A program made the translations under genes and the position numbers. Below, in pieces: positions 1 through 64,000 of a stretch of 64,000 nucleotides of DNA (positions within the stretch are counted from its first letter, which is position 1; each line of letters begins with the position of its first letter). The stretch spans positions 62,001 to 126,000 of IMG/VR virus record IMGVR_UViG_3300034782_000062, one strand, 5' to 3'. This DNA comes from a virus. Below the pieces are notes generated by a model. The model did not search any database. It had not been told where the DNA came from and saw nothing but the letters and a program-made list of their open reading frames with translations.

Positions 1-257
1 TAGTCGCCCGATTCCCAGTCGTAGCGGTTCATGACCTCCATCATGTCGCCCTGAGCCAGAGACGTTTTCACTTGTGATTCCACAAAGGCACGCCTTCGAG
101 GTGGCTGAGCCGTCCTGGGGACGTCGTCTTGACCACCACTTTTTTTCTTCCGGCGCTTCTTGGCCGGTTTTGGCTTTGAAGTCGGCGTCTGTTCGACATC
201 TTCTTCATCGAGGAGATCGGGGTCTGTGCCCATTTCCTCTTCCGGTACTTCAGCCAT
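1..257 (-). CDS. Hypothetical protein, N-terminal part (runs off the left edge)
   Basis: Only the first 85 codons are in the window. The start ATG is at 257-255 and overlaps the stop of the upstream gene by 8 bases, the usual sign of translational coupling. The protein opens with an acidic stretch (EVPEEEMGTDPDLLDEED), followed by a lysine/arginine block (KKRRKKK). No domain is recognisable. It is the last visible gene of a minus-strand group that starts at 2011. The function is unknown. Confidence 0.6.
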   Translation of the reverse strand, partial: MAEVPEEEMGTDPDLLDEEDVEQTPTSKPKPAKKRRKKKSGGQDDVPRTAQPPRRRAFVESQVKTSLAQGDMMEVMNRYDWESGD

Positions 258-1164
258 TTTTCTTCTCCTCCCCTTGCTCAGCTACCTCCGCTGCAGGCGG
301 CTCTGGAGTGGGCTCAGGAGTGGGCTCGGGAGCTGCTTGCTCAACCGCTGCCTCTTCAGTTGGCGGCGGTTCGGGAGCTGATTCCTGTTGTGGCTCGGTC
401 TCGGGCGCCACAGAGGCTGCCTCGGGTGCCGGGCTCTCGACCAGAGGCGCCTCCTGAGACGGCGAAGTCTCGGGCTCTGGAGCAGCGGGGGCAGTGGATT
501 CCTCCGCCTCCGGAGCCGCCACCTCCGCTTTAGCAGCGTCGGCAGCCGCCGCTTGTTCCTCGGTCATTTGAGAGCGAGGTTCGAGCACCTCGGGAGTTTC
601 GACATCTTCTTCGTCTTCCTCTTCGTCCTCCTCTTCCTCTTCCTCCGAAAGAGTGATCTCCTGAATCCTGGCGATGAGCCCAGGCGCCCTGGCGATCATC
701 ATTTGCACCGAGTGGGCAACCTCTGGATTTCCCTTGGTGAGGTTGACCAGAAGGCCGAAGAGCTGGAGCGACTGACCGATGAACTCGATGAGCTGCTCAG
801 CGAACTCGGGGCTGATGCCCTCTCCGCCCGTGCCCTCGACCTCGTCCTCGATATTGCTGACTCGCTCGTGGAGGTCACCGGTATACCAGTTGGCCATCTG
901 AGCGAAGTCGACCAGGATGGGGTAGAGGTCGTTGATCAAGAACATCTTGAGCCGCGCCGGATTGGCCTGCGGCATCTGCTTGAGCGTCTGCATCCCCATC
1001 TGCAGCGCTTCGGAGATGCCGAGGAACTCTGTGTTGGGAATGCTCCCCGGATCTTGGACGTCGGCCACCTGTTCCTCGGCCTGGGGCTGCTCGGGAGCTG
1101 CCTGGGGCTGAGCTGATGCCTCGGTCGTTGAGTCTGCGGTCGGCTGTGCCTGGGCTTCACCCAT
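250..1164 (-). CDS. Hypothetical protein with acidic Pro/Glu/Ala-rich C-terminal half
   Basis: 304 residues. The middle part (about residues 45-170) looks folded and helical. Residues 175-300 are low complexity: an unbroken acidic run (EEEEEEDEEEDEED) followed by repeated Ala/Pro/Glu segments. The gene overlaps both neighbours by 8 bases (the downstream one at 250-257, the upstream one at 1157-1164), so the three are probably one transcription unit. Acidic tails like this can be DNA mimics or scaffolding linkers, but nothing here decides that. No family is recognised. Confidence 0.65.
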   Translation of the reverse strand: MGEAQAQPTADSTTEASAQPQAAPEQPQAEEQVADVQDPGSIPNTEFLGISEALQMGMQTLKQMPQANPARLKMFLINDLYPILVDFAQMANWYTGDLHERVSNIEDEVEGTGGEGISPEFAEQLIEFIGQSLQLFGLLVNLTKGNPEVAHSVQMMIARAPGLIARIQEITLSEEEEEEDEEEDEEDVETPEVLEPRSQMTEEQAAAADAAKAEVAAPEAEESTAPAAPEPETSPSQEAPLVESPAPEAASVAPETEPQQESAPEPPPTEEAAVEQAAPEPTPEPTPEPPAAEVAEQGEEKKNG

Positions 1165-2011
1165 TGTGATCCTCCTTCATGGATTCCATTGCTGCTTCGG
1201 TCTCTGCGAGCATTTCGCCCGCCGTCTTTCCTGTTTTTTCGACGCCTTCGTCGATTTCTCGCTCGGCCATAAGTTTTCTATAGCGAGCGATCGTTTGAAT
1301 GTTTTTCGCGGCGATCGCGGCGATCTGGGGGTTGTTTCCAAGAGGTCGCCAGCCGGTACAAGCCATTACCGGTCGTTCTCGCAGACTGTAAAGGCGACCA
1401 AGTCCTCCGAGGCGCAAACACCACCGGTGCGACTCCATATCTTCTTCGGTCGGCTTTCGAATGATCATTTCGATGAACGACTCGCAGGGACCAAAAGCGC
1501 AGATGCCGAGATTTACCTTCTGGTCAATCTCCAACTGACGTATCTCGGCAAGAACAAGAGAGTTTTGTACGCACGCTCTTCGGATTCTGTCCGGGTCTCC
1601 GTGACCGACCGGCTCGAACGCAGTGCAGCCCTTGATCTCGGCCTCGGTGAGGTCTGTCTGCTCGGCCCAGGTCCGTACTTTCCCACACCACCGTCCAATC
1701 TCGACATTCTGATCGGAGTCGGGCGCTGGCCCCTCAAATACGAGGCTGACGTTTTCTGTGTAGTGTCGACACTCTCCTAGACAGATGAAGTTCTCGATGT
1801 CTACGGCTGGTGGCGGATCGAGAATGCTCTGCTCGCCTTCCAGCTCTGGGAACATAACGAAGCCATCTGCATCGACGGCCATCGTAATTCCAGGAACAAA
1901 GGACTCAGCCTCCATATCGGCTCTTGCATCTGGGTCTCCAGCAGCTCTTTTGGGGTCGTCGCCAAAGATTCCTTCATCATCGTTTTCGTCGAACAGATAT
2001 CCGCCTGGCAT
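1157..2011 (-). CDS. Hypothetical cysteine-rich protein with a duplicated Cys motif
   Basis: 284 residues. The same cysteine pattern occurs twice: CLGECRHY ... WCGKV ... GCTAFEP near residues 77-135 and CAFGPCESF ... WCLRL ... ACTGWRP near residues 170-225. This suggests two copies of a small metal-binding domain. The ends are charged and probably unstructured. It is the first gene of the minus-strand group leaving the 2012-3324 control region, and one copy of the dispersed palindrome (2076-2090) lies upstream. No named family is recognised; a zinc or iron-sulfur site is inferred from the cysteines. Confidence 0.65.
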   Translation of the reverse strand: MPGGYLFDENDDEGIFGDDPKRAAGDPDARADMEAESFVPGITMAVDADGFVMFPELEGEQSILDPPPAVDIENFICLGECRHYTENVSLVFEGPAPDSDQNVEIGRWCGKVRTWAEQTDLTEAEIKGCTAFEPVGHGDPDRIRRACVQNSLVLAEIRQLEIDQKVNLGICAFGPCESFIEMIIRKPTEEDMESHRWCLRLGGLGRLYSLRERPVMACTGWRPLGNNPQIAAIAAKNIQTIARYRKLMAEREIDEGVEKTGKTAGEMLAETEAAMESMKEDHNG

Positions 2012-2075
2012 GACTCTGTTTTCTCCTCTGAAACATTGTTTTGTGGTATACGACTTTCGGCTTTGTGTGATTACT

Positions 2076-2090
2076 TCGTCTTCAGGACGA
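2076..2090 (-). repeat. Dispersed palindrome copy, variant loop
   Basis: Arms TCGTC/GACGA are separated by five bases (TTCAG on plus). It lies 65 bases upstream of the minus-strand gene starting at 2011, so the element also serves minus-strand genes. Confidence 0.5.
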
Positions 2091-2347
2091 TTAGCCCGAA
2101 AGTACGTCTTGGGGATGGATATGTCAAGCTGATCTCTAAAAACTTAATACTTCCCTATGGGTGTGGTCATGTACGTGACTACCACCATCCGTGTACCACC
2201 CCTGCAGCGGGTCGGGACCGGTGATCATCTCGGGCGATCTCAGGCCATTTTTTGGCCAGTGAGACGACCGAAACGGCCAGTGAAAGTGCCCGCTCGGGCC
2301 GCGCCGAGCCCCCCATGAGCCGTTTCGAGACCCGTTCACTGCGCGTT

Positions 2348-2427
2348 GGTCAGTGATTTTGGTCAGTGATCACTGAGCAAATTGGTTACTGAACCGCGAC
2401 TGAGCAAAGGTCAGTGAGGGTCAGTGA
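2348..2427. repeat. GGTCAGTGA iteron-like cluster
   Basis: Four exact GGTCAGTGA units (2348-2356, 2361-2369, 2409-2417, 2419-2427) plus a near copy GGTTACTGA (2384-2392). The second unit runs into its own inverted copy, giving the palindrome TCAGTGATCACTGA. Related GGCCAGTGA words occur slightly upstream. Spacing is irregular, so operator sites for a repressor are as likely as replication iterons. Confidence 0.6.
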
Positions 2428-2445
2428 CCGCTTCGCCAGGTTCGA

Positions 2446-2465
2446 GCCCGGTCCTGGGGACGGGC
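2446..2465 (-). repeat. Dispersed palindrome copy on the minus strand
   Basis: Read on the minus strand: GCCC-GTCC-CCA-GGAC-(C)-GGGC. The CCA core matches the family on that strand and the stem is extended by four G-C pairs. It is about 430 bases from the nearest start codon, unlike most copies. Confidence 0.45.
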
Positions 2466-3070
2466 GCCGTGGGCTCCCGTGCGCTGACCGTGCGTTCTCC
2501 CCCGGCTTCCCCAGGGTTCCCCCAGGGCTCCCCTACGGGGAGCCCTGGTGTGCCGTGGGCCAACCCGCGTGATTTCGAGCACTTAGGCGTCTGCGCCCTG
2601 GGAGCTGACCGGGATAGGATGGCACGGGGCTTGCATTGGGCGCGGGCATCGGTGGGCGATTCCCGGCGATCGTGGTACACTCCCCGTGGCCGGGTGTGAT
2701 ATGCCCCGTAGGTGCCCGTAATCATTGGCGAAAAAAAATATCAAAAAAAGGGGTTGCAAACCGTTCAAACGGGCGTAGAATCATCATACCCCCTCTCGTA
2801 TGCGGGGGGGCGGGGGCCACGCCCCCAGGGTCATTGACAACCAAGCGGGCCACGGCGGAGCAAGCTAGGGCTCCCCTCGCCCGTCCCTCGCCCCTGGCAC
2901 CGAGAGGTGCTAGCCCCCGTCTGCGCGGGGGTTTCCCACGGCTCCCGTCGTGGCCTGGTGGTTCCGCCACCAGAGGGGCGCGGAGACGTCCCCCTCGCGG
3001 GCGCGACGTTGCACACTACCTCAACCATCCCAACTAGCGCGCAGTCTGTCACAGTGGCGCTAGCGCTCCC

Positions 3071-3093
3071 TCAGTCATCCCCAGGATGATTGA
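3071..3093 (+). repeat. Dispersed palindrome copy with extended stem
   Basis: Inner arms TCATCC/GGATGA surround CCA. The outer TCAG/TTGA adds four more pairs including one G-T. The C-to-T change in the left arm is matched by the G-A partner in the right arm, so pairing is kept. Confidence 0.6.
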
Positions 3094-3219
3094 AAGCGCT
3101 GGTCCGTATGGTCGGCGTAGCTTGCGCGTTGCGTCGTGTACTCTGGATTAGGGTGCACCGTTGCGCGATCTGGCTTAGTCCCTGACAGAACAACGTTAGC
3201 ATTGTCCCCTTCCCCCTGG

Positions 3220-3293
3220 GCACGCTCGAAAGGGCGTGCTCAGGTTTGGAGCCTCGAAGCGAAACAGCGTTTCGAGGTTGCAAACCTGAGCAC
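3220..3293 (+). promoter_or_regulatory. Nested 5' leader hairpins before the DUF2997 gene
   Basis: A perfect 13-bp stem (3236-3248 with 3281-3293) encloses a 7-bp inner stem (CCTCGAA/TTCGAGG). A second hairpin (GCACGC 3220-3225 with GCGTGC 3234-3239) shares bases 3236-3239 with the large stem, so the two cannot form together. Mutually exclusive stems directly upstream of a ribosome binding site (AGGAGGGAC, 3311-3319) are what an attenuator or translational switch looks like. No known riboswitch class is recognised. Confidence 0.5.
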
Positions 3294-3324
3294 ACCGCTC
3301 AGTGCAGGACAGGAGGGACAAAGC

Positions 3325-3543
3325 ATGGCACATACCGTCAAACTGACTGTGAAGCCAATGGGTAAGATCGAAAGCAAGGTCGAGGGCATCAAAGGCCCAT
3401 CTTGCGGCGAGAAAACCCGCTGGCTTGATTCTCTTGGGCGCATCGTGGTGCATGAGGACACCGACGAGTATCACGAGCATTGCGAGACCGAAACCGAGAC
3501 CGAAACCGTCGCGGCGGGGTGGGGTGATTCAAGTGACTGGTGA
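3325..3543 (+). CDS. DUF2997-like small protein
   Basis: 72 residues, with the ATG chosen behind the strong ribosome site AGGAGGGACAAAGC. The core (VKLTVKPMGKIE ... VEGIKGPSCGEKTRWLD ... DTDEYHEH) fits the DUF2997 pattern of a short beta strand, a G-K-G-P-S-C turn and a C-terminal acidic E-Y motif. The end is a TETETET repeat. The family has no established biochemical role, but it is often found beside DUF1257 and a Ycf46-like AAA ATPase, exactly as here, so the three probably work together. Confidence 0.7.
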   Translation: MAHTVKLTVKPMGKIESKVEGIKGPSCGEKTRWLDSLGRIVVHEDTDEYHEHCETETETETVAAGWGDSSDW

Positions 3544-3739
3544 AAAAGATCGTCCCCAGGACGAAGGACAAGGTCTCGCCTTTGGCGCACCAGTCGAGTC
3601 GAACGGCACGACACAAGCCAGCATGACCGCTCATATCGTGATCATGCCTGGTGGCGTCATGCTGATTGACGAAGCGCTCAACCTCGACATTGGAAAGCCC
3701 GTTAGCGGGCCGATCCACTGCAACAACGGAAGGGATTAG
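3521..3739 (+). CDS. Small hypothetical protein in the DUF2997-DUF1257 gap
   Basis: 72 residues if read from the GTG at 3521; GTG 3530 and ATG 3623 are alternatives. It overlaps the end of the DUF2997 gene and stops three bases before the DUF1257 start. The last 38 residues (MTAHIVIMPGGVMLIDEALN ...) look like a genuine folded peptide. The earlier part spans a copy of the dispersed palindrome (3550-3564). If that palindrome is a leader element, the true start would be the ATG at 3623, giving a 38-residue protein. Confidence 0.45.
   Translation, partial: GVIQVTGEKDRPQDEGQGLAFGAPVESNGTTQASMTAHIVIMPGGVMLIDEALNLDIGKPVSGPIHCNNGRD
3550..3564 (+). repeat. Dispersed palindrome copy, perfect
   Basis: TCGTCC-CCA-GGACGA, an exact 6-bp inverted repeat just after the DUF2997 stop and 59 bases before the ATG at 3623. 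Confidence 0.65.
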
Positions 3740-3742
3740 GTC

Positions 3743-4255
3743 ATGAGCAAGTTTCGCGTTCACAAGTCTGTCGTGCAGTCAACCGACGCTATCATCGAGG
3801 CGTTGATTGACCGCATTGTTCAATTCAACTGTCGCCACGTCCCCGCTGACAAGCTCGAAGAGGAGATCGCCAAGTGGACCGAAAAGGCAACCAAGCTCGT
3901 TGCCGAAAAGGTCCAGGTCTGCCTCGATGAGCCGGTCAACCTCTACGGATACCAGGGCGACCGTCGCGACGAGGTTGCTCACGTTCGCATCCCCGCAGAC
4001 GTGGTCAACAAACATCTCGGCGGGGGGCTGTCGAATGACGCCGGTTTTCGCAAGAGTGCCGACGGTTTCGAGGCGATCATCAGCGATTACGACAAGGGCA
4101 AGTGGTGGAACAACCAAGAGGGTCGTTTCTGGCAGGTCGCCGCTGCGAAAGAGGCCGAAGATCTCGCATGGCTCCAACCCAACGTGATCGGCGTCGAGCG
4201 CGTAGAGAATGAAGAGACGGGCTTTATTGAGATTCTCTGCACCGTTCAAGACTAG
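3743..4255 (+). CDS. DUF1257 / Ycf35-like protein
   Basis: 170 residues. The start MSKFRVHKSVVQSTDAIIEA, the central LYGYQGDRR and the late W-N-N-Q-E-G-R-F-W segment fit DUF1257, the family that includes the chloroplast and cyanobacterial Ycf35. Its biochemical role is not established. It sits three bases after the preceding small gene and about 115 bases before a Ycf46-like ATPase, the same trio seen elsewhere for these families. The assignment to DUF1257 rests on pattern recall, not on a search. Confidence 0.65.
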   Translation: MSKFRVHKSVVQSTDAIIEALIDRIVQFNCRHVPADKLEEEIAKWTEKATKLVAEKVQVCLDEPVNLYGYQGDRRDEVAHVRIPADVVNKHLGGGLSNDAGFRKSADGFEAIISDYDKGKWWNNQEGRFWQVAAAKEAEDLAWLQPNVIGVERVENEETGFIEILCTVQD

Positions 4256-4371
4256 CCTATTGCTTCACAATCAAATCGTCATGAGTCGCCGCAAGGCGGC
4301 TCAACAGTGCGTCAAAGTCTGCACGATTTTGGCGTACTGTTGAGTCACTTTCTGGCTCAAATGGAGGGACA

Positions 4372-6078
4372 ATGGCAGCTAACAAAAAGAATGGTAAGAA
4401 CATGCTTGCGCGTGTGCAGACCATCATCTCGGCGCGGGTTCCCGTGATCTGGTTTCTCACCGGTGAGGAGCAACGAGCCGAAAGTGGACTGGCAAATCTC
4501 GCGAAAAACATGGACTTCAAGGGGCACAAGGGAATCTGCGCTATCTGGTCTCTGACCAGTGGCCTGGACGGCAAGCCTGGTTGGACGCACGCTGATGGTT
4601 GGCTCGAAGAGCGAATCAACGGCAAGGCAGTCAACACGCCGATCCCCGACAATTTCGCTCCAAACGCTCAAATGGCTTCGAGCCCTCACGGGGCGATTCT
4701 CCAGGCTAAGAAATTTGCCCTGGAGAACAAAACGCAACCCATGATCCTCGTGGTCAGGGACGCTCACATGTTCATGGGTTCCGACCCGTGGCGGCGAGCG
4801 TTGAAGGACTGCGCCCGTGAGTTGCGCAACACGCTCACCACGGTTGTCCTGGTCTCGGTCTCCGACCAGATCAAGGATGACTTGCGGCGACACATTGCGC
4901 TGGTCAAGCCGGGATTGCCGAGTGTCGAGGTGTTGACTTCAAACGCCAAAAACGCTCTTGCAAAGCTCGGTGCAAAAGGCGTTCACCCCCGCGACTGTGC
5001 TCTCGCTTTACGAGGGTTAGGCGTGGGTCAAGCGACCGACTTGATCAAGCTCGACTTTGTCGAGCATGGCGACGTCGATCCAGAGCGTCTTAGTCGACTG
5101 AAGGCCGAAGAGCTTGCATCGGTCCACGGTGTGAGCTTCGAGGGTGAGGCCCATCAAATGGGCCAGGTCGGCGGGCTCGACCACTACAAGCGATGGCTCA
5201 ACAAGCGAACCCACGCCTTCACTCAAGCGGCGAGGGAGCGCGGTATCGATGAGCCCAAGGGTTGCGTTTTCGTCGGTGTGCCAGGGGGTGGAAAGACCCT
5301 CACGGCACGCGCCACGGCGGCAACGCTCAAACAGCCCTTGATCGTTCTCAACCTCAGCGAGTGTGAGGGCGGAATCGTTGGCGAGACTGCGACCAGAATG
5401 GCCGAAGCCTTGCGGACGGTCGATGCACTCGCCCCCTGCACCGTGCTGATCGATGAAATCGAGAAAGCGCTTGGCAGTGGCGGCGAGAATGACGGCGGGA
5501 GCAAGCGAACGCTGGTCCGCTTGCTCTTGATATGGCTCCAGGAGCGTCAATCTCAGGTGTTCACCTGCATCACCTCGAACGATATCAGCGGGCTCCCGCC
5601 CGAGCTGACTCGCAAGGGGCGCGTGGACGAAATCTGGTTTGTCGATCTGCCCAACCAGGCCGACCGCGAAACCATCCTCAACATTCACCTCAACAAGCGG
5701 AGTGAGCGCAAGCTCCCCGCGAAGTCGGTCAAGTCGATCGCTGGCAAGCTCGCCGGTTTCACGGGCAGTGAAATCGAGGAGTCGGTCAAAGAGGCAATCT
5801 TGACTGCGTGGGCTCGATACTGTGAGGGCGAGTCGAAAGACGACACTGTCACAACCGACGACGTCGTCGAGGCGGCGAAAGACATCGTTCCCATGAGCGT
5901 CACCTATGAGGCCAAGCTCGCCGCTCTTCGGGACTGGGCCAAGGGGCGCGCACGCCGCGCCAGCGACCCGGACCCCGATCAGGTCGAGAGCACGCCTGTT
6001 CGTCCCCAGGACGAAGGCGAAGCCCCCGCGCCCGGTACACCGATTTTCAATCGTGAAGCCCTGACCGACCCCTGGTGA
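4372..6078 (+). CDS. Ycf46-like AAA+ ATPase
   Basis: 568 residues. Start ATG behind GGAGGGACA. The N-terminal 240 residues resemble the Ycf46 regulatory part (VPVIWFLTGEEQRAES ... ICAIWSLTSGL). The AAA+ core follows: Walker A GVPGGGKT near residue 302, Walker B VLIDEIEKA near 357, sensor 1 in TSND near 403, and an arginine-finger segment RKGRVDEIWF near 417. A small helical lid domain ends near residue 500 and a charged tail follows. AAA+ proteins of this kind remodel protein complexes using ATP. The substrate is unknown; the neighbouring DUF1257 and DUF2997 proteins are the likely partners. One palindrome copy (6001-6016) lies inside the 3' coding part. Confidence 0.8.
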   Translation: MAANKKNGKNMLARVQTIISARVPVIWFLTGEEQRAESGLANLAKNMDFKGHKGICAIWSLTSGLDGKPGWTHADGWLEERINGKAVNTPIPDNFAPNAQMASSPHGAILQAKKFALENKTQPMILVVRDAHMFMGSDPWRRALKDCARELRNTLTTVVLVSVSDQIKDDLRRHIALVKPGLPSVEVLTSNAKNALAKLGAKGVHPRDCALALRGLGVGQATDLIKLDFVEHGDVDPERLSRLKAEELASVHGVSFEGEAHQMGQVGGLDHYKRWLNKRTHAFTQAARERGIDEPKGCVFVGVPGGGKTLTARATAATLKQPLIVLNLSECEGGIVGETATRMAEALRTVDALAPCTVLIDEIEKALGSGGENDGGSKRTLVRLLLIWLQERQSQVFTCITSNDISGLPPELTRKGRVDEIWFVDLPNQADRETILNIHLNKRSERKLPAKSVKSIAGKLAGFTGSEIEESVKEAILTAWARYCEGESKDDTVTTDDVVEAAKDIVPMSVTYEAKLAALRDWAKGRARRASDPDPDQVESTPVRPQDEGEAPAPGTPIFNREALTDPW

Positions 6079-6108
6079 GACCGCGCAAGCGTCTTCATTC
6101 TACAACGC

Positions 6109-6133
6109 ATCGATCGTCCCCAGGACGGTCGAT
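6109..6133 (+). repeat. Dispersed palindrome copy with long stem
   Basis: ATCGA-T-CGTCC around CCA pairs with GGACG-G-TCGAT: two perfect 5-bp blocks separated by one mismatch. It lies just after the AAA gene and immediately before tRNA-like element A. Confidence 0.6.
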
Positions 6134-6135
6134 CC

Positions 6136-6203
6136 TCTCCGGCAAATGTGGTTCAATCGTCCCCAGGATGATTGAGCGGGTTCGACCCCCGCGTCGGAGA
6201 CCG
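6136..6203 (+). ncRNA. tRNA-like element A (no D arm)
   Basis: An 8-bp closing stem (TCTCCGGC 6136-6143 with GTCGGAGA 6193-6200, one G-T pair) directly abuts a canonical T arm (GCGGG-TTCGACC-CCCGC, 6176-6192). Where D and anticodon arms would be there is a 9-base linker and one long hairpin (6153-6175) made of a palindrome copy with a CCA loop. The bases after the closing stem are CC. The T-loop and acceptor geometry are tRNA-like, but no 7-base anticodon loop exists, so this is not a decoding tRNA. It lies 45 bases before the next start codon. Confidence 0.55.
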
Positions 6204-6247
6204 GGAAACAACAGCCGGCAATGTATCAAGCCGGCAGGAGGGACAAC

Positions 6248-7261
6248 ATGGCTAACGAGACAAACGGAACCGAGACCACCGAGGAGACCACCGAGGAGAC
6301 CACCGAGAGCACCCCCGAGATCGTTCATGTGATCGATCCCGAGTCTCTCGTCATCAAGTCGATTCTCCCCGGCATTCTCGTCAACCTGACCTGTCATATG
6401 CGGGGTGGGCGCGAGACGAAACGGGAGGACATCAAGGTCCGCAAGGGCAAGGGTGGTAAGAAAACCGAGACCTGGAAAGCAGTCCGCGTCATTTACGACG
6501 AGGACGAGCTAAAGCGGGCAGACAAAGAGCGGGCCAAGGTGCATCGTGACGTCAAAAAGCTCGGCTGCGAAACCGCCGTGGGGCTGATCGTCGCGGCACA
6601 CCGCAAGCAAGAGCTTGCGCAGACCCTCTCCGCTTGCCACAACCGGGTCAAGGCGTTCAACAAGACCGCTCAAACCATGGACCTCGTCTTTCGCTATGGT
6701 CTGTACAGTGTCGAGGGCAACAACAGCGGCACTATCGCGGCTGTCACCGAGCAGCTCGGCGACATCTTGGAGCGCGTCAATGGCGCAGTCCAGGCCGACG
6801 AGCAAGCGATCTTGGAGAACGCCCGCGCCAACCAGCTCGGCGACTTCAAGACCGCGAAAGAGGTCATGAAGGCCCCCCGCGAGCAGCGGATCGCCATCAT
6901 CGCCAAGATTCGGGCGGACCTCGCCCGCAAGGCGATCGCCGAAGCCAAGTCATTCTCCACTCTGCTCCCCGAAGAGGCCGGGCTCGCCGTGACCGACATG
7001 GTCGCTTCGATCCGCAAGTCGGCGACGGCTTGGGTCAAGGCGAGCAAGGAATCCGACGAAGAGTATGAGGCCGCGCTCAACACCGTGGACTCCGACATGA
7101 TCAGCGATATGCAGGCCGCGCTCGTCCAGGCGGCGGCACTCGCGGACCAGTCCGCCGAAGCCGAAACCGAAGCGATCGCCGACCAGGGCGACCTCTTCGG
7201 CGACGGCGAGGTGGAGGAGGAGATCGCGGGCGACGGCGACGACATGGTCGGCGCGATCTAG
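6248..7261 (+). CDS. Hypothetical protein downstream of the AAA module
   Basis: 337 residues. The ATG at 6248 is chosen because it follows GGAGGGACAAC; an in-frame ATG at 6221 has no ribosome site. The N-terminus has a Thr/Glu repeat (ETTEETTEETTES). Residues 35-290 are charged and mostly helical, with no cysteine pair or Walker motif. The C-terminus is acidic. It closes the AAA/DUF1257 unit and is followed by a terminator at 7426-7465. No family is recognised, although the position suggests it serves the same process. Confidence 0.65.
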   Translation: MANETNGTETTEETTEETTESTPEIVHVIDPESLVIKSILPGILVNLTCHMRGGRETKREDIKVRKGKGGKKTETWKAVRVIYDEDELKRADKERAKVHRDVKKLGCETAVGLIVAAHRKQELAQTLSACHNRVKAFNKTAQTMDLVFRYGLYSVEGNNSGTIAAVTEQLGDILERVNGAVQADEQAILENARANQLGDFKTAKEVMKAPREQRIAIIAKIRADLARKAIAEAKSFSTLLPEEAGLAVTDMVASIRKSATAWVKASKESDEEYEAALNTVDSDMISDMQAALVQAAALADQSAEAETEAIADQGDLFGDGEVEEEIAGDGDDMVGAI

Positions 7262-7295
7262 CTCGGTTCCGAAACATCGTTACCAACCCGAAACC

Positions 7296-7324
7296 GGCTC
7301 AATCGTCCCCAGGACGGTCGAGCC
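7296..7324 (+). repeat. Dispersed palindrome copy with 13-bp stem
   Basis: GGCTCAATCGTCC pairs with GGACGGTCGAGCC around CCA, with one A-C mismatch and one T-G pair. It sits immediately before tRNA-like element B, as the copy at 6109 sits before element A. Confidence 0.6.
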
Positions 7325-7326
7325 GC

Positions 7327-7393
7327 GCACGGCAAAGCAAGGATCGAACGTCCCCAGGACGGTCGAGCGGGTTCGACTCCCGCGCCGTGCCCC
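7327..7393 (+). ncRNA. tRNA-like element B (no D arm)
   Basis: A perfect 7-bp closing stem (GCACGGC 7327-7333 with GCCGTGC 7384-7390) abuts a perfect T arm (GCGGG-TTCGACT-CCCGC, 7367-7383). The rest is a linker and one palindrome-type hairpin (7344-7366), as in element A. The stem sequence differs completely from element A while the T arm is nearly identical, so structure and T loop are what is conserved. The 3' flank is CCC. No anticodon arm is present. Confidence 0.55.
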
Positions 7394-7425
7394 AAATCAT
7401 CCCCAGGACGAAGCGAACGGGACGC

Positions 7426-7465
7426 AAAAAGCGCGAGGCTGGCTCGACCGGCCCGCGCTTTTTTT
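7426..7465 (+). terminator. Rho-independent terminator
   Basis: An A-run, then GCGCG, an inner stem GGCTGG/CCGGCC, CGCGC and a run of seven T. It ends the transcript that carries the AAA/DUF1257 module. Confidence 0.85.
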
Positions 7466-7638
7466 GCCGCTTCACTGAGCATTTCGAGGCGCGGTCTGCG
7501 CCTCACTAGCCTTTTTTTGCGATTCACTAACCATTTCGTTTCTCGGTGGCCCGATTGGGCTCCTCGGCTTGGGACCGTCCCTCCCTCACGGTTGGGGGGT
7601 CCAATCGAGTCACTGAGCAGCGAGAGAGGAGGGACAAC

Positions 7639-8322
7639 ATGATCGAGGTAAAGTGCCCGAAGTGCCGCGAGCGGCTAGCAGGTTATTTGGTGCCATTTGA
7701 AAAGGCATTAGCTTGCCGCTACTGGAACAAGGAAGAGAACGAGGGGGCTGTCATCCTCGCCAAAGGGACGACGATCAAGCTCGTCAAGCCCTGGCGACAG
7801 CAGAAGCGCGATGTGTTCGGCAAGAAGCAAAAGCGGGCTGCCCGCTGGCTCGCCAAGCACGACATCAGAATCGCCACTACGCACCACTACCGCAACGACT
7901 ACTGTGTCGCCGTCAACAACCACGACAACAACTCAGCCGATTCGGCGTGCCTCTGCGACATCCCCGAAGACGTTTACGAGCTTGGCGGACCCGGAGCCCA
8001 GGCTCACATCGACGAGGACCGCGTGCCGCTCCTCGAAATCCATCTGGAGGAGGAGAAAAAGGCCCGCGAGAAGGCTGAGGCTGAAGCCGAGGATCTGGCG
8101 ATCGCTCGTCGCATCGACAAGCAGCTCGCCCGCTTCGAGAAGCTCGGCATCAAGGCTCGCCGCTCGACTGGATTCCCCGGTATGCGTACCCGTTCGATCA
8201 GCATGGACCCCGACGAGATCGAGCGGGTCCTACTAACGCTGGAGCGCTACGTCGAGATGATGAACGAGAAGAAGGCGGCAGAGGCCGAGGGCGAGGCCGA
8301 AGCAGACACGACGACTCACTGA
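7639..8322 (+). CDS. Hypothetical zinc-finger / coiled-coil protein
   Basis: 227 residues. ATG 7639 follows GAGGAGGGACAAC. An N-terminal CPKCRERL knuckle with a later cysteine (C27) suggests a small metal site. Residues 130-165 are a charged helix likely to be a coiled coil (EEEKKAREKAEAEAEDLA). The C-terminus is acidic and alanine-rich. It opens the accessory region of small genes that share leader hairpins. The function is unknown. Confidence 0.65.
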   Translation: MIEVKCPKCRERLAGYLVPFEKALACRYWNKEENEGAVILAKGTTIKLVKPWRQQKRDVFGKKQKRAARWLAKHDIRIATTHHYRNDYCVAVNNHDNNSADSACLCDIPEDVYELGGPGAQAHIDEDRVPLLEIHLEEEKKAREKAEAEAEDLAIARRIDKQLARFEKLGIKARRSTGFPGMRTRSISMDPDEIERVLLTLERYVEMMNEKKAAEAEGEAEADTTTH

Positions 8323-8358
8323 GTATTCCAGTTCGTTCCAGTGCCGTTCCAAAACTTT

Positions 8359-8391
8359 CCCGTCGGGGTGTGAAAGTCCCGACGGGAACCA
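8359..8391 (+). ncRNA. Leader hairpin, loop class II
   Basis: A perfect 9-bp stem CCCGTCGGG/CCCGACGGG with loop GTGTGAAAGT, followed by AACCA. The stretch before it (TTCCAGT..GTTCCA) is repeated before the 8850 hairpin, so the two leaders are copies of one module. Confidence 0.6.
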
Positions 8392-8396
8392 ACAGA

Positions 8397-8415
8397 GCGT
8401 CCCCAGGATGGACGT
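8397..8415 (+). repeat. Dispersed palindrome copy, shifted pairing
   Basis: GCGTCCCCAGGA is conserved. The strongest pairing here is CGTCC with GGACG shifted three bases downstream, giving a 7-base loop. It is 18 bases before the ATG at 8433. Confidence 0.5.
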
Positions 8416-8432
8416 AAAACAGGAGGGACAAC

Positions 8433-8798
8433 ATGTCTGAGCAAACCGAAGCACAGGGCAAGCCCATCGCCGCCACCTACGAGGGAATGCTCCAACTCGC
8501 CCTCGCTGGACGACGTGGGAGCTTAATGAAGGCTGCGCCGCTCCCCAAGCCCGAGGAGTGCACCGAAGAGGACATCCCTGTTCTTTGCAAGAACATCGAG
8601 TCACTGAACACTTTTATCGGCGAGCTGATCGACCTCGTCGGCGAGAAGGAGCGCAAGCTCAACCTCGCCTTGGAGGCCCACGCCATTCGCACCGAGGGGC
8701 TCGACGACATGCTCGAAACGCTCGACTCGATGCGCGCCCAGATCATCAGCGTGCGCGACGAGAGCGGCGAGCTACTCGAAGAGATGGACGCAGACTGA
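8433..8798 (+). CDS. Hypothetical small helical protein
   Basis: 121 residues, starting behind AGGAGGGACAAC. The C-terminal half (residues 45-118) is a long charged heptad-like helix (IDLVGEKERKLNLALEAHA), likely a coiled coil. There are no catalytic motifs. It carries the full leader module (class II hairpin, palindrome, ribosome site). Confidence 0.6.
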   Translation: MSEQTEAQGKPIAATYEGMLQLALAGRRGSLMKAAPLPKPEECTEEDIPVLCKNIESLNTFIGELIDLVGEKERKLNLALEAHAIRTEGLDDMLETLDSMRAQIISVRDESGELLEEMDAD

Positions 8799-8815
8799 CC
8801 ATCCCCAGGACGAAT
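8799..8815 (+). repeat. Dispersed palindrome copy
   Basis: CATCC-CCA-GGACG with one A-C mismatch. It sits right after the stop of the 8433 gene, ahead of the next leader module. Confidence 0.5.
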
Positions 8816-8849
8816 ATTCCAATCTGTTCCGGCGACATTCCAAACCATT

Positions 8850-8882
8850 CCCGGCAGGGTGTGAGAAGCCCTGGCGGGGACC
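8850..8882 (+). ncRNA. Leader hairpin, loop class II
   Basis: CCCGGCAGGG pairs with CCCTGGCGGG (one G-G mismatch) around TGTGAGAAG, followed by GACC. The loop matches the 8359 hairpin although the stem sequence differs. Confidence 0.6.
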
Positions 8883-8893
8883 ACTAAACAACA

Positions 8894-8910
8894 TGCGTCC
8901 CCAGGACGCA
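8894..8910 (+). repeat. Dispersed palindrome copy, perfect with changed arm
   Basis: TGCGTCC-CCA-GGACGCA, 7 perfect pairs. Compared with the TCGTCC form, T-A has become G-C on both sides, a compensatory change. Confidence 0.65.
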
Positions 8911-8925
8911 GAGAGGAGGGACACC

Positions 8926-9171
8926 ATGAGATGTATGTGCGGAGGCTGCCACGACTGCCTGGCAGCACAAGGCGGATACGACATTCCCGAGGAGTGCCCA
9001 GTATGCGGAAAGCCCAACGCTGACGAGGATGGCGAGCCTGTGTATCCCCAGGACTCGGCATTCTGCTCGGAGCACTGCGCCAACGAGTACGCCGCTGACC
9101 AGCGCTTCCACGACCACAACCTCTACCTCGATTATGTCGAGACTGAGCGGCTCATCGAGGAGACGTCATGA
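8926..9171 (+). CDS. Small cysteine-rich (zinc-binding) protein
   Basis: 81 residues; ATG 8926 lies behind GAGGAGGGACACC. Cysteines come in three pairs: CMCGGCHDC, ECPVCGK and FCSEHC, so two metal sites are plausible. The C-terminal helix is acidic. It overlaps the next gene by four bases (ATGA), so the two are translationally coupled. No family is recognised. Confidence 0.6.
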   Translation: MRCMCGGCHDCLAAQGGYDIPEECPVCGKPNADEDGEPVYPQDSAFCSEHCANEYAADQRFHDHNLYLDYVETERLIEETS

Positions 9172-9581
9172 CTATCAAAGGACTAATCGACGACATCAAA
9201 GAGGCGAAGGAGTGCGTGCATGATGTCGGAGCGACTCCAGTTGCCGACATCATCACGACTTGCGATCAGGCCGACATGTGTCTTCAGGACGCTCTGATCA
9301 GACTCGAATCCCTGGACGGTGTGCCAACACGGCGGTTTGATGACTGGCTTCTCATCATCAACGAATCATACTCAGACTACGACGTCGAGGATCACGCAGC
9401 GTTCACACTGGCACAGTTCCTCGACGTTCTCATTAACCACTTCTCCATCCCACCGCCCTCGGAACAACCCGACTCTCCTCCCTACTACGAATGCCCATCG
9501 TGCGAGTTTCGCGATCGCGCACAGCCCGCTCGGTGTCCGTGCTGCGGTACTCCAGGTGATTCATTCGAGTTCGAGGAGTGA
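9168..9581 (+). CDS. Hypothetical protein with C-terminal rubredoxin-like zinc ribbon
   Basis: 137 residues. The first 100 residues are helical and acidic. Residues 105-132 hold YECPSCEFRDRAQPARCPCCG, a CX2C-X11-CX2C zinc ribbon. The start overlaps the previous stop (ATGA). A role as a small adaptor or regulator is possible but not shown. Confidence 0.6.
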   Translation: MTIKGLIDDIKEAKECVHDVGATPVADIITTCDQADMCLQDALIRLESLDGVPTRRFDDWLLIINESYSDYDVEDHAAFTLAQFLDVLINHFSIPPPSEQPDSPPYYECPSCEFRDRAQPARCPCCGTPGDSFEFEE

Positions 9582-9630
9582 GTGACTTTCTCTCGCCGCT
9601 GGCCTTGGAGCTGGCAGCGAGGGACCAGCG

Positions 9631-9645
9631 GCGTCCCCAGGACGC
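9631..9645 (+). repeat. Dispersed palindrome copy, perfect
   Basis: GCGTCC-CCA-GGACGC, 14 bases before the ATG at 9659. Upstream (9591-9624) an imperfect hairpin ending in GCGAGGGACCAG belongs to the leader-hairpin family. Confidence 0.6.
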
Positions 9646-9658
9646 GAGGAGGGATAAA

Positions 9659-10036
9659 ATGCTTTTTCCAAGAAGACGACGAGTCGTGACGGACATCAAG
9701 TCCGTCTCTCTGGAGGCTGGCGCCAAGCAACTCGCTCGCAAGCTCACCGAGATGACGTGGTGCGGCTGTAATGGGTTTCGTCTTGGGGATTATCTCTTCC
9801 TCAATGACTCGACGAGCCCGGACGGAGCCCAGGAGTACGCTGTCGTTCACGAGCCGAGCATGCTTCAGTGCGAGAGCATCACGTTTAGTTGGTGCAGCCG
9901 CGCCAAAGCACTCGAATACATCCTCAAGACGATTCGCGGCGAGTTCAAGCCGTGGCGCGAGCCCACCCTGCCCAAGCCTGGCCAGCTCATCATCCAGACC
10001 CAGGACGAACACGGGACCTGCGTTCACTGCGCATAG
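9659..10036 (+). CDS. Hypothetical protein
   Basis: 125 residues. ATG 9659 is chosen because it follows GAGGAGGGATAAA; the open frame extends upstream to 9578 through the leader hairpin, which is not expected to be coding. It has a basic N-terminus (PRRRR) and cysteines CGC and CVHC without a clear finger. No family is recognised. Confidence 0.6.
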   Translation: MLFPRRRRVVTDIKSVSLEAGAKQLARKLTEMTWCGCNGFRLGDYLFLNDSTSPDGAQEYAVVHEPSMLQCESITFSWCSRAKALEYILKTIRGEFKPWREPTLPKPGQLIIQTQDEHGTCVHCA

Positions 10037-10045
10037 GAGGCTCAA

Positions 10046-10363
10046 GTGAGACAAGCAAAACGAAACCTCATGGGCAGGCAAGAATGCGCGACCTGTGAGC
10101 AGGTCATCGAACCCCGTCAAGGCGAGGAATACCACGGCGCCTGCAAATGCTCCACTTGGCACTACTACGAAGAGGGCGGCTGGTATCATCTGGAATTTAT
10201 GGCGCACGTTTCGCGCCTTCGCGAGCGAGCCGAAAGCCATATCAGCCGCAGGACCACCACCGTTTTCGATGTTTGCTCAGAGCACGGGCAGATGCTCGAC
10301 AACGTCCAACACATGGAATGGCTCGTCCTCGCCGTCATGGACGAGCTGGAAGAGTGGAGATAA
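10046..10363 (+). CDS. Hypothetical protein with N-terminal cysteine cluster
   Basis: 105 residues from a GTG start behind AGGAGG (10036-10041). CATCEQV and, 20 residues later, CKCSTWHYYEEGGWYH form a likely zinc site; the rest is helical. An ATG at 10070 is a weaker alternative start. Confidence 0.55.
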   Translation: MRQAKRNLMGRQECATCEQVIEPRQGEEYHGACKCSTWHYYEEGGWYHLEFMAHVSRLRERAESHISRRTTTVFDVCSEHGQMLDNVQHMEWLVLAVMDELEEWR

Positions 10364-10378
10364 TCGTCCCCAGGACGA
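10364..10378 (+). repeat. Dispersed palindrome copy, perfect
   Basis: TCGTCC-CCA-GGACGA, followed by AGAAAGGAG and the ATG at 10393. This is the canonical arrangement of palindrome, A-rich link and ribosome site. Confidence 0.65.
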
Positions 10379-10392
10379 AGAAAGGAGATGAT

Positions 10393-10647
10393 ATGCCCCA
10401 AACCGAGCCGGTCGAAGCCGATTCTGTATGGACACAGTTCGGCGAAGCGATCGGAGCTTTCGTCAATCACCCGGACTACTACAAGGGTCGCTGGTTCGTT
10501 CAGTGGCGCGGCGGTCGTCGGGTCTGCTCGAATCACACCACCGCTTCCGCATGGTGCAAGTACCTGCGCCGCAACTTCAACGACGGCTGGACCGCAACCA
10601 TCGGTCGGGCCGACCCTCTGCCGGGATTCCCTCGGCGGCTCCATTAA
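10393..10647 (+). CDS. Small hypothetical protein
   Basis: 84 residues; ATG 10393 follows AAAGGAG. A compact, aromatic-rich sequence (DYYKGRWFVQWRGGRRVCSN) with a mixed alpha/beta look. No family is recognised. The upstream part of the open frame (from 10147) overlaps another gene and is rejected. Confidence 0.55.
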   Translation: MPQTEPVEADSVWTQFGEAIGAFVNHPDYYKGRWFVQWRGGRRVCSNHTTASAWCKYLRRNFNDGWTATIGRADPLPGFPRRLH

Positions 10648-10662
10648 CCTTTAACACCTTCT

Positions 10663-10694
10663 CTGTTGCAGCAGCTTTCGCGTGCAACAGGGAC
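10663..10694 (+). ncRNA. Leader hairpin, loop class I
   Basis: An 8-bp stem CTGTTGCA/TGCAACAG with loop GCAGCTTTCGCG, followed by GGACCA. The loop core AGCTTTCGCG is shared with the hairpins at 11257, 11971 and 13619, whose stems are unrelated in sequence. Confidence 0.65.
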
Positions 10695-10724
10695 CAGTTT
10701 TTTTGTCAGAAGTCAGCAACTATG

Positions 10725-10746
10725 TTCGTCCTGTACAATGGACGAA
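10725..10746 (+). repeat. Dispersed palindrome copy with replaced loop
   Basis: TTCGTCC and GGACGAA, a perfect 7-bp inverted repeat, but the CCA core is replaced by the eight bases TGTACAAT. It shows that the arms are conserved independently of the core. It is 14 bases before ATG 10760. Confidence 0.6.
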
Positions 10747-10759
10747 GAAAGGAGCAGCC

Positions 10760-11233
10760 ATGCTTGCAGCATTGGTCGCAGAAGAAATCAAGCGTATGGA
10801 GCACGAGGACCAGTGCCCATGCCTCCCTTGCTCGATCAACTCGCTCCTACGTGACGTCGGTCGCTGGAAGCACATGCACGGGGAGTGCGACTGCCCGGTC
10901 TGTGAGCGCGGAATCGAGGCGATCACCAAGCACGGTAACGAGCTTGAGCGCATGAAGGCCGAGTACGAAAAGCGTCTTGAAGACGCAGACACAGACGACA
11001 TCGTCATCATCACACCTGAGCGGCACGCGCAGGCCGAAGAAGCTCGAAAGCTCATCCCCGTCATGGAAGCACAGATGGCGATGCTCGTCGCCACAATCGC
11101 TGAGCTTCTCGAAGACTTCCACCTCACTCTGAGAGCAGCCCACGCGGCTTTCGACGCCATCGCTGGCGAGCGGCAAGAGCCCGAGGCTGTTGTCGTTCGA
11201 CTTCAGCCTCGCCACGACTTCAGCATCAACTAG
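10760..11233 (+). CDS. Hypothetical protein with two Cys pairs and a coiled coil
   Basis: 157 residues; ATG 10760 behind AAAGGAGCAGCC. CPCLPCSI near residue 20 and CDCPVCERG near residue 45 suggest one bound metal. Residues 55-130 are helical (HGNELERMKAEYEKRLEDAD). It is preceded by a class I hairpin and the variant palindrome. The function is unknown. Confidence 0.6.
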   Translation: MLAALVAEEIKRMEHEDQCPCLPCSINSLLRDVGRWKHMHGECDCPVCERGIEAITKHGNELERMKAEYEKRLEDADTDDIVIITPERHAQAEEARKLIPVMEAQMAMLVATIAELLEDFHLTLRAAHAAFDAIAGERQEPEAVVVRLQPRHDFSIN

Positions 11234-11256
11234 CTACCAATAGACAAACAAAAAAT

Positions 11257-11294
11257 CCTCAAGACGGTTAGCTTTCGCGCCGCTTGAGGACCAT
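11257..11294 (+). ncRNA. Leader hairpin, loop class I
   Basis: CCTCAAGACGG pairs with CCGCTTGAGG (one bulged A) around TTAGCTTTCGCG, followed by ACCA. It is directly followed by the closing stem of the 11292-11472 structured region. Confidence 0.65.
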
Positions 11295-11472
11295 GGTTCT
11301 CGACGCTGGAGGCGTCGGTATGCCGAGTTATCACGAATGAAGGCCAGGGTGGTAACGCCCCCATGTCACAGACGGGAGAAAGGCATGAAAAGGCCGACCG
11401 AGAAGGGAAGGCGTGGATGAAAGCCATCGAACCGGTGTAGATGGTGAGTAAGGTACGGCTTCGAGAATCATG
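11292..11472 (+). ncRNA. Candidate structured non-coding RNA, about 180 nt
   Basis: This stretch has no gene in any frame. Its ends pair as a 12-bp helix: 11292-11303 with 11461-11472 (CATGGTTCTCGA with TCGAGAATCATG, one G-T pair). Inside are a hairpin CGACGC-TGGAG-GCGTCG (11301-11317, sharing CGA with the closing helix), CGG-TATG-CCG (11316-11325) and GATG-AAAGC-CATC. It is purine-rich with GNRA-like and GAAA segments, as in functional RNAs. A free-standing HEARO/omega-RNA-like element is one idea, untested. It could also be a long leader for the 11510 gene, which follows after a palindrome copy. Confidence 0.5.
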
Positions 11473-11478
11473 TTTTTA

Positions 11479-11493
11479 GCGTCTACAGGACGC
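11479..11493 (+). repeat. Dispersed palindrome copy, variant core
   Basis: GCGTC-TACAG-GACGC: perfect arms with the core TACAG. It is 17 bases before ATG 11510. Confidence 0.5.
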
Positions 11494-11509
11494 AGAGAGG
11501 AGGGATACC

Positions 11510-11938
11510 ATGAAGAAACGACAGTATGAAATGTATGTTGGGTTTGGAGTGCCCGGCGGACACTGGAACACCAAGTTCATCGAAGCCTCAACGCCCGAGG
11601 AGGCAGAAGAGAAGCTGCTCGAAAGACTGGACCGCGAAGGTGTTGAGCACGTCTCGTTTGTCGGCGTCTACCATGAGGGCGACATCATCGAGGACGGCGA
11701 AGACGATGAAGACGAGGACTGGAGCGCCTACTGCGACTACGAACTGAGCGACAACCAAAAGCAGTTCGTTCGGGACGCCGAGGAGCAGGGGCTCGAAATC
11801 AATTGGGACTATTCCGGTCGAGGCATGTTCGGAAAGTGCTGCCCCGCCGTCATGGTCGATGGGCTCGGCGAGTTTCACACGACAGCAAACTACGAGTCCG
11901 ATAGCATGGGGCTCGGGTTCGTCATCTACGCCCGGTAA
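11510..11938 (+). CDS. Hypothetical protein
   Basis: 142 residues; ATG behind GAGGAGGGATACC. Residues 1-55 look like a small alpha/beta domain. An acidic linker follows (GEDDEDEDW), and residues 85-140 contain GRGMFGKCCPAVMVDG. No family is recognised. Confidence 0.6.
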   Translation: MKKRQYEMYVGFGVPGGHWNTKFIEASTPEEAEEKLLERLDREGVEHVSFVGVYHEGDIIEDGEDDEDEDWSAYCDYELSDNQKQFVRDAEEQGLEINWDYSGRGMFGKCCPAVMVDGLGEFHTTANYESDSMGLGFVIYAR

Positions 11939-11970
11939 TAATTCATCCCCAGGACTGAGTAATACGTTTT

Positions 11971-12005
11971 CTCTCGTTGGTCAGCTTTCGCGCAGCGAGG
12001 GACCA
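11971..12005 (+). ncRNA. Leader hairpin, loop class I
   Basis: CTCTCGTTG pairs with CAGCGAGGG (two T-G pairs) around GTCAGCTTTCGCG, followed by ACCA. A weak palindrome copy (11943-11957, CATCC-CCA-GGACT) lies just upstream, the reverse of the usual order. Confidence 0.65.
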
Positions 12006-12047
12006 TCGCGTCGCAGAATCTTTCGCGTCGCAGAGAGGAGGGATACC

Positions 12048-12743
12048 ATGTCTGATATGAAGTGCCCCAAGTGCGGGTACGACGGCGGTTGGTTCAGCAT
12101 TGAAGCGACATCCGTATTCCAAGTCGCCCCTGACGGCACTGACGATTATGGCGACGTCGAGTGGAACGATAACTCATCGTGCCAGTGCTCCGAGTGCTAT
12201 CACGAGGGAACGGTTATCGAGTTCACGCCAGTTCTTCCGCGAGTCAAAGAGAAGCTAATCGAACTGGCTGGCTACGTTGACTCGGCTGACATCCAGCTCA
12301 TCGACGCGATCCGGGGCATCGCCGACCACTGCGAATACAAAACCGAGAATCAGGTTTTCGATGAGCTGCTAAAACTCGGTCACGAGATCGTGGACGCCGA
12401 GTCGTTCGACGAACTGACGGTACTCGATCTGTTCATGTGCGCCCACTGGCTCACCCGATGCCAGTATCACGAGATCATTCTCTGCTACGACGATCGGAGC
12501 TGGGACAACGTCTATGTCCGCGCACCGTCCGCCGAGCAAGCGCGCCTCGTCGCCTACGACGAGAATTCTGCTCCCTACGCTTTCCATGTTCAAGAAATCC
12601 CCGAGACTGAGCTTTCCGACTACGCGATCGACATCGGAGAGCAGCCCTTCGACTGGAAAGAGGACCAAACTCAGCGTGCATTCGAGGAGGCCGGGAAGCT
12701 CGCTGACAGCGCCGTGGCAGATGCGCATCAGGAGGACGACTGA
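12048..12743 (+). CDS. Hypothetical protein with N-terminal zinc ribbon
   Basis: 231 residues; ATG 12048 behind GAGGAGGGATACC. Two cysteine pairs, CPKCGYDGG and CQCSECYHEG, are spaced like a zinc ribbon in the first 60 residues. Residues 75-125 are helical. The C-terminal part has a YDDRSWDNVYVRAPSAEQA segment reminiscent of small beta-alpha repeats. It overlaps the next start by one base. Confidence 0.6.
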   Translation: MSDMKCPKCGYDGGWFSIEATSVFQVAPDGTDDYGDVEWNDNSSCQCSECYHEGTVIEFTPVLPRVKEKLIELAGYVDSADIQLIDAIRGIADHCEYKTENQVFDELLKLGHEIVDAESFDELTVLDLFMCAHWLTRCQYHEIILCYDDRSWDNVYVRAPSAEQARLVAYDENSAPYAFHVQEIPETELSDYAIDIGEQPFDWKEDQTQRAFEEAGKLADSAVADAHQEDD

Positions 12744-12934
12744 TGGCAACACAGGACAGATGGAACAAGTGGGGCCAGCATTGGCTTGCCACGCTGGAGG
12801 AGATGGAAGAGAACGCCGAGTCACCCGACGAGGAGCTGACCACCTTCGAGCGCAACCTCAAAGAGCAGTTGCAAACTATGGTCGTCCGTCCCCAGGACGA
12901 GGAAGGAAAGGACCATGACACCGACCGAGATTGA
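12743..12934 (+). CDS. Small hypothetical protein
   Basis: 63 residues. The start overlaps the preceding stop (TGATGG) and the end overlaps the next gene by 20 bases. Acidic and helical (LATLEEMEENAESPDEELTT). Its 3' end contains a palindrome copy (12887-12899), which here encodes RPQDEE, so the element is tolerated in coding sequence. Confidence 0.5.
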   Translation: MATQDRWNKWGQHWLATLEEMEENAESPDEELTTFERNLKEQLQTMVVRPQDEEGKDHDTDRD

Positions 12935-13229
12935 AATGCTCAAGCTCCACGACAAGTTCCTCGCATTTATTAAGCGAGGCAGAATCAAGTGGGAAATGCT
13001 GCCCATTAAGGACCACCCAGAGGCGATGGGCTACACCGGCACCTACGGACGATCTCCTCTCTGGCGTTTCGTTGTCGCTTCATTCGACATCGAGAACCAG
13101 GGCTTCCCCCCCGGATCCAAGGGCTATGATGGCACCGCGACCGATCTTAGCAGCGGGCGCGTCATCCATTTGCCCCGCGAGACCGCTACCGCTCTCGGCC
13201 AGGACGCTGAAAAGGCGTTTATTCAGTAA
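12915..13229 (+). CDS. Small hypothetical protein
   Basis: 104 residues; ATG behind GAAAGGACC. Basic N-terminal helix and a mixed C-terminal part. No recognisable motif. It overlaps the previous gene by 20 bases. Confidence 0.55.
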   Translation: MTPTEIEMLKLHDKFLAFIKRGRIKWEMLPIKDHPEAMGYTGTYGRSPLWRFVVASFDIENQGFPPGSKGYDGTATDLSSGRVIHLPRETATALGQDAEKAFIQ

Positions 13230-13231
13230 AA

Positions 13232-13245
13232 ATCCCCAGGACGAA
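13232..13245 (+). repeat. Dispersed palindrome copy
   Basis: ATCC-CCA-GGACGA, with the left arm eroded, followed by AGAAAGGAG and the TTG start at 13260. Confidence 0.5.
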
Positions 13246-13259
13246 GAAAGGAGCTGACA

Positions 13260-13598
13260 TTGCGCGTCTGGTATCCAATCCCCCCGCTCTGCCTCGACGG
13301 CCCGAGGCTCACGGGCGTTCACAACGAGATTCACGCCATTAACAACATCATCCTCGACCCCGAGAAGGGCTATCAACATCACCCCGAGGTCAACCGCTGG
13401 CGCGGCTTCCTACCCGCGCTCGCTGCCTATCACGACCTCGTCGTCCAAGAATCCTGGCGACGAGGCTGGAAGATGGGCACCAACCACAAGACACCACTCT
13501 TTCACGACGGCCCGGTCGTGTGGCCCGAATTCATCGAGCCGATCGAGGTCATGCGTGCCAAGCTCGCAGCAAAGTGGGCCGCAAAACTCGCCGCGTAA
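13260..13598 (+). CDS. Pyrimidine-dimer DNA glycosylase-like (T4 endonuclease V type)
   Basis: 112 residues from a TTG start with a strong ribosome site AAAGGAG. The sequence MRVWYPIPPLCLDGPRLTGV, the conserved helix residues around VHNEIHAINNI, the KGYQHHPEVNRWRGFL block and the late HKTPL fit the Pyr_excise/DenV family of pyrimidine-dimer glycosylases. These flip out and excise UV-damaged bases using the alpha-amino group of residue 2 and a glutamate on the first helix. Arg2 and a conserved helix Glu (E23) are present. The family assignment is from memory. A UV-repair enzyme is typical phage cargo. Confidence 0.6.
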   Translation: MRVWYPIPPLCLDGPRLTGVHNEIHAINNIILDPEKGYQHHPEVNRWRGFLPALAAYHDLVVQESWRRGWKMGTNHKTPLFHDGPVVWPEFIEPIEVMRAKLAAKWAAKLAA

Positions 13599-13618
13599 TC
13601 CCCAAGACGAACATACAT

Positions 13619-13655
13619 CCTCGGCGTGGTCAGCTTCCGCGCACGCCGAGGACCG
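13619..13655 (+). ncRNA. Leader hairpin, loop class I
   Basis: A perfect 10-bp stem CCTCGGCGTG/CACGCCGAGG with loop GTCAGCTTCCGCG, followed by ACCG. It is the best-formed class I copy. A degenerate palindrome (13597-13612, ATCCCCAAGACGA) precedes it. There is no clear ribosome site between it and ATG 13665 apart from GAGG in the stem. Confidence 0.65.
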
Positions 13656-13664
13656 AGGTACGAA

Positions 13665-13958
13665 ATGAAAGAACGTTTTTTAATCGTGACGGACGGTGGC
13701 GGCGAGGACTTTTACTATCACCTCGTCAAGCCGAGCATCTGGGAAGAGTACGGACGGGAGTGCAAAAGGACGAAGCACTACTCTCGTGGCTCGGTCATGT
13801 CTGCGGTTAATGACCGGCTCTTTCCTAACGGTGATGTCTACGAGGCGATCATAGAGAATGAAAGCCCCGACGAAGACTTCGCCTTTTTCACAAACGCCTT
13901 CGAGGTTTTTCGGTTCTGCGAGGAGCATGGGCTGAAGATTGTCGGTGGCATCGGATAA
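13665..13958 (+). CDS. Small hypothetical protein
   Basis: 97 residues. Mixed alpha/beta (MKERFLIVTDGGGEDFYYHL ... FEVFRFCEEHGLKIVGGIG). The leader hairpin ends 14 bases before the ATG, and the GAGG of its 3' arm may serve as ribosome site, which would make the hairpin inhibitory. No family is recognised. Confidence 0.55.
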   Translation: MKERFLIVTDGGGEDFYYHLVKPSIWEEYGRECKRTKHYSRGSVMSAVNDRLFPNGDVYEAIIENESPDEDFAFFTNAFEVFRFCEEHGLKIVGGIG

Positions 13959-13961
13959 AAT

Positions 13962-13976
13962 CCGTCCCAAGGACGG
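13962..13976 (+). repeat. Dispersed palindrome copy, perfect with CAA core
   Basis: CCGTCC-CAA-GGACGG, a compensatory T-A to C-G change in the outer pair. Followed by GGAAAGGAG and ATG 13991. Confidence 0.65.
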
Positions 13977-13990
13977 GGAAAGGAGCAGCC

Positions 13991-14803
13991 ATGACTGTTT
14001 TTTACTGGACCGTCATCTACTCGCACCGGCACGGGACCGACGCCTGGCCGGTGTTCGCTCATCAGTGCAAAGACCCTGAACGCGGCCCGACCGAGGAAGA
14101 GGTCATCGCCATCATTGGCGAGGATCTTTACGAGCCAGACAGCGAGGACGAATGGATCGAAATCGGCGGTCGCCAGACGATCGAGCTTCCCGATCACAAC
14201 GAGCTTCACTTCTGGCGCAAGACAGCCGCCGAGCTTTACGGGCTCGCCAGCGAGAGCACCATCGAGGAGCACCTGAGCGAGTTGCAGCAGCGACGATGCA
14301 CTGCAGCCCTCAACGATGAAGTCGCCGAGGGTATTGAGGACGAACCGACACCCGTGCCGACTCACTCCTTGCCACCCACCGAGACTTGGTACACCTGGCG
14401 CATCCTGGCGACGGTTGAGGGAGAAACAACCCGAAGACTCCTTGTTCCATGGTCTGACCCTCACAAGCACGAGTTCGCCTTCGATTTTATCTACAAGACG
14501 CCCGAAGAAGCCCGCGAGGGCCTGAAGACAATGGGCGCAGAAGACGACGCCGAAGAAGAGGGCTGGATTCTCTGCAAGAAGACCCTGATCCCCATCGAGC
14601 GCCTTCAGGGTGAGCCAACCCCTCGACCTCTCCCACAGACGATGCCTTCGTCCGAAGACATTTACCGAGAGCGAGCCCGAGAGTTTTTCCGACACGAGCT
14701 GGATGAGAACGACTGGGACATCGACGACGAACCCCAGGTCTCAGAGAGCAACGACGGAGCTTACGTCTCCATCTGGCGTTGGTTCCCAGCCGAAGACGAG
14801 TAA
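13991..14803 (+). CDS. Hypothetical protein
   Basis: 270 residues; ATG behind GAAAGGAGCAGCC. Two similar-looking halves, each starting with a W-rich strand segment (FYWTVIYSHRHGTDAWPVFA and TWYTWRILATVEGETTRRLL) and followed by an acidic helix, so an internal duplication is possible. The C-terminus is acidic. The function is unknown. Confidence 0.6.
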   Translation: MTVFYWTVIYSHRHGTDAWPVFAHQCKDPERGPTEEEVIAIIGEDLYEPDSEDEWIEIGGRQTIELPDHNELHFWRKTAAELYGLASESTIEEHLSELQQRRCTAALNDEVAEGIEDEPTPVPTHSLPPTETWYTWRILATVEGETTRRLLVPWSDPHKHEFAFDFIYKTPEEAREGLKTMGAEDDAEEEGWILCKKTLIPIERLQGEPTPRPLPQTMPSSEDIYRERAREFFRHELDENDWDIDDEPQVSESNDGAYVSIWRWFPAEDE

Positions 14804-14824
14804 CCTGTCATCCCACCATCATCT

Positions 14825-14856
14825 CTGTCCCCGGCTGATACCCGAGGACAGGGACC
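14825..14856 (+). ncRNA. Leader hairpin, divergent loop
   Basis: CTGTCCCCGG pairs with CCGAGGACAG (one C-A mismatch) around CTGATAC, followed by GGACCA. It has the family's GGGACCA flank but a different loop. Confidence 0.5.
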
Positions 14857-14862
14857 AAAATT

Positions 14863-14877
14863 TCGTCCCCAGGACGA
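14863..14877 (+). repeat. Dispersed palindrome copy, perfect
   Basis: TCGTCC-CCA-GGACGA, followed by GTAAGGAGGGACC and ATG 14891. Confidence 0.65.
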
Positions 14878-14890
14878 GTAAGGAGGGACC

Positions 14891-15091
14891 ATGAAAGCGC
14901 GTTGCCCGAACGACACGAACCACAGAAGGTTCATCACCGTGACGCATGTCACCGAGGACTGGGTTGTCGATGAGAACGGCGAGTACGTGGAATCTGCCGA
15001 CTCTGGTGTCGGCGAAGTTGTCCACGGCCCCGACCCCGACAACACCTGGACCTGTAACGAGTGCGGTGCCGAGGCAGTCGTCACTGACTAG
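14891..15091 (+). CDS. Small zinc-ribbon protein
   Basis: 66 residues; ATG behind AAGGAGGGACC. CPND near the N-terminus and CNECG near the C-terminus are likely to share one zinc ion, with a beta-rich middle (FITVTHVTEDWVVDENGEYV). No family is recognised. Confidence 0.6.
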   Translation: MKARCPNDTNHRRFITVTHVTEDWVVDENGEYVESADSGVGEVVHGPDPDNTWTCNECGAEAVVTD

Positions 15092-15103
15092 AAAGGAGCA
15101 GCT

Positions 15104-15580
15104 ATGCCCAAGTTCACTGTACGAGTCCATGAGACACACCTGGCCGACTACGTGGTCGAGGCCGAAAATCCACAGGACGCCATCGAATCCGTCAGGAACG
15201 GTAACGGCGAGCTTGCCGACGACTCGGTGGAGTTTCTGCATCTTGCTGACGAGGCGAACTGGGCAGTTTTCGAGGGAGACCAGTACGACCTCGAAGGCCC
15301 GGAACTATCGAACGATGCTGTCTGGTCAGCAGCGCACGCTTGCGAACAGCTTGAGGAAGAAATCCTGAAGATGCTCGGTGCAAAGCGCGGAACTTCCGAG
15401 GTGGAGCAAGAGCTGGTCGAGCACATGGACGAGCTTGTTCACGACGTCGCCTCCAAGGAGGGAAGCGACGTCAACAACGGTGGCCTCTCCGAGCAGCTCG
15501 AATGGCTCTGGAACGAGCTTGGTGCCGAGCACGCTCGAACGACCATCATTGAGCACGTCAAGCAGTTGAGGGCGCCATGA
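15104..15580 (+). CDS. Hypothetical protein
   Basis: 158 residues; ATG behind GAAAGGAGCAGCT. The first 50 residues (MPKFTVRVHETHLADYVVEA ... NPQDAIESVRNGNGELA) look like a small beta-alpha domain of the kind found in many phage accessory proteins; the remainder is helical and acidic. It overlaps the next gene by four bases. Confidence 0.6.
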   Translation: MPKFTVRVHETHLADYVVEAENPQDAIESVRNGNGELADDSVEFLHLADEANWAVFEGDQYDLEGPELSNDAVWSAAHACEQLEEEILKMLGAKRGTSEVEQELVEHMDELVHDVASKEGSDVNNGGLSEQLEWLWNELGAEHARTTIIEHVKQLRAP

Positions 15581-16164
15581 GCTACTGCGAATGGTGCGGA
15601 AACAAACCCACCGCCGAGAAGGGCTCGTGCCCCGACTGCTTCCATCTACTCGATGGACCACTCCTCCCGGCCAAGGATGCCTTTGATCTCATCAACGACC
15701 GATGGGGAACCTGCTGCAAGGGAATCATCCTGACGATGATAACTCACATCCGGTCCCCGAACACGGCTGGCATCCCCGAGGGCGCGGACATCGACCTTTC
15801 CGACGCCGAGGTCGAAGAGCGAATCGACCGATCGCATCTGTTCATCCATCCCAAGCATGACGCTGGTGTTTCCAACAATGGCACCATGGGAGTCGAGTGC
15901 GGCATCAACCTCTACTGCGGCTTCGCTCGCTGCTACTGGATATTCGACGGCGGCGACAACACCGAGTCATTCGAGTACGGACCCGAAATCCCCTACTCGA
16001 TCGGCGAGAAACGTTTTTTCGAGGCCGTGGAAACCATCCTCGATGCAGCAGCGGACGAAGCCGAGGGCCTCGGCTACGCGCAGTGCTCCATGTGCGGCGA
16101 TCACTACCTCGCCGATGCTGGTCTCTACTGCGAGTGCCAGGTCCAACGCTCGATCGAGCCGTAA
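15577..16164 (+). CDS. Hypothetical protein with zinc knuckles at both ends
   Basis: 195 residues. N-terminal CEWCGN ... CPDC and C-terminal CSMCGDHYLADAGLYCEC. The middle (residues 40-150) is mixed. The start overlaps the preceding stop (ATGA). Paired terminal knuckles with a central domain are also seen in the genes at 18428 and 9168, suggesting a common style of small metal-binding accessory protein. Confidence 0.6.
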   Translation: MSYCEWCGNKPTAEKGSCPDCFHLLDGPLLPAKDAFDLINDRWGTCCKGIILTMITHIRSPNTAGIPEGADIDLSDAEVEERIDRSHLFIHPKHDAGVSNNGTMGVECGINLYCGFARCYWIFDGGDNTESFEYGPEIPYSIGEKRFFEAVETILDAAADEAEGLGYAQCSMCGDHYLADAGLYCECQVQRSIEP

Positions 16165-16177
16165 GGAGGAGGGAGCC

Positions 16178-16423
16178 ATGAAACTCAAACACTGCGTCCT
16201 GGCGATGGACACATCTGGCGACGAAATCGGCTGCATCCCGATGCCTCACGACACCGTTTTTCTCGCCGTCACCGCATGGACGACCAAGTACGAGCTGGCG
16301 CTTCTCACCAGCGGCTCTCACACCGCTCTTCTCCAGCGCTACCACGACAGCGGCGAGAAGTTCATCTGGGAGGGCCGCGAAGTCGGCGGCTTCGAGGTCG
16401 TCAGCGAGCCCATCATCGAATGA
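16178..16423 (+). CDS. Small hypothetical protein
   Basis: 81 residues; ATG behind AAGGAGGAGGGAGCC, the strongest ribosome site of the group. Beta-rich (KHCVLAMDTSGDEIG ... FIWEGREVGGFEVVSEPIIE). No motif is recognised. Confidence 0.55.
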   Translation: MKLKHCVLAMDTSGDEIGCIPMPHDTVFLAVTAWTTKYELALLTSGSHTALLQRYHDSGEKFIWEGREVGGFEVVSEPIIE

Positions 16424-16431
16424 ATAAATCC

Positions 16432-16468
16432 TGCCCTGCGATGTGTGAAAAGCATCTCAGGGCACCAT
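16432..16468 (+). ncRNA. Leader hairpin, loop class II
   Basis: TGCCCTG-C-GATG pairs with CATC-T-CAGGGCA (one C-T mismatch) around TGTGAAAAG, followed by CCATAA. The loop matches the 8359 and 8850 hairpins. Confidence 0.6.
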
Positions 16469-16485
16469 AAGGGAAAGGAGGTGAG

Positions 16486-16782
16486 ATGGCGGAACGCCGA
16501 TCAAGGCGAAGAAAAAAGAAGACTGCCGCAGACTTAAGAAGGCACGCGATTGTCTCGGCTTCAGTCCGCTACGGCATCGACCTCGACGACGAAGGGAGGG
16601 AAGAAATCCTGGAGATGATCAGGGCAGGAACAAGAAACAAAGACTGCGCCTGCATCGAACGCCAGAGCAGAAAGCGAACCCTCTGGCGTATTCGCTTTCG
16701 CAACCAAGTCTGCGGAGTGGTCTACGACTCGGACTTTCACGAGCTGGTCACGTTCATTCCGAAAGACGACCCACGGCTGTAA
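16486..16782 (+). CDS. Small basic hypothetical protein
   Basis: 98 residues; ATG behind GAAAGGAGGTGAG. The N-terminus is very basic (ERRSRRRKKKTAADLRRH), then helix, then a beta-rich end (LWRIRFRNQVCGVVYDSDFH). The C-terminal part resembles toxin-like or phage small beta folds, but this is not firm. The stop codon lies in the loop of a short hairpin (GGCTGT/ACAGCC). Confidence 0.55.
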   Translation: MAERRSRRRKKKTAADLRRHAIVSASVRYGIDLDDEGREEILEMIRAGTRNKDCACIERQSRKRTLWRIRFRNQVCGVVYDSDFHELVTFIPKDDPRL

Positions 16783-16897
16783 CAACAGCCACAACATCAA
16801 CCGACTTCACAGAATCACGAAGTCAAAGTCGACGTTGGTTACACCTAACGTCTACGTGCTGCCGCGAAGCGCGAGCAGTACGAAAGGAGGCAGATCC

Positions 16898-17953
16898 ATG
16901 GGAGGTCAAGCGTTCAAGGGTCCAAGGCTCAACGGCTTCTTCCTCGACCCCGACGAGATCGTTCTGGTCGGAGGCAACGGCCCAAACGACGTCCCCAAGA
17001 CGGCTGAACTTGCACACCTGTACGACAAGCGCGTCCACGACAAGCCTGACGAGGGCATGGTCCGCAACATGATGGTCTACGGCGTCATCGAGGCCGTGAA
17101 GGTCCAGAAGATCGTCAGCGACGACGGAGAGAACCGCGCCTACGTCATCGACGGCCGTGGTCGAGTCATCGCAGCTCGCGAGGCGAACGTGCGTCTCCGC
17201 AGGGAGGGCAAGGAGCCGATCCTGGTTCCGATCGTCCTCAAGACCGGTGACCCGTCCAAGCTCTTCGGCATCCTCATCTCGGCGAACGAGAACCGTCGAG
17301 ACGACACCCCCATCGCCAAGGCTGAGAAGATCGCTCAGTTCATGGATATGGGGCGCGACGAGGAGGCGGCGGCGAACGCCTACGGTATCACCGTCGCCAA
17401 CGTGCGGCAGCTCCTCAAGCTGCTGGACCTCGCCCCGAAGGTGCAGACCATGATCAAGAAGGGCACCCTCTCGGCGTCGGCTGCCACTCAGCTCGTCAAG
17501 CTCCCACATGCGGAGCAGGTCACGAAGGCCGAGGAGGTCATCGCGAGCGGCGTCAAGCCGACGGCTCGGAATATCAGCCGCTCTACCGGAAACCGCCCGG
17601 TCACTCCATCGAAGCGCGTCGTGCAGAAGCTCGTCGCCCTCGACAAGAAGCCCGAAATCGCGGAGAAGTACGACTCCTTCTGGGGCGCCCTCCAGTTCAT
17701 GCTGGGCCAGGTAACCCTGGAGGACGTCGGCCTCGCCGAGGTCGTCGCGGAGCTGAAGGCCAAGAAGAAGAAGGCCAAGAAGGGCAACGCGAAGGGCTCG
17801 AAGAAGGGCAACTCCAAGCAGCAAACGTTGCCGCTCGACGAGAAGGGCAAGAAGTCCCCGGCCAAGACCACCTCCAAGACCAAGACCCCGCCGAAGAAGG
17901 GTCCGACCATCGCGAAGAAGAAGGGATCCGCGAAGAAGGACGCCGCCGCCTAG
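16898..17953 (+). CDS. ParB-like DNA-binding protein with lysine-rich tail
   Basis: 351 residues; ATG 16898 behind AAAGGAGGCAGATCC. A ParB N-terminal domain is visible (AYVIDGRGRVIAAREAN near residue 80; SANENRRDDTPIAKAEKIAQ near residue 130), then a helix-turn-helix (AAANAYGITVANVRQLLKLL). The last 70 residues are a histone H1-like Lys/Ala/Pro/Ser tail. ParB-like proteins bind specific DNA and may hydrolyse CTP. The GENRR segment is kept as NENRRDD. Roles in partition or in phage transcription control are possible; no ParA is in the window. Confidence 0.75.
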   Translation: MGGQAFKGPRLNGFFLDPDEIVLVGGNGPNDVPKTAELAHLYDKRVHDKPDEGMVRNMMVYGVIEAVKVQKIVSDDGENRAYVIDGRGRVIAAREANVRLRREGKEPILVPIVLKTGDPSKLFGILISANENRRDDTPIAKAEKIAQFMDMGRDEEAAANAYGITVANVRQLLKLLDLAPKVQTMIKKGTLSASAATQLVKLPHAEQVTKAEEVIASGVKPTARNISRSTGNRPVTPSKRVVQKLVALDKKPEIAEKYDSFWGALQFMLGQVTLEDVGLAEVVAELKAKKKKAKKGNAKGSKKGNSKQQTLPLDEKGKKSPAKTTSKTKTPPKKGPTIAKKKGSAKKDAAA

Positions 17954-17993
17954 TCCGTTCTGGACGACATCACCATCTTCAAGACGAAAGACA

Positions 17994-18057
17994 GACCAGG
18001 GTTTTCCAGATCATCTGGAGGACGGTGACCGGGGTTCGACTCCCCGGCCTGGTCCCA
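17994..18057 (+). ncRNA. tRNA-like element C (no D arm)
   Basis: A perfect 7-bp closing stem (GACCAGG 17994-18000 with CCTGGTC 18048-18054) abuts a 6-bp T arm (CCGGGG-TTCGACT-CCCCGG, 18029-18047). The stem is followed by CCA. Between them is one hairpin TCCAGA-TCA-TCTGGA and a 9-base linker. The D arm is absent and the anticodon-like loop is too small. It lies 11 bases before ATG 18069, the same relation to a gene start as the other leader elements. Confidence 0.6.
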
Positions 18058-18068
18058 AGGAGGTCTCA

Positions 18069-18389
18069 ATGTCATCAGATGACAAAGTTCCAATACCGAA
18101 ACTTTCTGTACATCAGTGGGCAGCTCTCCTCCGCATGAAGGACTGGAACTGGGCATTCCCAAAGAATGGACACAGAGCCAACGGCCTACTACGGACGATT
18201 CGGAGTTTGCAACGCCTCGGTCTCGCAGCGTGGCTTGAACCGGGTGATACCAACCACTACGGATCGACGGTAGACGGCTATGGCTGGGACCTGACACCAG
18301 AAGGATACGCTCTTGCTCGTCAAGAGCACAGGCGCGAGCACGAGAACCCCAAGGTGCGCCGGGTGCTCTACCGGCTACGCCTCCCATAG
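18069..18389 (+). CDS. Hypothetical protein, possible winged helix
   Basis: 106 residues; ATG behind CCAAGGAGGTCTCA. The pattern of two helices (ANGLLRTIRSLQRLGLAAWL) followed by a beta-wing-like stretch (STVDGYGWDLTPEGYALARQ) resembles a winged helix-turn-helix, which would make it DNA-binding. This is a shape-based guess. Confidence 0.5.
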   Translation: MSSDDKVPIPKLSVHQWAALLRMKDWNWAFPKNGHRANGLLRTIRSLQRLGLAAWLEPGDTNHYGSTVDGYGWDLTPEGYALARQEHRREHENPKVRRVLYRLRLP

Positions 18390-18399
18390 GCATATAACT

Positions 18400-18414
18400 T
18401 CGTCCCCAGGACGA
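18400..18414 (+). repeat. Dispersed palindrome copy, perfect
   Basis: TCGTCC-CCA-GGACGA, followed by GAAAGGAGCAGCC and ATG 18428. Confidence 0.65.
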
Positions 18415-18427
18415 GAAAGGAGCAGCC

Positions 18428-18880
18428 ATGTTCGTCATGAAGTGTGACGTCTGCGGCAGAACAATCGAGATCGACCGGGACAACCCCGGCGACTCGATCA
18501 GAGAGCAAGTCAAGGGCGACTGGAGACAAGTCGAAGACTTCGACGGCAACACCTTCGACATCTGCCACGAGTGCAACAAGAAAGGCCACGTTCCCGCAAT
18601 CCTCAAGATGGAGGAGAACGGCTACTGGGAGCGGACCAGCACTCACTCACTCCTTTTCCACAGCCACGACAGTGTTCCCTCTCCCACTCTCTTCGGCGTC
18701 AACGTTCACGTCGTCGCGATCGAGGTGAAAAAGCGCGACCACCGCCGCGCCATAAACCAAGAGTCCCAGGACGAGTTGAACTGTGTCATTAGAGGCACCG
18801 GCTCCGAAGAGAGCGAGCTGCTGACAACAGAAATCGATGGGAAGCCGCACATCGTCTGGGTGGCGCCCCATGAAGTCTAA
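18428..18880 (+). CDS. Hypothetical protein with N-terminal zinc finger
   Basis: 150 residues; ATG behind AAAGGAGCAGCC. CDVCGRTIEID and ICHECNKKG form a CX2C...CX2C zinc finger in the first 60 residues. The rest is beta-rich. It overlaps the following start by 11 bases. Confidence 0.6.
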   Translation: MFVMKCDVCGRTIEIDRDNPGDSIREQVKGDWRQVEDFDGNTFDICHECNKKGHVPAILKMEENGYWERTSTHSLLFHSHDSVPSPTLFGVNVHVVAIEVKKRDHRRAINQESQDELNCVIRGTGSEESELLTTEIDGKPHIVWVAPHEV

Positions 18881-19484
18881 CATCCCAGCACCGCACGGAT
18901 ACGCCTTCGTGCTCAACAGCAACACCAGAAAGGGATCGCGCTTTCACCTGGCCGACGCGAGCGGTCGTCCCAAGTGCGGAACCAAGGTAGACGTCAGCGC
19001 CTTGGAGCGCGAATGGGAGATACCCGTCAGCTACGACCCCTGCAAAAGGTGTTTCCCGAAAGGAATCAATCCAATGAACGACGCCAATCATATGACTCCA
19101 GAAGAGTTCGACCGGGTCATGCTTCTCTCGTCCAACGGCGAGATTGAGTGTGATGGCATCGTCATCATCCCAACGGACAGGGTCGATCAGTCGGGCTACC
19201 GAATCATGGATTTTGTCGTCACCGTGACGCCGGATCGCAAGCCTGTGGGCCGCATCAGCGAACTCGGCATGAACGCGCACGACGTCTTCGAGCTGACCGA
19301 CATGCGCGGCACTCGGACTCGGTCCATCGGCGACGAGCCGGTACGGCTCCCCGAGTGGAAGTGCGACTGCCTTCAGCGCAGCGGCTTCCTCTATATCACT
19401 CCATCCTGGGGACGGATCAGGGTCAGCCACGACACGGCGACGGTCCACATCCGTCTCATCAGCAACGACGAGGCCCAGAAATGA
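18870..19484 (+). CDS. Hypothetical protein
   Basis: 204 residues; ATG 18870 overlaps the upstream gene by 11 bases. The N-terminus (residues 1-65) contains a small domain ending CKRCFPKG. Residues 70-200 are beta-rich. It overlaps the radical SAM gene start by four bases (ATGA), so these genes are coupled. The function is unknown. Confidence 0.55.
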   Translation: MKSNIPAPHGYAFVLNSNTRKGSRFHLADASGRPKCGTKVDVSALEREWEIPVSYDPCKRCFPKGINPMNDANHMTPEEFDRVMLLSSNGEIECDGIVIIPTDRVDQSGYRIMDFVVTVTPDRKPVGRISELGMNAHDVFELTDMRGTRTRSIGDEPVRLPEWKCDCLQRSGFLYITPSWGRIRVSHDTATVHIRLISNDEAQK

Positions 19485-20311
19485 ACGAGCGCTGCCAGTT
19501 CTGCATCGACCCGAAGTGCGAGGGGCGAAGAGATTGCGATTGCGAGAGCTGCGACAAGCGCGACTGCTGCTACCGCACTCTTCGCCCCACCATTCGGTTA
19601 ACTCTCAAATGCACCCAGAAATGTGGCCACTGCTGCTGGTCCTCATCACCCCAGCAGGATAAGCACATGCCCCCAGAGGTCGCAGAGCTGGTTCACCAGT
19701 TCCTCGACGCAAACCCCATCCACTCGGCGAACATCATGGGCGGCGAGTTCTGGCTCAACCCGGACTGGGAAGAAGTCCTGGGGATGATCGTTGAGGGGCT
19801 CGACTACGCTCGCCTAGTCACAAACGGCGACTGGGCCGCGGACGAACAGTCCTCAAGACAAGTCCTCGAATTCATGGAGTCCCACGAGCACTGCTTCCTC
19901 GCCATCACCACCGACAAGTGGCACACAAACAAACATGTGGTCACGGCAGAAGAGTTCTGCAAGGAGCACAACCTGCTTCACAAGGTCGGAGGCGACGAGA
20001 GCGACATGGGGATCGTTCCGGTCGGGCGCTCTGCGTTCGACATGAGCCTCTTCGGGATGATGGCTTGCTACTGCCACAACCCTGTTAACAAGTATACGTT
20101 CTTAATAGACGAGGACGGCGTCATCTATAAGTGCGCCTTCGGCACCTGGGACTACGATCGCGTCCACAACTTTGTCTCAGGTGGCTTCCCCGAGCGCTTC
20201 AAAGAGTTCAACGAAAAGTTCTACGGGATGTTCGTCGGGAGCTGCTCCCAGTGTCGCCGAGCCTACGCCTTCGGCACCAAAAGGAGCCGCGTTCAAGAGA
20301 TGGTCGGGTAG
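19481..20311 (+). CDS. Radical SAM protein with extra iron-sulfur cysteines
   Basis: 276 residues. The radical SAM motif CX3CX2C is at residues 44-51 (KCTQKCGHCCW). A GGE motif follows (NIMGGEFWLN) and later strands fit a partial TIM barrel. An N-terminal cysteine cluster (CQFCIDPKCEGRRDCDCESC) and a C-terminal set (ACYCHN, YKCAFG, GSCSQCRRAY) look like auxiliary SPASM/twitch-type cluster ligands. Such enzymes use S-adenosylmethionine to start radical reactions, often on peptides or nucleotides. The substrate is unknown. The gene overlaps its upstream neighbour and lies about 100 bases before the Cas12m gene. Confidence 0.75.
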   Translation: MNERCQFCIDPKCEGRRDCDCESCDKRDCCYRTLRPTIRLTLKCTQKCGHCCWSSSPQQDKHMPPEVAELVHQFLDANPIHSANIMGGEFWLNPDWEEVLGMIVEGLDYARLVTNGDWAADEQSSRQVLEFMESHEHCFLAITTDKWHTNKHVVTAEEFCKEHNLLHKVGGDESDMGIVPVGRSAFDMSLFGMMACYCHNPVNKYTFLIDEDGVIYKCAFGTWDYDRVHNFVSGGFPERFKEFNEKFYGMFVGSCSQCRRAYAFGTKRSRVQEMVG

Positions 20312-20315
20312 CACA

Positions 20316-20336
20316 GGCGTTCATCCCCAGGACGCC
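20316..20336 (+). repeat. Dispersed palindrome copy before the Cas12m leader
   Basis: GGCGT pairs with ACGCC around TCATCCCCAGG. The core CCCCAGGA is intact and the arms are a rearranged but still paired version. Confidence 0.5.
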
Positions 20337-20364
20337 CGTGGGATCGTGACCACCACTAATAAGT

Positions 20365-20395
20365 CCTGGTCACTCTGAGAAAGTGGCCAGGGCTC
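20365..20395 (+). ncRNA. Leader hairpin, loop class II-like, before cas12m
   Basis: A 10-bp stem CCTGGTCACT/AGTGGCCAGG (one T-G pair) around CTGAGAA, followed by GCTCC and the ribosome site AAGGAGG. It belongs to the same family as the hairpins before other accessory genes, so the effector gene shares the phage's leader architecture. Confidence 0.6.
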
Positions 20396-20409
20396 CAAGG
20401 AGGCAACAA

Positions 20410-22146
20410 ATGTCCAGAACCATCGTTTTCAATTTTGGAGGCCGTGCACCAACAAAAAACGCACAGCTCGTTCATGACAACATCTACCACGGGCACAACT
20501 ACTACAATAAGCTCATCGAGCTAGAACGTTGTTACCGCAAGGCAATTCGCGCAGCCCAAGCCGAGTTCCCGGAGATCGCAAAAGCTCAGGCACTCTTCGA
20601 TAACGCTGAAGAGGCTGTTGACGGATTGATCGCGCTAAAAAAACTAGCCAAGTCAAGCGACTCAAGTATTACTCCACCAACGCCCGATGAAATGAAAAAG
20701 GCTGTTGCCGAAAAGAAGGCGGCGGCTGCAGCTCTCAAAGACGCCAAGGCCCCTCATGCTGATTCATTGCAAACCAAATACAAGGCAGCCAAGGATGAGC
20801 TAACGGCATCTATAAAAAAGGCTCGATCCGAGACCGAAACTTTCTGGGGAACCTATCTGTGCATCGAGCGAGCGTTTCAGCAAGCCAAGAAAGCAAAGCC
20901 TATTTTTAAGCCTGGCAAAAAGCGCCCCCCATGGACCGAACGGCCAGCGTGGCGAAAATGGACAGGCCATGGTGTTGTTGGCATGCAAATTCAGAATGGG
21001 ATGCCAGCAGAGAACCTGTTCAAACCTAACACGAGATGTTACATAGATCCCCTTCCAGCCAATGCGTACAACACGAACATTCCCCGTGGCCAACGCCGCA
21101 AGATGCAATACACAACCATCCATTTGCGCGTAGGATCTGAAAACAGAAAACCCATATGGGCTGACATCCCCGTTTACCTGCACCGGGGCTTTCCTGCTGG
21201 CGCGATTGTCAAATGGGTATGTGTTATCCGAACCCCATGGCATCAACATCAAGCCTACAAATGGCAGGTACAAATCACTCTTGAGGTCCCCGACGCTTTT
21301 CCAAAAACCAACAAAAAAGCCGTTGCCATTAATTTAGGTTGGCGCAAACTAGCCGATGGATCCCTTCGAGCAGCCACCTGGGTGGATACTGACGGTCAAT
21401 CGGGCGAGATTATTCTAAGCGACAAGGAATTCAGAGATCGTATTGAAAAATACAACAACCTACGATCGATTCGAGACAAACTGATCGATGAAATCCGGCC
21501 TAAGCTCATCATGTCCGGCATCAACTGCGCCAAATGGAAAAGCCCCGACTCTTTTCAAAAACTTTCTCGTCGCGAAGACTTAACCGACGAACAGAGCGCA
21601 ATTTTGAAACCCTGGGCCTACAAAGATAGGCATCTCAATTGGTATGCCCGTGGTGTAAAAAATGGCGCCCTAAACCACCGGCGCGATGTCTATCGAAAGT
21701 TCGCTCTTTACATAGCGACAAACTACGACATCATCATCGCCGAAAAATACGACATGAAGAACATTGTCGAAGACGAAGATCGGAAAAGAGGTCCAGCGGG
21801 TCAGCGGGTTGAAGCTGCCCCATCCATTGCCAGGCAGATCATCGGCAGCACCGCGACACGGCTCGGGTGTCACATTATCGAGGGCCAAACCACATATGCA
21901 ACCCAAGAGTGCTTTTTTTGCGGTTGCACAGAGCCATGGGATGCCTCTGGTAACATCATGCACACCTGCCAGGAATGTGGTGAACATTGGGACCAGGACA
22001 TCAACAATGCCAAGAACATGCTCGCGAGAGCCGCTGATGCAATCAACTCCCTGGACCCGCTCGCACCTAAAAAGTCAAAGAATTACGGATGGAAATCGGT
22101 ACAAGAAAAGAAAAAACAAGGAGATAACGAAGACCACACTGATTAA
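20410..22146 (+). CDS. cas12m: Cas12m-like type V CRISPR effector, probably nuclease-dead
   Basis: 578 residues; ATG 20410 behind AAGGAGGCAACAA. The length and segments match Cas12m (type V-M, formerly V-U1/C2c4) as I recall the Mycolicibacterium protein: an N-terminal region with a long helical pair, then RuvC-I VAINLGWR, KWKSP..F, KDRHLNWYARG..., RRDVYR, RuvC-II IIAEKYDM, a CX2C-X15-CX2C zinc ribbon (C501, C504, C520, C523) and RuvC-III WDQDINNAKNML. RuvC-I has Asn308 where active nucleases have Asp; Glu445 and Asp528/Asp530 are kept. Cas12m is known to process its own crRNA, need no tracrRNA, and silence DNA by binding. The array starts 64 bases downstream. The gene is visibly more AT-rich than its neighbours, suggesting transfer. 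Confidence 0.85.
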   Translation: MSRTIVFNFGGRAPTKNAQLVHDNIYHGHNYYNKLIELERCYRKAIRAAQAEFPEIAKAQALFDNAEEAVDGLIALKKLAKSSDSSITPPTPDEMKKAVAEKKAAAAALKDAKAPHADSLQTKYKAAKDELTASIKKARSETETFWGTYLCIERAFQQAKKAKPIFKPGKKRPPWTERPAWRKWTGHGVVGMQIQNGMPAENLFKPNTRCYIDPLPANAYNTNIPRGQRRKMQYTTIHLRVGSENRKPIWADIPVYLHRGFPAGAIVKWVCVIRTPWHQHQAYKWQVQITLEVPDAFPKTNKKAVAINLGWRKLADGSLRAATWVDTDGQSGEIILSDKEFRDRIEKYNNLRSIRDKLIDEIRPKLIMSGINCAKWKSPDSFQKLSRREDLTDEQSAILKPWAYKDRHLNWYARGVKNGALNHRRDVYRKFALYIATNYDIIIAEKYDMKNIVEDEDRKRGPAGQRVEAAPSIARQIIGSTATRLGCHIIEGQTTYATQECFFCGCTEPWDASGNIMHTCQECGEHWDQDINNAKNMLARAADAINSLDPLAPKKSKNYGWKSVQEKKKQGDNEDHTD

Positions 22147-22209
22147 TCTCGGACCCGCTCGAAAAACGGCATATACTTCAACGAAAAGACAAGGCATTCT
22201 GACAGTGCC

Positions 22210-22922
22210 GTCACAAAGGCTATCTCTACAGCCTATGAGTAGAGACATGTAGACGCTTCGCAAACATTCTGTCCTCAAAGGGGTCACAAAGGCTATCTCT
22301 ACAGCCTATGAGTAGAGACAAGTTAGAATTCTTGATCAAAATGCTTCCATTGTTAAGGTCACAAAGGCTATCTCTACAGCCTATGAGTAGAGACGGATAA
22401 ACAGCATCGTAAACTCCACCCTCTGACAGGTCACAAAGGCTATCTCTACAGCCTATGAGTAGAGACAGGACGAGAGGCCGCTGAGGAGCGAGATGTGCGG
22501 GCACGAGTCACAAAGGCTATCTCTACAGCCTATGAGTAGAGACCGGAGCAAGCCCAGGATGTACTCGTGCTCGAAGGACGAAGTCACAAAGGCCATCTCT
22601 ACGGCCTATGAGTAGAGACATCGGTTGTCTTCCTCTGTAAACGATATTTCCCGTCCTGTCATAAAGGCCATCTCTACGGCCTATGAGTAGAGACACTGTA
22701 GAGTAGGGCAGTCCGGTTCCGTTAGCTACGTCCGTCACAAAGGCTATCTCTACAGCCTATGAGTAGAGACTTGCTCCATTCTGAACCGAACCAAACTTGC
22801 GCCTTGGTTGTCATAAAGGCCATCTCTACGGCCTATGAGTAGAGACAGCCCAACTTCAGCACTGGTTCGAGCCGCCGATAGGTGTGTCATAAAGGCCATC
22901 TCTACGGCCTATAAGTAGAGAC
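22210..22922 (+). CRISPR. CRISPR array, 10 repeats of 37 bp and 9 spacers
   Basis: Repeats start at 22210, 22283, 22358, 22430, 22507, 22583, 22658, 22734, 22810 and 22886. Spacers are 35-40 bp. Each repeat begins GTCA(C/T)AAAGGC and ends GAGTAGAGAC. Repeats 1-5 and 8 read AGGCT...AGCCT, and repeats 6, 7, 9 and 10 read AGGCC...GGCCT: a compensatory pair. The last repeat has an extra G-to-A change, marking the distal end and giving the same direction as cas12m. A possible pseudoknot pairs positions 8-12 with 21-25 and 15-20 with 30-35. No cas1, cas2 or tracrRNA is nearby. No spacer match inside the window was noticed by eye. Confidence 0.97.
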
Positions 22923-22973
22923 CGATAGAGATACGTCGACGCTGGGGTCACATAACAACACAGGAGGTACAAC

Positions 22974-23639
22974 ATGACCAATGAATTCGAGCGAATACTC
23001 CCCCCCGAGGTTGCCGCCGCCGTCCAAACCGGCAGGGCGTCCCTCATGGGCGGACTCATCCAGAGAATCAAGGATGGCAAGGAACAACTTTCGGCAGAGG
23101 ACCAATCAGAGATACTCGCATTGGTCCAAGACCTCATCAACGAGGGCCAGTCCGACAAGTCCCTCATTGAGGAGTCCGAGGCGCAACTCAAGAACCTCAC
23201 CGAAAACGTCAAGGGCACCCTCAAACTGGTAACGGAGCTGACCGAGCACATGCACCAGCTCAGGCTCTCACCTGACAAGCGCCATCTTCAGGACGACTCG
23301 ATCGAGAAATCCTGCAGGCGCGACCTCGAAGAGCACCACGACAAGATTCTTCGAGCCAAGCTCGTCATGGGCTACCGTGGCAACGACTCCGTCGAGGTCA
23401 CCTGCGACCCCCCGGCGCTCGTCCGGGTGACGCAGAAAGACGACGGCCAGTTCATCAACTGGACGACTCACGATTTCGCGGATCCGAACTGGGACGTCGA
23501 GCTTGTAAAGCCACATCCTGCTCTTGAAGGCGTCCGCTCTCTGTGGGTCGATGGCATCAGCCGATCGAGGACGGGAGAGGTTGAGCACCCCGACTGGGAG
23601 ATCGTTTCCAAGGGCTCGCTCAACGCAGATGTTCCTTGA
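22974..23639 (+). CDS. Hypothetical protein after the CRISPR array
   Basis: 221 residues; ATG behind ACAGGAGGTACAAC. Residues 1-95 are helical with heptad-like spacing (LKNLTENVKGTLKLVTELTE), and residues 130-215 are beta-rich with several tryptophans. No Cas family is recognised. GC content returns to that of the phage, so it is probably an ordinary phage gene and not part of the CRISPR system. Confidence 0.6.
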   Translation: MTNEFERILPPEVAAAVQTGRASLMGGLIQRIKDGKEQLSAEDQSEILALVQDLINEGQSDKSLIEESEAQLKNLTENVKGTLKLVTELTEHMHQLRLSPDKRHLQDDSIEKSCRRDLEEHHDKILRAKLVMGYRGNDSVEVTCDPPALVRVTQKDDGQFINWTTHDFADPNWDVELVKPHPALEGVRSLWVDGISRSRTGEVEHPDWEIVSKGSLNADVP

Positions 23640-23689
23640 CTTCTATCGTCCACTCCTCGGCATCAAGTAATTTTTTTCGGTTATCGGGG

Positions 23690-23717
23690 TTGACAGCCCC
23701 CTAGGGGGTGTTATTCT
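23690..23717 (+). promoter_or_regulatory. Sigma70-type promoter with palindromic operator in the spacer
   Basis: TTGACA (23690-23695), a 16-base spacer and TATTCT (23712-23717). The spacer contains CCCCCTAGGGGG (23697-23708), a perfect 12-base palindrome placed where a repressor or a MerR-type activator would bind. Transcription would start near 23724, inside a gene-free stretch. Confidence 0.7.
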
Positions 23718-23723
23718 TTCTGT

Positions 23724-24018
23724 GGGATTTGTAAAAGCCAGTGATGAGGCGATAGAGTCGGTCCCCCCCCATCGACTTTGTCGCCTCATCCATTTAAAAC
23801 GAAGGGAACAAGGTTCGAGGGCTGATACCGGCCCGCCACAACGAAGCGCTTCGTTCAAAAAAAGGACCCATAAGACTCGCGGGGGCGCGTATGCACGCAA
23901 CGCAAACCCTCCCCCCCGACGAAATGGCCAGCGCGCCGGTGTCAGCCTTCGGCCCTTGCCCCCGGAACCTGTCCCCCCAGTGCCCCTCGGTTTGCTGCAG
24001 CCGAGGGGCACACTTTTT
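23724..24018 (+). ncRNA. Candidate small RNA, about 295 nt, with C-rich loops
   Basis: It is bounded by the promoter at 23690 and an intrinsic terminator ending at 24018. No convincing gene lies between; an open frame from GTG 23722 has no ribosome site. A strong 5' hairpin (23743-23752 with 23781-23790, inner stem 23755-23760 with 23773-23778) presents a loop of eight C (23763-23770). Further C tracts are at 23907-23917 and 23973-23978. C-rich loops in bacterial regulatory RNAs commonly pair with Shine-Dalgarno sequences, and this phage uses GGAGGGAC sites. The targets are inferred, not shown. Confidence 0.55.
23980..24018 (+). terminator. Rho-independent terminator
   Basis: A perfect 11-bp stem GTGCCCCTCGG/CCGAGGGGCAC around TTTGCTGCAG, followed by ACTTTTT. 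Confidence 0.85.
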
Positions 24019-24027
24019 AAGGGGTGA

Positions 24028-24045
24028 CCACTTCTGTCATAGTGG
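24028..24045. promoter_or_regulatory. Inverted repeat upstream of the nuclease gene
   Basis: CCACT and AGTGG separated by eight bases, followed within 15 bases by a TATATC that could be a -10 box. It may be an operator for the 24099 gene; the -35 region is not convincing. Confidence 0.3.
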
Positions 24046-24098
24046 AAAGTTAGTATATCCTTACAACATCCACAAAACCGACAGGAGGGAAATTCATC

Positions 24099-25385
24099 AT
24101 GAGGACGAGCGACAGCGCTCTTGAACAGTACGAAGAATGTCCAAGGCAATACGACCTGGAGCGCAACCAGAAAAAGCGTGGGAAGCCAACCGCTCCCATC
24201 CGGCTCGGCAGAGTCGTTCACCGAACAATTCAGAAGCTCCTCAAGAAGTACAAGGAAGCGGGAGAGGCCAAGCCCTTCGACGCTTCACTCGCCTCCGACA
24301 TCTACACCGAGGAATGGGGGAAGGAGCTGGGTCTGAGCGGCAAAGAGCTTTTTACCGACGGACTGCAGATCGTCGCCGACTGGGTTGAGAAGTGGAGCAT
24401 CCCTCTCGACCCCCACTCCATCCTCGGCATCGAGGAGCCCTTCAAGTTCACCATTGAGTATCGTCCCCAGGATGATGAGTATGATGACGAGGAGGAAGAG
24501 GAAGAGACGGCGATCGAGCCCAGCAACCTCATGCCCGTGGAGGTTGTCGGCTACCTAGACCTTGTCCTCGGACACGATCTAGTAGACGAGGAGACGGGCG
24601 AAGTCGAGACTCTCATCGAAGTCATCGATTGGAAGACGACCAAGGCGTTTCTCACGAGCCGGGACGCACAAGAGTCGCTCCAACTCTCCATCTACGATCT
24701 CGCCGCTCGCGAGAAGTGGCCTGACGCCAGGGCCTACCGCGCCGCACTCAATCTGCTGCGTGACGGCACTCACCTTCAGGTTCGCCACAGCACCGCCGAG
24801 CGCCGCGACACCGAACGATACATCCTGGCGACGGCGGCTCAGATACGCGACGAGCGAGAGTGGGCTCCACGGCTCAACTCCAACTGCACCTACTGTCACC
24901 ACCGCCACGACTGCCCCGCCTACCAAAAAGCCCTCAAGGGCGACAGCCACACCGTCGCCGAGGACATGAATGACTTTGACAAGCTCATCGAGGAGCGTGC
25001 TGCGCTTGCAATCCGAAAGAAGATCGTCGGCAAGCGGCTCGACGAAATCGACGACGTCATCAAGGCACACCTCAAATCATCCAAACACCCGCTGGAGATC
25101 GGCGGCTGGTTCTTCAAGCTCTCATCTGTCGAGCGAAAGAACTATCCAGCCGACGTCGTCATCCCACTGCTCGCTCACAAGTTCGACATAAGCCCCGCCG
25201 AGCTGCTCGCCGACCTGACGACTGTCTCCACAAAGAAGCTCAAGGAGCTGATGAAGACCAAAGCCGAAGAGCTTGGGCGCGAGAAGGTCAGCCTCGTACA
25301 AGCCACCCTTGAAAGCAAAGCCGAACGCAACTACTCCTCTCGGCTGTACAACCGAAAGGAGAAGAAGCCCAAACCCAAGAAATAG
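24099..25385 (+). CDS. PD-(D/E)XK nuclease, RecB/Cas4-like with Fe-S cysteines
   Basis: 428 residues; ATG behind ACAGGAGGGAAATTCATC. The start SDSALEQYEECPRQYDLE is the PDDEXK_1 opening with the first cluster cysteine. The nuclease core follows: GRVVH, then VVGYLDLVLG (Asp), IEVIDWKTTK (Asp..Lys) and QLSIYDLAA. The remaining cysteines CTYCHHRHDCP complete a likely 4Fe-4S site. The C-terminal 140 residues are helical. Phage members act as recombination exonucleases, often with a helicase; an SF2 helicase lies 2 kb downstream. Although Cas4-related, it is a general phage enzyme and not evidence of adaptation. A palindrome copy lies in the coding sequence near 24463. Confidence 0.8.
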   Translation: MRTSDSALEQYEECPRQYDLERNQKKRGKPTAPIRLGRVVHRTIQKLLKKYKEAGEAKPFDASLASDIYTEEWGKELGLSGKELFTDGLQIVADWVEKWSIPLDPHSILGIEEPFKFTIEYRPQDDEYDDEEEEEETAIEPSNLMPVEVVGYLDLVLGHDLVDEETGEVETLIEVIDWKTTKAFLTSRDAQESLQLSIYDLAAREKWPDARAYRAALNLLRDGTHLQVRHSTAERRDTERYILATAAQIRDEREWAPRLNSNCTYCHHRHDCPAYQKALKGDSHTVAEDMNDFDKLIEERAALAIRKKIVGKRLDEIDDVIKAHLKSSKHPLEIGGWFFKLSSVERKNYPADVVIPLLAHKFDISPAELLADLTTVSTKKLKELMKTKAEELGREKVSLVQATLESKAERNYSSRLYNRKEKKPKPKK

Positions 25386-25394
25386 GAGGAACCA

Positions 25395-25640
25395 TTGTCC
25401 GTCCTGCACCTGAGAAAAACCAACAGTCCTGGCTCGGACCCACCCTCCGTCGATTGGATTGCCACCTTCGACGATAAGACCGGAATTTGTACCTATTGCA
25501 CCACGGCAGAGGGCGAGCCATCCGTTGCCTTTATCGGCAAGCATCGGAGCTTCATCGACCAATGGCTCGACCTCGGAGTCGTCGATGGAATCGCCTATCA
25601 CGAAATCATCGAAGAACTGCCGGAAGTTCCCGGCCAGTAA
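25395..25640 (+). CDS. Small hypothetical protein
   Basis: 81 residues from a TTG start five bases after AGGAGG (25384-25389). Beta-rich, with a conserved-looking end (YHEIIEELPEVPG). It sits between the nuclease and a large acidic protein. No family is recognised. Confidence 0.5.
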   Translation: MSVLHLRKTNSPGSDPPSVDWIATFDDKTGICTYCTTAEGEPSVAFIGKHRSFIDQWLDLGVVDGIAYHEIIEELPEVPGQ

Positions 25641-25709
25641 CACAATTTTCCGCAAAAACACTTAACCCCAAAAGGCGCAGATGCAATACTGCGGAGGAAG
25701 GAGCTTGCC

Positions 25710-27104
25710 ATGAGCGAGCAGTATTCTATCGAGCTGTATCACCACCCGATCGGTGAGGAGCTGGGCTACATCCACCTCGTCATCAACCACCCCGAGGACC
25801 CTGATCTCAAGAGGCTCATCCTCTCCTCGGAAAGAGGCCGAGACTTCGGAGTCATCTTCACAGTCGACATCTTTGTCGACCAATATCTTGAGATGTGCGA
25901 GGAGGAGCAAGTAACCACCCTCGAAGGTTGCGTCTTGGCGACGGCTGGAGACCAAATCGAGATCCGCGAAGTCCCCGAAGACGAGCCGGTTCAGATTCCC
26001 GAGCGCATCGAGTCTCAGGGCAATGTTCGATCGCTGATTACCGACCGCATGTGGACCCATGACTGGGGTCGCTGCTGCTGCGTCAAACGCGGCAACGAGA
26101 TCGAGCCCGTCACGCCTGAGCGCATCGCCGATGGCGAGGTTCCCTGGTGGAATCAGCGTTTCACTCCAATGCAGCTCGACCTCATCGCAGCGGCAACCGA
26201 CCCGGAGAACAAGGCCATGCACTTGATCGCCGGTGACGACACCATCTGCGGCGGCTGCGGTCACTACGTCTGGATTCAGCTTCCCGAGGACGTTCCGAAC
26301 GAGCTTCCCGAGCCTCCCGAAGAGGAGGAAGTCGATGAGCCGCTATGCCCGGAGCGTGACGCCTTGGATGCTGTGGGTTGGAAGAACAAGGCAGCCGCCT
26401 GGGAGGTCTTCTACGATGACCCTCATAACAAGAAGGTCATCGAGGAATCCGGTCTTCCAATCGCTCGTGCTAACGAGCGGCGCCGATTCAGCTCCGAGGA
26501 TGCCTTCGAGCCAGTCAATCTTCGCTCGGACGTGAAGAACAACCTGCACACCGTCAAACAGGTGTTCTACTTTGCGCTCGGCAACACTCGCAGTGGCACC
26601 TGGGCTGAGCTGGACCTCGACATCCTTCGCTCCATCAAGGGGTTGAAGGGCGTCGATATTCCAAATGAAGTCCTGGAGATGGTTGAATTGGACGACGAGG
26701 AGGCCAACGCTGCCATGCACGCACAGTCTGAGAACCGGGCGACCATGGCACACGTCGATGATGAAGCCGACATCCTGGAGTCGATGCTCGACGAGGACGC
26801 CGGTCTTGAAGTTCCTCCAGAGTTCATGGAGGAAGACGAATCGGAGCCGGAGCCCGAGCCCGAGCCCGAGCCCAATCCTGAACCCGAGGTCTTCGAGTCG
26901 AAAGCTCAGAAGCTTCAATCCTCGCCGAAGCCGACAAGCGAGCCAAAAGCTCCAAAGACTCGAAAGTTCACGCGCAAGCAGGCGAAGGCGAACCTTCTCG
27001 AAGCGACAAAGCAGCTTCAGAACGCCCTCGCCGTTTTCTACCAAGTTCTCCTGGATGACGAGGATGAGGATGAGGACGAAGAGTCACAAAAGGTCGGCGG
27101 CTGA
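25710..27104 (+). CDS. Large hypothetical protein with Glu-Pro repeat linker
   Basis: 464 residues; ATG behind GAGGAAGGAGCTTGCC. The N-terminal 130 residues are mixed alpha/beta. Cys/His residues near 175 (CGGCGHYVW) could bind a metal. An acidic middle leads into SEPEPEPEPEPNPEPE (near residue 378), encoded by a GAGCCC microsatellite. The C-terminal 60 residues are a basic then leucine-rich helix ending in an acidic tail. The layout suggests two domains joined by a stiff linker. The function is unknown. Confidence 0.6.
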   Translation: MSEQYSIELYHHPIGEELGYIHLVINHPEDPDLKRLILSSERGRDFGVIFTVDIFVDQYLEMCEEEQVTTLEGCVLATAGDQIEIREVPEDEPVQIPERIESQGNVRSLITDRMWTHDWGRCCCVKRGNEIEPVTPERIADGEVPWWNQRFTPMQLDLIAAATDPENKAMHLIAGDDTICGGCGHYVWIQLPEDVPNELPEPPEEEEVDEPLCPERDALDAVGWKNKAAAWEVFYDDPHNKKVIEESGLPIARANERRRFSSEDAFEPVNLRSDVKNNLHTVKQVFYFALGNTRSGTWAELDLDILRSIKGLKGVDIPNEVLEMVELDDEEANAAMHAQSENRATMAHVDDEADILESMLDEDAGLEVPPEFMEEDESEPEPEPEPEPNPEPEVFESKAQKLQSSPKPTSEPKAPKTRKFTRKQAKANLLEATKQLQNALAVFYQVLLDDEDEDEDEESQKVGG

Positions 27105-27131
27105 CCTTGGCCCGTGAAAGCAATCTCTGTC

Positions 27132-27165
27132 CGCAGGGGGGCGGCAACAGTGCCGCCCCCCTGCG
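27132..27165 (+). terminator. Strong GC hairpin (terminator-like, no T run)
   Basis: A perfect 14-bp stem CGCAGGGGGGCGGC/GCCGCCCCCCTGCG around AACAGT, 28 bases after a stop codon. Without a T run it may be an RNA-processing or stability element rather than a terminator. Confidence 0.45.
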
Positions 27166-27190
27166 AGACGGAAACGCTGTTTCAGCCAAA

Positions 27191-27379
27191 TTGGTCTGCC
27201 CAGCCCTCGACGCGCTCAACCGCGTTTTACTCAACCCAAAAACTTCAAATCCTGAGGATGTTTTATTTCTAATGCACGAAGAGTGCTGGGATGACATTCT
27301 CTTTGACATCGGCGTTATAAATGAGCATGAACTATTTGTTCGCCATGCTGCATTTGGACGCCTATTCTCACGGAGATAA
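27191..27379 (+). CDS. Small hypothetical protein, start uncertain
   Basis: 62 residues from TTG 27191; an ATG at 27272 would give 35 residues. The open frame also extends back to a TTG at 27107, but that would run through the GC hairpin. The sequence LVCPALDALNRVLLNPKTSN looks protein-like. It ends five bases before the helicase start. No ribosome site is clear. Confidence 0.35.
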   Translation: MVCPALDALNRVLLNPKTSNPEDVLFLMHEECWDDILFDIGVINEHELFVRHAAFGRLFSRR

Positions 27380-27384
27380 ACACC

Positions 27385-29292
27385 ATGCCCGTCATCAAAA
27401 TGCGCTACTATCAGGACGAGGCGCTCAAAGCCCTCGACCAAGGACGACGTGACGGAAAACGAAAGCAGCTCGTCGTCCTCCCAACGGGTTCGGGCAAAAC
27501 AATCGTTGCTGCAGAAGACATCAGGCGCGTTGTCACCAAGACTGGGAAAGGCGCCGTCTTCATGGCCCATCGAGACGAGCTAATTACCCAACCGGCCCAA
27601 AAAATACCACTCGTTTGGAACGACGCTGAGATCGGTAGAGTCAAAGCGAAAGACAACGAGCTTGGCCGCAAAGTCACCGTCGCATCAGTCCAAACGATTC
27701 AAAGAGAAAAACGCCTCGCTCAAGTCATTGGAGCACAGGAGTATTCTCTCCTCTACATCGACGAAGCTCACCACGCTACTGCAGACTCCTACCGCATGAT
27801 CATCGACGCCTTCGTAGAAGCCAACCCCAACATCATCATCGTGGGGCTCACGGCCACACCGGTTCGTGCCGACGGCACCCGGATGAGCGAAGTCTTCGCC
27901 GATGTCACCTACCAGAAATCAATGCTCGACCTCATCGAGGACGGCTTCCTCTCCGACCTGGAGCTGGAGCAAGTCCCCCTCGACGTATCGATCGATGGAA
28001 TCCCTCGCCGTGCAGGCGACCTCAAGCCCGCCGAGGTGCGCCGAGTCGTCACCAGGACAGACATTATGGTCGCCATGGTCGATGCCTGGAAAAACCGTGC
28101 GTCCTCACGACGAACCATCGCCTTCGCGGTAGACGTCGAGCACGCTCACCAGCTCGCTCAATGCTTCAAGTCTCGCGGAGTCAAGTCCGACGTCATTTTT
28201 GGCGACATGCCTCAGACTGACCGCAGGGCGAAGCTCGATGCCTTCCAACGTGGGAAGCTCGACGTCTTGGTCAACTGTATGATCTTGACCGAGGGCTTCG
28301 ATGACATCGCGCTGGATGAGGCACCTCCACTGTCCTGCATTATGCTCGCTCGACCCACCCTCTCTCAATCGCTCTATATTCAGCAAATCGGTCGAGGCAC
28401 CCGACCCGACCCCATGAAGGACAACTGCCTCATCCTCGATTTCTCGTATAACTCCAAGCGCCACCACATCATTCAGCTCCCCCACCTCTTCGGGCTCGAA
28501 AGGCTGAGAGGATTTGAGAAGAAAAAGAAGGAGGAGGAAGACGCCGAGGCACAGGAAAAGCACATCCCCTCGATTCTTGCGGCTGTCCGCGAAGCTCAGA
28601 AAGTCGATATCCGCAAGCCGCCACCCCGCGCCGGATTCAGGTGGGCTCGCAGCCAGTACGGCTTCGCCCTGTCCATCGGCAAGGAGCACGGTTTCATGGT
28701 CATCCGTCCTGTGGATGACGACAACCCAACGGAATTTGACGTCTATCACTTCGAGCCGCCTCGCGAAGACCTCGATGAGTCGCCATCGGGCAACCAGTTC
28801 GAGCTGGTCGCCCCCGGCGATACGCCGAAACCCAAGGCAAACAAAAAGCGGCGCATTCCTCGCAGCGAGGAGTATGCCGAACACAAGCTGACCTCGAAGC
28901 CGCTCAGCTTCGACTGGGCCTTCGGCCTAGCCGAGGACGCCTGTCGTGAGCTTCACGAGACCAGGTCAAAGGGTCGGAAGATGGCGAAGACAAAAATCAT
29001 CGATCGCGACGCCGACTGGCTCGCTCTCCCGCCGACCAACCAGCAGCTCAACGTCCTGGCCCGCACCGGGAAGAAGCCGAAGAGCCGTGGTGAAGCAACA
29101 AACATGATTACCACCATGATCATCGAACGCATCATTCGCGAGCGCGTCCCCGCGACGAAAAAGCAACTCGGCTTTCTTCGCTGGAAGAAGATCCCCTTCG
29201 ACAAAGGCATTACGAAGAGCATGGCTTCCAGGCTCATTGGCGAGTGGCACAAACAGCAAAAGGAGGGTCAACCACAGAAAGGCGGTACATGA
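27385..29292 (+). CDS. SF2 DEAH-type helicase
   Basis: 635 residues. Motif I LPTGSGKT near residue 36, motif Ia MAHRDEL, motif II DEAH (YIDEAHHA), motif III LTATP, and motif VI QQIGRGTRPDP near residue 335 define a type III restriction/RadD-like SF2 helicase. About 270 extra C-terminal residues are of unknown nature; they include KKRRIPRSEEYAEHK and a helix-rich end. It probably unwinds or translocates on DNA or RNA during replication or recombination. The last bases overlap the next start (ATGA). Confidence 0.8.
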   Translation: MPVIKMRYYQDEALKALDQGRRDGKRKQLVVLPTGSGKTIVAAEDIRRVVTKTGKGAVFMAHRDELITQPAQKIPLVWNDAEIGRVKAKDNELGRKVTVASVQTIQREKRLAQVIGAQEYSLLYIDEAHHATADSYRMIIDAFVEANPNIIIVGLTATPVRADGTRMSEVFADVTYQKSMLDLIEDGFLSDLELEQVPLDVSIDGIPRRAGDLKPAEVRRVVTRTDIMVAMVDAWKNRASSRRTIAFAVDVEHAHQLAQCFKSRGVKSDVIFGDMPQTDRRAKLDAFQRGKLDVLVNCMILTEGFDDIALDEAPPLSCIMLARPTLSQSLYIQQIGRGTRPDPMKDNCLILDFSYNSKRHHIIQLPHLFGLERLRGFEKKKKEEEDAEAQEKHIPSILAAVREAQKVDIRKPPPRAGFRWARSQYGFALSIGKEHGFMVIRPVDDDNPTEFDVYHFEPPREDLDESPSGNQFELVAPGDTPKPKANKKRRIPRSEEYAEHKLTSKPLSFDWAFGLAEDACRELHETRSKGRKMAKTKIIDRDADWLALPPTNQQLNVLARTGKKPKSRGEATNMITTMIIERIIRERVPATKKQLGFLRWKKIPFDKGITKSMASRLIGEWHKQQKEGQPQKGGT

Positions 29293-29699
29293 TGGAAGAA
29301 GGGCAGACTGTCCTGTTCCGGTTTCACGACAAGGAGCGTCCGTCTATCGTCCTCACAATCGACCGCCAGAACGGCTATGCCACAATCGTCATCGGATCTA
29401 CCGTTCTCAAACCCGACAAGCTCCCCGTTCAGGTTGAGTGCAATTCTCGCGCCGGTCGCCAGATGAGCCTGCATCACGATACGTACTTCTACGACGACAA
29501 AGTGATGATGGTCCCGCTCGATTCTCTTTTTCCACTCCCGAAGCCCACGAGCTGTCCTCACGAGGTCTTTCGGCATCTGAGGCACCTGCTCGCCACGCAA
29601 CGATTCGACCCTCACCTCAAGACCATGCATGAGAGAAAACCGCGCAAATCGAAGATCCTTTCGGTCTGCTTGGGAGATCTCATTAAGCATCGGTCCTAA
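29289..29699 (+). CDS. Hypothetical protein coupled to the helicase
   Basis: 136 residues; ATG 29289 overlaps the helicase stop by four bases. Beta-rich first half (VLFRFHDKERPSIVLTIDRQ), basic C-terminus (HERKPRKSK). No family is recognised. Confidence 0.55.
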   Translation: MMEEGQTVLFRFHDKERPSIVLTIDRQNGYATIVIGSTVLKPDKLPVQVECNSRAGRQMSLHHDTYFYDDKVMMVPLDSLFPLPKPTSCPHEVFRHLRHLLATQRFDPHLKTMHERKPRKSKILSVCLGDLIKHRS

Positions 29700-29776
29700 A
29701 TTCCACCAAAACCCTACGCTATGGGAGGCTTAGCTGCCTCTCATGGCGTCCATCACACATGCCCCTGTTGCATGTG

Positions 29777-29791
29777 TTACATTGCTATGAT
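29777..29791 (+). promoter_or_regulatory. Possible extended -10 promoter
   Basis: TGTTACATTGCTATGAT contains TGC-TATGAT, an extended -10 box, 20 bases before ATG 29811. A convincing -35 box is not present at 17 bases. The word TTGCATGTGTTACAT just upstream resembles TTGCACGTGTTACAT near 43959, where another promoter is proposed. Confidence 0.35.
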
Positions 29792-29810
29792 AGAAGGGAT
29801 GAGACCCATG

Positions 29811-30161
29811 AATAAGAAGGATTCATTGGCCAGGAGGGAAGGAGGTGGCGTCAGGAGGATGGAAGAGCCCATGGACATCGAGGTCGTGGGTCGCCGTCAG
29901 CCGACGAGCCTCCAAACAATCTTTCCCTGGTTCCGAATGAGCTACCACAGCGTGACGCGGGTTGGAGGTCAGACCCACGTCGTGCACAAGGAGATGACCT
30001 ACGAGGACGGCCACCTGGAGACTGCTGAGTTTGAGGGCGTCACCGACCCTGAAGCCTACAACGAATCCGTCGCCCAGATGCAAGAAACGTGGTTCGGCAT
30101 GATGCGCGCCTTCGGAGGCCCAGTCATGTCCCTATTCCTTCCACCACCCCGAAAAAAATAA
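29811..30161 (+). CDS. Small hypothetical protein
   Basis: 116 residues from ATG 29811 (behind AGAAGGGATGAGACCC). ATG 29859 and 29871, near GGAGG, are alternatives. Mixed sequence with tryptophans (TIFPWFRMSYHS) and a proline-rich end. It overlaps the next start by one base. Confidence 0.45.
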   Translation, partial: NKKDSLARREGGGVRRMEEPMDIEVVGRRQPTSLQTIFPWFRMSYHSVTRVGGQTHVVHKEMTYEDGHLETAEFEGVTDPEAYNESVAQMQETWFGMMRAFGGPVMSLFLPPPRKK

Positions 30162-30514
30162 TGAAAGAGCCACAGTACATATGGTGCGCGTGGCGCACCA
30201 AAAGTGGGTGGTCTGCCCGGCACGCGGTCCCGACTCGTGAAGATGATAATCCTGAGGACGTCAAGGGATTTTTCACCATGTGCATGAAGCGAGTCCCAGA
30301 TGACGCCCGCGAATACGACAGTTGCCCACATGGTCCCATCGCTTCTCGCGCTGCAGAGCGTTTTCTTTGCACCGTCTTCGGCATCGATCGATCCAGCGGT
30401 GACGATATCTGTCGTCACTGCAAACGCATTCTCGAAAGGCTTTCAAAAGAAGATGACGCACCCCCTTCAGAAACACATCAAGAGCGGACGACTTCGGGCG
30501 AGGCGACTCGGTAG
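30161..30514 (+). CDS. Small hypothetical protein with possible zinc site
   Basis: 117 residues, starting in TAATG with the previous stop. N-terminal WCAWRTKSGWSARHAVPTRE and C-terminal DICRHCKRIL (CX2C). It overlaps the next gene by 62 bases in another frame. No family is recognised. Confidence 0.45.
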   Translation: MKEPQYIWCAWRTKSGWSARHAVPTREDDNPEDVKGFFTMCMKRVPDDAREYDSCPHGPIASRAAERFLCTVFGIDRSSGDDICRHCKRILERLSKEDDAPPSETHQERTTSGEATR

Positions 30515-30827
30515 ACCCTATGCAGCCATCATGGTCGAGCGAAAAGGCAACACCCTCCGAATCATCCCAGATCAGCTCCACATTCTGAAGCACGACATCT
30601 ACGTCGTAGAGCTGCCAGAGGACATCACCGTGCTGCCGCCTCTTGGAAACGAGCCGGTTCAATCATCCTCAAGATTCTGGATAACCACAGAGACATTCGA
30701 CCCATACCACGCTGTCCTCGACTGGGATGGCGTTCACAAGGAAATTCCACATGAGCGCAAAATCAACAACGAAGGTCAAGGCGACCTTCAAGGGAGAGGT
30801 GTTCACCTTTCTGACGACCAGCTTTGA
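30453..30827 (+). CDS. Small hypothetical protein overlapping both neighbours
   Basis: 124 residues from ATG 30453, behind GAAAGGC. Residues 1-90 look genuine (MTHPLQKHIKSGRLRARRLG ... ILKHDIYVVELPEDITVLPP). The last 25 residues overlap the next gene by 77 bases, which is unusually long. An earlier frameshift of the true stop cannot be excluded. Confidence 0.4.
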   Translation: MTHPLQKHIKSGRLRARRLGRPYAAIMVERKGNTLRIIPDQLHILKHDIYVVELPEDITVLPPLGNEPVQSSSRFWITTETFDPYHAVLDWDGVHKEIPHERKINNEGQGDLQGRGVHLSDDQL

Positions 30828-31167
30828 CATCGACGCGGCGATCGAGCTTTGCAAGGACAAGGAGCCCGAGGAGGCCGGCATCGAGAGCGTCTTCTCGATG
30901 TTCGCCCTAATCGCCATCGACAAGAAGTACGCCGAGAGCGACGAGGTCGATCTTACAAAGCCCATCATCGTCGCGAAGATAACAACACTGAAAGACACCT
31001 CTGAAGAGAAGCCGATGATGATCCCTATTGACGGATGGCACCGGCTCTGGAAGGCACATAAGAAGGGTGTGACCACCCTGCCCGTTTTTGTCCTGGAGGG
31101 ATGGGAAACTGATCTCATCATGAAGTCGCCTAACCGTAAGCGACGGCGGAGGAAGAAGGCCGGATGA
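30751..31167 (+). CDS. ParB/sulfiredoxin-like domain protein
   Basis: 138 residues from ATG 30751. The segment PIDGWHRLWKAHKKGVTTLP (near residue 95) matches the ParB-fold signature of an I-D-G-x-H-R loop followed by a helix and the next strand. The tail is basic (RKRRRRKK). It is the second of four ParB-like proteins in the window. It overlaps the next gene by four bases. A DNA-binding or NTP-binding role is inferred from the fold only. Confidence 0.55.
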   Translation: MSAKSTTKVKATFKGEVFTFLTTSFDIDAAIELCKDKEPEEAGIESVFSMFALIAIDKKYAESDEVDLTKPIIVAKITTLKDTSEEKPMMIPIDGWHRLWKAHKKGVTTLPVFVLEGWETDLIMKSPNRKRRRRKKAG

Positions 31168-31778
31168 GCGATCAAGAAAAAGACCCACTCCATGATTTCA
31201 CCCACCGGAGCGGCCTGAGAGTTCGCGTTCCCAAGTGCTTCAGCCTCTTCAGGCATCCTCCGGACGAACAGGTCATTCAAATTGTAGATGGCGATCGGCG
31301 CGTCAGTTTCAACATCGCCCTGCTCGACGACATCGTCGCCTACATGAAGGCCCTGGCCTGGTATGAAGGCGACGCAATGACACCAGCAAGCCCCGACTGG
31401 CCAGCGTTCGAGTCACTACTCAGAAGCAAGAAAGGTATCGACCTCAAGCCCGAGTGGGAAAACAAGAAAGCAAGGGCACAAGGGGCTTATACATACAACT
31501 GCTCCTGCTCTGAGCGCCCCGAAGGTTGGACTTGGGACCGCAAAACGGATCGCTGGCCCAAGGCAATGAACATCCTGAGGACCCACTTTCCACGCTACGA
31601 CAGGCAAGACACCGCAGCTTACTGGGTCCAGGTCGGCGCCGACTGCGACTGCCTTGTTGCTTTCAACGTTGGCGGCGAGCTGGACAAGGGATATCGCAGA
31701 CTGATCTCGGACCAGATTCGATGGTCCGAACGAAGGGATGGAGGAAGGTCGGATGACAGACGAACAGAAGGCGGCTGA
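31164..31778 (+). CDS. Hypothetical protein
   Basis: 204 residues, ATGA-coupled to the previous gene. Residues 25-75 are beta-alpha; a Cys-rich turn CSCSERPEGWTWDRK and a late GADCDCLVAF could form a metal site. It overlaps the next gene by 26 bases. Confidence 0.5.
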   Translation: MSDQEKDPLHDFTHRSGLRVRVPKCFSLFRHPPDEQVIQIVDGDRRVSFNIALLDDIVAYMKALAWYEGDAMTPASPDWPAFESLLRSKKGIDLKPEWENKKARAQGAYTYNCSCSERPEGWTWDRKTDRWPKAMNILRTHFPRYDRQDTAAYWVQVGADCDCLVAFNVGGELDKGYRRLISDQIRWSERRDGGRSDDRRTEGG

Positions 31779-32241
31779 GGAGACCGTCGAGCAACAAGAG
31801 GCGCCCCCGGCTGTGGAGGTCGGAAACGGCGAAAAAATCACCTATGACCAGCTCGAAGAGTTCTTCATCGAAGAAGGTCAGTGGCTCGAAGGACAGATTG
31901 CCGAGGAGCAGCAGACACACCAATCCTGCCCTCTGTGCTCGGGTCTACCCAACGTCTTCAGGATGCTGATGCAGGCTGCACGCGCCGCACTGGAGAACGC
32001 CGACACCATGATGGAGAAGGGCTACAGCGAGCAGCGGGTCATCGGGCAGCTCCTCCGTGAGAAGGTCTGGTACGAGACGACCAAGGGAGTCATCAATGAG
32101 ATGTTCCAGATCGGTCACAAGCCCGGCGCCATAATGAGCGCCCACCCCGAGCTGGCTATCAGCAAGAGCAAGCGCCGTCAGATCAAGAGCGGCAAGCACA
32201 AGCGCAAGATGGCACGGGAGGCGCGAAGAAAGAACCGCTGA
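31753..32241 (+). CDS. Hypothetical protein
   Basis: 162 residues; ATG 31753 behind GGAGGAAGG. An acidic N-terminus, a SCPLCSGLP knuckle near residue 60, a helical middle, and a strongly basic tail (KSKRRQIKSGKHKRKM). It overlaps the next start by one base. Confidence 0.55.
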   Translation: MTDEQKAAEETVEQQEAPPAVEVGNGEKITYDQLEEFFIEEGQWLEGQIAEEQQTHQSCPLCSGLPNVFRMLMQAARAALENADTMMEKGYSEQRVIGQLLREKVWYETTKGVINEMFQIGHKPGAIMSAHPELAISKSKRRQIKSGKHKRKMAREARRKNR

Positions 32242-32636
32242 TGCAAGACGACGAAAAGGAAAAAACCGCTCTGGAGCTACTCGGAGAGTGGCACCAGCAC
32301 GTCGAAGCCATCGACAGTCTCGAAGACCGTCTACGGGAGATGCGAGAGATGGACGACCCGTGCCTCATCTGCATGGAGGCCATCGCCATGGTTATCTCTA
32401 CCAACCGCGTCCTGAAGGAGTCCATGGACTCCATCGCCAAGCAAATCTCCTCTGGGGGCGCAGACCTCGAAGGCATGACCTTCATGATGAACCTGTACAA
32501 CCAGTGGCACACCATTGCGAGCGCCTGCGTCATGAGGATGGCTCACGCGGGGCACAGAGAAATTGAAGCGGCCCAGGTCGTCCGTGCCGATGGCTGCATC
32601 AAAGAAACTTTCAACCGAACAATCACGGACTCATAA
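32241..32636 (+). CDS. Hypothetical helical protein
   Basis: 131 residues; starts in TGATG. Mostly helical (LEDRLREMREMDDPCLICME). CLIC is the only cysteine pair. Probably coupled to the previous gene. No family is recognised. Confidence 0.5.
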   Translation: MQDDEKEKTALELLGEWHQHVEAIDSLEDRLREMREMDDPCLICMEAIAMVISTNRVLKESMDSIAKQISSGGADLEGMTFMMNLYNQWHTIASACVMRMAHAGHREIEAAQVVRADGCIKETFNRTITDS

Positions 32637-32667
32637 ACACAATTCCGAGGAGAACAGGAGAACCACC

Positions 32668-34251
32668 ATGGGTATCAAAGGACTTCAGACCAGGATGGCA
32701 ATCCTGGGTCACATCAAAATCGGGGGTAAGAAGAAGGTCAACCGCCCAGCGGACAAGGGTGGTCCCTACCTGCGACCGGTGAAGTTCGACCACTTCGTCG
32801 TCACCACGACGGACCAGGACGAGCTGGGCTACATCAAGGACGATGTCCTGATGAACAAGCTTATGAGTGACCAGCTCAACATTCTCGTCGCCGAACATAC
32901 CGAGAAAATCTATAACGAGGGCGGCGAGCTGGTGAAGACAGTCCAGACCATCTCCACCGATGAGCTGCGCAAGCAGAACAGCGTGCTGCGCCGCATCCTC
33001 GTCGCGCTCCCCTTCGACGACCCCGACCAGAACCTCGTAACCTCGCTGGCCATCTACGATCGTGAGGGCTGCCGGTGCCGCGGTGATGCCGAGAGCGCCG
33101 ACTGGGTCGATCCTCGCACCGGCGAAGTCTCGAAGGTCAAATGCCCCTGCAACCTCTTCATGGCCAAGCTCCATCCTGATGACGAGCCTGACCAGCGCCC
33201 TGCTCACGAGAAGGGCCTCAAACCCAATCCGAAGAAGGGCGTCACCTGCAAGGCCAATGGCAACCTGCGCGTGATGATCGCCCGCGCCAAGACGCTCGGC
33301 GGAATCCACCAGTTCCGTACAACCTCGATGAACTCCATCACCCAGCTCATGGCTGCCATGAACCAGGTACGGGAAATCACTGGTGGGCTACTGGCCGGCG
33401 TTCCGATGGCGCTGGAGGTCTACCCCAAGAAGGTGAGCCCCGGCCCAAACCAGAAGCCGCAGACCGTCTACGTCGTTACACTGACTCACCGCGCCAGCAT
33501 CAACGACTTCCTCCGTGACGTCGCTGAGCAGACAGCTCTCAGAGAGAGCATGCGCAAGCAGATCGCCGCCAAAGAGATCCTGGAGCTTCCAGCGCCTGGC
33601 ATGGAAAGCCGCTTCGAGCAGGTCGCGATCGGTCAGGAATACTATGGTACCGAAGCCGCTGCCTTCGTCTCCGCGACGGGCGAAGAACTCGCAGCACTCC
33701 CAGAGGTCGTCGCAGATGTGTCCGGGGAGGAGCGGGAGAAGGCTGATGAGCCCAAGAAGAAGACCGGGTCCAAGAAGCAACAGGGCGACGAAAGCGCCGA
33801 GAAGGCCCCTGAGAAGACCGAAGAGCCTGAGCCGACCGAGGAGTCTGGACAGAGCGAAGCGCCTCAGGAGGAGGCTCAGCCGCCTCAGGAGAAGGCTCAG
33901 AGCCCTGATGAGGACCAAGGCAAAAATTCGTCGGGGGACGGCTCTGACAGCAAGGACGACGGAACTGCCGATAGTCCTCAGGATGATCCAGGAGACCAGG
34001 GAGAAAATCCTGAAGACGAAGAAAGAACTCAGCTCCCTGATGTCGACATCGAGCCACCTGAAGGGGCGGATATGTCGAACGCCAGCAAGGACTTGCGCAA
34101 GTCGTTCTTTAAGAAGGCACGCTCGGCTGGATTCACCGACAGTGCAATCCGTGACTGGATGAGTGAGCTGTGGAACATCCAGTCCTCGGCCAAACTCCTC
34201 ACCTGGCAGACGGAGGCGATGATCGCAGCCATCGACGGCCTGAAGAAATAG
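32668..34251 (+). CDS. Gp3-like recombination directionality factor-type protein
   Basis: 527 residues; ATG 32668 behind AACAGGAGAACCACC. The start MGIKGLQTRMAILGHIKIGG, the later cysteine block (CRCRGDAES ... CPCNLF ... GVTCKANGNLRVMI) and the GGIHQFRTTSMNSI segment fit the actinophage Gp3/RDF-like family (phiC31 gp3 is a recombination directionality factor that lets a serine integrase run in reverse). Residues 350-460 are an acidic, low-complexity linker, followed by a C-terminal 60-residue helical domain. No integrase is in this window, so a role other than excision control is possible. Family recognition is from memory. Confidence 0.55.
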   Translation: MGIKGLQTRMAILGHIKIGGKKKVNRPADKGGPYLRPVKFDHFVVTTTDQDELGYIKDDVLMNKLMSDQLNILVAEHTEKIYNEGGELVKTVQTISTDELRKQNSVLRRILVALPFDDPDQNLVTSLAIYDREGCRCRGDAESADWVDPRTGEVSKVKCPCNLFMAKLHPDDEPDQRPAHEKGLKPNPKKGVTCKANGNLRVMIARAKTLGGIHQFRTTSMNSITQLMAAMNQVREITGGLLAGVPMALEVYPKKVSPGPNQKPQTVYVVTLTHRASINDFLRDVAEQTALRESMRKQIAAKEILELPAPGMESRFEQVAIGQEYYGTEAAAFVSATGEELAALPEVVADVSGEEREKADEPKKKTGSKKQQGDESAEKAPEKTEEPEPTEESGQSEAPQEEAQPPQEKAQSPDEDQGKNSSGDGSDSKDDGTADSPQDDPGDQGENPEDEERTQLPDVDIEPPEGADMSNASKDLRKSFFKKARSAGFTDSAIRDWMSELWNIQSSAKLLTWQTEAMIAAIDGLKK

Positions 34252-34264
34252 AACGGAGGCCCCA

Positions 34265-34921
34265 ATGGCAAAAAAGTCCGGTCGTCACAAATCTGTCTAC
34301 CTCCCCGAAGAGCTTGCCAAGAAGCTCGAAGGTCGATCGGATATCAACTTCAGCCGCGTCTGTCGCGCTGCCCTGGAGCAAGCGTGCAGCTCGGACGAAG
34401 AACGTGAGACATCCGAAGCGGCTGCTCTCGCCAGCCTCTCCAAGGCTGAAGATGAGCTTCGCACCATCCGATCTGCAATGGAAGGCATCGCTCGGCGAGC
34501 CGCCAGGCAGGCAGGAATGGTCGTCCTCACCGGAGACGAGGCAGAAACCTACAACAGCATCCTCGAAACGGGGATCAATGCCTTCGTCCTCAAGACGAAA
34601 AAAGAGGGAGTGGAGGAATACAAGGAGGAAATCCAGAAAAAGAAACGAGCAACCATCAAGAAAACCCAGAGCAAAGCTGCGCGCCTCGCCAGACATAAAG
34701 ACGTTGATGACACTTCGGACCCAGACGCAGTCCAAAGGACGCATGAGCTGACGGAAGAGGTCATGGCGGACCCGTCATCGAACTGTGTCGACTGTGGTGA
34801 CGCCGCAGACGTTCACTGTAAAAACTGCGGCAAGCCGCTATGTTGGAGCTGCTGGACTGGCGACTCCCCAGACGAGGGGCTTACTGCTGTGCAGCTCTGC
34901 TCCAACTGCCTGGGTGCGTAA
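34265..34921 (+). CDS. Ribbon-helix-helix / zinc-finger fusion protein
   Basis: 218 residues; ATG behind ACGGAGGCCCCA. Residues 5-40 (HKSVYLPEELAKKLEGRSDI ... VCRAALEQA) look like a ribbon-helix-helix DNA-binding unit. A long charged helix follows (EEYKEEIQKKKRATIKKTQS). The C-terminus is a double zinc knuckle (CVDCGDAADVHCKNCGKPLC ... LCSNC), similar to B-box/zf-like modules. This looks like a DNA-binding adaptor or regulator. Confidence 0.6.
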   Translation: MAKKSGRHKSVYLPEELAKKLEGRSDINFSRVCRAALEQACSSDEERETSEAAALASLSKAEDELRTIRSAMEGIARRAARQAGMVVLTGDEAETYNSILETGINAFVLKTKKEGVEEYKEEIQKKKRATIKKTQSKAARLARHKDVDDTSDPDAVQRTHELTEEVMADPSSNCVDCGDAADVHCKNCGKPLCWSCWTGDSPDEGLTAVQLCSNCLGA

Positions 34922-34929
34922 CAACCTTG

Positions 34930-34974
34930 GGCGCGGTAGGCATCTCGCAACGCCTACCGCGCCCCCACCTTTTC
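34930..34974. terminator. Bidirectional intrinsic terminator between convergent genes
   Basis: A perfect 13-bp stem GGGCGCGGTAGGC/GCCTACCGCGCCC around ATCTCGCAAC, followed by CCACCTTTT. It separates the plus-strand group ending at 34921 from the minus-strand group ending at 35012. Confidence 0.75.
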
Positions 34975-35011
34975 CCATCCCGAATCATTTCACTCGGAGC
35001 GGCCGGTTGAT

Positions 35012-37726
35012 TCAGGAAGAATCCGGCGCCCCGGGATCTTCATCATCTGGAGGACTCGGCCCTCCATCACCTGAGGCAGCTTGGTGCGCCTCCTTGTAGT
35101 CTTTGTAGAACTTGTCGAAAAACTCTTTCTCAGGATATTGCGGCGTCGTACCGCCACCAGCGAACGGGTCTGGCATGTTATCGACCAGCGAGTCAGCATA
35201 CTCGTCTAGATCGAAGTCCATTTCATTCACTGGTTTTTCGTGCTCCTCCTGTGGAGGAGGTGTCTTCTCCTCATCGACATGGGCTGGCAGGAGAGACTCG
35301 ACTTCAGGCTGCGCCTGGGCCGTCTCCTCGGCATCGTCTTCGTAGTGCTCGTCATCGTCGATACCAGGCTCACGAGTAGCGGCCTTGAGCTGATCGAGAA
35401 CCTCGACTACTTTCTCAGAGTCTCCCCATATACGGATGTTTCGACGACCGTACTTGACCATCTGAGGGACGATTCCTCGCATCTCCTCCAGGTACTGCTG
35501 ACGGACTCCGGGATATACCCCCTGGGCACGAACCACGGCGACCATGTGAACCATGCTCTCGTAGCTGGTAAAGAACTCCTGGTCGGACTTGATACCTCCG
35601 ACCTCCCACCAATTCACGAACTGATGATGTCGGTTGATAAACGCCGAGAAGGCATCGGTCCACCCACCGACAGCCTTGAAGATCTTATGGATGGAGCTGT
35701 AGATGTCGTTCCGATTGACGTCAGGCTGATGCATCACCTTGTTGATGACGCCTGGCATCTCCAGGTAGATATTCAGTTTCATCGCCGAGAAGATGACAAT
35801 CCTTTGTGGCTTTTCTCTTGGCTTCGATGGTCTAATTCGGAACAGCGCCTGAAGTAGCTCCTTCTCCTGACGAGCCTCCTTGTGTACCCGAACCCTATCG
35901 TCGACCGGAGTAAATCCAGGCTTCTTCGTATCCCAATTGAGCGGCTCTTCACCAGCGAAGACAGCGTTACAGAAGTTGCGCTCGGCGATGACGTTTGAGA
36001 AAGGCGACCCCACGATGACGATTGCGTCATAGTCGCCGTAAGAGTCGTCACCACGGTCCATCCAAAACCACTTGATGACGTAGTTTGTCATCCCGTAGAC
36101 GTCTTTGTTCGCCTTGATCCTCTCTTCGAGCCATTCAGCATAGCGCTTCTGCGTGTAGAACAAGACCTTCATCCCCTTGAGCTGTCTCAGCTCGGGGTCG
36201 ACGTACTGATCGAAAATTTGATCCTTTTTCTTGTCCATCACAGCGCGCGACGTCTTGACATCAGGGTAGCGCTTGACCGTAACGTTCTTTCGCACCTTGC
36301 AATGAACTTCACGGACCTCGACCTCTCGGTTACACACACGGTCAGAAATTTCTTTCTCGCCGTAGGCATCGAGTAGGACAAGTGGGCCACCGTACTTGAT
36401 CCTCCGAACGCTGTCCCAGAAGTAGGTCCATCCCGTCGAGGCATCCCATCGGAGCGACACCTTATAGGCCGTCTCCTTGTCCTCGTTTGATTGGTTGACG
36501 ATGTTGAGAATCTCTGCGGCGACGTCGGGCTCCTTATGGTGCGGTAGGCGTTGAAAACGCCATTCCGGCATGTCGTTGAACTCGCCCTTTTTGACCCCTG
36601 TCTCACACGTCGCCGCCTCATTGAGTAACGGGATAAGATCTACCCCCAGCTCACCTGCGGCCTTCTTAAGGACAAGAGCAAGCGCCTTTCCCCACACGAT
36701 GCTGTTGTCGAATACCTTGCAATCAATCAGCGCCTTGAGCAGCTCAGCACCACCGGGCTCCTTCTTTTCCTTGTCTGCCATCCAGCTCATCGGAGCATTG
36801 GCTAGGTAGCGATACTTATCAGCAACGTTCTGCGCATGACGCAATAATGCCCTGAACTTCACCAGCGCATCGCCGTCAATATCTCGGTCAAGCTCCTCGG
36901 TGTTCCACCCGTATATCTCCCGGAACGCAGGAAGCGGATCCTCGTCGATAAGGACGAAGTCGATCGCCTCCTTCATGATCTCACCTTCACAGATCAGGTT
37001 GCCGAGCATGTGGTGCGTCGTCACGACGATGGGCTGCCATCCCCCATCACCCACCGGCACGAAGCCGGCAGCTCTGTAAATATTCTTGAAATATTCGCAG
37101 GCCCCACCGAATCCAGTCTTTTCTCCGTTATTGTCCTTGTAGTGCGGATAGAACGGGCACCGAGCGCAAACGAAGTGCTGTGCCGGGTAGCCCTTCTCTC
37201 TCGCTTTGCAGATTTTGTCGTAGTTGTGGCAGTTCGCGTGGACCTTGATCTCCTCGATATATCCTTCGTCGTCAAGACGACGACGAACATATCCATCGTG
37301 GCGACCTTCGAGCATGATGACAATGTGACCGTAGCCGTAGAATCCACCCTTCAGCCGCTCATATACCTGCCACGCCATGTTGCGAGTAGTTACGCCAATG
37401 AACGGACGGCGCTGCGTCTTGGCCAAATTTGATGCGAGATGAATACCTCCCTCGGTTTTACCAATCCCAGGGGTCGTAACGAAGAGAACGGGTTTGTCGA
37501 GCTGCTCGTCGGCGAGGCCGACAATCTGGTCATGCAGGTTACTGGAAGCACCTTCAAAGGTTTCATGAAGATTGACGTGCTTGAGCTTGGACGAGCCCTT
37601 TGGCTTCCACTTGTTGGAAGTCTTAGGTTTAACGCCGGATTTTTCGAGCTGTTTTTTAAACTCGCTCGCTATTGCCGCGTAGTTACCACCACCTTGCGGC
37701 ACCGACGATGCGGCGTCCTTGCTCAC
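35012..37726 (-). CDS. Large helicase-like ATPase with cysteine-rich insert
   Basis: 904 residues from a GTG start. Walker A TTPGIGKTEG near residue 87, a cysteine-rich insert (CHNYDKICKAREKGYPAQHF then CARCPFY and GGACEYF, near residues 165-215) and Walker B VLIDEDPL near residue 273 give an SF2-like helicase with a metal or Fe-S insert comparable in position to that of XPD/DinG. The C-terminal third is acidic and proline-rich. It lies 23 bases after an archaeo-eukaryotic primase gene, so the two probably act as helicase and primase in replication. Confidence 0.65.
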   Translation of the reverse strand: MSKDAASSVPQGGGNYAAIASEFKKQLEKSGVKPKTSNKWKPKGSSKLKHVNLHETFEGASSNLHDQIVGLADEQLDKPVLFVTTPGIGKTEGGIHLASNLAKTQRRPFIGVTTRNMAWQVYERLKGGFYGYGHIVIMLEGRHDGYVRRRLDDEGYIEEIKVHANCHNYDKICKAREKGYPAQHFVCARCPFYPHYKDNNGEKTGFGGACEYFKNIYRAAGFVPVGDGGWQPIVVTTHHMLGNLICEGEIMKEAIDFVLIDEDPLPAFREIYGWNTEELDRDIDGDALVKFRALLRHAQNVADKYRYLANAPMSWMADKEKKEPGGAELLKALIDCKVFDNSIVWGKALALVLKKAAGELGVDLIPLLNEAATCETGVKKGEFNDMPEWRFQRLPHHKEPDVAAEILNIVNQSNEDKETAYKVSLRWDASTGWTYFWDSVRRIKYGGPLVLLDAYGEKEISDRVCNREVEVREVHCKVRKNVTVKRYPDVKTSRAVMDKKKDQIFDQYVDPELRQLKGMKVLFYTQKRYAEWLEERIKANKDVYGMTNYVIKWFWMDRGDDSYGDYDAIVIVGSPFSNVIAERNFCNAVFAGEEPLNWDTKKPGFTPVDDRVRVHKEARQEKELLQALFRIRPSKPREKPQRIVIFSAMKLNIYLEMPGVINKVMHQPDVNRNDIYSSIHKIFKAVGGWTDAFSAFINRHHQFVNWWEVGGIKSDQEFFTSYESMVHMVAVVRAQGVYPGVRQQYLEEMRGIVPQMVKYGRRNIRIWGDSEKVVEVLDQLKAATREPGIDDDEHYEDDAEETAQAQPEVESLLPAHVDEEKTPPPQEEHEKPVNEMDFDLDEYADSLVDNMPDPFAGGGTTPQYPEKEFFDKFYKDYKEAHQAASGDGGPSPPDDEDPGAPDSS

Positions 37727-37749
37727 CGAAACCTACCATCCCCAAACAG

Positions 37750-38898
37750 CTACGCCGCGTGGTCAGCTACATCGTTCCCTACAAACCTCGGTATTGAGGC
37801 CGGGGCGCGCGGGCCTCGGCCAAAGTCGTTGCGGAATTTGTTGCAGACACCATCTTCCCCAAGCATAGGGCATCGCCATCCTTCTGAAGCGATGCGCTCA
37901 CACGTAATGGGTCCGCCCATAGTGCGAAGGATGTTTTCGTACTTTTTTTCTGTGGTTTCGTGATTGTAGCGGCCCTTGTCACAAGCAGATATCTTGTGAA
38001 AGAGCGCTCGGCCACCATGAGGGTCGTAGCACGCGAGATTCGCTGCCAACGCGATCCATTCGAAGTACGTGAGCCCACTCTCGCAGGCGTACTGAATGAA
38101 CTCGCAACCGCCAATGATCATGTCGAGGTCACTGGCGTTGCTGTCCTGAAAACTCTCTCTCCCATCGAAGGACCCACCTCGGCTTCTCTTCGCCGGGCTG
38201 TCCTCCAGCACATCCAACCTTCCGATTTCTCCAAGAGCATCAACCACGTCCAGCCGATTTACTGGATCGTAAAGCTCGATCATATCCCACGTCGGCTCGC
38301 CGAGAGGGACGGTATTGAACTGCTGATCGAGCAGCATAGAACCGTTTCGTGTATTCGCCGCTTCCATGTTGAGCGGCATGGCTATCTGGTTACCGATCGA
38401 TCGGCCACCAGGCAGCGTGTCTTGTGTTGGGAAAATTCTATCGAGTGCGCCACCCTCACCAAGGGTCGGCAACTCGCACATCTCTATAAACGCCTCCATG
38501 AAGCGCCTGGCCACCCAGACCTCCATGGGCTTCAAGTCGCCACGAGGGTCGTCAAAGATGATGCGAACGTGAACGCCACGCCCTGACTGGCTGGTGTTGC
38601 ACAGGGGGTCGATCCCGTACTCTCTAAAAGTGTCAGCGAGGGCCTTTGCGTGTTCGAAGGCGTTACCGTGATGACCATCGAAGTCAGCGGCAACCCACTC
38701 GCAGGTTCCGTCAGCCAAGAAGGGATAGGCACCAATCATGATATCGCCCTTCATATGTCGGACGATTACGTCGTTAGTTAGCTTGTACTCGGGAAGGCGC
38801 CGTGGTCTGTAGCTTCCATCAGCGATACGAAAAGCGTATACATCCGGTCGACCACAGAAAAATCTTTTAAAATAGAAGAGCTTCTCTTTCGGAACCAT
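37750..38898 (-). CDS. Archaeo-eukaryotic primase (TOTE type)
   Basis: 382 residues; ATG behind GGGGGAGGGG. FFCGRPDVYAFRIADGSYRP at the N-terminus, the catalytic VAADFDG (D-x-D) near residue 71, the SQSGRGVHVRIIF motif near residue 105 with its histidine, and FPTQDTLPGGRSIGNQIAMP near residue 160 match the AEP primase domain described in TOTE conflict systems. A PriCT-like helical C-terminus follows. AEP primases make RNA or DNA primers. Position with the helicase suggests phage replication rather than conflict. Confidence 0.75.
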   Translation of the reverse strand: MVPKEKLFYFKRFFCGRPDVYAFRIADGSYRPRRLPEYKLTNDVIVRHMKGDIMIGAYPFLADGTCEWVAADFDGHHGNAFEHAKALADTFREYGIDPLCNTSQSGRGVHVRIIFDDPRGDLKPMEVWVARRFMEAFIEMCELPTLGEGGALDRIFPTQDTLPGGRSIGNQIAMPLNMEAANTRNGSMLLDQQFNTVPLGEPTWDMIELYDPVNRLDVVDALGEIGRLDVLEDSPAKRSRGGSFDGRESFQDSNASDLDMIIGGCEFIQYACESGLTYFEWIALAANLACYDPHGGRALFHKISACDKGRYNHETTEKKYENILRTMGGPITCERIASEGWRCPMLGEDGVCNKFRNDFGRGPRAPASIPRFVGNDVADHAA

Positions 38899-38910
38899 CC
38901 CCTCCCCCGT

Positions 38911-40425
38911 TCACCGTTTTGACAGCCTCGCCTTTATGATTTCGACATTCTTCGGTTCCCTCTCGACAAGGATGAAGTTTCTCTTCAGCCGTTTACAGGC
39001 CAAGCCAGTAGTGCCAGTGCCGGCGAAGTTGTCGAGGACGAGGTCGCCAGGATTTGTAAGCCTCTCAACGAGCCACTTGAGCACAAACTCGGGACGCTCC
39101 CCTAGGTGCCGAAGAGCCTTGCGCCCCTTGACGGTCGCACCTTCAATGAAGTTGTGCATCTGCTTGGGACCCTTCCAATGGAAGGCGTTGCGCTTATCAG
39201 CGCCCATGCAGGCCGTCACGATAAACTGACACGTATCCAAAAACGTTGTTTTCTTCGAGCCAGTGTCGGGATTTGTTAGGTGCCAGGTTACAACCTGTAC
39301 CATGTCGAAGCCGTTGCTTATCAGAGCCTCACGAATAAAGCTCACGTAGCGCTCGTCACAAAAAACAGCGATATTCCCGCCCGTCTTGATGACGCGCGCC
39401 CACTCGTGCGCCCAGACTGAAACCTCATCCAGCTTCAGTTCGCTGTTCCAGTCCTCAAAGACGTCGAGCGCCTCGGTCTCTTCGAGCCGGTCACCGTAGC
39501 CAGTGTCCTCTTTGTAGTCGGGATCGACAATGATGTGATCTACCGATTCTCTTTCAATATCGTTGATATGATCTTGACATCGAATATCAGCATCGATGCT
39601 CTTGATACTTTTAGCTTCTTCGATCAGCTTGTCTTCGCGCTTCTGCTTATGCATCGCAAGAGCGGCGCTATTGATCGATGACTCACCCTTGAAAACTGCC
39701 TGCACCGCGGGATGTTCCATCCAGTTTTCGCCAAGTTCTTCCTTGGCCTGATTTATAATTGCAGCAGCACGCGCAACTTTCATCGGCGGCTGACCGATGG
39801 CCTTGCCGACTTCGTTGCGAGTCAAACGACGTTTCGGCTTGGGCTTCTTGGCGATCCTCAGTCCGCCCTCTTCCCGATCCTCGTCGTCCTCAGGATGTTC
39901 GATCTCAATCTCTGTGTCATCCGACTTTCGGTAGACGCTTGCTGGTCCGCGGCGCCCCTTGCGACCACCTTCTGCTTGCCGCTCCTTGTTCTTCTCGAAC
40001 TCTTTGTCCCAGATCGCCTCGACCTCCATCATGATCTGACGCTCCGACTTACGCCGGTAAGCGTTGTGCATGACGATGGCCTCAACGGTCTCGTCGTCGG
40101 TCTCGTAGTCACGCCAGACGACCGGAACTGTCGGCATCTTCAGGGTGATGGCGGCTTTATGGCGACGGCGACCGGAAATGATGAAGCACGTTGCACGATC
40201 GACAACGATGGGCTCGATCATGCCGCGCTTACTGATATCCGAGATCAGGTCTTTATCCGGCTCGTCACCGTAAATTTGCTGGTTGCGCGGGTGAGCCTTG
40301 ATCTCGTTCGGTGAGACCAGCTCGATTGTTTCTTTGCGGGGTGCTGGGGGTAGGTTCTTTTCGTGCGCGGATTTAATAATCCTACGACGGCCTGGATCGG
40401 CCTTGTTTTCCGCTCGCGCTGTCAT
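38911..40425 (-). CDS. ParB domain - DNA methyltransferase fusion
   Basis: 504 residues from ATG 40425 (behind AGGGGACTGTGGTTCT); the open frame continues to 40479. Residues 35-120 are a ParB domain (IELVSPNEIKAHPRNQQIYG, ISGRRRHKAA, YRRKSERQIMMEV). Residues 275-504 are a beta-class N6/N4 DNA methyltransferase: motif IV DPDY (the usual form is DPPY), WAHEWARVIKTGGNIAVF and the SAM-binding LDNFAGTGTTGLA at the end. ParB-methyltransferase fusions are known in phages and may protect phage DNA. The DPDY variant may alter activity. Confidence 0.8.
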   Translation of the reverse strand: MTARAENKADPGRRRIIKSAHEKNLPPAPRKETIELVSPNEIKAHPRNQQIYGDEPDKDLISDISKRGMIEPIVVDRATCFIISGRRRHKAAITLKMPTVPVVWRDYETDDETVEAIVMHNAYRRKSERQIMMEVEAIWDKEFEKNKERQAEGGRKGRRGPASVYRKSDDTEIEIEHPEDDEDREEGGLRIAKKPKPKRRLTRNEVGKAIGQPPMKVARAAAIINQAKEELGENWMEHPAVQAVFKGESSINSAALAMHKQKREDKLIEEAKSIKSIDADIRCQDHINDIERESVDHIIVDPDYKEDTGYGDRLEETEALDVFEDWNSELKLDEVSVWAHEWARVIKTGGNIAVFCDERYVSFIREALISNGFDMVQVVTWHLTNPDTGSKKTTFLDTCQFIVTACMGADKRNAFHWKGPKQMHNFIEGATVKGRKALRHLGERPEFVLKWLVERLTNPGDLVLDNFAGTGTTGLACKRLKRNFILVEREPKNVEIIKARLSKR

Positions 40426-40450
40426 AGAACCACAGTCCCCTATTAAAAAG

Positions 40451-40635
40451 GCAGCAAGGTCCCGCGTGCCCGCCGCCAAGATGGCGGGGGTTTATATGAA
40501 ATCTCATCTTTTCCAACCGAAAGGCAAAAGGAAAAGATGGGGTTCCACCTTAGCGGACGGCACCCGAGGCCTTGCTGCGTTCGATTATCTTACGTTTGCT
40601 TTTCACCTTTCGGTTGTTGAGATTTCATATAACCC
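40451..40635. ncRNA. Gene-free region with interlocking inverted repeats
   Basis: GCAGCAAGG (40451-40459) pairs with CCTTGCTGC (40570-40578). A second set (GGGTTTATATGAAATCTCA, 40488-40506, and CAACCGAAAGG, 40514-40524) pairs with 40606-40635 and crosses the first, which would be a pseudoknot in RNA. A local hairpin (CATCTTTTCC 40504-40513 with GGAAAAGATG 40530-40539) puts CAACCGAAAGG in its loop. A GCCCGCC-type hairpin lies at 40468-40489. It is either a structured RNA, the leader of the minus-strand methyltransferase gene, or a protein-binding site. The strand is unknown. Confidence 0.5.
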
Positions 40636-40680
40636 GTCCGAACAGACTGCCTGAGATCGCACCGCCGCGTCAACTTAATT

Positions 40681-40695
40681 AATCCTGAGGACGGC
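40681..40695 (+). repeat. Dispersed palindrome copy, TGA core
   Basis: AATCC-TGA-GGACG. Copies right of 40 kb mostly have TGA or TCA in place of CCA. A second copy (40764-40777, AATCC-TGA-GGACG) follows 80 bases later, before the lysin gene. Confidence 0.5.
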
Positions 40696-40796
40696 ATTAT
40701 TTCTCTAACAGCCCATTAATTTTGTTGGAAAAATTGCAGATCCCTCCTGGTGCGCTGGAAATGAATCCTGAGGACGAATATGGTAGGATGGCAGGG

Positions 40797-40820
40797 CTCC
40801 CTGTTGTGGGAAAACAAGGG
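40797..40820 (+). ncRNA. Leader hairpin before the lysin gene
   Basis: CCCT-G-TTGT pairs with ACAA-GGG around GGGAAA, then TCAATTTTAAAGGAGGGATAGC and the start codon. The loop is similar to class II. It links the lysin gene to the leader family. Confidence 0.4.
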
Positions 40821-40842
40821 TCAATTTTAAAGGAGGGATAGC

Positions 40843-41583
40843 ATGCCACCCCCAATCGCACAGGTTCTCGGCGTCGTTGGCGTCACAGGTTCTGCAGCCG
40901 CGATGCTGATGGTCCGCCTCATGGAAGGGCAGTACGCTGGCATCACCGATGGCTCGTTCGTCATGCAGTACACCGAAGGACACGGCCTTCGTGATCGCTG
41001 GGGGCCGCACATTGTAGACAACGGTCGCTTCTCACGCGGTTGGGGAATGCGAACCACCAGTGAAGGTGTGCAACGCCCTCATGGCGGCATCGACCTATGT
41101 GGGCCTCAAGGGACAGTCGTTCGGGCGATGCGCACAGGGCTCGTCGAGCACAGCGACCAAGGCAATGGCTATGGGGAATGCATCCTTCTTCGGCACGTCG
41201 ATGGAACGACGAGCTTCTACGCACATCTCAATGAACGAGCTGTGACCCAAGGGATGCTGGTCATGGGCGGCTCACCCATCGGAACGATGGGGCGCACCTC
41301 TGGAACTGGAAGCATCCCCAGCGAGCGCTTCCAGATGGGTGGCCCTATGGACCGTCGCTGCCGTCACTTCGCCAACATGGGTATCCACCTTCACTTCAGT
41401 ACCCATGGTTACGGTCAGGAGCGCCTGCCTCACCAGCGGCGAATGCGCCAAACCGTCAGTACCGACAAAGAGTGGCAGTACGGATCCGACCCCGTGCAGA
41501 TTCTCGGCGCCCACGGCACCAGACAAGTGGCCCAGCAAGCTATTGCCTGTTCACCGTGGAGCCGCGACTGGGCTACCGCTTGA
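40843..41583 (+). CDS. M23-type peptidase (probable endolysin)
   Basis: 246 residues; ATG behind AAAGGAGGGATAGC. The metal-binding motif HGGIDL (H-x3-D, near residue 81), YGECILLRHVDGTTSFYAHL and the HLHFSTH motif (HxH, near residue 184) define an M23/LytM peptidase, which cuts peptidoglycan cross-links. An N-terminal hydrophobic stretch (QVLGVVGVTGSAAAMLMVRL) may be a signal anchor. Nearby small membrane proteins could be the export and holin part. It could also be a virion-associated lysin. Confidence 0.75.
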   Translation: MPPPIAQVLGVVGVTGSAAAMLMVRLMEGQYAGITDGSFVMQYTEGHGLRDRWGPHIVDNGRFSRGWGMRTTSEGVQRPHGGIDLCGPQGTVVRAMRTGLVEHSDQGNGYGECILLRHVDGTTSFYAHLNERAVTQGMLVMGGSPIGTMGRTSGTGSIPSERFQMGGPMDRRCRHFANMGIHLHFSTHGYGQERLPHQRRMRQTVSTDKEWQYGSDPVQILGAHGTRQVAQQAIACSPWSRDWATA

Positions 41584-41708
41584 GCTTCCGCAGGCACCCA
41601 ACAATCGCCTGAAACACGTCACGACAGAATTTTAAAACCCCCCGGTCAAAAAGAATGCAGATCCCCCCTCGTTTGGTGTTGGGTCGTCGGCTGCTCTGAG
41701 TGTGTCGT

Positions 41709-42060
41709 TAAGATTTAAGTAAGTCGTACATGCCTAGTAGTATGATGCCCCTAACTAAGAGCAAAAGCCTAGGTACTGTTACTTAAAGATCTTAGGGGCA
41801 TGAAATACTTGAACAGTGTTCTTGGTATTTTAATCAGCAAGTAGTAGGCCAGACCTTGCTAAGAAAAGGACATGCTGGAGCTGTCAGCAGGGCTGAGGTC
41901 CCCACTGAGGTTTGAGCTAAGCAGAAGCCCCTTGTGCTGAACTTGGGGTCGACCACTAACCTTTCGGGGAGCTGAAGACCGAGAGGGTTGCTGTCCCAGA
42001 CCCCCAGATTGCTAAAGGGAGAGGCAGAAACATTTCGGAGAGCTAGAGACCCGAGGGTTG
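41709..42060 (+). ncRNA. Candidate large structured non-coding RNA
   Basis: This is part of a 577-base stretch (41584-42160) without a gene. A strong helix (41739-41743/41805-41809 extended by ATGCCCCTAA 41745-41754 with TTAGGGGCAT 41792-41801) competes with TAAGATTTAAGT (41709-41720) pairing with 41781-41794. ACTGTT/AACAGT (41775-41780 with 41812-41817) could form a pseudoknot. Two similar 30-base units (41961-41990 and 42031-42060), both with TTTCGG-GAGCT and ending GAGGGTTG or GGGTTG, lie 70 bases apart. A large ornate phage RNA (ROOL/GOLLD style) is possible but untested. Confidence 0.5.
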
Positions 42061-42086
42061 TCAGTCATCCTGACGATGCAAAAACC

Positions 42087-42142
42087 TTGACGTTGCAGAT
42101 GCCATATTGCAGAATGGCGCCATCCCAAAACCGCAACGTCAA
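42087..42142 (+). promoter_or_regulatory. Hairpin and possible promoter before the 42161 gene
   Basis: TTGACGTTGC (42087-42096) and GCAACGTCAA (42133-42142) form a perfect 10-bp stem. TTGACG with a 17-base gap to CAGAAT (42110-42115) also reads as a weak sigma70 promoter. If both work, the -35 box lies in an operator-like arm. No clear ribosome site precedes ATG 42161 apart from GAGGTAGG. Confidence 0.35.
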
Positions 42143-42160
42143 AACGCGAGGTAGGTCAAA

Positions 42161-42715
42161 ATGGCAGAGGAAGAGACCAAGGCGACGGAAAAAAAGGAAG
42201 AAGCTCAGACCCCACCGAAGGCGCAGGTGACGCCGCCGCCGACAGGCCCAGGTGGAGCACTCGAAGAAATCCAGAAGCGAGCGGTAGGCGGGAAGGTCGC
42301 TGTCTTGGAGAAGGGCGACAAAGAGCCGAAGATCGTTGGCGGCAACGGCGAAGGCGAAACGCCGCCCGAGGCTGAAGCCGATGGCAAGACCGATGGTGAG
42401 GCCAAAGAGCCCGAGCCCCCCGCTGCTTCTCCAGGCATTCCAATCTCTCCCGACGCTGCAGAAGACCTGAAGATGGTCATGGATGAGATCGGCCAACTCG
42501 AACGGCAGGCCGGTCAAAACGCGATTCAGTTTCATAGTGCGATGAAGCAGATCGAAGAGAAGGCTTCCGAGCTGCGGACGGATTTCAATTCCATCGTGCG
42601 GCGACTCGGGAAGCGTTTCAACGTCCCTCAAGGCTGGGTGCTCAACCTCGACACCATGAGTTTCGTCCCTCAACAGCAGGGAGCGGGACAGACGGGGATG
42701 CCTCCGCTACAATAA
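42161..42715 (+). CDS. Hypothetical protein with disordered N-terminus
   Basis: 184 residues. The first 95 are Glu/Lys/Pro/Gly-rich and unstructured. Residues 100-160 are helical (KMVMDEIGQLERQAGQNAIQ), probably a coiled coil, with a short conserved-looking end (NVPQGWVLNLDTMSFVPQ). That ending is common in phage proteins of unknown role. It lies 15 bases before the next gene. Confidence 0.55.
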   Translation: MAEEETKATEKKEEAQTPPKAQVTPPPTGPGGALEEIQKRAVGGKVAVLEKGDKEPKIVGGNGEGETPPEAEADGKTDGEAKEPEPPAASPGIPISPDAAEDLKMVMDEIGQLERQAGQNAIQFHSAMKQIEEKASELRTDFNSIVRRLGKRFNVPQGWVLNLDTMSFVPQQQGAGQTGMPPLQ

Positions 42716-42730
42716 AGCTGGAGGTGGCCC

Positions 42731-43402
42731 ATGGCCGCATTTACCAGCGACGTTCTCCAGGAATACGTCAGGCTCTGCGAAACGGAGTTCAAGGTTAAGC
42801 TTGTCGAAAAAAAGACGAGCATTTTTATGAAGATGATCGCGGTGATCCTCTTCTTTAACAAGAACTTCATGACGAGCTATGTCACGACAATCGGGCGCAC
42901 TGTCTACTGGCCCGACCTGGAGGAGAGGTTCAGCAAATACCCGGAAAACTCTTTCAGAACGATGTTTCATGAGACGCAGCACGCTCATGATGGCAGCGTC
43001 TTCAAGATTGTTTACGAGTTGAGCTACCTCTCGCCTCAAATCGGGGGCCTGCTCTCGCTGCTCGCATTCATGGCGATTACGTTTAGCAATGCTTGGCTCC
43101 TCGCACTCCTCGCACTGGTCCTCATCGCGCCCTTCCCTGCATACTTTCGAGCGCATTGGGAGTTCCGCGGCTCGTCTTGCAACATGGCTTACAGAATTTG
43201 GACGGACGACAGGGTCAGCGACAGGTACAAGGACTTTCTTGTCCAGCGGTTCAAGGGTCCGGACTACTACTTCATGTGGCCCTTTCCAAAGAGCGTTCGC
43301 AAAAAGCTGGCGAAGATCGAACAGCGCATTCGCGCTGGCAAGCTGACAGAGGTGCAGAGAAAGACTCATGTCTTTCTTCAAAACCATGGTATCATCAGCT
43401 AG
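42731..43402 (+). CDS. Membrane protein with a HETQH zincin motif
   Basis: 223 residues; ATG behind GGAGGTGGCCC. HETQHAHD near residue 79 is an HExxH metalloprotease motif with a further histidine and aspartate. It is followed by two hydrophobic segments (near residues 100-135: GGLLSLLAFMAITF..., LLALLALVLIAPF). Soluble phage proteins with this combination are not familiar to me. A membrane-bound peptidase, possibly in lysis or entry, is inferred. The C-terminus is basic. Confidence 0.6.
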   Translation: MAAFTSDVLQEYVRLCETEFKVKLVEKKTSIFMKMIAVILFFNKNFMTSYVTTIGRTVYWPDLEERFSKYPENSFRTMFHETQHAHDGSVFKIVYELSYLSPQIGGLLSLLAFMAITFSNAWLLALLALVLIAPFPAYFRAHWEFRGSSCNMAYRIWTDDRVSDRYKDFLVQRFKGPDYYFMWPFPKSVRKKLAKIEQRIRAGKLTEVQRKTHVFLQNHGIIS

Positions 43403-43404
43403 TT

Positions 43405-43941
43405 ATGACCAACGGTGCTGGTCGATACGGTTCTGGCTCATCTTCAAAGCCTCAATCTTCTTCGACTGATGCAGTACTCGCAGCTATCGAAAATGAGCTA
43501 AAGAACCAAGGGCGCCAGCTCAAGACGATGAACCTAAAAGTTGACAGCGTGAGCGAGACCGTCACCAGGATGAATACTCAGATGGAGCACCTGGTGACAA
43601 AGGAAGCCTGCGCAGAGGGTCGCCAGCAGCTCGGCGATGATTTAAAAAGACGAATGGACGGGGACCGTGAAATCACGGGCACCAACATAAAGATACCGGC
43701 TCTGTGGCAGCAATTCCAAGAAGCGACCAAGCAAAAAAAAACGACTGTTCCCCCGCCTCCTGCTCCACAACAGAAACCTCAACGTGGGTTTTTATTTTGG
43801 CTCGGTGTCATCGCAGCCTGTGTCACCATCAGTGGTGGAATTGTCGGGGTGACCTTCGCGGCATACAAGGTGCTCGACGTTATTCAGGCCACCGAACAGA
43901 TGATGCAGGACATGCAGAGGCACCAGTCGTCCAATCAATGA
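43405..43941 (+). CDS. Coiled-coil / C-terminal membrane-anchor protein
   Basis: 178 residues; ATG 43405 follows the previous stop by three bases. Residues 25-70 form a coiled coil (LKTMNLKVDSVSETVTRMNT). Residues 125-150 are a transmembrane helix (FLFWLGVIAACVTISGGIVG). This layout is common among phage lysis accessory proteins and membrane anchors, but no family is certain. Confidence 0.55.
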   Translation: MTNGAGRYGSGSSSKPQSSSTDAVLAAIENELKNQGRQLKTMNLKVDSVSETVTRMNTQMEHLVTKEACAEGRQQLGDDLKRRMDGDREITGTNIKIPALWQQFQEATKQKKTTVPPPPAPQQKPQRGFLFWLGVIAACVTISGGIVGVTFAAYKVLDVIQATEQMMQDMQRHQSSNQ

Positions 43942-43945
43942 CTCA

Positions 43946-43974
43946 TTGACTTGGCAGGTTGCACGTGTTACATA
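43946..43974 (+). promoter_or_regulatory. Possible sigma70 promoter
   Basis: TTGACT (43946-43951), a 17-base spacer and TACATA (43969-43974), placed 47 bases before ATG 44021. A palindrome copy (CATCC-TGA-GGACT, 43980-43993) lies between promoter and gene. Confidence 0.45.
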
Positions 43975-44020
43975 TTTTCCATCCTGAGGACTGAGCAATC
44001 ACAGACGCAAAGGACCAAAA

Positions 44021-44431
44021 ATGAGCGGAAAAATCTTTGGTGACGCGGACCTATCCATCAGCGTCATGCGCAACCCGAGGCGTGAGCGAGAAGACGGCAG
44101 CATCTTTGAGTTTGATGGGGTCGTTTACCAATTGGCTTGCCAAACCTGTGAGACTCCGATTCAGGTGGGGCTCTCCTGGAAGGAGGTGCGAGTCCTACTT
44201 GATGGAGGGGCTCTTCCCGGTGTCCAGCGTATCAGCGATGGTTGGCAGATCTCGGCGCAGTGCTCGAACAACAACGAGGGCTGCACTATGGTCAACAGTT
44301 TCAAGGTGTTGGATGAGGAGCTGGAAAAGGAAGCTGACCTGGAGGTTAAGCGGCGCCAGCGAGTGATGCGAGCGCAGCAGGCTCAGCGCAGTGGGAACGT
44401 TCTTCAGCGTGTTCCTCAGCGAAGACGCTAG
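44021..44431 (+). CDS. Hypothetical protein
   Basis: 136 residues; ribosome site AAAGGACC is weak. Cysteines CQTCETP and CSNNNEGC may bind a metal. Beta-rich middle, basic Gln/Arg-rich tail (RQRVMRAQQAQRSGN). The function is unknown. Confidence 0.5.
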   Translation: MSGKIFGDADLSISVMRNPRREREDGSIFEFDGVVYQLACQTCETPIQVGLSWKEVRVLLDGGALPGVQRISDGWQISAQCSNNNEGCTMVNSFKVLDEELEKEADLEVKRRQRVMRAQQAQRSGNVLQRVPQRRR

Positions 44432-44465
44432 AGATTCTGGACAAGCAGGACACCTCAGAATAGAA

Positions 44466-44480
44466 TCGTCCCCAGGATGG
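44466..44480 (+). repeat. Dispersed palindrome copy containing a start codon
   Basis: TCGTCC-CCA-GGATGG. The ATG of the 44477 gene lies in the right arm, so folding of the RNA would hide that start codon. Confidence 0.5.
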
Positions 44481-44668
44481 CTATCTTCGGACGACGACGC
44501 CGGCAGCCCAGCCTCCGGCAGATGATTGCTCAGGAAAGACTTAGCATCTGCGTGCGGTGCCCATACATCCGGCGCGTTCGTGGATACCTCAACTGCAGCC
44601 AGTGCGGCTGCTTCATGGATTTAAAGACAAAAATAATGTCCATGAACTGTCCAATGGGCTACTGGTAG
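44477..44668 (+). CDS. Small zinc-binding protein
   Basis: 63 residues. CVRCPYIRRVRGYLNCSQCG with a later CPMGYW fits a small phage zinc-ribbon type (DUF6171-like; name from memory). There is no separate ribosome site, and the start is inside the palindrome arm. Confidence 0.55.
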   Translation: MAIFGRRRRQPSLRQMIAQERLSICVRCPYIRRVRGYLNCSQCGCFMDLKTKIMSMNCPMGYW

Positions 44669-44672
44669 AACA

Positions 44673-45425
44673 GTGGGACCTTGGGACACAAATCCTCGAC
44701 AGAAACACTGGTGGAACAAGGATAAAGCTACGGATGATTTTGTCCGTGGTTTTGTGTTAGACGTTTCGGATCAAAAATATTCAGAAAGACGTTATCGAAA
44801 CCTGTTCAGAACGAAGTTCGGAAAATGGCTTCGTGAACAAGTTCGTCCCATTGTTGATGACGTTCAAGGGCGCCCTGAGATTCTCAAGGAAGTGCTGTTG
44901 TACGACGTGAACCCATACATGGCTGGGATGGCGTTATCATTGGCTTTTCTGAAGGAAGACTTTGCTTTTGTGCAAGACTTTGGACCAGACAAGGTTGAGG
45001 TCTGGCCCGCTGAAATGCAGGTTATTGGCAAAGGCGATTACGAGGGGTGTCTTCAGTTTTATCTGGATCGATTCAATAATGAGCCGACTCGTCAGTTTCT
45101 GTCTCATATGGATAAGGATGAGAAGAGTGATGTTTATTCCGACATCTGGTCGCTGTGCACGTCTAATTTGGGAAATTTTTCGGAGGGAGATGTCATTGTT
45201 GATCCTCAGTATGACATGAAGTTTAAACAGGCGCGAGACGGCACCGTTGAGTCAGTCGTTCGCAGGCAAAAAATATTTCGTAAACGCGTTGCGGCAAGCA
45301 AGGCAAAGGGGCGTAAGGTTTACAGTCGACGGGCAGTCTTGCGATGGCGAGAGGTGATCAGGCAGGCCCACTGGAAAGACCTCGGACTTCTTTTCCACGC
45401 TGACGACCTTCCTCCTCCTCCTTGA
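44673..45425 (+). CDS. Hypothetical protein, AT-rich
   Basis: 250 residues from GTG 44673. Tryptophan-rich N-terminus (GPWDTNPRQKHWWNKDKATD), helical middle and a basic C-terminus (KIFRKRVAASKAKGRKVYSR). Base composition is clearly more AT-rich than its neighbours, suggesting recent acquisition. No family is recognised. Confidence 0.5.
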   Translation: MGPWDTNPRQKHWWNKDKATDDFVRGFVLDVSDQKYSERRYRNLFRTKFGKWLREQVRPIVDDVQGRPEILKEVLLYDVNPYMAGMALSLAFLKEDFAFVQDFGPDKVEVWPAEMQVIGKGDYEGCLQFYLDRFNNEPTRQFLSHMDKDEKSDVYSDIWSLCTSNLGNFSEGDVIVDPQYDMKFKQARDGTVESVVRRQKIFRKRVAASKAKGRKVYSRRAVLRWREVIRQAHWKDLGLLFHADDLPPPP

Positions 45426-45434
45426 AATTACAAA

Positions 45435-45476
45435 TCATCCTCAGGACTGGTAACTTAATCGTCTTTGACCTATAAT
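45435..45476 (+). promoter_or_regulatory. Palindrome copy followed by a TATAAT box
   Basis: TCATCC-TCA-GGACTG (45435-45449) is followed by a perfect TATAAT (45471-45476). The -35 region (TGGTAA) is weak and overlaps the end of the palindrome, so the palindrome could act as an operator or activator site here. Confidence 0.4.
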
Positions 45477-45560
45477 GACCTTCGCGGCCCCGTAGACCCA
45501 AGTCTATCCTCCCTAAGCATCCCGGTGCTCTAGGCACCAATGAGAGTCAGGGGACTGCGA

Positions 45561-45938
45561 ATGCCATCTTGTGTTCATCCTCCCGTCATCGAGACGACAG
45601 ACCCAGGTCTGATGACGTTGGATCAAATCGATAGCAGGAATGCGGAGCTGTTTGAGTGGGTGACGACGTGTGCCCGTCATGCAGACCCTTCCGTTGTCGA
45701 TGCTGTAAATCAACGGCGATATGCGCTGCTTGGTGCTCGCCGGGAGAAGATGGCAGACCAACGTAAAATGAAGTGGTTCGCCGCTGCTACTGTTCCCGGG
45801 GCTCTGATCGGGGCCTATGCCGGTCACAAGGCTCAGCGTGGAGCGCTCCCTGGTGCAGCCGTCGGAGCTTGGGCCAACTTCGTGATATTCGCAGCAGGGA
45901 CCAGTCTCCTTATGCGTATCCTGCCGGCGAGGTATTAG
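45561..45938 (+). CDS. Small membrane protein
   Basis: 125 residues; ATG 45561 behind CAGGGGACTGC (ATG 45540 is an alternative). After an N-terminal helix with MTLDQIDSRNAELFEWVTTC, two hydrophobic, glycine-rich segments (near residues 80-120) look transmembrane and holin-like. It is paralogous to the next gene. Confidence 0.5.
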   Translation: MPSCVHPPVIETTDPGLMTLDQIDSRNAELFEWVTTCARHADPSVVDAVNQRRYALLGARREKMADQRKMKWFAAATVPGALIGAYAGHKAQRGALPGAAVGAWANFVIFAAGTSLLMRILPARY

Positions 45939-45940
45939 CG

Positions 45941-46402
45941 ATGACGAGCCCTTCGGTGACAATGGTAGCGGTAGAAATTGACCCGGAAGAGGCACGAGAG
46001 CGCTGGCTTCGAGACAACCCTCCTCTCGATCCGATGACCATCCCCGACATGAGGACGACGTCGCCCTCGATGATGACCCATGAGCAGATCGACGCGGAGA
46101 GGCAGATTTTGCATCAGCTTAATATGCACTTCCGCGAGAGGGTCGACCGAAACCACCCTCGTTTTCAAGCGATCGGTAATAGGGACGACGCGCTTCGAGA
46201 CGAGATGGTTCGCCGTCGAGATGTGAAAGGTTATGGAGAGCTTGCGGCGCTAGCAGCAGCTCCCGGAATAGCGCTCGGATCTGCATGGGCCTTTTTTAAA
46301 GGCCGCTCAGTGTATCGATATGGTCTTACAGGAGGAGTGCTGACTGTAGTCCTACCCGTAGCGCTTCTCTGGTTCTTCAGGGCGAGACAACAAAGAGGAT
46401 AG
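45941..46402 (+). CDS. Small membrane protein, paralogue of the 45561 protein
   Basis: 153 residues, starting three bases after the previous stop. The segment SMMTHEQIDAERQILHQLNM aligns with MTLDQIDSRNAELFEWVTTC of its neighbour, and both end in two hydrophobic helices. A tandem duplication is likely. The function is unknown; a virion or lysis membrane role is possible. Confidence 0.5.
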   Translation: MTSPSVTMVAVEIDPEEARERWLRDNPPLDPMTIPDMRTTSPSMMTHEQIDAERQILHQLNMHFRERVDRNHPRFQAIGNRDDALRDEMVRRRDVKGYGELAALAAAPGIALGSAWAFFKGRSVYRYGLTGGVLTVVLPVALLWFFRARQQRG

Positions 46403-46406
46403 AGGA

Positions 46407-47222
46407 ATGCCTGATATTACACTGACACGTCGAACGTCACTTCGAGGCCGCGAGCTTCAAAACGCTGTTACGGCAGCGATTCAGGAAGTCTCTGGGCAAT
46501 CTCCCTATAGCACTGTCGGCCTGACGTCTCGCTGGGAAAGCGGAAGTCGGATGGTGTTGAGTGCTCCGGGGCACATGTCAGGATCCGTCGATATTCAAGA
46601 CGGAAATCCATCGACAGTCACAGTTCAGGTGGACCTTCTTTCTGGGATGGCGAGGATGGTGCGGAACAGCGCTATCCGAGATATCACGGCCGCTGCCAAC
46701 AGACACATCCCAGAGACGGGGGCTGCCCCGGCTCAACCGTCTGCTCCAGCGCAGCCGTCAGCGCCGGCTCAGCCGACTACGACAACGGCCGCGCCAGCTA
46801 CTACGAGGCCTCGTCGCCAATTCGATTGGGGTCTTTTCACGGACATCTTCTCCGGAATCGCAGGCGGAGCTGCTTCAAGCCTCACGGCCTATAACGAGGC
46901 CGTCGGATACACGGCTGGCGAGCAGGCAGTTATCATTGCTGCCGATGAGGCTACAGCCGCTGGCAAAGGCCCTGCGCAGCAGGCAGGTGTGCAGGTCGGG
47001 CCTGGTTTCGAGCTTGGCCCGGGCAAGGCTGTCGGACCCGACGAGCCGCCTCCAGGAGCAACAGTGGCAGCCCCTGGTGCACCTTCTCCGACGCTCGTTC
47101 GACCAAGCACTGGATTCCCGACCTGGGGCTGGTGGGCGATCGGTATCGCTGGCGTCGGTCTTCTTGGAGTCATCGTTCTTGCGACGCGAAAGCCCGAGTA
47201 CGAAGACGAAGAGGAGTACTGA
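46407..47222 (+). CDS. Hypothetical protein with Pro/Ala linker and C-terminal TM
   Basis: 271 residues; starts four bases after the previous stop (ATAGAGGAATG). Residues 1-100 form a small alpha/beta domain (DITLTRRTSLRGRELQNAVT) resembling the polyhydroxyalkanoate-system family fold, a weak guess. A (SAPAQP)n repeat and a second domain with an Ala/Gly-rich part follow, then a transmembrane helix (WWAIGIAGVGLLGVIVLATR). Confidence 0.5.
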   Translation: MPDITLTRRTSLRGRELQNAVTAAIQEVSGQSPYSTVGLTSRWESGSRMVLSAPGHMSGSVDIQDGNPSTVTVQVDLLSGMARMVRNSAIRDITAAANRHIPETGAAPAQPSAPAQPSAPAQPTTTTAAPATTRPRRQFDWGLFTDIFSGIAGGAASSLTAYNEAVGYTAGEQAVIIAADEATAAGKGPAQQAGVQVGPGFELGPGKAVGPDEPPPGATVAAPGAPSPTLVRPSTGFPTWGWWAIGIAGVGLLGVIVLATRKPEYEDEEEY

Positions 47223-47596
47223 TGTACTACTACGAATACGCGCCACAAAGTCGGTGGCCAGCCGCGATGGGAGCTGCGGTCGCGCCTGATGATGTTCGTC
47301 CTGAGGATGAAGATGACGCTATTGTTCCCGTCGAGAACGGGGCCGAAGAGATCGACTTTGAGGAAGAACCCGAACAGGAAGAAATTACGGCTGAGCGCTG
47401 GATGTTTTCCTCGACGGTTGCTCAGCAGATTTTCTCTATCGTTCCGGGCGTCGCGGGTGGCCTGGCCGGATTCTTTCTCGCGCTGAAGCTCGCAAACACC
47501 AAGCGCGTGAACGCCTCCGAGGTTCTGTTGGCTTCTGGGATAGTCGCGGCTGTAACGTTCTCCGTCATCTTCCTTGTGCGCACAGTCGAGGAATAA
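47222..47596 (+). CDS. Small two-TM membrane protein
   Basis: 124 residues; starts one base into the previous stop (TGATG). Acidic middle (EEEPEQEEITAE), then two predicted transmembrane helices (IFSIVPGVAGGLAGFFLALK and VLLASGIVAAVTFSVIFLV). A holin-like shape; not proven. Confidence 0.5.
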   Translation: MYYYEYAPQSRWPAAMGAAVAPDDVRPEDEDDAIVPVENGAEEIDFEEEPEQEEITAERWMFSSTVAQQIFSIVPGVAGGLAGFFLALKLANTKRVNASEVLLASGIVAAVTFSVIFLVRTVEE

Positions 47597-47599
47597 GCG

Positions 47600-48262
47600 A
47601 TGGCAAAGAAGAAGTCGCGAGGTCTCAAAGCTCTGGAAAAGACGCCAAGCGGGCGCAGTGCAGGTCCACGGGGCAAGCGTAGCGACTATCCTGGTGTCAG
47701 CTTCACTCCACCAAAAAGCGTTCAGGCTGCAGCTCGAAAGGGGATGAGGCTGCGTGAGAAGATGGCGAAGCGCCGATCTCGCCCTGGAGGCACTGAGATT
47801 GGTGTCGCTCGGGCAAGGCAGCTCGCAAGCGGAAAAGCCGTTTGGCCTCGAAGCGTCAGGCGGATGAAGGGATATTTTGCCCGGCATCGCGGCGATAAAA
47901 AAGCCAAGGGCTGGGGTGATAATAATAATCCGTCCCCAGGATACATTGCGTGGCTCCTTTGGGGGGGTGACGCTGGTGATCGCTGGGCCAAGAAGACCTG
48001 GGCGAAGATGCAGCGGGTCAAGAAAAACCCGGAGGGTGATATGGCAGTAGAAGCTCTGACAATCGTAGAAGGTCCGATGGCGAACTTCGAGGAGAACCCA
48101 GGACCATTGGACTGGATGCGAAACCGGGGCATCAACCCGGCATACGTCGGTGTCGGCGCTCTCGTCGGTGCCCTGTTCGATCGGAGTCTGGTTTGGGGTG
48201 GGCTCAAAGGAGCGCTTGTCGTTGCCGGCCTCAGCTACATCTGCGCTCAGTCTCGCCGTTAA
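47600..48262 (+). CDS. Phage protein with WGGDAG-type domain
   Basis: 220 residues. The segments VRRMKGYFARH, GYIAWLLWGGDAGDRWA and a basic N-terminal helix are a domain seen in many tailed-phage proteins of unclear function. A single C-terminal hydrophobic segment follows (VGVGALVGALFDRSLVWGGL). It is the last gene of the group and is followed by a hairpin terminator. Confidence 0.5.
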   Translation: MAKKKSRGLKALEKTPSGRSAGPRGKRSDYPGVSFTPPKSVQAAARKGMRLREKMAKRRSRPGGTEIGVARARQLASGKAVWPRSVRRMKGYFARHRGDKKAKGWGDNNNPSPGYIAWLLWGGDAGDRWAKKTWAKMQRVKKNPEGDMAVEALTIVEGPMANFEENPGPLDWMRNRGINPAYVGVGALVGALFDRSLVWGGLKGALVVAGLSYICAQSRR

Positions 48263-48267
48263 AGACG

Positions 48268-48291
48268 AAAGCGGCCTTTCCGGCCGCTTTC
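48268..48291 (+). terminator. Intrinsic terminator-like hairpin
   Basis: GAAAGCGGCC/GGCCGCTTTC around TTTC, a perfect 10-bp stem right after the stop. The T run is weak (TTTC, within the stem). Confidence 0.55.
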
Positions 48292-48486
48292 TCCAGATCG
48301 TGATCCCTGATCAGCAGGGGATGCAAAATTTGGGGCGCTTGGGAGCCCTCCGGTACCCCTCAGCCGTGGCTTACGAGGAACCGCCCGGACGTACTCGCCC
48401 GTGGGCCTGGTCACTACCTAGGCGTCCTCGCGCCCCAACGAAAGAATGGCACGCGCTCATCTATAATGTCAAGAGGTCAGAATTGG

Positions 48487-49233
48487 TTAGACTTGGCCAT
48501 AGCCGCTTGGCGCGGCCTCGATGTAGAGGTATCCGTTGTTTGTGTCTCGCTCCCAACGATTCGCGGTGACGATGCCGTAGGGGGCGACAGGACCGAAGAT
48601 TCCCGGAGCAGGAGCAGGTGTTCCTGGGGGGCATGGCCATACGTACCGGGCTCTGAAAACGTTTCGCTTTCGGGTGTTGAGTATCCACGGATCCAATGAG
48701 ACGATCTGTCCATCGACGGGAAGGCGAAGGAAGCGTCGGTAGCGGTTACCAATGTGCGGAGGGTAGGGGAGGTCAGGTCTTCTTCGGTAAGTGGAGTACT
48801 TTCCAAGCTCGATCTGTGCGCCGGCCGGGATTGGAGCTTTGAACTGGACGACCTTTCCTCTGGAGTCCAGCCAGTCGATTTCAGGCCACTGGTGGTAAAA
48901 CTCATCCCCAGGACGAGCATCCTCGATGTTGATATCGCCGATACTGCTGATGCTGGGGTCGCCGAGAAGCTCGGCATTGAGCGCCGACCGAAGCTCCAAC
49001 ACCGATGGTATAATAGATCCATTGTAGAAGAATGTGCTCACGACGAAGGCAAGCTCGGGCGTTGTCGAGTTCTGAACGTCGACCACCAGCACCCGAGCAT
49101 CATCGAATTCGAGCCATAGGATGTTGTCGAGAAGTGCTGTGAGAGCAGCGGTCGCTGCTTCTGCCTCGGTTTCCGTCGTGGGGATGGAGAATTCGTTTTG
49201 CCCAACAACGTTTCGTATCGTAATCGAAGACAT
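48487..49233 (-). CDS. Virion-like protein, family with conserved N-terminal module
   Basis: 248 residues; ATG behind AGGAGGATCGA. The N-terminus (ITIRNVVGQNEFSIPTTETE) matches the other family members at 49243, 49986, 52129, 58589 and 60578. C-terminal half: beta-rich with a conserved PIPAGAQIELGKYSTYRRR segment. It is probably a virion component that shares an attachment module with the fibre proteins. Confidence 0.6.
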   Translation of the reverse strand: MSSITIRNVVGQNEFSIPTTETEAEAATAALTALLDNILWLEFDDARVLVVDVQNSTTPELAFVVSTFFYNGSIIPSVLELRSALNAELLGDPSISSIGDINIEDARPGDEFYHQWPEIDWLDSRGKVVQFKAPIPAGAQIELGKYSTYRRRPDLPYPPHIGNRYRRFLRLPVDGQIVSLDPWILNTRKRNVFRARYVWPCPPGTPAPAPGIFGPVAPYGIVTANRWERDTNNGYLYIEAAPSGYGQV

Positions 49234-49242
49234 TCGATCCTC

Positions 49243-49971
49243 CTAGTGCTTCCCGAAGCCACAGGGTGATGGAACGACGATGAGTAGATTGCCTTGTAGT
49301 TGTTCCCTCGCCGAGGCAGTGGAAACGGTCACAGGGCTCAGTGGTCCCCGAACCCCGGCGCCTCCTGTGTTGTTTGCCAATGGCCATCTGAAAGCAAAAC
49401 GATAGTGAGCACGCCGCTTGGTCAGTATCTCCGTGCTGAGATCGCAGGTGGTTATGCCACGGGCCAACAGACGATCCGGCCTGTATCGCTTTCCTCGATG
49501 TGATGTGTAACCGGAGTGATCGCCCGTTGCATGACGAGTGTATTTGTGGACCTCGATCTGAGCCCCTGGCGGGATGTTGTCCTGAAGCTTGATGACACCA
49601 TTGACGGTATCGACGTATTCAAGGATCGGATAGCGGTTGTAGAAGCCACCCTCCGGTACCTTTTTGATGTCTATGCTTCCGATGCCTGTGACATCTGGGT
49701 AGCTGAGGAAAGCGTTTCGGATAGCCGACCGCAGGGACGCCGAGTTTGGGCAGATTGATCCCAGGTAGGTGATGCTTTCGACCACCGCAGCGATTTCTGA
49801 GGCAGCTCCTTCTGTGTTCACGACCTGGCAGGAGCAGCCGAGGTTGGTGAGATTGGCGATCCCGTTGATGATTCCGCTCACTGTGGTGTTGAGCGCGTCT
49901 ATTTCTTCATCGGTCGTAGGCATCTGGAAGACGCCTGTTCCGGTTATTTCTCGTATGAACAGGTTTGACAT
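49243..49971 (-). CDS. Virion-like protein, family member 2
   Basis: 242 residues; ATG 49971 behind AGGAGACCA. N-terminus MSNLFIREITGTGVFQMPTT; middle NIPPGAQIEVHKYTRHATGD. Closely paralogous to both neighbours. The open frame upstream (to 50136) overlaps the previous gene and is rejected. Confidence 0.6.
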   Translation of the reverse strand: MSNLFIREITGTGVFQMPTTDEEIDALNTTVSGIINGIANLTNLGCSCQVVNTEGAASEIAAVVESITYLGSICPNSASLRSAIRNAFLSYPDVTGIGSIDIKKVPEGGFYNRYPILEYVDTVNGVIKLQDNIPPGAQIEVHKYTRHATGDHSGYTSHRGKRYRPDRLLARGITTCDLSTEILTKRRAHYRFAFRWPLANNTGGAGVRGPLSPVTVSTASAREQLQGNLLIVVPSPCGFGKH

Positions 49972-49985
49972 TGGTCTCCTCCAGC

Positions 49986-50732
49986 CTATGACGTCTCGTT
50001 GTTGTAGCTCGATGGCGAAGCGACAATAACGAGCAAGCATCCTTGCGATCGCTCGCGATTGTTCGCCGTCGAGATGGTGAAGGCCGAAAGCGGTCCCCGT
50101 TGCCCTGGCCCATTTGACGGTGGCGGGTCGGGCCATCTGTAGGCGAATCTGAAGTGTGTTCGTCCTCCAGACGATGGACTTCTTAGGTCGTCGCTTGCGT
50201 CGTACTGAAGTCCGCCGACGGGGAGAAGTTGGTCGGGTCTCCAGCGCTTTCCTACCCGTGTGTACGGTCCATGTGAGCTGTTGTGAAGCTTCCGAGCGTA
50301 TCGATACACCTCAATCTGGGCACCGGGCGGAATCTCGTCTTTGAAGTAGATGATTCCGTTTCGGTTATCGACTCGGTCCACCTGTGGAACGTAGGTGTAG
50401 AGACGTTTGGGCTCAACGAGGTTCATGTTGAAGTCGCCGAGCCCGTCGATATTGGGGTGTGCGATGAGGGCTGTCATGATGGCGGTCCTAAACGCCGACA
50501 GGTTGGCTGGTATCCATGAGCCGTTGTAGGTAAAGGCGTCAGCGACGAATGTCATTTCTTCTGGATTGGGCTCGATGTCAACGATTTGGACGAGCGCTGT
50601 TTCGTAGCGGAGGCCAGCGACGCCGTTGAGAATTGCCTGAAGAGCTGCTGCTGCGTCGTACAGCTCAGTGTCGCTGGTCGGTATGGCAAATACCCCCGTG
50701 CCCACGACGTTGCGGACGATAAAGTTCGACAT
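49986..50732 (-). CDS. Virion-like protein, family member 3
   Basis: 248 residues; ATG behind AGGAGACGAAA. N-terminus MSNFIVRNVVGTGVFAIPTS; middle EIPPGAQIEVYRYARKLHNS. Three tandem copies with identical layout point to recent duplication and divergence, as seen for decoration or fibre-attachment proteins. Confidence 0.6.
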   Translation of the reverse strand: MSNFIVRNVVGTGVFAIPTSDTELYDAAAALQAILNGVAGLRYETALVQIVDIEPNPEEMTFVADAFTYNGSWIPANLSAFRTAIMTALIAHPNIDGLGDFNMNLVEPKRLYTYVPQVDRVDNRNGIIYFKDEIPPGAQIEVYRYARKLHNSSHGPYTRVGKRWRPDQLLPVGGLQYDASDDLRSPSSGGRTHFRFAYRWPDPPPSNGPGQRGPLSAFTISTANNRERSQGCLLVIVASPSSYNNETS

Positions 50733-50741
50733 TTTCGTCTC

Positions 50742-51218
50742 CTAGTGGCGACGTCGCTCTTCGAGATACTTCAGTGCTTCTCGAAACGACCGGTTCCCAA
50801 GTGTGCAGCGATGCCGCTGCTTGATCTTTCTCAGGGCCTTCTTGTACGTCCACCCGAGCTGCATCAGGACCATGGCGACCATCAGGCCGCTCCGGTTCAT
50901 GCCCATGTTGCAGAAAACGACGACGCGGTGTCCTTGTTTTACGAGCGCCGCTATGGTGCTCGACGTTTCGATGAGCACTTCCATCGTTTCGGGATCGTTT
51001 CGGAAGTCCCAGTCCACGTCATCCATTTTGACCCACATGGACTCGAAGACTCCGAGGACGCTTTTCGGTGGTGGAATCTCTCGCGCCATGCTCACATAGA
51101 TGGTGAACAGTGGTTGGCTTGGGTCGATCGCCCGCTTGGACCCCATGTAGAGCCCATCGGTGATCTTAGAAAAGGCGGGGGCCGTGGCCATGTCCTCGAT
51201 GTAGCAGCTTTGTCCCAT
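50742..51218 (-). CDS. Dual-specificity phosphatase-like protein
   Basis: 158 residues; ATG 51218 behind GGAGCGGAAGGACCAGAAA. The P-loop VVVFCNMGMNRSGL keeps the catalytic Cys and Arg (C-x5-R) but has Phe where most dual-specificity phosphatases have His. Residues after it (TYKKALRKIKQRHRCTLGNR) match the family helix. A general-acid Asp is plausible in VDWDFRNDPE. It could act on host or phage phosphoproteins. Its place among virion genes suggests a virion-linked or late role. Confidence 0.65.
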   Translation of the reverse strand: MGQSCYIEDMATAPAFSKITDGLYMGSKRAIDPSQPLFTIYVSMAREIPPPKSVLGVFESMWVKMDDVDWDFRNDPETMEVLIETSSTIAALVKQGHRVVVFCNMGMNRSGLMVAMVLMQLGWTYKKALRKIKQRHRCTLGNRSFREALKYLEERRRH

Positions 51219-51305
51219 TTTCTGGTCCTTCCGCTCCTCGATCCAGGGGCCACGGACTGAGGATATGGTGCTGAGTTTACAATTATTTTGCCCGAACCTC
51301 AATTG

Positions 51306-51797
51306 TTACAGGATTGCGGCGTCCATCTTGGGGACATCTTCGAGTGGAATGTAGGCGAGACAAGTTTGTCTTCCCGCTGCGATGAAAGAGTGTATTCGGT
51401 GGCGTCCGTCAAGGAGAACGATGCCCTGCTCACCGGTCTTTTCGTCCTGGTCGGTGGCTCCAGCGATGATGATAGGTGTTGGGTCAAAGCCTCTTTGGAG
51501 AAGCGCGACGTACTTCGCGGTCAACGCCTTGTCCTTGTTGGACATCATCGGCTTCGCCTTCCCCTCGTGGTTGATGTAGACGTTGATGTACTGCTGCAAC
51601 TCCTTGGGGCGGACCTCGATGGTGACCCATTGTCCTGGTACGGGGGCGAAGTCATACATTACGTCGATGACTCCAGCCAGCTCGTCGGTGTCGATGTCCT
51701 GGGGCTTGCGAGTCTGTATCCATATGTCCAGGAATTCTGTTACAAGATCCATGGTTTGGTAGGCTTTGTCATCGATTCTACGGTACCAGAGTCCCAT
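51306..51797 (-). CDS. ParB/sulfiredoxin-like domain protein
   Basis: 163 residues; ATG behind CGGAGCAAACAC. The signature VLLDGRHRIHSFIAAGRQTC near residue 130 is the ParB-fold loop. It is the first gene after the minus-strand promoter and the fourth ParB-like protein in the window. The role is not known. Confidence 0.6.
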   Translation of the reverse strand: MGLWYRRIDDKAYQTMDLVTEFLDIWIQTRKPQDIDTDELAGVIDVMYDFAPVPGQWVTIEVRPKELQQYINVYINHEGKAKPMMSNKDKALTAKYVALLQRGFDPTPIIIAGATDQDEKTGEQGIVLLDGRHRIHSFIAAGRQTCLAYIPLEDVPKMDAAIL

Positions 51798-51819
51798 GTG
51801 TTTGCTCCGTGATGTTCAG

Positions 51820-51848
51820 ATCGTAGGGTGTTGCATGTGCAATGTCAA
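51820..51848 (-). promoter_or_regulatory. Sigma70-type promoter for the minus-strand group
   Basis: Read on the minus strand: TTGACA, a 17-base spacer and TACGAT, 23 bases upstream of the 51797 start. The spacer contains the near-palindrome TTGCACATGCAA, an operator candidate. This is the best-matching sigma70 promoter in the window. Confidence 0.75.
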
Positions 51849-52128
51849 CAGGTGTCCGTCTTCAGGATGGCTTGCTTTAAGTATGTTAATGTGAAAGGAT
51901 ACCGATGGAACGGCCTGGCTGCAGCCCCATGGCCAGCTCGTTAGTGAATCCCTCCTAAGTGTTTGAAAACAAAAATTTTGCTGCGTCAAACAGTGTTTGT
52001 TGTAGCAGATGATATACCGGGGAAAGCCTTGGATTCACAATTCGCGCACGCTCACTGCTTGGACGGCTCCGTGCCATGGTTTATCATCCTGAGGATTACT
52101 TATTGAGCTGAGCCAGGGGTGATCGTTC
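51849..52128. other. Intergenic region between divergent virion groups
   Basis: AT-rich for this genome. It contains GTTTGAAAACAAAAATTTTG (51960-51979), an imperfect inverted repeat with CAAACAGTGTTTG (51987-51999), and a palindrome copy ATCATCC-TGA-GGATTA (52084-52097) 32 bases before the 52129 start. A plus-strand promoter was not identified with confidence. Confidence 0.4.
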
Positions 52129-53733
52129 ATGTCGAACATCTTCATCACGGATATCGTTGGCTCGATCGGTATCCCGTCCAATGACACACAGCTCGCAAGC
52201 GCGACCTCGACCTTTGATGGCATTCTGAGCGGAGTCGCGAATCTCACCTACGATCGGGTCCTTGGCTGGGTTGAAGACCAGGCTGGTCCTGATGGGGCAG
52301 AGGGCGTCCGAACTCTCAACTGCATGGTCGAGAAGTTCACTTACCTCACCCAGGAGTGCCCCAGCGAAACCCAGGTCGATACGCTTGGTGCTGCTATTGA
52401 AGCCGCGCTCGAAGCAGACGCGAGCATCACGACCATCGGAGAGCAGCAGTACCACTTGTTTCAGACCGGCGCTTACTTTCTCTGGCAAAGAGACGCGGCG
52501 GGCGGGTTCCTCTATCCGGCGACGACGACTGATGATGTTGCGGTAGGTGGTCACGTCTCGCCGGCCGGTAAGTGGTTCGACGACGGAGACCTCGTCCTGG
52601 GGACGGACGCCATGGTCGGCGCCGAGCGGTTAAGAGTCGTGGGCGGTGGACGAATCGAGAAGTCCAGCTCGGATGCGATACCCGCTCTTTTTGTCCAAGC
52701 ATTCGGGAGTCACCCTGCGGCTCAGCAGGCTGCTTTGCTCGATGTTGATGTGAACTCGATTGCTTTGGACATTGATACCGAGGCGACGAGTAAGCCACTG
52801 ATCAATCTCCAGCCGCTTAATGCCAACACTCGCGGAGATATCGCCTTTGGTGTCACTAGGACGGCGGATCCGGCGAGCCCGATCGAAGGCGACCTCTGGT
52901 ACAACTCTACTGACAACTATTATCGATATTACGACGGTGCAGCAAATCGAACCATCGCCACGACGAGCGAGATCTACTGGAACCGTGATGGTGCGGGATT
53001 TATCTATGCAAAGACAGCAACTGACGACCTTTACATAGGTGGCTCCACCCCAAACGGTGTTTGGTTTGACGACGGAGATTTGGTAGTCGGTGGTTCGTCG
53101 ATGACGGGAACCGAGCGGCTCAAGGTCGTCGGCTCCGTTCTCGTCGACCAGGACAGCGACGCTTACGGCATCGATATCGACAGCGAGGCGACTGATAACC
53201 CGCTCATCAACCTTCAGCCCATCGTCACGAATGACCGCGGTGACATTGCCTTTGGCACGGCTCGAACATCCGACCCAGCGAACCCGGATGAAGGAGACGT
53301 CTGGTACAACTCGACGAACAAGTGTCTTTCCTACTGGGACGGCACTTACCGGCGTTGCCTTAACTCGCCTGGCCTGCTTGCTGGCGCCAACCAGGGCTAC
53401 TACGACGGCAACAACGACTACGCTCGTATCAGCGGGACGGGGTGGAAAGTCTACGGAAGCTGCTACTTCCCGGGGACGAATATTTCAACTCCTCAGCTAT
53501 TCCGCATCATCATGAGCCGAGCAGGCACAACGGGGAGCATCGACGTCAGGCTTTATGATTTTACGAACGCCCTGGAGATCGCGAGGGTGACCGTTAGCGC
53601 TAGCGGCAAGGCAACGTATACCGATACCACTCTCGCGAATCTTCCTGCAGCAGGAGCCATCTTTGAGGTGCAAGCTCAGAAGAGCGCAGGCGGCGCATCA
53701 AACGGTTACCTGCATTACTGGGAGTTCTACTGA
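52129..53733 (+). CDS. Tail-fibre-like protein with repeated modules
   Basis: 534 residues; GTGATCGTTC precedes the ATG, so the ribosome site is weak. The N-terminal 105 residues are the shared module (MSNIFITDIVGSIGIPSNDT ... YLTQECPSETQVDTL). Two copies of a repeat follow: F-I/L-Y-segment, KWFDDGDLVLG, ER-L-(K/R)VVG, LINLQP and RGDIAFG ... WYNSTD. The C-terminal 130 residues differ and are probably the receptor-binding head. It overlaps the next start by one base. Confidence 0.7.
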   Translation: MSNIFITDIVGSIGIPSNDTQLASATSTFDGILSGVANLTYDRVLGWVEDQAGPDGAEGVRTLNCMVEKFTYLTQECPSETQVDTLGAAIEAALEADASITTIGEQQYHLFQTGAYFLWQRDAAGGFLYPATTTDDVAVGGHVSPAGKWFDDGDLVLGTDAMVGAERLRVVGGGRIEKSSSDAIPALFVQAFGSHPAAQQAALLDVDVNSIALDIDTEATSKPLINLQPLNANTRGDIAFGVTRTADPASPIEGDLWYNSTDNYYRYYDGAANRTIATTSEIYWNRDGAGFIYAKTATDDLYIGGSTPNGVWFDDGDLVVGGSSMTGTERLKVVGSVLVDQDSDAYGIDIDSEATDNPLINLQPIVTNDRGDIAFGTARTSDPANPDEGDVWYNSTNKCLSYWDGTYRRCLNSPGLLAGANQGYYDGNNDYARISGTGWKVYGSCYFPGTNISTPQLFRIIMSRAGTTGSIDVRLYDFTNALEIARVTVSASGKATYTDTTLANLPAAGAIFEVQAQKSAGGASNGYLHYWEFY

Positions 53734-55163
53734 TGGCCGATTTTAAGCATTATCGCATCTACTGCGAAACCGAGGCTCAGTGGGTCCCTGAATGGGCTGA
53801 TACGCCGCCGACTGTGTGTCCGAACAATCCGGCTCATACGGTGAGGGCAGAGAGCGCTGCCGAGTTTGAGACAAAGCTGATTGTTCTTGTGGCTGAGCCA
53901 GATGGTCAGGGAGTCTTGGGTGGCCTGACAGGCTCTGGTGATGAAATGGAGCGCGTCATAGGTGCGGCGCGCGTCGAAAAGAGTACAGCCGAGACAGTTC
54001 CAGCTTTGACTCTCCAGTGTTCGACGGGCCATCCGACTGGCTATGGCTGCATGAAGCTGGACATGGATGTCGATGGTCCAACGCTTGAGCTGGACAGCGC
54101 TGCAACGGGTTATCCCGTTTTGGGGATCACATCACTGAACGGGAACACCCGCGGAGATATTGCTTTTGGAACGGGTCGTTCATCAGACCCATCTTCTCCA
54201 ACCGAGGGTGATCTCTGGTACAACGCGACGGACGATTACTACCGTTACCATGACGGCACCGAGGTCCAGACTCTCGGCCGGTTGAATGATATTCATTGGT
54301 CGCGTAACGCCGCTGGTTACGTCTATCCCAAGGTTGCGACGGACGACCTCTACATCGGTGGTTCCACACCAAACGGTGTTTGGTTTGATGACGGCGATCT
54401 GGTTCTTGGTGGCTCAGCAATGACCGGCACCGAGCGCCTGAAAGTTGTCGGTAGCCAGCTTATCGACCAGGATTCAAACGCTGTTTCTCTCGATATTGAT
54501 AGCGAGGCAACTGGAAGCCCGCTGATTAATCTTCAGCCCATCAACGCAAATACGCGTGGTGACATAGCCTTCGGTGTTACCAGGACGGCAGATCCAACGA
54601 CGCCGTCCGAAGGAGACTTCTGGTACGAGTCGACCTCGAAGGAGCTGAAGTTCAGAAAAGATTCTTCGACCGTCGAGGTTCGTGACGCGATCAAGCTGCA
54701 GGGCTACGCCGTCGCCACGACGGCGCCAACTGACGAGTATGTCCTTGCTTGGAATGCGACAGCTTCAGAATGGCAGCCGACCGCGATGGACGCTCTTCCT
54801 GGGCCTGACTATACCCAGGTTACATCAACGACAAACACCACGACGACATCTACAACGGATGTGCTGATGGCTGGCATGACGATGACGCCGGTAGCCGGTC
54901 AGTACACAGTGTTTTTCTCGACGACTTTGCAGCACTCAAATAACAACCAAACGGTTTATTTGTCGATCTATGCTGGAGGCGTTCAGGAAGCCTACTCAGA
55001 AAAAATGGTCCAAAGCCCTCGGTGGGTTAACGCGGGGTATGCTGGTTTTACTCAAGCCATCGTTACAGTGAACGGTTCGCAATCAATTGAGCTTCGATGG
55101 AGAACCACCAGCGGAACGGCGACGGCTCTTAGGCGATCGATGATGATCGTGAGGGTGTCCTAA
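53733..55163 (+). CDS. Tail-fibre-like protein with alternative N-terminal anchor
   Basis: 476 residues. The N-terminus (FKHYRIYCETEAQWVPEWAD then CPNNPAHTV) is a different anchor type, with three cysteines that may bind a metal. The same VVG/LINLQP/GDIAFG repeats as in the previous gene follow, then a C-terminal domain with a Thr-rich strand (TSTTNTTTTSTTDVLMAG) resembling fibre tips. Parts are almost identical in DNA to the upstream gene (GGTTCCACACCAAACGGTGT near 54362 against GGCTCCACCCCAAACGGTGT near 53042). Confidence 0.7.
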   Translation: MADFKHYRIYCETEAQWVPEWADTPPTVCPNNPAHTVRAESAAEFETKLIVLVAEPDGQGVLGGLTGSGDEMERVIGAARVEKSTAETVPALTLQCSTGHPTGYGCMKLDMDVDGPTLELDSAATGYPVLGITSLNGNTRGDIAFGTGRSSDPSSPTEGDLWYNATDDYYRYHDGTEVQTLGRLNDIHWSRNAAGYVYPKVATDDLYIGGSTPNGVWFDDGDLVLGGSAMTGTERLKVVGSQLIDQDSNAVSLDIDSEATGSPLINLQPINANTRGDIAFGVTRTADPTTPSEGDFWYESTSKELKFRKDSSTVEVRDAIKLQGYAVATTAPTDEYVLAWNATASEWQPTAMDALPGPDYTQVTSTTNTTTTSTTDVLMAGMTMTPVAGQYTVFFSTTLQHSNNNQTVYLSIYAGGVQEAYSEKMVQSPRWVNAGYAGFTQAIVTVNGSQSIELRWRTTSGTATALRRSMMIVRVS

Positions 55164-55164
55164 A

Positions 55165-56604
55165 ATGGCTGATACCAAGTACACCTACAGCATCTCATCG
55201 GACTTTCCGAACAGGCAGGTGGACTCTGATAGCCTGACTGCGCAGATTGAAGAAAGCTCGATAAGCTCTGCCGCTCTCCTCTATATCGAAACAAACGGGG
55301 ATGACTGCGATATCTGGTTTGACGACCCTCTTTCTGGTGCAGACCAAACAACGCTCGCTGGAATTGTTTCGACTCATACCGGTTACCCTGGGGCATCACC
55401 AGAAAAAGGTGGCATTGTTTTCGTTCCGTTGGATAGCCCATCAGCTCCAACTGTGACACCTCAGGGCACACCGGGAACGACAACGTGGGGTTATAAAATC
55501 ACGGCGTTTAGTTCGTCTGGGGAGACGCTTGCTTCAACGGAGGGACAAACGACAACTGGGAACGCTACGCTCGACGCGACAAACTTTAACAGGGTGACAT
55601 GGGACGAGATCTCTGGTGCTGTAAAGTATGGAGTATACAGGGTTACAGCCGGTGGAACACCGTCGAGCACTGGAAAATTGGCCGAGACTACCGCGGCTGA
55701 TGGAGAGACTTTTGATGACACAGGTCAATCAGCTTATGATGCCGAACCGAGTGAAGATCGTTCGAGCGCAGTAACAATCGGTTCTGGTGATGCAACCCCC
55801 GGCAAGCTTCTGACGTTGCGCGAAGAGACGACCGACGATTCGACAGTGACAAGCCTGATTACTCTCGCACGTAGGTCACTCAACACTGTTCTCGCCGGTT
55901 TTGGAACAGGACTCTACACGAAGCTCGAAGACGAGGATGGGGATGATCGAGCTGCAGGCTCGCTGCACTTTCTCTGGGAGGACCCAGCGTCGACTGCGCT
56001 CGAAGCGGCATTTCGCGTCATGTTGCGTGATGGAGGATCTCAGACCGTCGAGCGCTTTCGCGTAACGCCTCAGGGTGGCATTCAGCTTTCCGGCACAGAT
56101 GTCATTGACGCCGGAACGTGCCGTCAGGTGCTTCCTGTCGATGGTGGTATTCGAGGCGGTACGACGTCGGGTTCGACAAACAACGACATCGCGGCGATTC
56201 GGTTCGATAACGGGGGCGATGGTTGGAACCGCGTCAATATCGAGCCGCCGACTCGGTATATCAGTGGAGACTTGACCTTCAGACTTTTTTGTTCGGTGCC
56301 ATCGTCGGTGCCGGCTAGTCGTGGGACGAGGTGGAGGCTCAACTGGAGTCTCAAGGATATTGGAGACGCGCTCGGCTCGTGGAGCTATACAAACGAGTTT
56401 ACCTACGACATCTCGGGTCAGACTCTCGATCAGATATTTGCGATCGATTTTACGATCCAGGCGTCTCAGTTCGACAAAACAAAAGACCTGCTGTGCATGA
56501 AGATGACACGGCTTGGAACGGACGCAGCCGATGACTGTGGAGTGCACATCTACGTGCACGGATTGGAGCTGCGTTTTAGTGGGTTTCGGTTTGCCGGCCA
56601 GTAG
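55165..56604 (+). CDS. Tail-fibre-like protein with third N-terminal type
   Basis: 479 residues; starts one base after the previous stop. The N-terminus (TYSISSDFPNRQVDSDSLTA ... LAGIVSTH) is a further virion-attachment type. Residues 90-190 form a fibronectin III-like domain (PSAPTVTPQGTPGTTTWGYK ... YGVYRVTAGG). The C-terminal 150 residues are a beta-rich head. The three fibre-like proteins with three different anchors may sit at different virion positions. Confidence 0.65.
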   Translation: MADTKYTYSISSDFPNRQVDSDSLTAQIEESSISSAALLYIETNGDDCDIWFDDPLSGADQTTLAGIVSTHTGYPGASPEKGGIVFVPLDSPSAPTVTPQGTPGTTTWGYKITAFSSSGETLASTEGQTTTGNATLDATNFNRVTWDEISGAVKYGVYRVTAGGTPSSTGKLAETTAADGETFDDTGQSAYDAEPSEDRSSAVTIGSGDATPGKLLTLREETTDDSTVTSLITLARRSLNTVLAGFGTGLYTKLEDEDGDDRAAGSLHFLWEDPASTALEAAFRVMLRDGGSQTVERFRVTPQGGIQLSGTDVIDAGTCRQVLPVDGGIRGGTTSGSTNNDIAAIRFDNGGDGWNRVNIEPPTRYISGDLTFRLFCSVPSSVPASRGTRWRLNWSLKDIGDALGSWSYTNEFTYDISGQTLDQIFAIDFTIQASQFDKTKDLLCMKMTRLGTDAADDCGVHIYVHGLELRFSGFRFAGQ

Positions 56605-56620
56605 GCCGGAAGGTGGAGAG

Positions 56621-57514
56621 ATGGCGGTCAGAATTGATGTTTTAAAAGCGCTTAGCTCGCAGACCTATCTTCTCGGATACGAGGAGAGGATCAGTATGGA
56701 TCCTGAGCTTGCTCAGAACAACGGCGTCGTCGTTGGTCAGCAAGTCCGGATCAAGAGCAAGAAGAAGCCTGAAAGATATGCAGCGTACACGGTGCACCAG
56801 TTCATGCAAGACGGCACCGATGATAACGACGTTCGGATGGCCCTCGCTGGTCGTCAGCGTATGGACTACTCTGACAGCTTCAGCGGCTACCTGGAGGGCT
56901 GTGACGAGGTTGCCCTTCAGGGTAAGACCGAGCAGTGGCTCGACGACAACAACGAGTTCGGAGAGTTTCTCGACGAGACGTCGACAAATCATACAAAGAT
57001 CGTCGTGTGCGCGCCTCATGGCGGCATCATTGAAAACTACACCGACGAAGAGGCCGAGCGCGTCTACTCGGAGCTTGATGGTCAGGGTAAGGATGTTTCG
57101 TCCTGGCGATGCAAAGGATGGCAGGACGCCATTGGCGCCTACGATGCCTGGCACATCACCTCGACAGAAATCAGCCCTGAGAGCTTCCCGCTTCTTGGGT
57201 CGATCCAGAATCGCGGCTTCGATTACGCCGTGTCTTTTCATGGTTACGGCGAGGCGGACATTGCGGTCGGAGGAGGCGCCCCTGTGGCGCTTAAGCAGGA
57301 AATCGCCGACGCCATCGCGGCAATTTCGGGGCTCCCCTACGACGTGTCGGTGCTCACCGGTGGCGAGTATAGCGGAACGAGTCCTGACAACTTCGTCAAC
57401 TGGCTGACATCCGCTGGAAACGGAATTCAGATCGAGCAGCCCTATGGCGCCCGACGGGACTACTGGCAGCAGATAGCTGACGCTGTCGCTAGCGTCTTCG
57501 CGTCGAAGATCTGA
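56621..57514 (+). CDS. Poly-gamma-glutamate hydrolase family protein
   Basis: 297 residues; ATG 56621 behind AGGTGGAGAG. The zinc-site motif VVCAPHGGIIENYTDEEAER near residue 125, AWHITSTE near residue 185, and DYAVSFHGYGEADIAVGGG near residue 205 match the phage gamma-PGA hydrolase family, which degrades polyglutamate capsules. It lies among fibre genes and is probably virion-bound, opening a path through a capsule. A host with a polyglutamate or related peptide capsule is implied but not proven. Confidence 0.75.
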   Translation: MAVRIDVLKALSSQTYLLGYEERISMDPELAQNNGVVVGQQVRIKSKKKPERYAAYTVHQFMQDGTDDNDVRMALAGRQRMDYSDSFSGYLEGCDEVALQGKTEQWLDDNNEFGEFLDETSTNHTKIVVCAPHGGIIENYTDEEAERVYSELDGQGKDVSSWRCKGWQDAIGAYDAWHITSTEISPESFPLLGSIQNRGFDYAVSFHGYGEADIAVGGGAPVALKQEIADAIAAISGLPYDVSVLTGGEYSGTSPDNFVNWLTSAGNGIQIEQPYGARRDYWQQIADAVASVFASKI

Positions 57515-57526
57515 TTCGGAGGGTCC

Positions 57527-57811
57527 ATGGCCGAGGAACGACATGCTCATCAGGAGAATTACCCCTACCACGAGGAGCATTACGACGGTGGGAAGCTGGC
57601 GCACGAGATTTTTGCCGCTGGCTATGAGTCAAGCGCTATCGTTCATCCGTCGTCGCGCGTGGACTACAACTACCAAGGGAATGTCCTGATCGGTGAGACT
57701 GTGACTACGAGGGATGAGGATGGAAACGTCGTTTCGACGGTCGAGTACGAGTGGTACACCGAAAAGGTCGGCAATAAAGAGACACGACGCAAAGTGAGGG
57801 TGCAGCCATGA
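57527..57811 (+). CDS. Small hypothetical virion-region protein
   Basis: 94 residues; ATG behind GGAGGGTCC. N-terminal His/Glu-rich (HAHQENYPYHEEHYDGG), then beta-rich. It overlaps the following start by four bases (ATGA). Confidence 0.5.
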   Translation: MAEERHAHQENYPYHEEHYDGGKLAHEIFAAGYESSAIVHPSSRVDYNYQGNVLIGETVTTRDEDGNVVSTVEYEWYTEKVGNKETRRKVRVQP

Positions 57812-58575
57812 CGGCAGGAATACCAGGAACGAGAGGCATCGTCCTCCCGACGATGACTGATGACGGTCGTCTGACTGTCGCGGCTCGACCTCACTACAAT
57901 AACATGGACTGGCCCGATTTCTGGGCAGACCGTGGAGACGATCTCGATGCTGTTGCTCCGGCTCGAAGTGTTTCGATGGGCCAGGATATGTTCGTCAGCG
58001 GGAGTTCCGAAGGTGATCACGATATTGCTTTCAGGTTCAACGAGGCGGTCCAGGTCCGTGGAGGAGAGGCTTGGCTATTAACTCCGTTTAACAGGCTCGA
58101 CTTTGCAAGCGTTGAGCTTTTTGCATCGGCGACACCTGTGGTTGAAAACGCTGGATCAGGTAACTGCAACCTAATTCCGACTGGAGCTGGGTTCAACGTT
58201 ATCGTACCGGATGCTGAGGGCGATGGGTCGCACGACGTTGACTTGGAAGCCAAGATTGGGACCTCCGCGGTGCATCAAGCGTCTATCGTTCCAGCATCTG
58301 CTGGCAACGGATTTTTTGACTACGACCTGGACACGAACGTGATCACCCCGAATGAATCGCAGGAAGGTGGCTACAATCTCTACGATGCTGAGATCCGTCT
58401 CCAGCGTTTTTTGAACCACGTTCGGATTCGAGAGGAGCTTACGAGCTTTATGGGGCAAGAAGCGAAGTTGGTGCTGCCCCATTGGAGCTGGCGCGTCATT
58501 CTTCATCATGGTGCAGGAAGTCACAACGTTGAGCTGTGCTTCCGCCTCATGATGTACAGGCAGACTTCGTACTAG
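57808..58575 (+). CDS. Hypothetical virion-region protein
   Basis: 255 residues, translationally coupled to the 57527 gene. Beta-rich throughout with repeated GxGNCNL / GNGFFDY segments; no enzyme motif. It is probably a small structural or adaptor protein of the tail. Confidence 0.5.
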   Translation: MTAGIPGTRGIVLPTMTDDGRLTVAARPHYNNMDWPDFWADRGDDLDAVAPARSVSMGQDMFVSGSSEGDHDIAFRFNEAVQVRGGEAWLLTPFNRLDFASVELFASATPVVENAGSGNCNLIPTGAGFNVIVPDAEGDGSHDVDLEAKIGTSAVHQASIVPASAGNGFFDYDLDTNVITPNESQEGGYNLYDAEIRLQRFLNHVRIREELTSFMGQEAKLVLPHWSWRVILHHGAGSHNVELCFRLMMYRQTSY

Positions 58576-58588
58576 ACAGGTAATATCG

Positions 58589-60556
58589 ATGAGCAACATC
58601 TTCATAACAGGAATAAGTGGCAGTGGCATCTACGCGGTTCCGGAAGACGCTGCGGCGCTTCAGTCCGCTGAGGCCGGGCTCCAGACCCTTCTCTCGGGTG
58701 TAATGGGGCTCTCCTTCGATAAGGCGTATTCCTGGGTGAAGACGTCGGATGGGGCTGGTGCATCGAGGACGCTCAACTGTCTCCTCGTCAACGCTCAATA
58801 CATGGGCGTTATGTGCCCAAGCTCTGCTCAGATAGCGGCCATGACCGCAGCCATTCAGACGCAGCTCCTTGGTGACCCAAACATCGTTTCTGTATCCGTG
58901 CAGGACGTCAACCTTGTCATCGATTCAGGGGGCGCCGGTATCTGGCTTCGTAACTCGGCCACCGGCAGGGTCGAGCTGGTAGACCCTGGTGACTTTGTGT
59001 CGCTTGGCGGAATCGGTGATCCATCAAGTCTCTTTGTCGGAGAGGGTTCAAGTGAGGAGCCGTCCGCTCCGACGTCGTATCTGTACGAGTATGATAGCTC
59101 TGCTCCTTCTGGTTCGAGGTTTACACAGATCGATCCTTCAAGCGGATTCCCATGGACACAGCTCGGCGGAATCAATGACGCTCTCTACATTGGCGTAGAT
59201 AGCAAGCACTACGCGTGGATATTCGAGGTGGCGACGGCAAAGGATTCTACGCCTGTAGTAGTGGAGATTTGGAATGGGGCGAGCTGGGATCCGTTTGACA
59301 AAGCAACCTATCCCCAAGGCGTTGATACAAACAGGGGTCCAAATTTCTGGGAGAACATTGAGATCCAAGTCGTGCAGGTTGACAAATATGTCGAGCAGTC
59401 CACCTGGGCGCAGGCAGATAATGTTTTGGATGAGGTTCCCAATACGGGCACCTCACTGTATTGGGTGAGGTTCCGCAATACAGCAGTTGTCGGTACCTCG
59501 GCCGTAATCGCAAGCATCAATCTCCGGGGGAGCGGATTTGAGTACAACGGTGTCGCCGAGGCAATGAGGCTTTGGGGCACCGCCCGGAAGCGAGTCCGAG
59601 AAAGATTCTTTCTTGCAAACATGGTTCTCGGCGAGCCCCCATGGGTGAATTTTTCTGATATCACCGCGGTGACGTCGTCGATGCCAAACCCGGGAAGCAC
59701 ATCGCGACGAATCCATGTCTTCGGAACCTCGCAGCCGAGCAATCTCAACGCTCAGTGGAAGGGGTATGCGGTTCACCAATCAGGAAGCTGGACATGGATA
59801 GATGGAAATGCTGGACACCGTCGGTGGATGGTACTCTGTTTTATTGCGGGGTCGGGGCCTGGGGCGTGGCATATCAATGCTGGTGACAACATAACACTCA
59901 CGGTTGATGGTAATCCGTTTACCGTTTACCTGCCTGAGCTAGAGATCGTAGAGGGGCAAGAGGTATATCTCTATGTGGACCAGAACGGTAGCACATACAA
60001 TGCCGCTGGAATCTACGCTCCCGACTTCTTCTCGCTCGCCTATCAGGCGCCGACTGGCTATTCGCCAGCAAGGAGGGGGCTCGGTCCAGCCGCTGGTGCC
60101 CCTGACGGAGAACTCCAGTCCGGAGGAATGAGCTACGAGAACGATCACAGGATGGGTGTTTCGTTCACCTATGTGCTTCCACCGGCACTTGATAACGGCT
60201 CGAAGCTGAGAATCTTTCTTGGCCTGGCCCCGGGCGGAACGGGCAACTACGACTGGCACGTCGATGCCAAGGCACTGAGTTTGGGAGATCAGGTCGGGGC
60301 TATTTTTCCGCCTGATATATCGTTTGACACGATTATCACCTACACGCCTGCCGAGTCTGGACGAGTCCAATCGACGCTTCTGTCGACCGACTACTCAAGA
60401 ATGATTTCGGTTGAAGGAATCGATGATCGAGGCGGTGTAGTAATCAGGCTTGCCAGGGACGCAACGATTGCGAACCCCAATGATACTGGTGGAGATATCG
60501 TGATCGTCGAGTTTGGGGTCGAGTACGTTGTACAAGACCTTGGCCGTGCATCATAA
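58589..60556 (+). CDS. Large virion protein with shared N-terminal module
   Basis: 655 residues. The N-terminal 110 residues belong to the shared family (MSNIFITGISGSGIYAVPED ... AQYMGVMCPSSAQIAAM). The middle is beta-rich (SYLYEYDSSAPSGSRFTQID, VVVEIWNGASWDPFD), the kind of sequence seen in carbohydrate-binding tail proteins. The ribosome site is weak (ACAGGTAATATCG). Confidence 0.6.
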   Translation: MSNIFITGISGSGIYAVPEDAAALQSAEAGLQTLLSGVMGLSFDKAYSWVKTSDGAGASRTLNCLLVNAQYMGVMCPSSAQIAAMTAAIQTQLLGDPNIVSVSVQDVNLVIDSGGAGIWLRNSATGRVELVDPGDFVSLGGIGDPSSLFVGEGSSEEPSAPTSYLYEYDSSAPSGSRFTQIDPSSGFPWTQLGGINDALYIGVDSKHYAWIFEVATAKDSTPVVVEIWNGASWDPFDKATYPQGVDTNRGPNFWENIEIQVVQVDKYVEQSTWAQADNVLDEVPNTGTSLYWVRFRNTAVVGTSAVIASINLRGSGFEYNGVAEAMRLWGTARKRVRERFFLANMVLGEPPWVNFSDITAVTSSMPNPGSTSRRIHVFGTSQPSNLNAQWKGYAVHQSGSWTWIDGNAGHRRWMVLCFIAGSGPGAWHINAGDNITLTVDGNPFTVYLPELEIVEGQEVYLYVDQNGSTYNAAGIYAPDFFSLAYQAPTGYSPARRGLGPAAGAPDGELQSGGMSYENDHRMGVSFTYVLPPALDNGSKLRIFLGLAPGGTGNYDWHVDAKALSLGDQVGAIFPPDISFDTIITYTPAESGRVQSTLLSTDYSRMISVEGIDDRGGVVIRLARDATIANPNDTGGDIVIVEFGVEYVVQDLGRAS

Positions 60557-60577
60557 CGAGGCGTTTGGAGAGATACG

Positions 60578-63500
60578 ATGAGTAACATTTTCGTCACAGA
60601 CATCATCGGTACCGGAACCTATGCCGTTCCTACGGACGATACGGAGCTTGCCTCTGCGTCCTCAGGACTTAACACGTTGCTTGGTGGCGTCGCGAACTTG
60701 ACCTACGATCGCGTTTTGGCGTGGGTCGAGGACTCCGGTGGTCCAGGTGGCGCTGAAGGCAATCGAACCCTGAACTGCCTCATCGAAAAATTCACCTATC
60801 TAACAGACGAATGTCCGTCTGAGGCCAACGTCGACACGATGATCGCCGCGATTGAGTCGACGCTTGAAGCCGATGCCAACATCACGTCCGTCGACAGGCA
60901 GGATGTACACATCTTCCAGGCGGGCGCCTACTTCTTGTGGAATCGAGACTCCGCCGGTGGGTTCCTCTATCCGAACACGGCGACCGACGATGTCGCGGTT
61001 GGGCCGTTCGCAAGTCCAAACGGTAAGTGGTTCGACGATGGTGACCTCGTCCTGGGGACGGACGCCATGGTCGGCGCCGAGCAGCTCTATATCCTCGATG
61101 ACGATGAGACGGCGAACAACGTTGGTGCGAGGGCTCGTACCGAGAAGGATTCGACCGGAACAAAAGCCGGATGGACAGGCTTCGTTTCAGAGGTGCAGCA
61201 CACAGGAGCAGGCCCCGGAACCCTCTATCTTGGCTTCGCTTCCTCGAACACCTACAACAACGCTGCTGCTGATATCGATGATGACATCGGATTTGTCTGT
61301 AACCCAACCGTCACGGCTGTCAATTCCTTCGATAGGCTGACTGGGTTCTTCTCACAGCCTACGATTGCGGCCGGGCAGACGGTCACTCGATATAAGGGTG
61401 TGTCGATCGATGGCATCAATGGCGCAGGCACGGTAACGACGTCGACAGGGATCGAGGTCAACGACGTCGGTCTCAACTCGACGACGACCTACGGAATCGA
61501 GATTGACGCTCAGACCGGAACGACAGCACGCGGCATCTACTGCGATGACTCCATCGAGCTGACGGGCACCATCGTTATCGGAGAGAACGCCGACCATACG
61601 GTGGCTCCAGCGGCCGGAACAGGGCTGCTGTGGGTGCGGAGCGATACACCGAACCGGGTTATTTTCACAGATGACGCCGGCACTGATCAGGTGCTCCAGT
61701 TTGGCTGGACCGAGTCCGAGGTCATCTACGTCGCAAAGTTCGGAAGTGACGCGAACGATGGCCAGTCGCTCACCGAGCCAAAGTTGACGGTTGGTGCGGC
61801 TATTACAGCCGCTGCGGCTCTGACTCCAAGCGCAACGAACCCGATCGTTATCTACGTATACCCAGGTGTCTACTCCGAGCAGATTGTTCTGTCGAGCGAT
61901 TATGTATCGCTGTTCGGTGTTGGTGGTCCTGACAGCGTGATCATTGAAGACGATACGGATGCGAGCCAAGTCCTCAGGATGGGGGCTTGTGACAATATCG
62001 AGGTGCGAAACATTCACTTCCGTGGCATCACGAACAACGTTGACGCTATTACCTGTGCTCAATTCACACTGAACAACATTTTCAGGAATTGCAAGTTTAC
62101 GTCAAAGGGGACCGGGCGATCGGAGCTTGATGGTGGGTTCGCAAGCAACCGCCTGGTCATGGATTTTTATAACTGTGTATTCACACACGCGGACAATGAT
62201 GGTGTGAACGATCCTGTCGCCATCTTTATGGATGACGCGACCCTCAACTTCAACGACTGCACCTTCGAGGGTCGAGGCACCGTGAATAACGGTGTCATCA
62301 GCGTTTACAAGAGCTGCAAGTTCAGAGCCGCGACAAGTGCAGCGGCGACGCCTATATGGACGTTTACTAGCGCGGTTACGATGCTGGGGTGTGACGCCGA
62401 AAACACCAACGTTGGTAACGTCTTCGAGCTTGATGTAGCTGGATGCCAATTCCTTGGTGGACGACTATGGGCGGGCAGTGATGCCTCGGCGCGCGAGCTT
62501 TCTTCGACATTCACAACAAAATGGAGGGTCGCCTGCTCCGGTGTCGTGATGAACAACGGCATGGCAGGCACCATCTACCGGGACGAGCTGATTCACTACG
62601 TCGGTGACTCCGGGGACTGCGACTTCCACGTCTCGCTCGAAGCTGCTTGCGACGGCCTGCTCAACACAGGTGGGACCGTCTACCTCATGCGCGATGTGAC
62701 GGTTGGCTCGAACATCGACAACCAGCATCAGTCTCTGACCATCGACGGGATGAACAACTACAGCATTGACCGTGGAAGCGATGCGCTGTTGTTCGAGCAG
62801 AACGGCTTCGACCCCCAGGTCTTCACGCTGAAGAACGTCGAGATTATCCAGGGCCGGATCGAGTGGGACAGGGTACAGGCCGGAGTGCTTAACCTAGTAC
62901 AGGTTACTGGTGGAACGCGCATCATTATCGACAACTACGTCGCCGGCAAAGAGGTCAATATCCAGAACTGCGATATCACCGTCGCGGCGACGGACCAGCC
63001 ATTTATCGACTTCATCGGGGGCGCTGCCTGCCCGCTGATTATCCGGCAGTCGAGACTGGAGGGTAATGGTACGCAGCCGGCGATCGATCTTGATGTCTCC
63101 GCGACAGCTCTGGATGTGTCCTACTCGGTGCTGACCGAGGGCTCAACGGCGGGGACACCGATCTCGAATCCTCCTGGCGCTGTATCGATGATCAGTCATC
63201 ACAATCTTTACAGCACAAGCCCGTTCGGAGGTAACCTCTCAAACAGTGTTACGAACCCCTACGATTCTCCGATCGGATCGGCTGGAGCAAGCCCGTGGAC
63301 GAGTGCCGCTGGCGTCATCTATCCGGCGACGGGTACCGATGATGTCGCAATTGGCTCGACGACGATGGCGGGAGCTGAGCGTCTCTACATCCTTGATGAG
63401 GATGAGACAGGGAATATCGTCGGGGCCAGGGCGCGAGTAGAGAAGGACTCGACGGGAACGAAGGCCCAGTGGACTGGGTATGTAGCCGAAGTGCAGCACA

Positions 63501-64000
63501 CAGGCACAGGCGCTGGGACTCTGTACATTGGTTTCGCCTCGTCGAACACTTTCAATAATGCCTCGGCCGACATCGACGACGACATCGGGTTCGTTTACAA
63601 CCCGACGATTACGGCGGTCAACTCCTTCGACCGTGCGGCTGGTCTGCTTGTTCAGCCGACGGTCGCGGCTGGTCAGACCCTCACGACATACAAGGCTGTT
63701 TCTATTGACGGAGTCAATGGTACAGGAACGATCACGACATCGACGGGTGTCGATATCAACGACATCGGGCTCAATTCGACGACGACCTACGGGATTTATA
63801 TTGCCGCTCAGACTGGAACGACGACTTGGGGCATTTACCAAGCCGGCACGGGAGAGCAAAACTACTTCGCGGGTCAGGCGACCTTTGGAACGACGTCTCC
63901 TCTGACTACCCGCAGGGTCTATGTCGAGGTGGATGACGGTGAGTCGTACACTCGGGGTGTCGAGGCGAGGTTTGTCAAGAATGGGGCCTCGGGCGCGCAA
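60578..64000 (+). CDS. Giant tail-fibre/spike-like protein (runs off the right edge)
   Basis: 1141 codons are visible, open to the window end. ATG 60578 lies behind TTGGAGAGATACG. The N-terminal module (MSNIFVTDIIGTGTYAVPTD) is the sixth copy. A VVG-type region follows (KWFDDGDLVLGTDAMVGAEQ). A domain of about 150 residues (LYILDDDETANNVGARART ...) occurs twice, at codons 170-325 and 930-1085. Between them lies a right-handed parallel beta-helix with pectate-lyase-like turns (VYPGVYSEQIVLSSDYVSLF, IEVRNIHFRGI), typical of polysaccharide-degrading spikes. Confidence 0.7.
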   Translation, partial: MSNIFVTDIIGTGTYAVPTDDTELASASSGLNTLLGGVANLTYDRVLAWVEDSGGPGGAEGNRTLNCLIEKFTYLTDECPSEANVDTMIAAIESTLEADANITSVDRQDVHIFQAGAYFLWNRDSAGGFLYPNTATDDVAVGPFASPNGKWFDDGDLVLGTDAMVGAEQLYILDDDETANNVGARARTEKDSTGTKAGWTGFVSEVQHTGAGPGTLYLGFASSNTYNNAAADIDDDIGFVCNPTVTAVNSFDRLTGFFSQPTIAAGQTVTRYKGVSIDGINGAGTVTTSTGIEVNDVGLNSTTTYGIEIDAQTGTTARGIYCDDSIELTGTIVIGENADHTVAPAAGTGLLWVRSDTPNRVIFTDDAGTDQVLQFGWTESEVIYVAKFGSDANDGQSLTEPKLTVGAAITAAAALTPSATNPIVIYVYPGVYSEQIVLSSDYVSLFGVGGPDSVIIEDDTDASQVLRMGACDNIEVRNIHFRGITNNVDAITCAQFTLNNIFRNCKFTSKGTGRSELDGGFASNRLVMDFYNCVFTHADNDGVNDPVAIFMDDATLNFNDCTFEGRGTVNNGVISVYKSCKFRAATSAAATPIWTFTSAVTMLGCDAENTNVGNVFELDVAGCQFLGGRLWAGSDASARELSSTFTTKWRVACSGVVMNNGMAGTIYRDELIHYVGDSGDCDFHVSLEAACDGLLNTGGTVYLMRDVTVGSNIDNQHQSLTIDGMNNYSIDRGSDALLFEQNGFDPQVFTLKNVEIIQGRIEWDRVQAGVLNLVQVTGGTRIIIDNYVAGKEVNIQNCDITVAATDQPFIDFIGGAACPLIIRQSRLEGNGTQPAIDLDVSATALDVSYSVLTEGSTAGTPISNPPGAVSMISHHNLYSTSPFGGNLSNSVTNPYDSPIGSAGASPWTSAAGVIYPATGTDDVAIGSTTMAGAERLYILDEDETGNIVGARARVEKDSTGTKAQWTGYVAEVQHTGTGAGTLYIGFASSNTFNNASADIDDDIGFVYNPTITAVNSFDRAAGLLVQPTVAAGQTLTTYKAVSIDGVNGTGTITTSTGVDINDIGLNSTTTYGIYIAAQTGTTTWGIYQAGTGEQNYFAGQATFGTTSPLTTRRVYVEVDDGESYTRGVEARFVKNGASGAQ

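What the first reader, a model, noticed from the sequence alone, without database searches (positions are those of the whole stretch)
20410..22922. A phage-encoded Cas12m CRISPR system: effector gene and array, nothing else
A 578-residue protein with Cas12m-like segments sits 64 bases upstream of a 10-repeat array, with phage genes on both sides. Type V-M systems are known mainly from bacterial genomes, where Cas12m binds DNA without cutting it. A phage-carried copy would be a mobile, hypercompact, programmable silencer that could shut off genes of rival phages, plasmids or the host during infection. Nothing within the window provides spacer acquisition.
Basis: partly seen in the sequence, partly recalled or inferred. 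Interest (0 to 1): 0.95.

Follow-up and report, generated by a model that had tools for sequence, protein, structure and literature searches.

The report
Phage-type Cas12m gene silencer with array
A large, probably viral, DNA element carries a small CRISPR protein that very likely binds DNA without cutting it, next to its own list of nine targets; such virus-borne systems were already in print, so this is a good new example and not a new kind.

Summary
In detail: a 578-residue effector (20410-22146) is followed after 63 nt by ten 37-nt repeats with nine 35-40 nt spacers (22210-22922). The effector is Cas12m (subtype V-M): a solved Cas12m is its best sequence match, Cas12m2 its best structural match, and its RuvC triad is N308-E445-D530. 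The repeats fit the stem-plus-pseudoknot handle known for Cas12m. A Cas1 search of the 182,770-base IMG/VR virus record found none. Third-position GC of 0.53, against 0.70-0.86 in eight other genes, points to recent acquisition. Best reading: an RNA-guided, non-cutting DNA-binding silencer. No spacer target was found, so what it silences is unknown. Virus-borne V-M is in print (24 virally encoded Cas12m-associated effectors within 10 kb of arrays, PMC12607003), so this is a new member of a known kind. The record's phage nature is probable, not shown: no large terminase was recognised. Four other viruses (five records) carry relatives; one cassette sits inside a phage head-gene module. In one relative, Cas12m-type handles are scattered over the genome, often before gene starts; that lead is more surprising than the finding itself.

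The parts
20397..20403 (+). Shine-Dalgarno-like AAGGAGG, 6 nt before the ATG
   Evidence: read
20410..22146 (+). cas12m, 578 aa
21331..21333 (+). codon N308, first RuvC triad position (Asp in nuclease-type RuvC)
   Evidence: the aligned residue of L012 is D274, the number of the residue mutated in MsCas12m (PMC11013384)
21742..21744 (+). codon E445, second RuvC triad position
21997..21999 (+). codon D530, third RuvC triad position
21181..21186 (+). codons H258-R259, aligned to an HR pair of MmCas12m2; His269-Arg270 of that protein are reported to contact the last base C(-1) of the crRNA handle
   Evidence: PMC10442227 passages; that the aligned pair is 269-270 is inferred
21910..21978 (+). zinc ribbon of the TNB domain, Cys 501, 504, 520, 523
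22147..22209 (+). 63-nt gap, presumed leader
22210..22922 (+). CRISPR array: 10 repeats of 37 nt, 9 spacers of 35-40 nt
22218..22246 (+). handle of repeat 1: stem GGCT/AGCC interlaced with pseudoknot stem CTCTAC/GTAGAG, ending AC; same geometry in all ten repeats
22583..22694 (+). repeats 6 and 7 (with the spacer between), in which stem pair T-A is exchanged for C-G; repeats 9 and 10 likewise

Best explanation
A two-component subtype V-M CRISPR system on a large, probably phage, genome. The array is transcribed with the + strand genes. Cas12m itself cuts the precursor within the repeats, as reported for MsCas12m, and keeps a crRNA whose handle is a stem plus pseudoknot ending in AC. The ribonucleoprotein binds PAM-flanked DNA and blocks transcription without cutting. 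The cassette arrived recently by horizontal transfer and has a fixed spacer list, or one extended by Cas1-Cas2 supplied in trans. The likely use is to hold down competing phages or plasmids, or host genes, during infection. Shown here: gene, family, triad, array, handle geometry, no Cas1 match, deviant codon use. Inferred from characterised Cas12m: processing, DNA binding, silencing. Guess: the targets.
For: Sequence: best PDB match 23vw 'CRISPR-associated DNA-binding protein Cas12m', E 4.2e-54 over residues 5-540; Cas12m2 8hio 4.2e-25. PADLOC Cas12u1 (V-U1, now V-M) 5.8e-84. Structure: model of mean pLDDT 68.5; Cas12m chains take the first four rows of both lists, Z 19.1, 19.0, 18.6 and 15.9, then TnpB 14.3. 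Tree: sits with two IMG/VR Cas12m (100/98), five viral Cas12m together (86/83), apart from three TnpB-type rows. Triad N-E-D; N-E-D is listed among Cas12m clades in PMC10442227, and DED, HDD and NDD variants are reported without dsDNA nuclease activity in PMC11013384. Handle as in the Cas12m2 structure text. Acquisition: GC3 0.526 against 0.704-0.863 in eight other genes.
Against: No target for any of nine spacers (three of the nine also). I read of no assay of an N-E-D member. The both-sided change in the repeat stem is one pair among four distinct repeats, and 121 of 500 shuffles reach it. The replicon has no recognised large terminase. PADLOC's other best profile for the same protein is labelled Cas12f (1.1e-84).
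Confidence: 0.83

Rival explanations
1. The same V-M system, but the replicon is a large plasmid or other extrachromosomal element wrongly classed as virus.
For: V-M is described as strongly enriched in plasmids (PMC11656645, passages). No large terminase or tail sheath was found, nor a head protein by Pfam in 10 long ORFs. 41 plasmid records have a tblastn match, 2 of them over 80% of the query; many of the rest are TnpB.
Against: Virus record of IMG/VR; integrase 1.2e-40; recombination-directionality-factor-like protein 5.3e-31; small-terminase PHROGs, each matched by 1 of 52 proteins; short virion-structural and tail-fibre PHROG matches; 31 tRNAs plus tmRNA, although large putative plasmids can have such suites too (PMC7162821). 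Missing model hits say little: Rctr197k, Caudoviricetes in GenBank with annotated head-morphogenesis and terminase-like genes, has no match to PF17289, PF03237 or phrog_675 either.
Confidence: 0.2
2. The effector is a working nuclease or nickase of the TnpB/Cas12f kind, and the N at position 308 does not abolish cutting.
For: A PADLOC profile labelled Cas12f scores as well as Cas12u1; E and D of the triad are kept.
Against: NCBIfam TnpB models stay below their cut-offs: 52.6/100, 36.8/425, 21.8/350 bits. Cas12m is best by sequence and structure. Even D-E-D Cas12m is reported not to cut dsDNA (PMC11013384).
Confidence: 0.07
3. A stranded cassette: taken up with its array but not expressed or not useful to the element.
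For: No matching spacers found; codon use not yet adapted; repeats 6, 7, 9 and 10 differ from the rest.
Against: Intact frame with a good ribosome-binding site. The ten repeats keep every pair of both stems. Effector followed by array recurs in three other viral records.
Confidence: 0.1

Closest known systems
Characterised Cas12m: MmCas12m2 (PDB 8hhl/8hio/8hhm), the Cas12m of 8pm4, MsCas12m (presumably L012 here, Allomeiothermus silvanus plasmid), 23vw
   Same: Size, domain order, zinc ribbon, His-Arg pair, pseudoknot handle, array downstream, non-standard or inert triad
   Different: Triad N-E-D, where Cas12m2 has H-D-D and L012 D-E-D; identity 23-28% to six of the seven other rows of alignment A1; carried by a virus-class record, not a plasmid
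Virally encoded Cas12m-associated effectors of landfill viruses (PMC12607003; section 12 and passages read)
   Same: 24 ORFs on the Cas12m branch within 10 kb of viral arrays; none of the phages with highlighted effectors had acquisition genes
   Different: Their sequences were not seen here, so identity to this one is unknown
Type V-U and CasPhi systems of huge phages, including a proposed silencing 'dCas14' (PMC7162821, passages)
   Same: Phage-borne compact type V effector with short array, acquisition genes lacking in almost all, proposed repression
   Different: Other subtypes or unspecified V-U variants
Virus Rctr197k Cas12m (KX853510, annotated 'similar to transposase') and IMG/VR relatives L024, L025/L026, L048
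   Same: Cas12m next to Cas12m-type repeats in viral records
   Different: 27-38% identity to the window protein; Rctr197k has D-E-D; L025/L026 has scattered units, not one array

Membership tests
Cas12m (subtype V-M) | Closest relative by sequence is a characterised Cas12m | tested here: met
   23vw Cas12m 4.2e-54, Cas12m2 4.2e-25; PADLOC Cas12u1 5.8e-84
Cas12m (subtype V-M) | Fold closest to Cas12m among solved Cas12 and TnpB | tested here: met
   Z 19.1 (rmsd 13.8 over 509) and 19.0 for Cas12m chains, 14.3 for TnpB; model only pLDDT 68.5, pTM 0.41, so domain placement is unsure
Cas12m (subtype V-M) | RuvC triad among those recorded for the family (such as HDD, DED, NDD, NED) | tested here: met
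   N308-E445-D530; lists in PMC10442227 and PMC11013384
Cas12m (subtype V-M) | crRNA handle of stem plus pseudoknot ending AC | tested here: met
   geometry met by all ten repeats; RNA not examined, and single-strand folding without pseudoknots shows one stem or the other
Cas12m (subtype V-M) | Adjacent array, no adaptation genes | tested here: met
   no Cas1 in the record; Cas2 and Cas4 not tested
Cas12m (subtype V-M) | No tracrRNA | tested here: inconclusive
   No anti-repeat among the 13 inverted-repeat pairs of 12 nt or more in 19500-24500; RNA not examined
Cas12m (subtype V-M) | PAM-dependent dsDNA binding, silencing, no cutting | not testable with these tools
   needs bench work
TnpB | Reaches NCBIfam TnpB cut-offs | tested here: not met
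   52.6/100, 36.8/425, 21.8/350 bits
Cas12f | Best profile is Cas12f | tested here: inconclusive
   PDLC01692 labelled Cas12f 1.1e-84 beside Cas12u1 5.8e-84; solved Cas12f chains score lower than Cas12m
Tailed phage (the carrier record) | Large terminase, portal, capsid genes | tested here: inconclusive
   0 hits in the record for PF17289, PF03237, phrog_2 (terminase by recall), phrog_675 and the sheath phrog_279; partial phage features

The most novel reading that the evidence does not exclude
Viral Cas12m forms its own branch whose handle RNAs are being moved from arrays into the virus's own transcripts. In the relative phage IMGVR_UViG_3300014613_000001, Cas12m-type handles stand in many intergenic spots, 16 of 37 of them 13-71 nt before an SD-like motif plus start codon. 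There Cas12m may bind or cut phage mRNAs at their leaders, or take mRNA leaders as guides, making it a regulator of the phage's own genes. The window's system would be the array-bearing form of that branch.
Probability: 0.2. Interest if true: 0.85.

Novelty: new member of a known kind. Interest (0 to 1): 0.42.

Why it matters
It adds a divergent N-E-D Cas12m with its own handle and nine guides to the small set of non-cutting Cas12 effectors, on a probable phage carrier. Relatives in five viruses (the window's included), whose genomes otherwise share little where they could be compared, suggest that non-cutting CRISPR silencers circulate among large phages; spacer targets from the same samples would test this. 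The scattered handles in one relative would, if functional, mean a CRISPR effector turned into a regulator of the phage's own genes.

Tried and rejected
Targets: the whole array against 50,697 phage and 72,556 plasmid records gave nothing in phages and four Rhodococcus plasmids at E 9, a match that runs from the repeat into spacer 9 and was judged chance. Exact scans of IMG/VR with 22-29 nt of spacers 1, 3 and 5 gave none; the other six spacers were not scanned there. In the own record the best match has 13 mismatches in 35 nt. Spacers of four arrays against the loci then held gave only copies inside L048's own array and weak chance-like matches.

Same repeat elsewhere: 0 in IMG/VR and 0 in GTDB genomes, exact patterns only. 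First protein scan of IMG/VR with the window protein alone: 4 pattern matches, no relative. GTDB genomes by protein: 13 pattern matches, none a relative; that scan rests on two short peptide patterns, so absence is weak evidence. A first alignment was too diverse to scan with. No host could be named. An HNH search and Rfam (no match) did not help.

Phage proof by terminase, portal and capsid models failed for the window's record; Pfam and PHROG lists over many genes were capped at 25 families. phrog_2 was chosen from memory as a terminase family and no call names it. Two long ORFs found no phage relative by tblastn.

Tree: L014 (shorter, near copy of L011) and L026 (same phage as L025) were left out. 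Support for one viral branch is modest, and viral rows were found with viral queries, so sampling favours it. Four rows have long branches.

G001 counts use my own simple gene caller. 21 of 37 units have an SD-like motif plus start codon within 90 nt, against 13.8% of 4000 random places; in five of the 21 the motif is part of the next unit, leaving 16. G002 (same phage) was not counted.

Full report
What is there. The frame 20410-22146 encodes 578 residues behind AAGGAGG. After 63 nt come ten 37-nt repeats, start-to-start 72-77 nt, with nine spacers of 35-40 nt. The repeat pattern matches nowhere else in the record. The window is bases 62001-126000 of an IMG/VR virus record of 182,770 bases.

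What the protein is. PADLOC puts it equally on a profile named Cas12f (1.1e-84) and one named Cas12u1 (5.8e-84). V-U1 is the old name of V-M (PMC11013384, passages). The label conflict is settled by solved proteins: 23vw, named Cas12m, matches residues 5-540 at 4.2e-54, then two Cas12m2 sequences at about 4e-25 and 8pm4 at 9.2e-21. Above its cut-off Pfam finds only the Cas12f1-like TNB domain. TnpB models of NCBIfam stay below cut-off. An AlphaFold2 model from four sequences (pLDDT 68.5, pTM 0.41) matches Cas12m chains first in both structure lists; rmsd is large (13.8 over 509 residues), so this supports family and fold, not domain placement.

Active site. In alignments A1 and A3 the triad is N308-E445-D530. 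The first position is aligned with D274 of L012, which fits MsCas12m, whose D274 was substituted in PMC11013384. PMC10442227 (passages) lists NED among Cas12m triads, so the triad is not new; the Paraburkholderia plasmid protein L016 reads N-E-D too. L024, L025 and L048 also show N-E-D and Rctr197k D-E-D (read). The four zinc-ribbon cysteines are kept.

Handle. Each repeat can form GGCY/RGCC (columns 9-12 with 21-24) interlaced with CTCTAC/GTAGAG (15-20 with 30-35), then AC. This resembles what is described for Cas12m2: a six-pair pseudoknot ending at G(-3), then A(-2), C(-1), stacked on a stem; the 5' side of the pseudoknot lies one base further up here. All 40 cells pair, against 27.5-50% when slid. 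Six repeats have T-A and four C-G at the last stem pair, a change on both sides, but with only four distinct repeats this is weak: 121 of 500 shuffles equal it. Plain folding of one strand gives one stem or the other. The same geometry, with other letters, is found by one scan in the arrays of Rctr197k (18 hits) and L024 (10) and in G001 (25, of which three look unrelated; 2.0 in shuffles). It can also be read by eye in the repeats of plasmid loci L012 and L013.

Origin. cas12m has GC 0.496 and GC3 0.526; eight other window genes have GC3 0.704-0.863. The array has GC 0.491 and the spacers range from 0.29 to 0.68. This fits a recently acquired cassette with spacers of mixed origin. No Cas1 was found in the record.

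Carrier. For phage: virus record of IMG/VR; integrase; recombination-directionality-factor-like protein, SSB and thymidylate kinase; small-terminase and KilAC matches; short virion-structural PHROG matches; 31 tRNAs and one tmRNA. Against or open: no large terminase, tail sheath or head protein recognised by the models tried. I hold a phage at about 0.8.

Relatives. The phage collection holds one full-length relative, Rctr197k (29.5% over 96%), whose gene is annotated 'similar to transposase' next to an annotated CRISPR. IMG/VR scans gave L024, L025/L026 (one phage, two records) and L048. L024 has its Cas12m and ten repeats between a head-morphogenesis gene and a head-maturation protease, with portal (1.8e-54) and major head protein (2e-42) nearby: a Cas12m cassette inside a phage head module. 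G001, the record of L026, has a large terminase (3e-49) and a sheath-like protein (8.2e-6). Apart from Cas12m, the 187 genes called in the window's record give only five further matches at E 1e-4 in all of G001 and the fetched parts of L010, L048 and L024, so the carriers look largely unrelated. In the tree the five viral rows fall together (86/83), the window with L024 and L025 at 100/98.

Function. PMC11013384 and PMC10442227 (abstracts and passages) report that Cas12m binds PAM-flanked DNA, silences transcription, protects against plasmids and phages, and processes its own crRNA independently of RuvC. I extend this to the window by homology. No spacer target was found, so rival phage, plasmid and host genes remain equal guesses.

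Novelty. PMC12607003 (section 12 read) reports 24 virally encoded effectors associated with Cas12m, taken from within 10 kb of viral arrays, and states that none of the phages with highlighted effectors had acquisition machinery. PMC7162821 (passages) reports V-U variants in huge phages and suggests repression by a 'dCas14'. PMC11656645 (passages) says V-M is enriched in plasmids and encoded by some prophages; PMC13232261 (passages) says plasmids and some viral genomes. Hence a new member of a known kind.

The lead outside the window. In G001, 37 units with at most five mismatches to three core forms lie on both strands; 32 are not inside genes of my simple gene calls, which cover 83%. Four of the other five lie in the 5' extensions of cas12m and of the next frame. 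Of 37, 21 are followed within 90 nt by an SD-like motif and start codon, five of these through the next unit, against 13.8% of random places. Stems exchange both sides together (CTGGGA/TCCCAG, CTGAGA/TCTCAG, CCGGGA/TCCCGG; ACC/GGT, GCC/GGC, GTT/AAC). Some form short runs with gaps of about 10-26 nt. In the record of L048 the repeat is confined to its array (27 of 27 hits within 2.6 kb), and in 150 kb of Rctr197k outside the array one chance-like hit appears. A caution: the window's record has its own family of 36 TCCCCAGGA motifs, 25 with stems of five or more pairs, several just before Shine-Dalgarno sites, without likeness to its CRISPR repeat, so leader hairpins may be a general habit of such phages. 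Two full-text searches, of which I saw the listings, showed no report of scattered Cas12m handles; this is weak evidence of absence.

Noticed in passing
G001 = IMGVR_UViG_3300014613_000001 (L026, L039-L047); also L025: Cas12m phage whose Cas12m-type handles are scattered: 37 units on both strands, 32 not inside called genes, many before gene starts, with stems that change on both sides together.
   Followed up: partly
window 3068-48916 and the rest of the record: 36 copies of a TCCCCAGGA motif, 25 with a stem of five or more pairs (0 in one shuffle), 29 of 36 on the + strand, several directly before a Shine-Dalgarno site; one at 20318-20333 before cas12m.
   Followed up: partly
window 6165-6204, 7356-7395, 18019-18058: Pieces like the T-arm and acceptor end of a tRNA (such as CGGGTTCGACTCCCGCG) beside such hairpins, though ARAGORN finds no tRNA in the window.
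   Followed up: no
L023 2145-18765: Cluster of 31 tRNAs and one tmRNA at the end of the record.
   Followed up: no
L024 2903-5414: Cas12m and ten repeats sit inside a phage head-gene module, between head morphogenesis and head maturation protease.
   Followed up: partly
L010 2939-4888: Rctr197k has a second TnpB-like gene followed by a separate annotated CRISPR with an unrelated repeat; it falls on a very long branch in the tree.
   Followed up: no
L048 7801-10403: 28 Cas12m repeats listed, with two identical neighbouring spacers and a near-copy pair, a sign of duplication inside the array.
   Followed up: no
L017 557-1540; by eye also window 19355-20311, L022 14098-14916 and 17607-18395: Radical-SAM protein (Pfam), and three more frames with a CxxxCxxC motif seen by eye, one of them directly before cas12m.
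   Followed up: no

What the first reader, a model, noticed from the sequence alone, without database searches (positions are those of the whole stretch)
22210..22922. The CRISPR repeat can fold as an H-type pseudoknot, supported by covariation
Within the 37-base repeat, positions 8-12 pair with 21-25, and 15-20 (CTCTAC) pair with 30-35 (GTAGAG). The two stems interlock, with loop lengths (2, 0 and 4 bases) that suit a coaxial pseudoknot. Repeats 1-5 and 8 have T12-A21, while repeats 6, 7, 9 and 10 have C12-G21: a compensatory change inside one array. The only other change in the stems or loops, G28 to A in repeat 10, falls in the last loop.
Basis: seen in the sequence. Interest (0 to 1): 0.85.

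Follow-up and report, generated by a model that had tools for sequence, protein, structure and literature searches.

The report
Phage Cas12m guide-RNA repeat pseudoknot
A phage carries a small CRISPR system (Cas12m) whose repeat very probably folds into an RNA pseudoknot, but this is the fold already seen by cryo-EM in other Cas12m guide RNAs, so the value here is strong evolutionary support for it rather than a new structure.

Summary
All ten 37-nt repeats (22210-22922) contain two interlocked perfect stems, 8-12/21-25 and 15-20/30-35, and the linked T12-A21 / C12-G21 change is real. The window is part of a 182,770-base virus record. The gene beside the array (20383-22146) is a Cas12m effector.

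The pseudoknot is well supported, but not by this array alone, where it rests on one double change in one stem. In 20 Cas12m repeat loci, fixing the register from stem 2 alone makes stem 1 pair at 79 of 100 positions, against 38 ± 5 by shuffling. Both stems covary across loci.

The fold is not new. Cryo-EM of Cas12m2 (PMC10442227) and GoCas12m (PMC11013384) shows the same pseudoknot. One refinement: U14 can pair with A36, where Cas12m2 has a G:A pair.

The newer point is that compensatory changes inside single arrays are common in Cas12m: 32 distinct changes against 4-6 in slid registers. One phage array (L042) has 28 different repeats that keep the fold. Verdict: new member of a known kind.

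The parts
20383..22146 (+). cas12m-like effector gene, 587 aa, upstream of the array. RuvC residues read N317-E454-D539 (INLGWR / AEKYD / WDQD), so it is probably cleavage-inactive; H267-R268 align with the crRNA-contacting H269-R270 of Cas12m2
   Evidence: PADLOC Cas12u1 6e-84; PDB 23vw Cas12m 4e-54, 8hhl Cas12m2 4e-25; motif alignment
22210..22922 (+). CRISPR array: 10 repeats of 37 nt and 9 spacers of 35-40 nt
22217..22221 (+). repeat 1, stem 1 5' strand (repeat positions 8-12, AGGCT); same offset in each repeat, AGGCC in repeats 6, 7, 9 and 10
   Evidence: pairs in 79/100 cells at blind register across 20 loci
22222..22223 (+). repeat 1, loop 1 (A13, U14); A13 corresponds to flipped-out A(-24) of Cas12m2, U14 can pair with A36 where Cas12m2 has G(-23):A(-2)
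   Evidence: Cas12m2 cryo-EM description
22224..22229 (+). repeat 1, stem 2 5' strand (15-20, CTCTAC)
22230..22234 (+). repeat 1, stem 1 3' strand (21-25, AGCCT; GGCCT in repeats 6, 7, 9 and 10)
22235..22238 (+). repeat 1, loop 3 (26-29, ATGA; ATAA in repeat 10), expected in the groove of stem 1
   Evidence: loop-ribose contacts in Cas12m2
22239..22244 (+). repeat 1, stem 2 3' strand (30-35, GTAGAG = -8..-3)
22245..22246 (+). repeat 1, A36-C37 (= A(-2), C(-1)), read by the His-Arg pair of the WED domain in Cas12m2
22210..22216 (+). repeat 1, 5' segment GTCACAA outside the fold, expected to be trimmed or disordered (G(-36)..U(-30) is disordered in Cas12m2)

Best explanation
The array is the guide-RNA store of a phage-borne type V-M (Cas12m) system. 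Each repeat, in the transcript, folds into a compact H-type pseudoknot: a 5-bp stem (8-12/21-25) stacked end to end on a 6-bp stem (15-20/30-35), probably 7 bp with U14:A36. Loop 3 lies in the groove of stem 1. The 3' AC leads straight into the guide. Cas12m holds this fold with its WED and RuvC domains, using H267-R268 on A36/C37 and the base pair next to them. The pre-crRNA is cut upstream of the fold. The RNA-protein complex then binds target DNA and, since the first RuvC Asp is Asn, most likely blocks transcription rather than cutting. Shown here: the repeats, the pairing, covariation of both stems across loci, and the effector family. Inferred from Cas12m2/GoCas12m structures: simultaneous formation, coaxial stacking, protein contacts. 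Inferred only: processing and silencing by this particular system.
For: Effector homology to Cas12m with the His-Arg crRNA-contact motif conserved in 20 of 21 proteins aligned. Register fixed from stem 2 alone gives stem 1 pairing in 79/100 cells over 20 loci, against 37.8 ± 4.6 shuffled and 30-49 in slid registers. In 14 repeats of one length class, 96.1% of cells pair, with 39 both-side changes against 9.9 shuffled and at most 12 slid; 4 of 5 stem-1 pairs and 5 of 6 stem-2 pairs change on both sides. A single array, L042, has 46 both-side changes against 14 shuffled and at most 6 slid. Two loci fetched afterwards (L071, L072) fit the same register. Cryo-EM of Cas12m2 and GoCas12m shows this pseudoknot. 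No anti-repeat nearby, so no sign of a tracrRNA.
Against: In the window alone the covariation is a single event in one stem. ViennaRNA's nested minimum for the free repeat is -8.7 to -9.5 kcal/mol, and stems 1 and 2 alone are of similar energy (-6.2 to -8.6 and -6.7 to -7.5), so the free RNA could populate either hairpin. The fourth or outermost stem-1 pair is missing in many relatives. The blind register rule misplaces L054, L029 and L030 (stem 2 extended too far) and L061 (cut short); I counted those against the model.
Confidence: 0.93

Rival explanations
1. Only the 15-20/30-35 hairpin forms and matters; the 8-12/21-25 complementarity is coincidence.
For: Given stem 2, a 5-bp stem 1 arises by chance in 3.8% of shuffles. 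Nested folding usually picks stem 2.
Against: Stem 1 at the same register in unrelated loci, with compensatory changes at 4 of 5 pairs; cryo-EM of two Cas12m complexes.
Confidence: 0.02
2. Stem 1 and stem 2 are alternative hairpins of a switch, for example stem 1 in the pre-crRNA and stem 2 in the mature crRNA, and never coexist.
For: The two hairpins have similar energies and nested models cannot hold both. Covariation alone cannot tell simultaneous from alternative pairing.
Against: Loop 1 (2 nt) and loop 2 (0 nt) are constant across loci, as coaxial stacking demands and a switch does not. A rough sum of stack energies (-10.9 and -10.5) plus a pseudoknot penalty recalled from memory as about 9.6 gives near -12 kcal/mol, better than the nested folds. 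Coexistence is seen in Cas12m2 and GoCas12m.
Confidence: 0.04
3. The conserved inverted segments act at the DNA level, as an integrase or replication-protein site, not as RNA.
For: The segments are inverted repeats in DNA, and phage iterons can look similar (general knowledge, not tested).
Against: Interlocked inverted repeats cannot form one cruciform; compensatory changes keep pairing while changing sequence, the reverse of a protein-DNA site; no Cas1 in ten virus records; arrays sit beside Cas12m genes.
Confidence: 0.01

Closest known systems
MmCas12m2 crRNA scaffold (type V-M), PMC10442227
   Same: Stem 2 3' strand at -8..-3, A(-2) and C(-1) at the end, flipped-out A before the stem-2 strand, pseudoknot stacked coaxially on the stem, and an effector with the aligned His-Arg pair.
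   Different: The window repeat is 37 nt against 36, and the part between the two strands of stem 2 is one base longer (9 against 8 nt). U14:A36 can be Watson-Crick instead of G(-23):A(-2). The RuvC triad reads N-E-D rather than H-D-D.
GoCas12m and the eight V-M systems of PMC11013384
   Same: The ~30-nt repeat-derived RNA folds into a triplex plus pseudoknot; stems I and II were drawn for the repeats of eight systems, including Meiothermus silvanus (here L031).
   Different: Those rest on repeat comparison and one structure. The word covariation does not occur in that text, and I saw no analysis of changes within an array in the passages read.
Virus Rctr197k (KX853510), L028
   Same: Phage-borne Cas12m with an adjacent array having the same pseudoknot.
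   Different: Effector about 30% identical; repeats more degenerate; the record calls the gene transposase-like.
IMG/VR contig 3300025022_000269, L040 (closest effector found)
   Same: 37% identical effector, Asn at the same RuvC position, same pseudoknot register.
   Different: All ten repeat cores are identical, so there is no in-array covariation.

Membership tests
CRISPR-Cas type V-M (Cas12m) | Effector homologous to Cas12m over most of its length | tested here: met
   PDB 23vw 4e-54 over residues 14-549 and 8hhl/8hio 4e-25; PADLOC Cas12u1 6e-84
CRISPR-Cas type V-M (Cas12m) | Compact effector of about 600 aa with one RuvC domain and zinc finger | tested here: met
   587 aa, Zn-finger cysteines C510/C513 and C529/C532, RuvC motifs
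CRISPR-Cas type V-M (Cas12m) | Non-canonical RuvC triad in many members, target binding without cleavage | tested here: inconclusive
   Residues read N-E-D, consistent with no cleavage, but activity cannot be tested; the family also has D-E-D members
CRISPR-Cas type V-M (Cas12m) | Repeat with stem I and stem II forming a pseudoknot just before the guide | tested here: met
   matched to cryo-EM descriptions
CRISPR-Cas type V-M (Cas12m) | No tracrRNA; crRNA alone guides the effector | tested here: inconclusive
   No anti-repeat longer than 8 nt within about 5 kb upstream and 3 kb downstream, at chance level; RNA not sequenced
CRISPR-Cas type V-M (Cas12m) | 5'-TTN PAM and DNA-binding interference | not testable with these tools
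   No protospacers found; needs experiment
H-type RNA pseudoknot | Two interlocked helices with covariation in both | tested here: met
H-type RNA pseudoknot | Both helices present in the same molecule, coaxially stacked | not testable with these tools
   Shown by cryo-EM for relatives, inferred here

The most novel reading that the evidence does not exclude
In phage Cas12m systems without an adaptation gene, repeats are no longer homogenised by copying, so each drifts alone and is kept working by compensatory changes; a single array is then a natural mutate-and-compensate experiment. In the extreme case (L042) the array holds 28 different repeats trimmed to the 30-nt pseudoknot core, with gaps of 15-21 nt in 26 of 27 cases, so each unit of about 48 nt equals one mature crRNA and there is no spare 5' repeat segment to remove.
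Probability: 0.6. Interest if true: 0.5.

Novelty: new member of a known kind. Interest (0 to 1): 0.33.

Why it matters
It shows that the Cas12m guide-RNA pseudoknot is conserved by selection on pairing rather than on sequence, across phages and plasmids. That gives a search signature for Cas12m arrays too degenerate for ordinary CRISPR finders. It also gives natural tests of which pairs matter when building minimal Cas12m guides, and a way to ask how arrays without Cas1 persist.

Tried and rejected
Scanning genome contigs and viral contigs with the window protein alone found no relatives. A pattern scan of genome contigs for two window-like repeats gave 18 single matches in unrelated organisms, not followed up further and consistent with chance. 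L009 from viral contigs was a lone hairpin with no Cas12m match.

Rfam has no family matching the array. Array against phage and plasmid collections: no match. First 18 nt of each spacer against nearly all of the virus record (2 kb next to the window was not fetched): nothing with 2 or fewer mismatches. Cas1 in the record: none; one Cas2 family: none. Anti-repeat/tracrRNA: none above chance.

My first array finder missed arrays with variable columns and was corrected. No convincing repeat was found beside the L033, L036 and L037 effectors.

Full report
What is there. The window is bases 62001-126000 of a 182,770-base virus record. At 22210-22922 there are ten 37-nt repeats separated by spacers of 35-40 nt. 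Just upstream, on the same strand, is a 587-aa gene (20383-22146). It matches Cas12m structures (PDB 23vw, E 4e-54; Cas12m2 8hhl, E 4e-25) and the PADLOC Cas12u1 model (6e-84). In an alignment of 21 proteins its RuvC positions read N-E-D, and its H267-R268 sits where 19 of the other 20 proteins also have His-Arg. These align with H269-R270 of Cas12m2, which contact C(-1) and the G(-23):A(-2) pair. No Cas1 was found in the record or in nine other virus records that carry relatives, one of them only a 9-kb fragment.

The observation. T12-A21 is in repeats 1-5 and 8, and C12-G21 in 6, 7, 9 and 10. The other differences are C5T (repeats 7, 9, 10) and G28A (repeat 10). Interlocked 5+6 Watson-Crick stems occur in 44 of 60,000 dinucleotide-shuffled repeats; given stem 2, a 5-bp stem 1 occurs in 3.8%. 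The in-array double change probably reflects one event and tests stem 1 only. Taken alone, the window makes the pseudoknot likely but not certain.

Comparison with other Cas12m loci. I collected relatives from the virus Rctr197k (L028), plasmids (L029-L031, L034, L035) and IMG/VR contigs (L040-L062; later L071, L072). For 20 loci I located stem 2 from the 3' end only. I then asked whether stem 1 pairs at the register dictated by a 2-nt loop 1 and no loop 2. It does in 79 of 100 cells. Shuffling the free letters gives 37.8 ± 4.6 (0 of 20,000 reach 79), and sliding the partner by 1-3 bases gives 30-49. In 14 repeats of one length class (two of them the window's two types), 96.1% of cells pair and 39 cells carry changes on both sides, against 9.9 in shuffles and at most 12 in slid registers. 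Four of five stem-1 pairs and five of six stem-2 pairs show such changes. L071 and L072, fetched afterwards, fit the same register. Both stems are therefore maintained by selection on pairing.

Inside single arrays. Compensatory changes within one array are not peculiar to this window. Over 14 arrays I count 32 distinct ones, against 4-6 at each slid register; 11 of the 32 come from L042, and L041 contributes two arrays, so they are not all independent. Examples are Methylomonas koyamae (AACCC/GGGTT to AAGCC/GGCTT), Meiothermus silvanus (last repeat, stem 2) and L054. L047 shows the same C-G/T-A change at the innermost stem-1 pair as the window. In L071 the inner stem-2 pair is A-T in 8 repeats, G-C in 7, G-T in 4 and unpaired in 1. 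The extreme case is L042, identical in three contigs: 28 different repeats in tandem, 89.6% of cells paired, 46 cells changed on both sides against 14.1 shuffled and at most 6 slid. Its conserved unit is just the 30-nt pseudoknot core, with no conserved 5' tag, and 26 of 27 gaps are 15-21 nt. The unit is thus close to one mature crRNA; Cas12m2 uses a 17-bp heteroduplex.

Is the fold known? Yes. The Cas12m2 cryo-EM paper (PMC10442227) describes a crRNA scaffold with a pseudoknot, C(-22)..C(-17) with G(-8)..G(-3), stacked coaxially on a stem, a flipped A(-24), a non-canonical G(-23):A(-2) and a disordered 5' end. GoCas12m (PMC11013384) has a triplex plus pseudoknot, and stems I and II were drawn for eight repeats. 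Numbered from the 3' end, the window's stem-2 3' strand occupies the same positions. A13 corresponds to the flipped base and U14 to G(-23). U14 can form a Watson-Crick pair with A36, so the stem is probably 7 bp and loop 1 is one base.

Mechanism. The pre-crRNA folds at each repeat, Cas12m binds the fold, and cleavage falls upstream of the scaffold (Cas12m2) or within the repeat (MsCas12m). With Asn in place of the first RuvC Asp, the complex most likely acts by binding DNA, as described for V-M. For this locus those steps are inferred. No protospacer was found, so what the phage targets is unknown.

Energies. Nested folding gives -8.7 to -9.5 kcal/mol for the natural and single-change variants. 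The two hairpins alone are -6.2 to -8.6 and -6.7 to -7.5 in the natural variants; stacks alone are about -10.9 and -10.5. With a pseudoknot penalty recalled from memory (about 9.6), the pseudoknot is near -12, so it is plausible without protein, but this is a rough sum.

Verdict. The finding is right and its interpretation sound, but the structure is established for the family: a new member of a known kind. Compensatory changes in CRISPR repeats across species have been known since 2007 (PMC1896005). I found no paper in the held library on compensation within one array or on minimal Cas12m arrays, but that library is incomplete and my searches were few.

Noticed in passing
L042:2719-4047 (IMGVR_UViG_3300024260_000887; same in L069 and L070): Array of 28 all-different repeats reduced to the 30-nt pseudoknot core, with 15-21 nt gaps in 26 of 27 cases, next to a Cas12m gene; structure kept, sequence not. 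Ordinary CRISPR finders would probably miss it.
   Followed up: partly
L053:3415-3668 and 5625-5855, effector about 4001-5416: The only protein of 21 without the His-Arg motif (Asp-Gln instead) also has repeats ending AG rather than AC, as if protein and RNA had changed together at C(-1).
   Followed up: partly
window 20383-22146: RuvC residues read N-E-D; the same Asn is seen in L030, L040, L041, L050, L051 and L052, suggesting many phage and plasmid Cas12m proteins bind without cutting.
   Followed up: partly
L041:2960-3994 and 5875-7330: Pseudoknot repeats lie on both sides of the Cas12m gene at irregular spacing, some single, in a 112-kb virus contig.
   Followed up: partly
L072:5974-6585: Repeats have TA in loop 1, giving A opposite A(-2) where other loci have G or U.
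   Followed up: no
window 22583-22922: Repeat variants are nested and interleaved (repeat 8 is the upstream type among downstream types), which hints at rearrangement of the array rather than simple growth from one end.
   Followed up: no

Follow-up and report, generated by a model that had tools for sequence, protein, structure and literature searches.

We describe, in a large, unclassified bacterial virus, a stand-alone unit whose predicted RNA is probably a regulatory RNA of the phage. The window, i.e. the whole stretch of 64,000 nucleotides analysed here, comprises positions 62001-126000 of virus record IMGVR_UViG_3300034782_000062 (182,770 bases); the unit occupies window positions 23690-24018 on the plus strand, where, as in a stand-alone small RNA (sRNA) gene, a promoter and an intrinsic terminator of its own lie on the same strand, ~300 nt apart, and flank a stretch without coding signal. 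Support at the level of sequence covers the promoter, the terminator, the absence of a coding signal, the fold and the exposure of a run of eight C (C8), and the original prediction of a stand-alone unit for a non-coding RNA has good support from the sequence. Our preferred reading, which we put forward tentatively as a real possibility, treats the unit as a stand-alone gene of the phage that encodes a stable, structured and untranslated RNA of ~295 nt. This RNA would act in trans, with C8 as a seed for a G-rich partner. The unit is built as follows:

23690-23717, plus strand: sigma-70-type promoter TTGACA-N16-TATTCT, with TG one base before the -10 element (TGn)
23697-23708, no strand assigned: perfect palindrome CCCCCTAGGGGG within the promoter spacer, a possible operator
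23724-24018, plus strand: predicted non-coding RNA of ~295 nt, fold z -9.45, without coding signal and without Rfam family
23743-23790, plus strand: hairpin P1, 23743-23762 paired with 23771-23790 in 20 unbroken pairs (3 G-U), its loop being exactly CCCCCCCC (23763-23770)
23804-23963, plus strand: central domain P2, with closing helices of 18, 5 and 3 bp (23804-23832 with 23935-23963) and smaller helices inside
23973-23978, plus strand: C6 tract upstream of the terminator, partly paired
23980-24018, plus strand: intrinsic terminator, a 13-bp stem (23980-24011) followed by ACTTTTT

The promoter ranks first among all window positions on both strands when scored with a sigma-70 weight matrix, and both the good promoter and the spacer palindrome that had been predicted are indeed present. 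An exact match to the palindrome CCCCCTAGGGGG is found nowhere else in the 182,770 bases of the record. A scan of viral contigs with the pattern TTGACA-N0-4-CCCCTAGGGG matched 21 contigs with 19 distinct sites: a -10 hexamer stands at a spacing of 16-18 in eight of the 19, compared with 0-3 at other offsets. Because the -10 element lies at the correct spacing in these eight sites of unrelated viral contigs, the palindrome appears to be a recurrent phage promoter design, plausibly with an operator role. In the sampled contigs such sites stand mostly upstream of protein genes, and the palindrome is therefore no marker of the unit's RNA. The contigs that carry CCCCTAGGGG in the spacer of a sigma-70-like promoter (L012, L018, L019, L022, L023, L026, L027 and L028) belong to unrelated phages, in which the element may be a recurrent phage operator; the L019 site fits a full CsoR-type operator (ATACCCCCTAGGGGGTAT). 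The palindrome of the unit, and only the palindrome, resembles a type 2 CsoR-family operator in having two G/C tracts with TA between them, as in the Streptomyces copZA operators, which include CCCCCTAGGGG (PMC3902906). However, CsoR binding requires a TAC/GTA inverted repeat (PMC3902906), whereas the phage sequence, ACAGCCCCCTAGGGGGTGTT, lacks TAC-N9-GTA around the G/C tracts. We found no CsoR-family gene in the phage record, and a CsoR operator at this promoter was rejected on both grounds.

At the other end of the unit, the predicted strong terminator proved to be by far the best uninterrupted-stem terminator of the 64-kb window, with a stem of -25.6 kcal/mol as against -10.6 for the runner-up among uninterrupted stems with a T-rich tail. 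Its T run begins two bases past the stem, and its efficiency may be incomplete.

The 295 bases between these signals had been described as free of genes, which we confirm with the caveat that two frames are open by chance: a GTG frame at 23722-24027 (101 aa) and a minus-strand GTG frame (192 aa). Scored with a model of codon usage trained on the window, they come to -0.15 and -0.26 bits/codon, respectively, compared with 0.29 +/- 0.13 for window genes. The GTG at 23722 coincides with the expected transcription start, which leaves the frame without leader or Shine-Dalgarno (SD) sequence, and the frame crosses the terminator; none of the internal ATG or GTG frames of the unit has a proper SD. 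Given the negative codon scores and the lack of an SD-led internal start, the stretch is non-coding by sequence, as expected of a stand-alone sRNA gene. That the unit is a short protein gene, as the frame open from GTG 23722 would allow, is extremely improbable in view of each of these properties: the codon score, the start codon placed at the transcription start without SD, the course of the frame through the terminator and the internal frames without proper SD.

The RNA itself (60% G+C) is predicted to fold far more stably than shuffled sequence: the 295-nt plus-strand RNA reaches -146 kcal/mol (z -9.45), and none of 200 shuffles equals it. After correction for G+C, the residual of the unit is undercut by only two of 2550 other stretches of this length in the window, one that begins at 3051 and has the lowest value of all, and one on the minus strand that overlaps the unit itself. 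The confident parts of the predicted fold are hairpin P1, domain P2 and the terminator. P1 (pair probability 0.99) is the second-longest uninterrupted short-loop stem of the window, the only longer one being a 22-bp stem at 4298-4346; in dinucleotide shuffles of the window (one strand), the longest such stems were 12 and 13 bp in two shuffles, and the third had none of at least 12. In P2, the 18-bp helix joins 23815-23832 to 23935-23952 with three G-U pairs, and the closing helices have probabilities of 0.90-0.99.

The window holds further structured elements. The stretch at 4298-4346, its longest uninterrupted hairpin (22 bp that include G-U pairs, around a 5-base loop), lies between two genes. 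Two long gaps without called genes, 2012-3324 and 41584-42160, have strong predicted structure, the lowest G+C-corrected energy starting at 3051; Rfam gave no family for either gap, the miRNA-family scores being chance hits of long hairpins. A short hairpin with core UCCCCAGGA (once UCCCAAGGA) recurs in more than 12 copies on the plus strand between 3078 and 18403 (e.g. at 8400, 8898, 9634, 10367, 12889, 13965, 14866 and 18403). Its outer stem pairs vary on both sides (CG/CG, TCA/TGA, TTCG/CGAA), most copies from 8400 onward lie 25-33 nt ahead of a called start codon, just before the SD, and it is possibly a translational or processing element common to many genes. Two tRNA-like folds on the plus strand (6130-6205 and 7325-7395) have a paired acceptor stem, a normal T arm (GGGTTCGA) and no D arm, with the UCCCCAGGA hairpin in place of the anticodon arm; the second ends in CCA and is followed by a likely terminator at ~7430-7465. 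ARAGORN called no tRNA at either position.

The original prediction further held that runs of C are exposed in a hairpin loop and in single-stranded stretches. The unit has C runs of 8, 7 and 6, the densest cluster of runs of at least 6 in the window, and three such runs arose in 15 of 1000 shuffles. The claim stands for C8 (23763-23770), which is fully exposed in the predicted fold at an opening cost of 0.0 kcal/mol, and only in part for the other two: the C7 tract (23911-23917) is buried by pairing with the G-run 23881-23885 (9.6 kcal/mol), and C6 is partly paired (4.65 kcal/mol). The same holds for the three UCCC sites of the RNA (23762, 23910 and 23972), of which the one at the C8 loop is accessible and the other two are wholly or partly paired.

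Exposed UCCC sites have a precedent in stand-alone bacterial sRNAs. LhrC of Listeria carries three of them, placed in loops and in an unpaired segment (PMC4132741), RsaE and RNAIII of Staphylococcus use the same motif (PMC9217828), and the UCCC sites of all three RNAs bind G-rich ribosome sites (PMC4132741, PMC9217828). The unit RNA resembles them as a stand-alone RNA with several UCCC sites in or near loops and single strands. In contrast to these RNAs of low-GC Gram-positives, it is encoded by a phage, has 60% G+C and shows no sequence relationship that we could find; moreover, only one of its three UCCC sites is fully exposed, and its pairing with phage starts stays at the level of shuffles. 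VpdS and PreS, two trans-acting phage sRNAs, offer a second comparison: they too come from phage RNA genes set apart from protein genes, and the unit RNA could likewise act on phage or host messages, but VpdS and PreS depend on Hfq and belong to Proteobacteria (PMC12197685).

The original prediction also proposed that the RNA could block translation by pairing of its C runs with G-rich ribosome sites. The ribosome sites of the phage are G-rich as predicted, with GGAGGG upstream of 15 of the 80 called genes, and the C-rich segments form stronger duplexes at start regions than at control positions (e.g. -11.6 vs -9.2) because SD sequences are G-rich. Target prediction, which had been suggested as a check, gave on the phage starts of the window a best pairing of -17.8 kcal/mol with paired bases masked, a value equalled by 122 of 300 shuffled RNAs; for the mean over all window start regions, 273 of the 300 matched or surpassed the unit RNA. 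Since shuffled RNAs pair equally well, the pairing proposal gains nothing beyond composition. In addition, the only perfect complement of GGAGGG in the RNA, CCCUCC at 23908-23913, is sequestered within the buried tract (opening ~11.5 kcal/mol), and the A of GGAGGG finds no match in the exposed C8. An antisense mechanism is possible and its precedent is real, and the tests made lend it no support. The best candidate partner, and the only start site suited to C8, is that of the primase gene, GGGGGAGGGG-AUG: C8 would pair with GGGG-A-GGGG, one A being bulged, at -16.8 kcal/mol, for an mRNA opening cost of ~5 kcal/mol. We regard this candidate site as a testable lead rather than as evidence for a target of C8. 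The genes that bear on the unit are:

20410-22146, plus strand: Cas12m effector (PDB 23vw Cas12m, E 4e-54; 8hhl Cas12m2, E 4e-25; PADLOC Cas12f/Cas12u1)
22210-22922, plus strand: CRISPR array of ten 37-nt repeats, every repeat with its own UCUCUAC...GUAGAGA hairpin
22974-23639, plus strand: open reading frame without family, between the CRISPR array and the unit
24099-25385, plus strand: PD-(D/E)XK / Cas4-like exonuclease gene (428 aa; SD GGAGGG), 80 nt downstream of the unit
37750-38898, minus strand: primase gene (PHROG primase, E 8e-9)

The main alternative is that the stand-alone RNA binds a protein, as scaffold or decoy for an RNA-binding protein of host or phage, with C8 as the protein-binding loop. 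Such a role, which we rate as somewhat unlikely, would suit the large, very stable multi-domain fold, the display of a homopolymer loop on an uninterrupted 20-bp stem and the shuffle-level antisense pairing; on the other hand, the RNA belongs to no known RNA family, and its three C-rich tracts are also suited to base pairing. A different and rather unlikely reading regards the unit as belonging to the exonuclease gene at 24099, as its 5' leader or attenuator, with a terminator read through conditionally in the manner of a riboswitch or of antitermination. The order is classic for a leader (promoter, structured leader, terminator, 80 nt, SD, gene), and the exonuclease gene's own promoter candidate is weak (24034, rank 52, 0-based, among all window positions). 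However, in a model without pseudoknots or co-transcriptional folding, nothing competes for the 5' arm of the terminator as an antiterminator would, and the terminator stem has a probability near 1, so that termination looks unconditional; Rfam gave no riboswitch match, and every gene between 3325 and 34921 is encoded on the same strand, such that other transcripts could reach the exonuclease gene.

The dense inverted repeats and the uncommon palindrome could also mark a DNA element (a replication origin, a recombination site or a protein-binding site) whose palindromes mimic RNA structure, and the whole stretch folds well on both strands (-146 vs -142.9). We consider this very unlikely: promoter and terminator bracket the stretch on one strand, no iterons were found in it, and P1, with three G-U pairs, is far stronger as plus-strand than as minus-strand RNA (-33.7 vs -23.5). 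The asymmetry between strands speaks for P1 alone, because the central domain folds better as the minus strand (-80.9 for plus vs -92.0 for minus). Cas12m, the array, the frame at 22974-23639, the unit and the exonuclease gene follow one another in this order on the plus strand, and the position of the unit ~0.8 kb downstream of the array would, finally, suggest an RNA part of the CRISPR-Cas12m system (a tracrRNA, an omega-RNA-like guide or an RNA anti-CRISPR). This reading is highly improbable: 97 of 200 shuffles pair with the repeat as well as the unit RNA does, repeat-like sequence is absent from both strands of the unit, the repeat has its own hairpin, Cas12m effectors work with a single crRNA and need no tracrRNA (PMC11013384), and no counterpart by sequence lies beside the Cas12m genes of four viral loci (L002, L033, L034 and L035). 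A tracrRNA or anti-CRISPR RNA was rejected on the repeat complementarity, which is no better than in shuffles. We likewise rejected a type III toxin-antitoxin RNA: the order of promoter, RNA, terminator and protein gene recalls ToxIN-like systems, but the RNA has no tandem repeats, and the next gene encodes a 428-aa exonuclease and not a ToxN-like RNase.

Searches for relatives place the unit RNA apart from described families. The phage collection holds no relative of the unit DNA, and the phage's own record holds only the unit itself; Rfam covariance models gave no family at or above the gathering threshold, two eukaryotic hits being rejected as chance, and a tRNA/tmRNA search led us to reject either identity. 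A search with a two-sequence Cas12m alignment returned three viral loci, none of which has the unit RNA by sequence or other genes in common with the phage; genome contigs gave no Cas12m match, and virus Rctr197k shares with the phage the Cas12m gene only. Beside the four viral Cas12m genes named above, runs of at least 7 C or G are absent except for one G7. As there is neither an Rfam match nor a homologue in the collections searched, the RNA is, by sequence, an orphan that can be assigned to no family. The phage is similarly isolated, without close sequenced relatives: its window proteins have distant matches or none in the phage collection, and when five proteins of the phage, four of them neighbours of the unit, were scanned one at a time in viral contigs, no close relative appeared, only one distant helicase.

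Regarding the phage Cas12m, its first RuvC position is N (INLGWR), compared with D in the Rctr197k homologue (IDLGWR); this replacement suggests a DNA-binding, non-cleaving effector. Other viral contigs (Rctr197k, L033 and L034/L035) contain Cas12m relatives at 33-37% identity, and in L035 (3170, 3261, 5424, 6745) and L034 (1803) a dispersed repeat, GCTGGGAGGTTTAGTGATCCCAGA, surrounds the effector gene in place of a regular array.

Returning to the trans-acting RNA with a C8 seed that we favour, we infer its transcription, its action in trans, the role of C8 and the identity of a target from the features above. A single strong sigma-70 promoter, which a repressor bound to the spacer palindrome might gate, would start transcription, and the intrinsic terminator would end the RNA and separate the unit from the exonuclease gene downstream. 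The RNA would most likely act in trans much as UCCC-motif sRNAs do, the C8 loop of its rigid 20-bp hairpin offering a seed that is already exposed; its partner could be a G-rich mRNA start site, for which the primase start is the phage's best candidate, or another RNA. Against this model stand the shuffle-level pairing with phage starts, the burial of the best GGAGGG complement and the lack of a homologue in the collections searched; furthermore, antisense sRNAs are typically smaller and less stiff than a heavily paired RNA of 295 nt, which makes a protein partner plausible as well. A bolder version, which we consider distinctly doubtful, is a new class of structured phage RNA, transcribed from an operator-gated promoter, in which a rigid 20-bp stem with a C8 loop on a multi-helix scaffold captures the primase start and controls replication; the phage would thereby combine such an RNA with its Cas12m-CRISPR module and its further structured non-coding elements.

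Outside the model phages, studies of phage RNAs that possess both a promoter and a terminator of their own are, to our knowledge, few. A review lists 38 phage sRNAs without described function (PMC12197685). An orphan RNA of 295 nt with so regular a hairpin, in a phage without close sequenced relatives, offers a clean object for asking whether uncultured phages steer replication or host by large RNAs: should the pairing of C8 with the primase start prove true, the phage would control its replication through an RNA; otherwise, the unit would add one more unclassified phage sRNA.
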